From NCBI GenBank assembly GCA_003448685.1, contig DLXW01000010.1, positions 1 to 6,839 on the forward strand: 6,839 nt of DNA, read 5' to 3'. The notes below the pieces were generated by a model, which had not been told where the DNA came from, did not search any database, and saw nothing but the letters and a program-made list of their open reading frames with translations. Made by a program: the position numbers and the translations under genes. Source of the stretch: Cyanothece sp. UBA12306 (GTDB taxonomy: Bacteria; Cyanobacteriota; Cyanobacteriia; Cyanobacteriales; Microcystaceae). The stretch's first letter is position 1, and each line of letters starts with the position of its first letter. This document shows positions 1-6,839 of the stretch, in pieces.

Positions 1-287
1 GAAGTGCGGAATGTGGGTTCTAATGCTTGCAGTCCAGATTCGATGTCTGAAGCATGAAGGAGTTGTAAAGTAAACCTATCTGACCCTAAATCTGACTGTT
101 TGGCTTTGGCTTTTTGTTTCTTCTTGTTGAACCAGTTTGCTGATAACTCTAAACCAGGAACTTGTGACAGCATAGGCTGGGTCATCGTTAGTCCTTGTGC
201 CATCACAGCAGGAGTAACAGTCCCAATTAAGAAGGTGATGGTCAAGAGCAACACCACAAGCCATCTGCCAATAGATTTCAAAATCAC
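1..287 (-). CDS. Exported phosphatase-like protein, N-terminal part (runs off left edge)
   Basis: Partial gene of 95 codons open to the window edge. I chose the GTG at 285-287 because a GAGG Shine-Dalgarno lies 8 bases upstream; an ATG at 299-301 is in another frame and stops after five codons. Residues 1-30 form a typical signal peptide: basic start (K4, R8), hydrophobic core at about 9-24 and a likely cleavage after V-M-A at residue 30, so the product is exported. A lysine-rich linker (55-63) leads to FTLQLLHASD at 72-81, then IESG. That strand resembles the opening of large cyanobacterial extracellular phosphatases (atypical PhoA / 5'-nucleotidase-like, usually HASDxEAG). The function is inferred from this short motif and the signal peptide. 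The last residues (E-P-T-F-R-T) do not look like the family's usual continuation, so the gene may be broken just at the edge. Its upstream region is occupied by an IS200/IS605 remnant. Confidence 0.6.
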   Translation of the reverse strand, partial: MILKSIGRWLVVLLLTITFLIGTVTPAVMAQGLTMTQPMLSQVPGLELSANWFNKKKQKAKAKQSDLGSDRFTLQLLHASDIESGLQALEPTFRT

Positions 288-405
288 GGATAAAACCTCA
301 TGTTGATGGAATTTGACATACTTACCGCCGCGAAACATGCGGGGATTCCCCTAGAACAGGCCCGGGCTGTTGGTATAGCAGTCGCCAAGGTGGTTAGGGC
401 GAGTT

Positions 406-648
406 TTACTTCTGACTTCTGCTATATCTAGGGGTAGGAAATCCTTTCTTTCGAGGTATCTTAGCACGACAATTTTGATAAAATCTATTAATTGATTGCC
501 AGGCTCTATCAGCAGCAGATTGACGGGCTTGAGAGTTTAATTTTGTTACCCAAGGTGTGTCTTGATTTTTAGCTAATTGAGAGCAAAGTTTTTGAAGGTC
601 ATTACGGTTTGTCCTCTTGTTAGACCTCCAATAAATGCTAATGTACAA
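406..648 (-). pseudogene. tnpB: tnpB 5' fragment (TnpB N-terminal region)
   Basis: The reading frame contains YWRSNKRTNRNDLQKLCSQL, then SQARQSAADRAWQSINRFY, then a KKGFP segment. This is the N-terminal helical region of cyanobacterial TnpB proteins, in which aromatic and small-side-chain residues line up before the RuvC-like domain. The first 30 or so family residues are missing: the frame is closed upstream by TGA at 661-663 and its only possible start is a TTG at 646-648. After KKGFP the frame ends quickly in TAA at 406-408, where intact proteins continue with RSVEYK-like sequence. No RuvC catalytic residues or zinc ribbon remain. It points the opposite way from the tnpB 3' tail next to it, so it is either an inverted piece of one element or a piece of a second one. 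Confidence 0.7.
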
Positions 649-667
649 TGTGGCAACTAATCAATAA

Positions 668-784
668 ACGGGGCTAGGAACTCGCCTCGAAATCGTGGAT
701 CTCACCATCTCTACTTCTAAAACTCGTCAACACACGGGATCGATGAAGCAAGTGGGAGAAATGAAGAGACAAAAATTTCGATAA
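668..784 (+). pseudogene. tnpB: tnpB 3' tail fragment (TnpB C-terminus)
   Basis: A 38-codon stretch reads GTRLEIVDLTISTSKTRQ, then HTGSMKQVGEMKRQKFR, and stops at TAA 782-784. The SMKQVGEM tail is what I recognise from the extreme C-terminus of cyanobacterial IS200/IS605 TnpB proteins, past the zinc ribbon. The frame is closed just upstream by TAA at 665-667, so the nuclease core is missing. It sits directly before the right-end hairpin, in the normal order for the end of such an element, which supports the assignment. Identification rests on memory of the family tail, without an alignment. Confidence 0.6.
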
Positions 785-793
785 AATAAGAGA

Positions 794-845
794 AGTCTGG
801 GGGATTTAGAAACCCCGACTCCTCAAAAGTCGGGGTGGTTCATTG
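794..845 (+). repeat. IS200/IS605 right-end hairpin / relic of the TnpB guide-RNA scaffold
   Basis: CCCCGACT (813-820) pairs perfectly with AGTCGGGG (828-835) across a 7-base loop. The same CCCCGACT can also pair with AGTCtGGGG at 794-802, so two hairpins compete. TGGTTCATTG follows. In studied TnpB systems the 3' end of the element is transcribed as the omega/re RNA and the guide is the flanking DNA immediately outside the right end. By that rule the guide here would be the bases from about 846 on, just before the receiver gene start. That role is inference; the pairing is seen directly. Confidence 0.6.
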
Positions 846-873
846 TAGTAAACGGTATTTATCAATCAATCAT

Positions 874-1251
874 ATGTCTTTAATTCTCATTGTAGATGAT
901 TCCGCTTTATCACGTATTATGACCCGTAGAATATTACAAGCGCAGAATCATACGACTCTAGAAGCTGCTGATGGACAACAAGGAATCGAAATGGCCCGCC
1001 ATAAGCAACCTGCTTGTATTTTGTTAGATCTGTTAATCCCTGAACTTAGTGGCTTTGAATTTCTCGAAATTGTGCAGAAAGAAAGGTTGAACATACCAGT
1101 TATTGTTATTACTGCCGATCTCCAAGAAACTACTAAGGCTAAATGCAAAGCATTAGGGGCATTCTCTATTCTTCATAAACCTCCCAAGGCACAAAAACTA
1201 GAAAATGAACTCTCTAAAGTCCTTCTTATTAACCAAGAGGAGACAAATTAA
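874..1251 (+). CDS. CheY-like single-domain response regulator
   Basis: A 125-residue stand-alone receiver with no output domain. All key residues are visible: acidic pair D8-D9 (ILIVDDS), phospho-acceptor D52 (ILLDLLIPELSG), switch T80 (VIVITAD) and K102 followed by P-P (LHKPP). It would take phosphate from a histidine kinase and pass the signal by protein contact. I start it at ATG 874: the longer reading from GTG 835 would begin inside the transposon hairpin and add 13 residues foreign to the family. No clear Shine-Dalgarno precedes 874. Its stop overlaps the next start by one base (TAATG), so the downstream CheC-like protein is probably translationally coupled. CheC proteins dephosphorylate CheY-P, so the pair is likely a matched regulator and phosphatase. 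No kinase or chemoreceptor is in the window. The IS remnant ends about 25-30 bases upstream and may have replaced or supplied the promoter. Confidence 0.93.
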   Translation: MSLILIVDDSALSRIMTRRILQAQNHTTLEAADGQQGIEMARHKQPACILLDLLIPELSGFEFLEIVQKERLNIPVIVITADLQETTKAKCKALGAFSILHKPPKAQKLENELSKVLLINQEETN

Positions 1252-1874
1252 TGCTAACCAAACTTGAAGCAATTAGTGTCTTACAAGAAGTAATTAATAT
1301 TGGTGTGGGAAAAGCAGCTAGTATCCTCAATGAGATGGTTGGAACCCACATAAGATTACAGATACCTTGGGTAGATATTCTCCCTTTTGAATTGGCTAAA
1401 CAAGAATTAGAGAAAAGATTAGGAGAAGATAATCTTTCTACGGTTGAACTTCGATTTACAGGAACTTTACAAGGAAGTGCTGATTTAGTTTTTTCCACAG
1501 ATAGTGCTTCTAAATTAGTGGATTTAGTGACAGAAGAATCTCCAGAAACTTCTGATCTAGATTTCCTGAAAATCGGCGTTCTTACTGAGGTAGGAAATAT
1601 TGTGATTAGTGGTATTATGGGAGTGGTAAGTAATTTATTGAAACAAGAATTTTCCTATTCTATCCCTAGTTATATTGAGGGCAGTATTGACCAGTTTTTT
1701 GACTATAGTTGCCAAGATTTAAACACAACTATTCTTTTAGCACAAACTAATTTTGTTATTGAAAGTATGAATATTAACGGAGACATTATTATTGTATTTA
1801 ATCTAGGATATTTTGATAACTTAATGATCGCCATTAATCAATTTTGTGACCAAGAAATAAAGGACAATGAATGA
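1251..1874 (+). CDS. cheC: CheC-like CheY-P phosphatase
   Basis: 207 residues, the size of CheC. The family active-site pattern (D/S)-x3-E-x2-N-x22-P is found at the N-terminus as S9, E13, N16, P39 with exactly 22 residues between N and P. A second copy in the C-terminal half has E113, N116 and P139, again with 22 residues between, but glycine 109 stands where D/S is expected. CheC family proteins hydrolyse the aspartyl phosphate of CheY; the middle segment (about 60-105) is the beta-rich part. A strong SD (GAGGAG) lies 8 bases before ATG 1251, and the start overlaps the receiver stop. The stop overlaps the start of the cyclase gene by 8 bases. In this order the protein probably sets the lifetime of the phosphorylated receiver encoded just upstream. 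The gene could be CheX-like in detail, but two E-x2-N sites favour CheC. Confidence 0.85.
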   Translation: MLTKLEAISVLQEVINIGVGKAASILNEMVGTHIRLQIPWVDILPFELAKQELEKRLGEDNLSTVELRFTGTLQGSADLVFSTDSASKLVDLVTEESPETSDLDFLKIGVLTEVGNIVISGIMGVVSNLLKQEFSYSIPSYIEGSIDQFFDYSCQDLNTTILLAQTNFVIESMNINGDIIIVFNLGYFDNLMIAINQFCDQEIKDNE

Positions 1875-3336
1875 GATTGAATTAGCATATAATAAATTTT
1901 ATAGTTTGAACTTTGTTCCGGTAGGAATCTGTATTATTAAGGAAGACTTTACTATTATTTTTTGGAATAAATGCCTGGAAGAATGGACTAAAACACCGAG
2001 AGAACAAATTTTAGGACAAGATATTACGAGATATTTTCCTCATCTTAACCAACCAAAATATAAGATACGTATTCAACAAATTTTTCAGGGTTCTCCCCCT
2101 ACAATTTTTTCTTCTCAACTCCATAAACATTTTTTTCCAACAACTTTAGTTAATCAAACATTACAAATTCAACAGACAACTATTGTTGGTCTTCCTAATC
2201 AGGAAGATTACTATGCGCTCATAGTAATACAAGATGTTACCGACATGACAACTCGTTTAGAAAACTGTCGCATTATTCAGAACAAAAGTTTAGCAGAAGT
2301 TGCCGAAAGAAAACAAGCACAAGAAGAACTATTGAAAAAAACAACAGAATTAGAACAGCGAAATATTGATCTAATCTATCTTAATGACATGAGTGAATTG
2401 CTGCAAGCTTGTCTTAGCTTTGAAGAAGTATATAAAGCTGTTTCTCAATCGGCTAAATTACTATTTCAAGAATTAAATGGTGGTTTATTTATTATTAATC
2501 AGTCTGAGCAAATTGTAGAACAAGTTGCTAGTTGGGGTAACCTAAAGAAAAGCAATAAAAAATTTACTAAACAAGATTGTTGGGCTTTAAGAAAAGGACA
2601 AACCCATCTGATGAGTTCACTTTATCATCAACTACCGTGTCAACATTTAGAAATCCTTGCTGTTGAGTCTTATTGTATCCCTTTAATCATTGAAGGAAAC
2701 CCGATAGGAATACTTTATTTGAGCTCAGAAAAACCAGGTCAATTAACCGAAATAAAACAATTATTAGCAACTAATGTAAGCAGACATATTTCCTTAGCTT
2801 TAGCTAACATCAAACTCTGTCAAACTTTGCATAATCAAAGTATCCGTGATGCTTTAACTGGACTTTATAATAGACGATATCTCGAAGAATCTCTAGAAAA
2901 AGAGTTAGAAAGGGCTAAACGTGGACAGCGATCGCTAGGAATTATTATGATTGATGTTGACCATTTTAAAAAATTTAATGATACTTTTGGTCATGATATG
3001 GGAGATATGGTTTTGAGAAAGTTAGGGGGTTTTCTTCAAAGCAATATTCGAGGTTCAGATATTGCCTGTCGCTTTGGAGGAGAAGAATTAACCCTAATTC
3101 TTCCAGAAGCTTCCCTAGAAAATACCAAACAAAGGGCTGAACAATTGCGTCAAGGAGTTAAAAATCTCGATTTAGACCCCTGCAATCAAGTTTTAACCAT
3201 CTCTTTGGGGGTAGCTTGTTTTCCCGATCATGGCTCTTCAAAACAAATTTTGCTCAAAACTGCTGATCAAGCACTTTATCAAGCTAAACGAGAAGGACGC
3301 GATCGCGTTGTTTGTTATCAGATCCCAGAAACCTAG
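1867..3336 (+). CDS. PAS-GAF-GGDEF diguanylate cyclase
   Basis: 489 residues, cytoplasmic, no membrane segment seen. Order: PAS-like domain at about 12-130 (VGICIIKEDFTIIFWNKCLEEW), a glutamine/glutamate-rich coiled linker at about 132-168, a GAF domain at about 172-315 with the cyanobacterial DCWALRKGQ segment at 237-245, then GGDEF at about 325-486. Catalytic features: D363 in MIDVDHFKKFND, and signature GGEEL at 404-408, a variant of GG(D/E)EF with L instead of F last. The inhibitory I-site R395-G-S-D398 sits five residues before it, as in product-inhibited enzymes. The expected reaction is 2 GTP to c-di-GMP. The start at 1867 lies inside the end of cheC (8-base overlap) with AAGGAC close upstream, so this is the last gene of the receiver-cheC-cyclase operon. 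There is no receiver domain of its own; the separate CheY-like protein may be its phospho-input, which is inference. The GAF lacks an obvious bilin-lyase cysteine motif that I could place with confidence. Confidence 0.93.
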   Translation: MNEIELAYNKFYSLNFVPVGICIIKEDFTIIFWNKCLEEWTKTPREQILGQDITRYFPHLNQPKYKIRIQQIFQGSPPTIFSSQLHKHFFPTTLVNQTLQIQQTTIVGLPNQEDYYALIVIQDVTDMTTRLENCRIIQNKSLAEVAERKQAQEELLKKTTELEQRNIDLIYLNDMSELLQACLSFEEVYKAVSQSAKLLFQELNGGLFIINQSEQIVEQVASWGNLKKSNKKFTKQDCWALRKGQTHLMSSLYHQLPCQHLEILAVESYCIPLIIEGNPIGILYLSSEKPGQLTEIKQLLATNVSRHISLALANIKLCQTLHNQSIRDALTGLYNRRYLEESLEKELERAKRGQRSLGIIMIDVDHFKKFNDTFGHDMGDMVLRKLGGFLQSNIRGSDIACRFGGEELTLILPEASLENTKQRAEQLRQGVKNLDLDPCNQVLTISLGVACFPDHGSSKQILLKTADQALYQAKREGRDRVVCYQIPET

Positions 3337-3356
3337 GATCATCCCAAAACAAAATT

Positions 3357-3384
3357 ATTAACTATTAACTATTAACTATTAACT
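3357..3384. repeat. Heptamer tandem repeat, four copies of ATTAACT
   Basis: Four perfect head-to-tail copies of a 7-base unit lie between the convergent cyclase and metallophosphoesterase genes. Read on the minus strand, the last three sense codons (V-N-S) and the TAA stop of the phosphoesterase gene are inside the repeat. Such short heptamer arrays are a known feature of cyanobacterial genomes. Confidence 0.9.
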
Positions 3385-4070
3385 AAACTAGGTTTAAATT
3401 GATCAATCGAAGCAGTTTTGATTTTACCTTTTTGATTAGCTTGCCAAATTTTACCAGTTTCCACTTCTAAACAGGTTAACCAACCCTCACCACAGGCCCA
3501 AGTATCAATACAAATTCGATGACCTAAATTAATAGGGTTTCCATTTTTCTGACTCGTATGACCACAAATCATTGTCTTTCCTGAATAGTGGGAAACGCGA
3601 TAGTCAAATTTTCTCCAAAATAACTCATAATCTGATTGTCTTTTCATTGATAAATGAGGATCAAGATTGGCATGAACAAAAATATTACTGTCTGTTTCCC
3701 AATAATCTAAACAAATATTTTCAATAAAATACCAATGTTCATTGGGAATATTAGATAAAGTACTTTGTCTCCCTAATTTTGCATAGGAATCTAACGTCTC
3801 TTTTCCTCCCATGTCTAACCATAAATGTTTCTCAGAAATGTTATGGCGTGATTGTATCATCTGGATTTCATGGTTACCTTTTAAGGCAATTAATTGGTAA
3901 TGCTGAGATAGATGAATTAACTTGTCTAAAACTCCTTTAGTATCAGGCCCTTTATCAACATAATCCCCTAAAGTAATTAAGACATCTTGTGGCTTTAATT
4001 GAACTGTTTCTAGTAAAGTCTCTAGGGCATTAGAACAGCCATGAACATCAGTGATTGCTAGGGTTCTCAT
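3372..4070 (-). CDS. PPP-type metallophosphoesterase (serine/threonine phosphatase or Ap4A hydrolase-like)
   Basis: 232 residues from ATG 4068-4070, which has AGGTGGG 5-6 bases upstream. An upstream GTG at 4077-4079 would add three residues but places the SD directly against the start. The two-metal motifs of calcineurin-like esterases are all present: D8-V-H10-G, G35-D36-Y-V-D39-K-G, G65-N66-H67-E68, a late FVHANLD histidine and ICGHT. The layout DxH, GDxxDxG, GNHE with small size matches bacterial PPP phosphatases and the ApaH/PrpE group. Substrate cannot be told from sequence: phosphoserine/threonine proteins or dinucleoside polyphosphates are the main options. The gene lies downstream of the eda-like gene on the same strand with an 83-base gap, so it may be co-transcribed or have its own promoter. 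Its C-terminal codons run into the heptamer repeat, so the final residues are probably not conserved. Confidence 0.9.
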   Translation of the reverse strand: MRTLAITDVHGCSNALETLLETVQLKPQDVLITLGDYVDKGPDTKGVLDKLIHLSQHYQLIALKGNHEIQMIQSRHNISEKHLWLDMGGKETLDSYAKLGRQSTLSNIPNEHWYFIENICLDYWETDSNIFVHANLDPHLSMKRQSDYELFWRKFDYRVSHYSGKTMICGHTSQKNGNPINLGHRICIDTWACGEGWLTCLEVETGKIWQANQKGKIKTASIDQFKPSLVNS

Positions 4071-4096
4071 CCAACCCACCTAATTTGTCTGCCTAT

Positions 4097-4125
4097 ATAC
4101 TATCAATCTATCTAAATTAGATTAA
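4097..4125 (-). promoter_or_regulatory. Possible promoter for the metallophosphoesterase gene
   Basis: On the minus strand TTAATC (4120-4125) and TAGTAT (4097-4102) are 17 bases apart, a sigma70-like arrangement with weak match to both boxes. It lies about 27 bases before the ATG. A small dyad AATCTA/TAGATT (4105-4123) covers the spacer. Found by eye only; AT-rich DNA yields such matches easily. Confidence 0.25.
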
Positions 4126-4153
4126 GGTCTGTTTAACAAAAAGCTTTTTTTTC

Positions 4154-4822
4154 TTAAATATTCATTAACTTCAAATTATCTAACAGTATTTTTGCTCTTT
4201 GAGTAACATTTTCCCAATCTTGAGTCTTAATAGCTTCTGGGGGGAATAATTGACCGGATAAACCTACCGCGATCGCCCCTGCTTCAATAAATTTAGCAGC
4301 ATTATCTAGGGTAACCCCTCCGGTAGGAATCAGGGGAATAGACCCCAACGGACCTTGCAAACCCTTAATATAGCCGATTCCGCCCATCGCTTGCACGGGG
4401 AAAACCGTAACACAACTAGCTCCCAATTGCCAGGCGGTAAAAATTTCGGTGGGGGATAACGCCCCAGGAATAATAGGAATTTGTGCTTGAATTGCGGTTT
4501 GAATGAGGTTAGGACTGACGTGAGGGGTAAAGCAAAATTGAACCTTAGCGGCGATCGCTAACTCTAACTGTTCAGTTGTCAAAATCGTGCCAGTTCCGAT
4601 GGTACATTGGGGTAGTTCTTGCCGTAACTGAGCAATTAATTGGGCAGGTTCTCGACTATTCCAGGTAATCTCAATCAGATTAATTCCTCCAGCCGCCACG
4701 GCTTTGGCCATTTTGAGTCCTATTTCAAGATCTAATGTCCGAATAACCGCAATCGCCCGATTTTCTACCAATAAACCCCGCCACCGCTCTGATTTTGTCT
4801 GATAAGCTTCTGAATTTGACAA
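4154..4822 (-). CDS. eda: KDPG/KHG aldolase family protein (Eda-like), catalytic lysine not conserved
   Basis: 222 residues, the usual TIM-barrel size of KDPG aldolases. Recognisable parts: AVIRTLD (25-31), LIEITWN (49-55), IGTGTIL (75-81), FTPHVSP (98-104), IPIIPGALSPTE (115-126), VTVFPVQAMGG (138-148) and IPTGGV (165-170). The family cleaves 2-keto-3-deoxy-6-phosphogluconate to pyruvate and glyceraldehyde-3-phosphate (Entner-Doudoroff). By eye against E. coli Eda, the base E45 is kept as E51 and T73 as T79, but R49 aligns with N55 and the Schiff-base K133 (KFFPA) aligns with T139 (TVFPV). The annotated activity is therefore doubtful. No edd is nearby. The start is a TTG at 4820-4822: an in-frame TGA lies 9 bases further up, no ATG is in frame before M38, and AGGA is only two bases before the TTG. 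It is divergent from the ABC ATPase gene. Confidence 0.8.
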   Translation of the reverse strand: MSNSEAYQTKSERWRGLLVENRAIAVIRTLDLEIGLKMAKAVAAGGINLIEITWNSREPAQLIAQLRQELPQCTIGTGTILTTEQLELAIAAKVQFCFTPHVSPNLIQTAIQAQIPIIPGALSPTEIFTAWQLGASCVTVFPVQAMGGIGYIKGLQGPLGSIPLIPTGGVTLDNAAKFIEAGAIAVGLSGQLFPPEAIKTQDWENVTQRAKILLDNLKLMNI

Positions 4823-4836
4823 ATTCCTATCTCAAT

Positions 4837-4851
4837 AATTATCTGATAATT
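4837..4851. promoter_or_regulatory. 7-1-7 palindrome, possible operator before the eda-like gene
   Basis: AATTATC-T-GATAATT is a perfect 7-1-7 inverted repeat beginning 15 bases upstream of the TTG start of the eda-like gene. It uses the same half-site letters as the Fur/Zur boxes of cyanobacteria (GATAAT and ATTATC) but in the opposite order, so a Fur-family site is only a weak guess. Its place in a divergent intergenic region next to a metal transporter gene makes a regulatory role plausible. Confidence 0.35.
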
Positions 4852-4866
4852 TCTAATTTTTCTATT

Positions 4867-4896
4867 TTACCTTTGAATTCTAAAGTTCAAAGGTAA
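4867..4896. promoter_or_regulatory. 11-bp inverted repeat, candidate operator of the metal ABC ATPase gene
   Basis: TTACCTTTGAA (4867-4877) and TTCAAAGGTAA (4886-4896) are perfect inverted copies separated by 8 bases. The dyad lies between divergent genes, so a terminator is unlikely, and no T-run follows. Its right arm contains the putative -35 box (4886-4891) of the plus-strand gene, the usual place for a repressor site. The TTGAA/TTCAA core is reminiscent of ArsR/SmtB or MntR-type sites, but spacing does not match a consensus I can name. Confidence 0.55.
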
Positions 4897-4914
4897 TGAT
4901 GTATTTTTCATAAT
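4886..4914 (+). promoter_or_regulatory. Putative promoter of the ABC ATPase gene
   Basis: TTCAAA (4886-4891) and CATAAT (4909-4914) with a 17-base spacer look like a sigma70-type promoter on the plus strand. Transcription would begin near 4921, before both candidate starts (4932 and 4980). Overlap of the -35 with the dyad supports regulated transcription. By eye only. Confidence 0.4.
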
Positions 4915-4931
4915 TGTCTCATTTTTGAGCT

Positions 4932-5720
4932 ATGCTTAAGAAAAGAAGGGTTATGTTTTACCATCATGGGGTCAATTTAATGGGAGATCAACAGATTACT
5001 GTTAGCCATTTAGGGGTGTCTTATCGTAGTTTGGAAGCCTTACGGGATATTACCCTGAAAGTTGAAGCAGGAAAATTAACTGGGATTATTGGTCCTAATG
5101 GTGCGGGAAAAAGTACCCTGATTAAAGCGATGCTGGGGTTAATTCCTTTGACTCAGGGGTCAGTTCTTTATCAAGGTCAACCCTTGAATCAAAAATTAAA
5201 CGAAGTAGCTTATGTTCCTCAGCGATCCCAGATTGACTGGACTTATCCGGTCACAGTTTGGGATGTGGTAATGATGGGTCGAGTTCGTCATACTGGATGG
5301 TTTCGTAATTTTTCAACTGCTAGTCGTCGCCAAGCTTTGGAGGCCTTAGAAAGGGTGAATATGGAAGCTTATCGGCAGCGTCCCATCGGGGAATTATCAG
5401 GAGGACAACAGCAGCGAGTATTTTTAGCGAGATCACTAGCCCAAAATGGTTCTATTTTTCTTTTTGATGAACCTTTTGTGGGAGTGGATCAAAAAACCGA
5501 AAATATTTTATTTAGTATTTTTCGAGAATTGGCAGCATCAGGCAAGATTGTGTTAGTTGTTAATCACGATCTCGGAGAGTCAATTACTAATTTTGATGAC
5601 TTAATTTTACTCAATAGAGAATTAATTGCCCATGGAAAAAGACAATTAGTTATGCGAGACAATAATCTTCATCAAGCTTATGGCGGTAAAGTTATGTTTT
5701 TTAATGCTCAAGCCGCTTAA
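4932..5720 (+). CDS. ABC transporter ATP-binding protein, Mn/Zn(/Fe) uptake type
   Basis: Nucleotide-binding subunit of a metal ABC importer, acting at the inner face of the plasma membrane with a permease. Numbered from the internal ATG 4980 (246 residues): Walker A GPNGAGKST 38-46, Q-loop YVPQ 78-81, signature LSGGQQQR 139-146, Walker B FLFDE 160-164, switch H196. The DWTYPVTVWDVVMMGR stretch (86-101) is typical of the manganese/zinc family (MntA, ZnuC). Three in-frame ATGs exist (4932, 4953, 4980). Family N-termini fit 4980, which has only GGGG upstream; 4953 has AAGGG two bases before it; 4932 has weak GAGC. The coordinates give the longest form. No permease or metal-binding protein gene is beside it, and the next gene converges with only 3 bases between stops, so the partners must be elsewhere. 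The metal cannot be decided from sequence. Confidence 0.9.
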   Translation: MLKKRRVMFYHHGVNLMGDQQITVSHLGVSYRSLEALRDITLKVEAGKLTGIIGPNGAGKSTLIKAMLGLIPLTQGSVLYQGQPLNQKLNEVAYVPQRSQIDWTYPVTVWDVVMMGRVRHTGWFRNFSTASRRQALEALERVNMEAYRQRPIGELSGGQQQRVFLARSLAQNGSIFLFDEPFVGVDQKTENILFSIFRELAASGKIVLVVNHDLGESITNFDDLILLNRELIAHGKRQLVMRDNNLHQAYGGKVMFFNAQAA

Positions 5721-5723
5721 ATA

Positions 5724-6542
5724 TTAATATAAAGACATCATCAACTCTTGTTGATATTTTTTAGTTAAAGAATGGTTATTACCCAAAAGATTAAAGATGG
5801 AAATCATCGTTTTTCTGGCACCATCGTTTCTATATTGACGATTCTGTTCTACCATTTGTAAGAACAGTCTTAATGCTCCTTCATAGTCTTCTGCTAAAGT
5901 TAATTGAGCGCCTTTAGCAAATAGTTGATCCAAGTCACTTTCCCCAGGATTTTCTACTATTTGCTTCAGGTCAATTATAGTTTGCATTGATTGGGCTTTT
6001 GCATAATATTTCTGATTTTCTACCCCAATAGTTTTGAGAATTTTTTTAGCTTCTTCTAAACGATGAACGCGAATCAAAAAACTAGCGGCTTCGAGAATTA
6101 CGTCAGGATTATTTGGGTACTTAGCAAACAATTCATCAAACAGTTGCTTCGCTTGAGGGGCATTTTGATTAGCGATCGCCTGACGCACTGCTTCGATTTT
6201 TAAAACTAGCTCCGATTGTAAGTTAAATTTTCCTAATAATTCTCTTATATCGTCCTCTGGTAACACCCCGACAAACCCAGGAATTATTTCTCCCTTAGTT
6301 GCTATTTTAACATCAGGAACTCCTTCTACACTATATCTTTGAGCTAATTGGGGATGTTGATCAATATCAATTTTTGCTAAGATAAAATCATATTCTATTA
6401 ATAAACTTTCTAGGATCGGTTTTAATAATTGACAAGGGCCACACCAAGTAGCATAAAAATCAATTAAAACTGGTTTTTTAAAAGAATTTTCAATAACTTC
6501 AACCTGAAAATTATCTTGATCAACATCGACTACATAGCCCAT
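5724..6542 (-). CDS. Thioredoxin-TPR protein, YbbN/CnoX-like co-chaperone
   Basis: 272 residues. Residues 1-107 form a thioredoxin domain with W33-C34-G35-P36-C37 and the cis-proline at V75-P76. The rest (about 115-272) is helical with TPR-like pairs (for example NAPQAKQLFDELFAKYPNNP and EDYEGALRLFLQM), the architecture of YbbN/CnoX. That family holds proteins under oxidative stress and hands them to chaperones. E. coli YbbN lacks the CxxC pair, whereas here both cysteines are present, so the protein may also reduce disulphides. No signal peptide, so cytoplasmic. ATG 6540-6542 has a good GAGGTG about 6 bases upstream. The stop lies 3 bases from that of the convergent ABC gene. A TATAAT on the minus strand (6589-6594) could be its -10, but I see no good -35. 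Confidence 0.9.
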   Translation of the reverse strand: MGYVVDVDQDNFQVEVIENSFKKPVLIDFYATWCGPCQLLKPILESLLIEYDFILAKIDIDQHPQLAQRYSVEGVPDVKIATKGEIIPGFVGVLPEDDIRELLGKFNLQSELVLKIEAVRQAIANQNAPQAKQLFDELFAKYPNNPDVILEAASFLIRVHRLEEAKKILKTIGVENQKYYAKAQSMQTIIDLKQIVENPGESDLDQLFAKGAQLTLAEDYEGALRLFLQMVEQNRQYRNDGARKTMISIFNLLGNNHSLTKKYQQELMMSLY

Positions 6543-6766
6543 AGCTTCACCTCGACATCTTTGATTTTAACTAATACTTATCTGATCAATTATAATAATT
6601 TTTCTGGCTTATATTTAATTTCTTAATCTCTATTTAAGCTTAGTTCAAAGATCAAAAAGAATGTGATCGTATTAATCGCACCAAACCTCTCATACTTAGC
6701 TGTTATAGCGTTACGTATTTAAGATTAGGACACTTAAAATAAAGCTTGAGATTAAATCATAGCTTG
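6543..6766. other. Non-coding stretch, nothing recognised
   Basis: AT-rich sequence upstream of the thioredoxin-TPR gene with no convincing open frame on either strand. It must hold the promoter of that gene. A less AT-rich island at about 6695-6735 (CTGTTATAGCGTTACG and onward) feels like a dispersed cyanobacterial repeat, but I cannot name it. Confidence 0.5.
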
Positions 6767-6839
6767 ATTCTAAATTCTAAATTCTAAATTCTAAATTCTA
6801 CATTCTAAATTCTACATTCTAAATTCTACATTCTACATT
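6767..6839. repeat. Heptamer tandem repeat ATTCTAA/ATTCTAC, at least ten copies
   Basis: Ten complete 7-base units run from 6767 to 6836 and the array continues past the window edge. Only the last base of the unit varies. In order the units end A, A, A, A, C, A, C, A, C, C. The phase is never broken, so growth by slippage or unequal exchange is likely. Same unit length as the ATTAACT array at 3357 but a different sequence. Confidence 0.95.

Follow-up and report, generated by a model that had tools for sequence, protein, structure and literature searches.

Does the eda-like gene in this stretch of DNA still encode a working aldolase? The window, by which we mean the whole 6,839-nucleotide stretch analyzed here, carries a gene of the KDPG/KHG aldolase family whose product has a threonine, T139, where class I enzymes of this family carry their Schiff-base lysine on strand 6. 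The initial annotation, made from the sequence alone, had drawn attention to this residue and to N55, found in place of the E. coli substrate arginine R49, and had suggested that the protein may use another reaction or another lysine. The features concerned are as follows.

4154..4822, minus strand: eda-like gene (KDPG/KHG aldolase family), 222 amino acids, TTG start, intact frame
4739..4741, minus strand: codon for R28, aligned with T. maritima Arg17 and with V22 of E. coli
4670..4672, minus strand: codon for E51, glutamate retained as in E. coli (E45) and T. maritima (E40)
4658..4660, minus strand: codon for N55 (E. coli R49 position), the main-clade norm and no defect
4586..4588, minus strand: codon for T79, threonine retained as in E. 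coli (T73)
4406..4408, minus strand: codon ACG for T139, at the position of E. coli K133 and T. maritima K129
4364..4366, minus strand: codon for K153, which the model puts on an outer helix and not in the barrel
4322..4324, minus strand: codon for T167, threonine retained as in E. coli (T161) and T. maritima (T156); the engineered-lysine site in PDB 1fwr

The reading that we favor, and to which we give about an even chance, is that a recent and likely inactivating substitution has struck the only Eda copy found in this genome.

The family assignment of the gene was clear. Its product matched PF01081 with 146.2 bits (cut-off 27.8) and NF005673, the NCBIfam equivalog for bifunctional KHG/KDPG aldolase of the PRK07455 type, with 346.6 bits (cut-off 232), and judged by its sequence the gene is a cyanobacterial Eda. 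A second Eda copy that could cover for it was looked for and rejected, as PF01081 had a single match in the genome assembly (370 contigs, 4.65 Mb, 87.7% complete). Amongst the best 120 of 4,542 database proteins found, the closest besides the window's own, at 80% identity, was P0003, an Eda from Rippkaea orientalis, whose genome, G334, is assigned to the window genome's own genus. This protein equals the window protein in length within one residue and shares its R28/E51/N55/T79/T167/PTGG pattern, but it has a lysine where the window protein has T139.

For comparison we used 216 distinct homologues besides the window protein, comprising 187 of the main clade (111 proteins and 76 loci) and 29 loci of a small-genome family. 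These were what remained of the best 120 database proteins and of 139 loci among the matches listed, once duplicates in the core region and copies of the window protein itself had been removed; one homologue (L016) came from a draft genome outside the cyanobacteria. The E. coli Eda reference sequence was identical to PDB 1eua over 213 residues.

In these alignments T139 fell on the Schiff-base lysine K133 of E. coli Eda, and the window has no lysine at that position, as the initial annotation had claimed. The column held lysine in all 187 main-clade and all 29 small-genome homologues, and T139 was the window's only departure among the 45 columns with at least 97% agreement in the main set. Because the lysine is kept in all 216 sequences compared, T139 is peculiar to one sequence and not a property of cyanobacterial Eda; the suggestion that cyanobacterial homologues share the loss, whether across the phylum or within the genus, was thus rejected (0/216). 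At the codon level, the 30 genes compared from the window's family (of 33 family eda matches, the remaining three not being included) had AAA in 22 cases, AAG in seven and ACG in the window alone. A search of plasmids gave no match, and no report of a natural Eda lacking the Schiff-base lysine was found in the openly accessible literature searched; the one paper to come up on a catalytic lysine uses the term for Rubisco. The further claim that a class I aldolase needs this lysine was also supported, an enzyme without it being predicted to be dead.

The second proposed lesion did not survive the comparison. That asparagine stands in for R49 was correct, but the column held N in 176/187 main-clade homologues and R in none, and in the small-genome family it was variable, with R in 1/29. 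The reading of N55 as a defect was therefore rejected, since R28 on strand 1 holds the place of Arg17 of the Thermotoga enzyme and was arginine in 187/187 main-clade homologues (27/29 in the small-genome family, with lysine in the other two). We also aligned the protein to the designed aldolase chains of PDB 9dnd, whose numbering runs in step with that of Thermotoga 1wa3 (346 bits over residues 6-182 of each). There R28, E51, T139 and T167 fell on R17, E40, K129 and T156, and T44 stood in the R49 column. In its account of the Thermotoga enzyme, the human HOGA paper gives Arg17, Glu40, Lys129 and Thr156 as the active site and describes pyruvate on Lys129 as interacting with Arg17 (PMC3188589). 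The Thermotoga maritima KDPG aldolase (1wa3, 1vlw) thus has the Schiff-base Lys129, unlike the window protein (PMC3188589). For E. coli, the active site is described as Lys133 with Glu45, Arg49, Thr73, Pro94 and Phe135 (PMC5334617). Set against each other, the two lists indicate that two substrate-arginine arrangements exist, and both arginines probably do the same job. Main-clade cyanobacterial Eda follows the Thermotoga arrangement, and for this reason a missing R49 is no mark of a defective Eda; as a general correction, its lack should not lead to such a label.

The other landmarks named in the initial annotation were all present in the alignment to E. coli Eda, with E51 at E45, T79 at T73 and the PTGG loop (P166-G169) retained. 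The small-genome family (L088-L116) was more divergent in this respect: AAGG replaced PTGG in 28/29, and GTGT had its final G replaced by A and its final T by S, in 27/29 each. The lysine was nevertheless kept in 29/29. The substrate of this family may differ. For the window protein, an AlphaFold2 model had the barrel fold of the family with a pLDDT of 96.5, a prediction that gives the positions of residues and not the stability of the protein, as AlphaFold2 barely senses point mutations.

Under the favored reading, a recent point substitution from AAG to ACG would have placed threonine at the Schiff-base lysine of a protein that is predicted to fold normally, with T139 as its sole departure from near-fixed family residues. 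N55 would play no part, an arginine of the Thermotoga type being present on strand 1. Without the lysine no covalent pyruvate intermediate would form, and we propose that cleavage of KDPG or 4-hydroxy-2-oxoglutarate would be lost as a result. The base would then be real, catalysis probably lost and the gene at an early stage of decay. If the base is indeed real, the T139 protein is a natural catalytic-lysine null in an otherwise untouched Eda, and such a null could separate lost catalysis from lost protein in the phenotypes of cyanobacterial eda deletions.

The timing of the change was addressed through rates of substitution. Between the window eda and that of R. orientalis, dN was 0.138 and dS 0.975 (dN/dS 0.14), and amino-acid changes polarized by the majority of eight other genes numbered 16 on the window branch vs 17 on the R. 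orientalis branch. Measured by dN to the outgroups, the window was further away than R. orientalis in 7/8, by 0.006 to 0.034. This excess was small for the five outgroups of the same genus; for the remaining three, from different genera, it amounted to some 13 non-synonymous changes, and even at face value the resulting 39 vs 26 changes were not significant (p 0.14). In a simple binomial calculation, an unconstrained share of the branch above roughly 13% was unlikely on the polarized counts, and above roughly 22% with the three least favorable outgroups. The window eda has been under strong constraint over most of its branch, with an acceleration that is at most slight and non-significant. Long-lasting relaxed selection was rejected on these grounds (dN/dS, the 16 vs 17 changes and the binomial limits). 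Given the constraint, the loss of the lysine was a late event, unless the base call is in error.

The distribution of eda bears on whether a loss could be borne. A match was found in 376/388 genomes of the class and in 32/50 of the window's family; the 18 family genomes in which none was found comprised 12/12 of genus g3, 2/2 of g190, 3/3 of g191 and one of g194, and 17 of the 18 were at least 90% complete. This suggests that eda has been lost repeatedly in the family and, as three of its genera had no eda in the genomes searched, that a null allele could be tolerated. A separate observation concerns genome G427, where an intact eda match on one contig is accompanied by another, at 435-1007 of contig C222, that is interrupted by two in-frame stops.

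The close rival to a real substitution, short of an even chance but a serious contender, is a consensus base error in the draft assembly, the true codon being AAG and the enzyme an ordinary active Eda. T139 is known from a single, unreplicated assembly (370 contigs, 87.7% complete), ACG is one base away from AAG, and all other features of the gene that we examined are those of a functional Eda; that no further clear mark of decay is seen agrees as well with an error as with a recent substitution. P0002, the sole protein with the same residue in the best 120 of 4,542 database proteins, was rejected as independent support, since its contig, at 44,469 bases, is exactly as long as that of the window. 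Against an error stand the intact eda reading frame and a control on four genes, in which departures were counted at columns invariant among all other genomes. The genome that contains the window (G000) departed at 0/664 such columns in rpoB, 2/332 in atpA, 0/337 in ilvD and 1/61 in eda, for a total of 3/1,394, vs 120/37,349 over all genomes compared, itself included, and thus had no excess. Partial or paralogous loci were omitted from this count (L171 and L172 for rpoB, L200-L202 for atpA, L227-L229 for ilvD). The control gave no sign of a noisy assembly but bounds the error rate only loosely. Both atpA departures (L189), D114N and K457Q, lie where the other 26 genomes agree, and K457Q is also an A-to-C change. 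The codon of the sister is AAA, so that a single-step change to ACG requires AAG; AAG accounts for 21/106 lysine codons in the window genes, a share that weighs on a real change and on a base error alike. Should the base be wrong, the case would show how an active enzyme may be mistaken for a dead one when only one draft assembly is at hand.

An improbable reading is that of a pseudoenzyme, which would no longer cleave its substrates but would still bind keto acids or partners in a regulatory or structural role. The strong constraint on the gene is in line with it, as are the modeled fold and the binding residues, which appear intact. A regulatory role of Synechocystis Eda in glycogen metabolism is under discussion, and a section of a review proposes a regulatory layer for Eda besides its metabolic activity, but the same section ends by favoring a lost moonlighting aldolase reaction as likely (PMC11257934). 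In addition, the change is too recent or isolated to indicate that a dead form has been conserved, and no relative shares it. We hold it very improbable that this is a natural dead Eda, folded and ligand-binding, that is kept without aldolase chemistry for a non-catalytic regulatory role. Were it true, the gene would be a separation-of-function allele supplied by nature, of use in the debate on how Eda acts in the control of glycogen and carbon.

The initial annotation had itself named K153 as a possible substitute lysine. In the model, none of the eight barrel strands holds a lysine, which answers its question of whether one enters the barrel. Of the protein's nine lysines, eight lie in helices and the ninth, K93, sits in the loop just before strand 4. 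The helix that carries K153 is an outer one, and the K153 column is also lysine in 130/187 relatives that carry the normal lysine as well, so that the suggestion could not be upheld. E. coli Eda with both K133Q and T161K reportedly keeps activity. That enzyme (PDB 1fwr) likewise lacks a lysine at 133, but it was engineered with a lysine at 161, where the window protein has T167. Although this mutant was made and its structure solved, the threonine at the matching position, the placement of the nine lysines and the absence of change in any further near-fixed column leave the use of another lysine or another chemistry, as in an aldolase for a different substrate, the least probable reading of all. 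A shift to another reaction, as had been suggested, likewise found no backing in the near-fixed columns or in the at most slight, non-significant acceleration. We return to a recent substitution as the reading that we prefer.

What the gene says about the Entner-Doudoroff pathway is a separate matter. A scan of seven proteins encoded in the window found no edd product, as had been noted from the sequence. In the genome (87.7% complete) no genuine 6-phosphogluconate dehydratase was found: the one match to the edd model reached 257 bits (cut-off 708), at a locus that scored 819 bits as ilvD (cut-off 618). The caution that eda alone is no proof of the pathway was right, but it is already in the literature, where it is based on the absence of the dehydratase (PMC10847513, PMC9424857 and PMC11257934). 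Bachhar and Jablonsky put the occurrence of the pathway at ~1% or 47%, depending on ilvD (PMC9424857), and Evans et al. conclude that most cyanobacteria are without a genuine EDD (PMC10847513). According to the review, Evans et al. proved that cyanobacterial Eda homologues are active (PMC11257934); the relevant section of Evans et al. deals with the enzymes of soybean and E. coli and reports soybean EDA to be active and promiscuous (PMC10847513). As a side observation, ilvD of another family member (G425, contig C36; L227, L229) lies in two adjacent frames, which may reflect a broken gene or an assembly fault.

Other features of the window were also recorded. Three consecutive genes on the plus strand (835-3336) encode receiver-domain, CheC/CheX-like and PAS-GAF-GGDEF proteins, and together look like a small signaling operon. 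On the minus strand, 5724-6542 encodes a fusion of TPR repeats and a thioredoxin domain (WCGPC motif), presumably resembling YbbN/CnoX. Two tandem arrays of 7-base units are present, TATTAAC at 3356-3385 (4.3 copies) and ATTCTAA at 6767-6839 (10.4 copies), which we take to be like the heptamer repeats of cyanobacteria.
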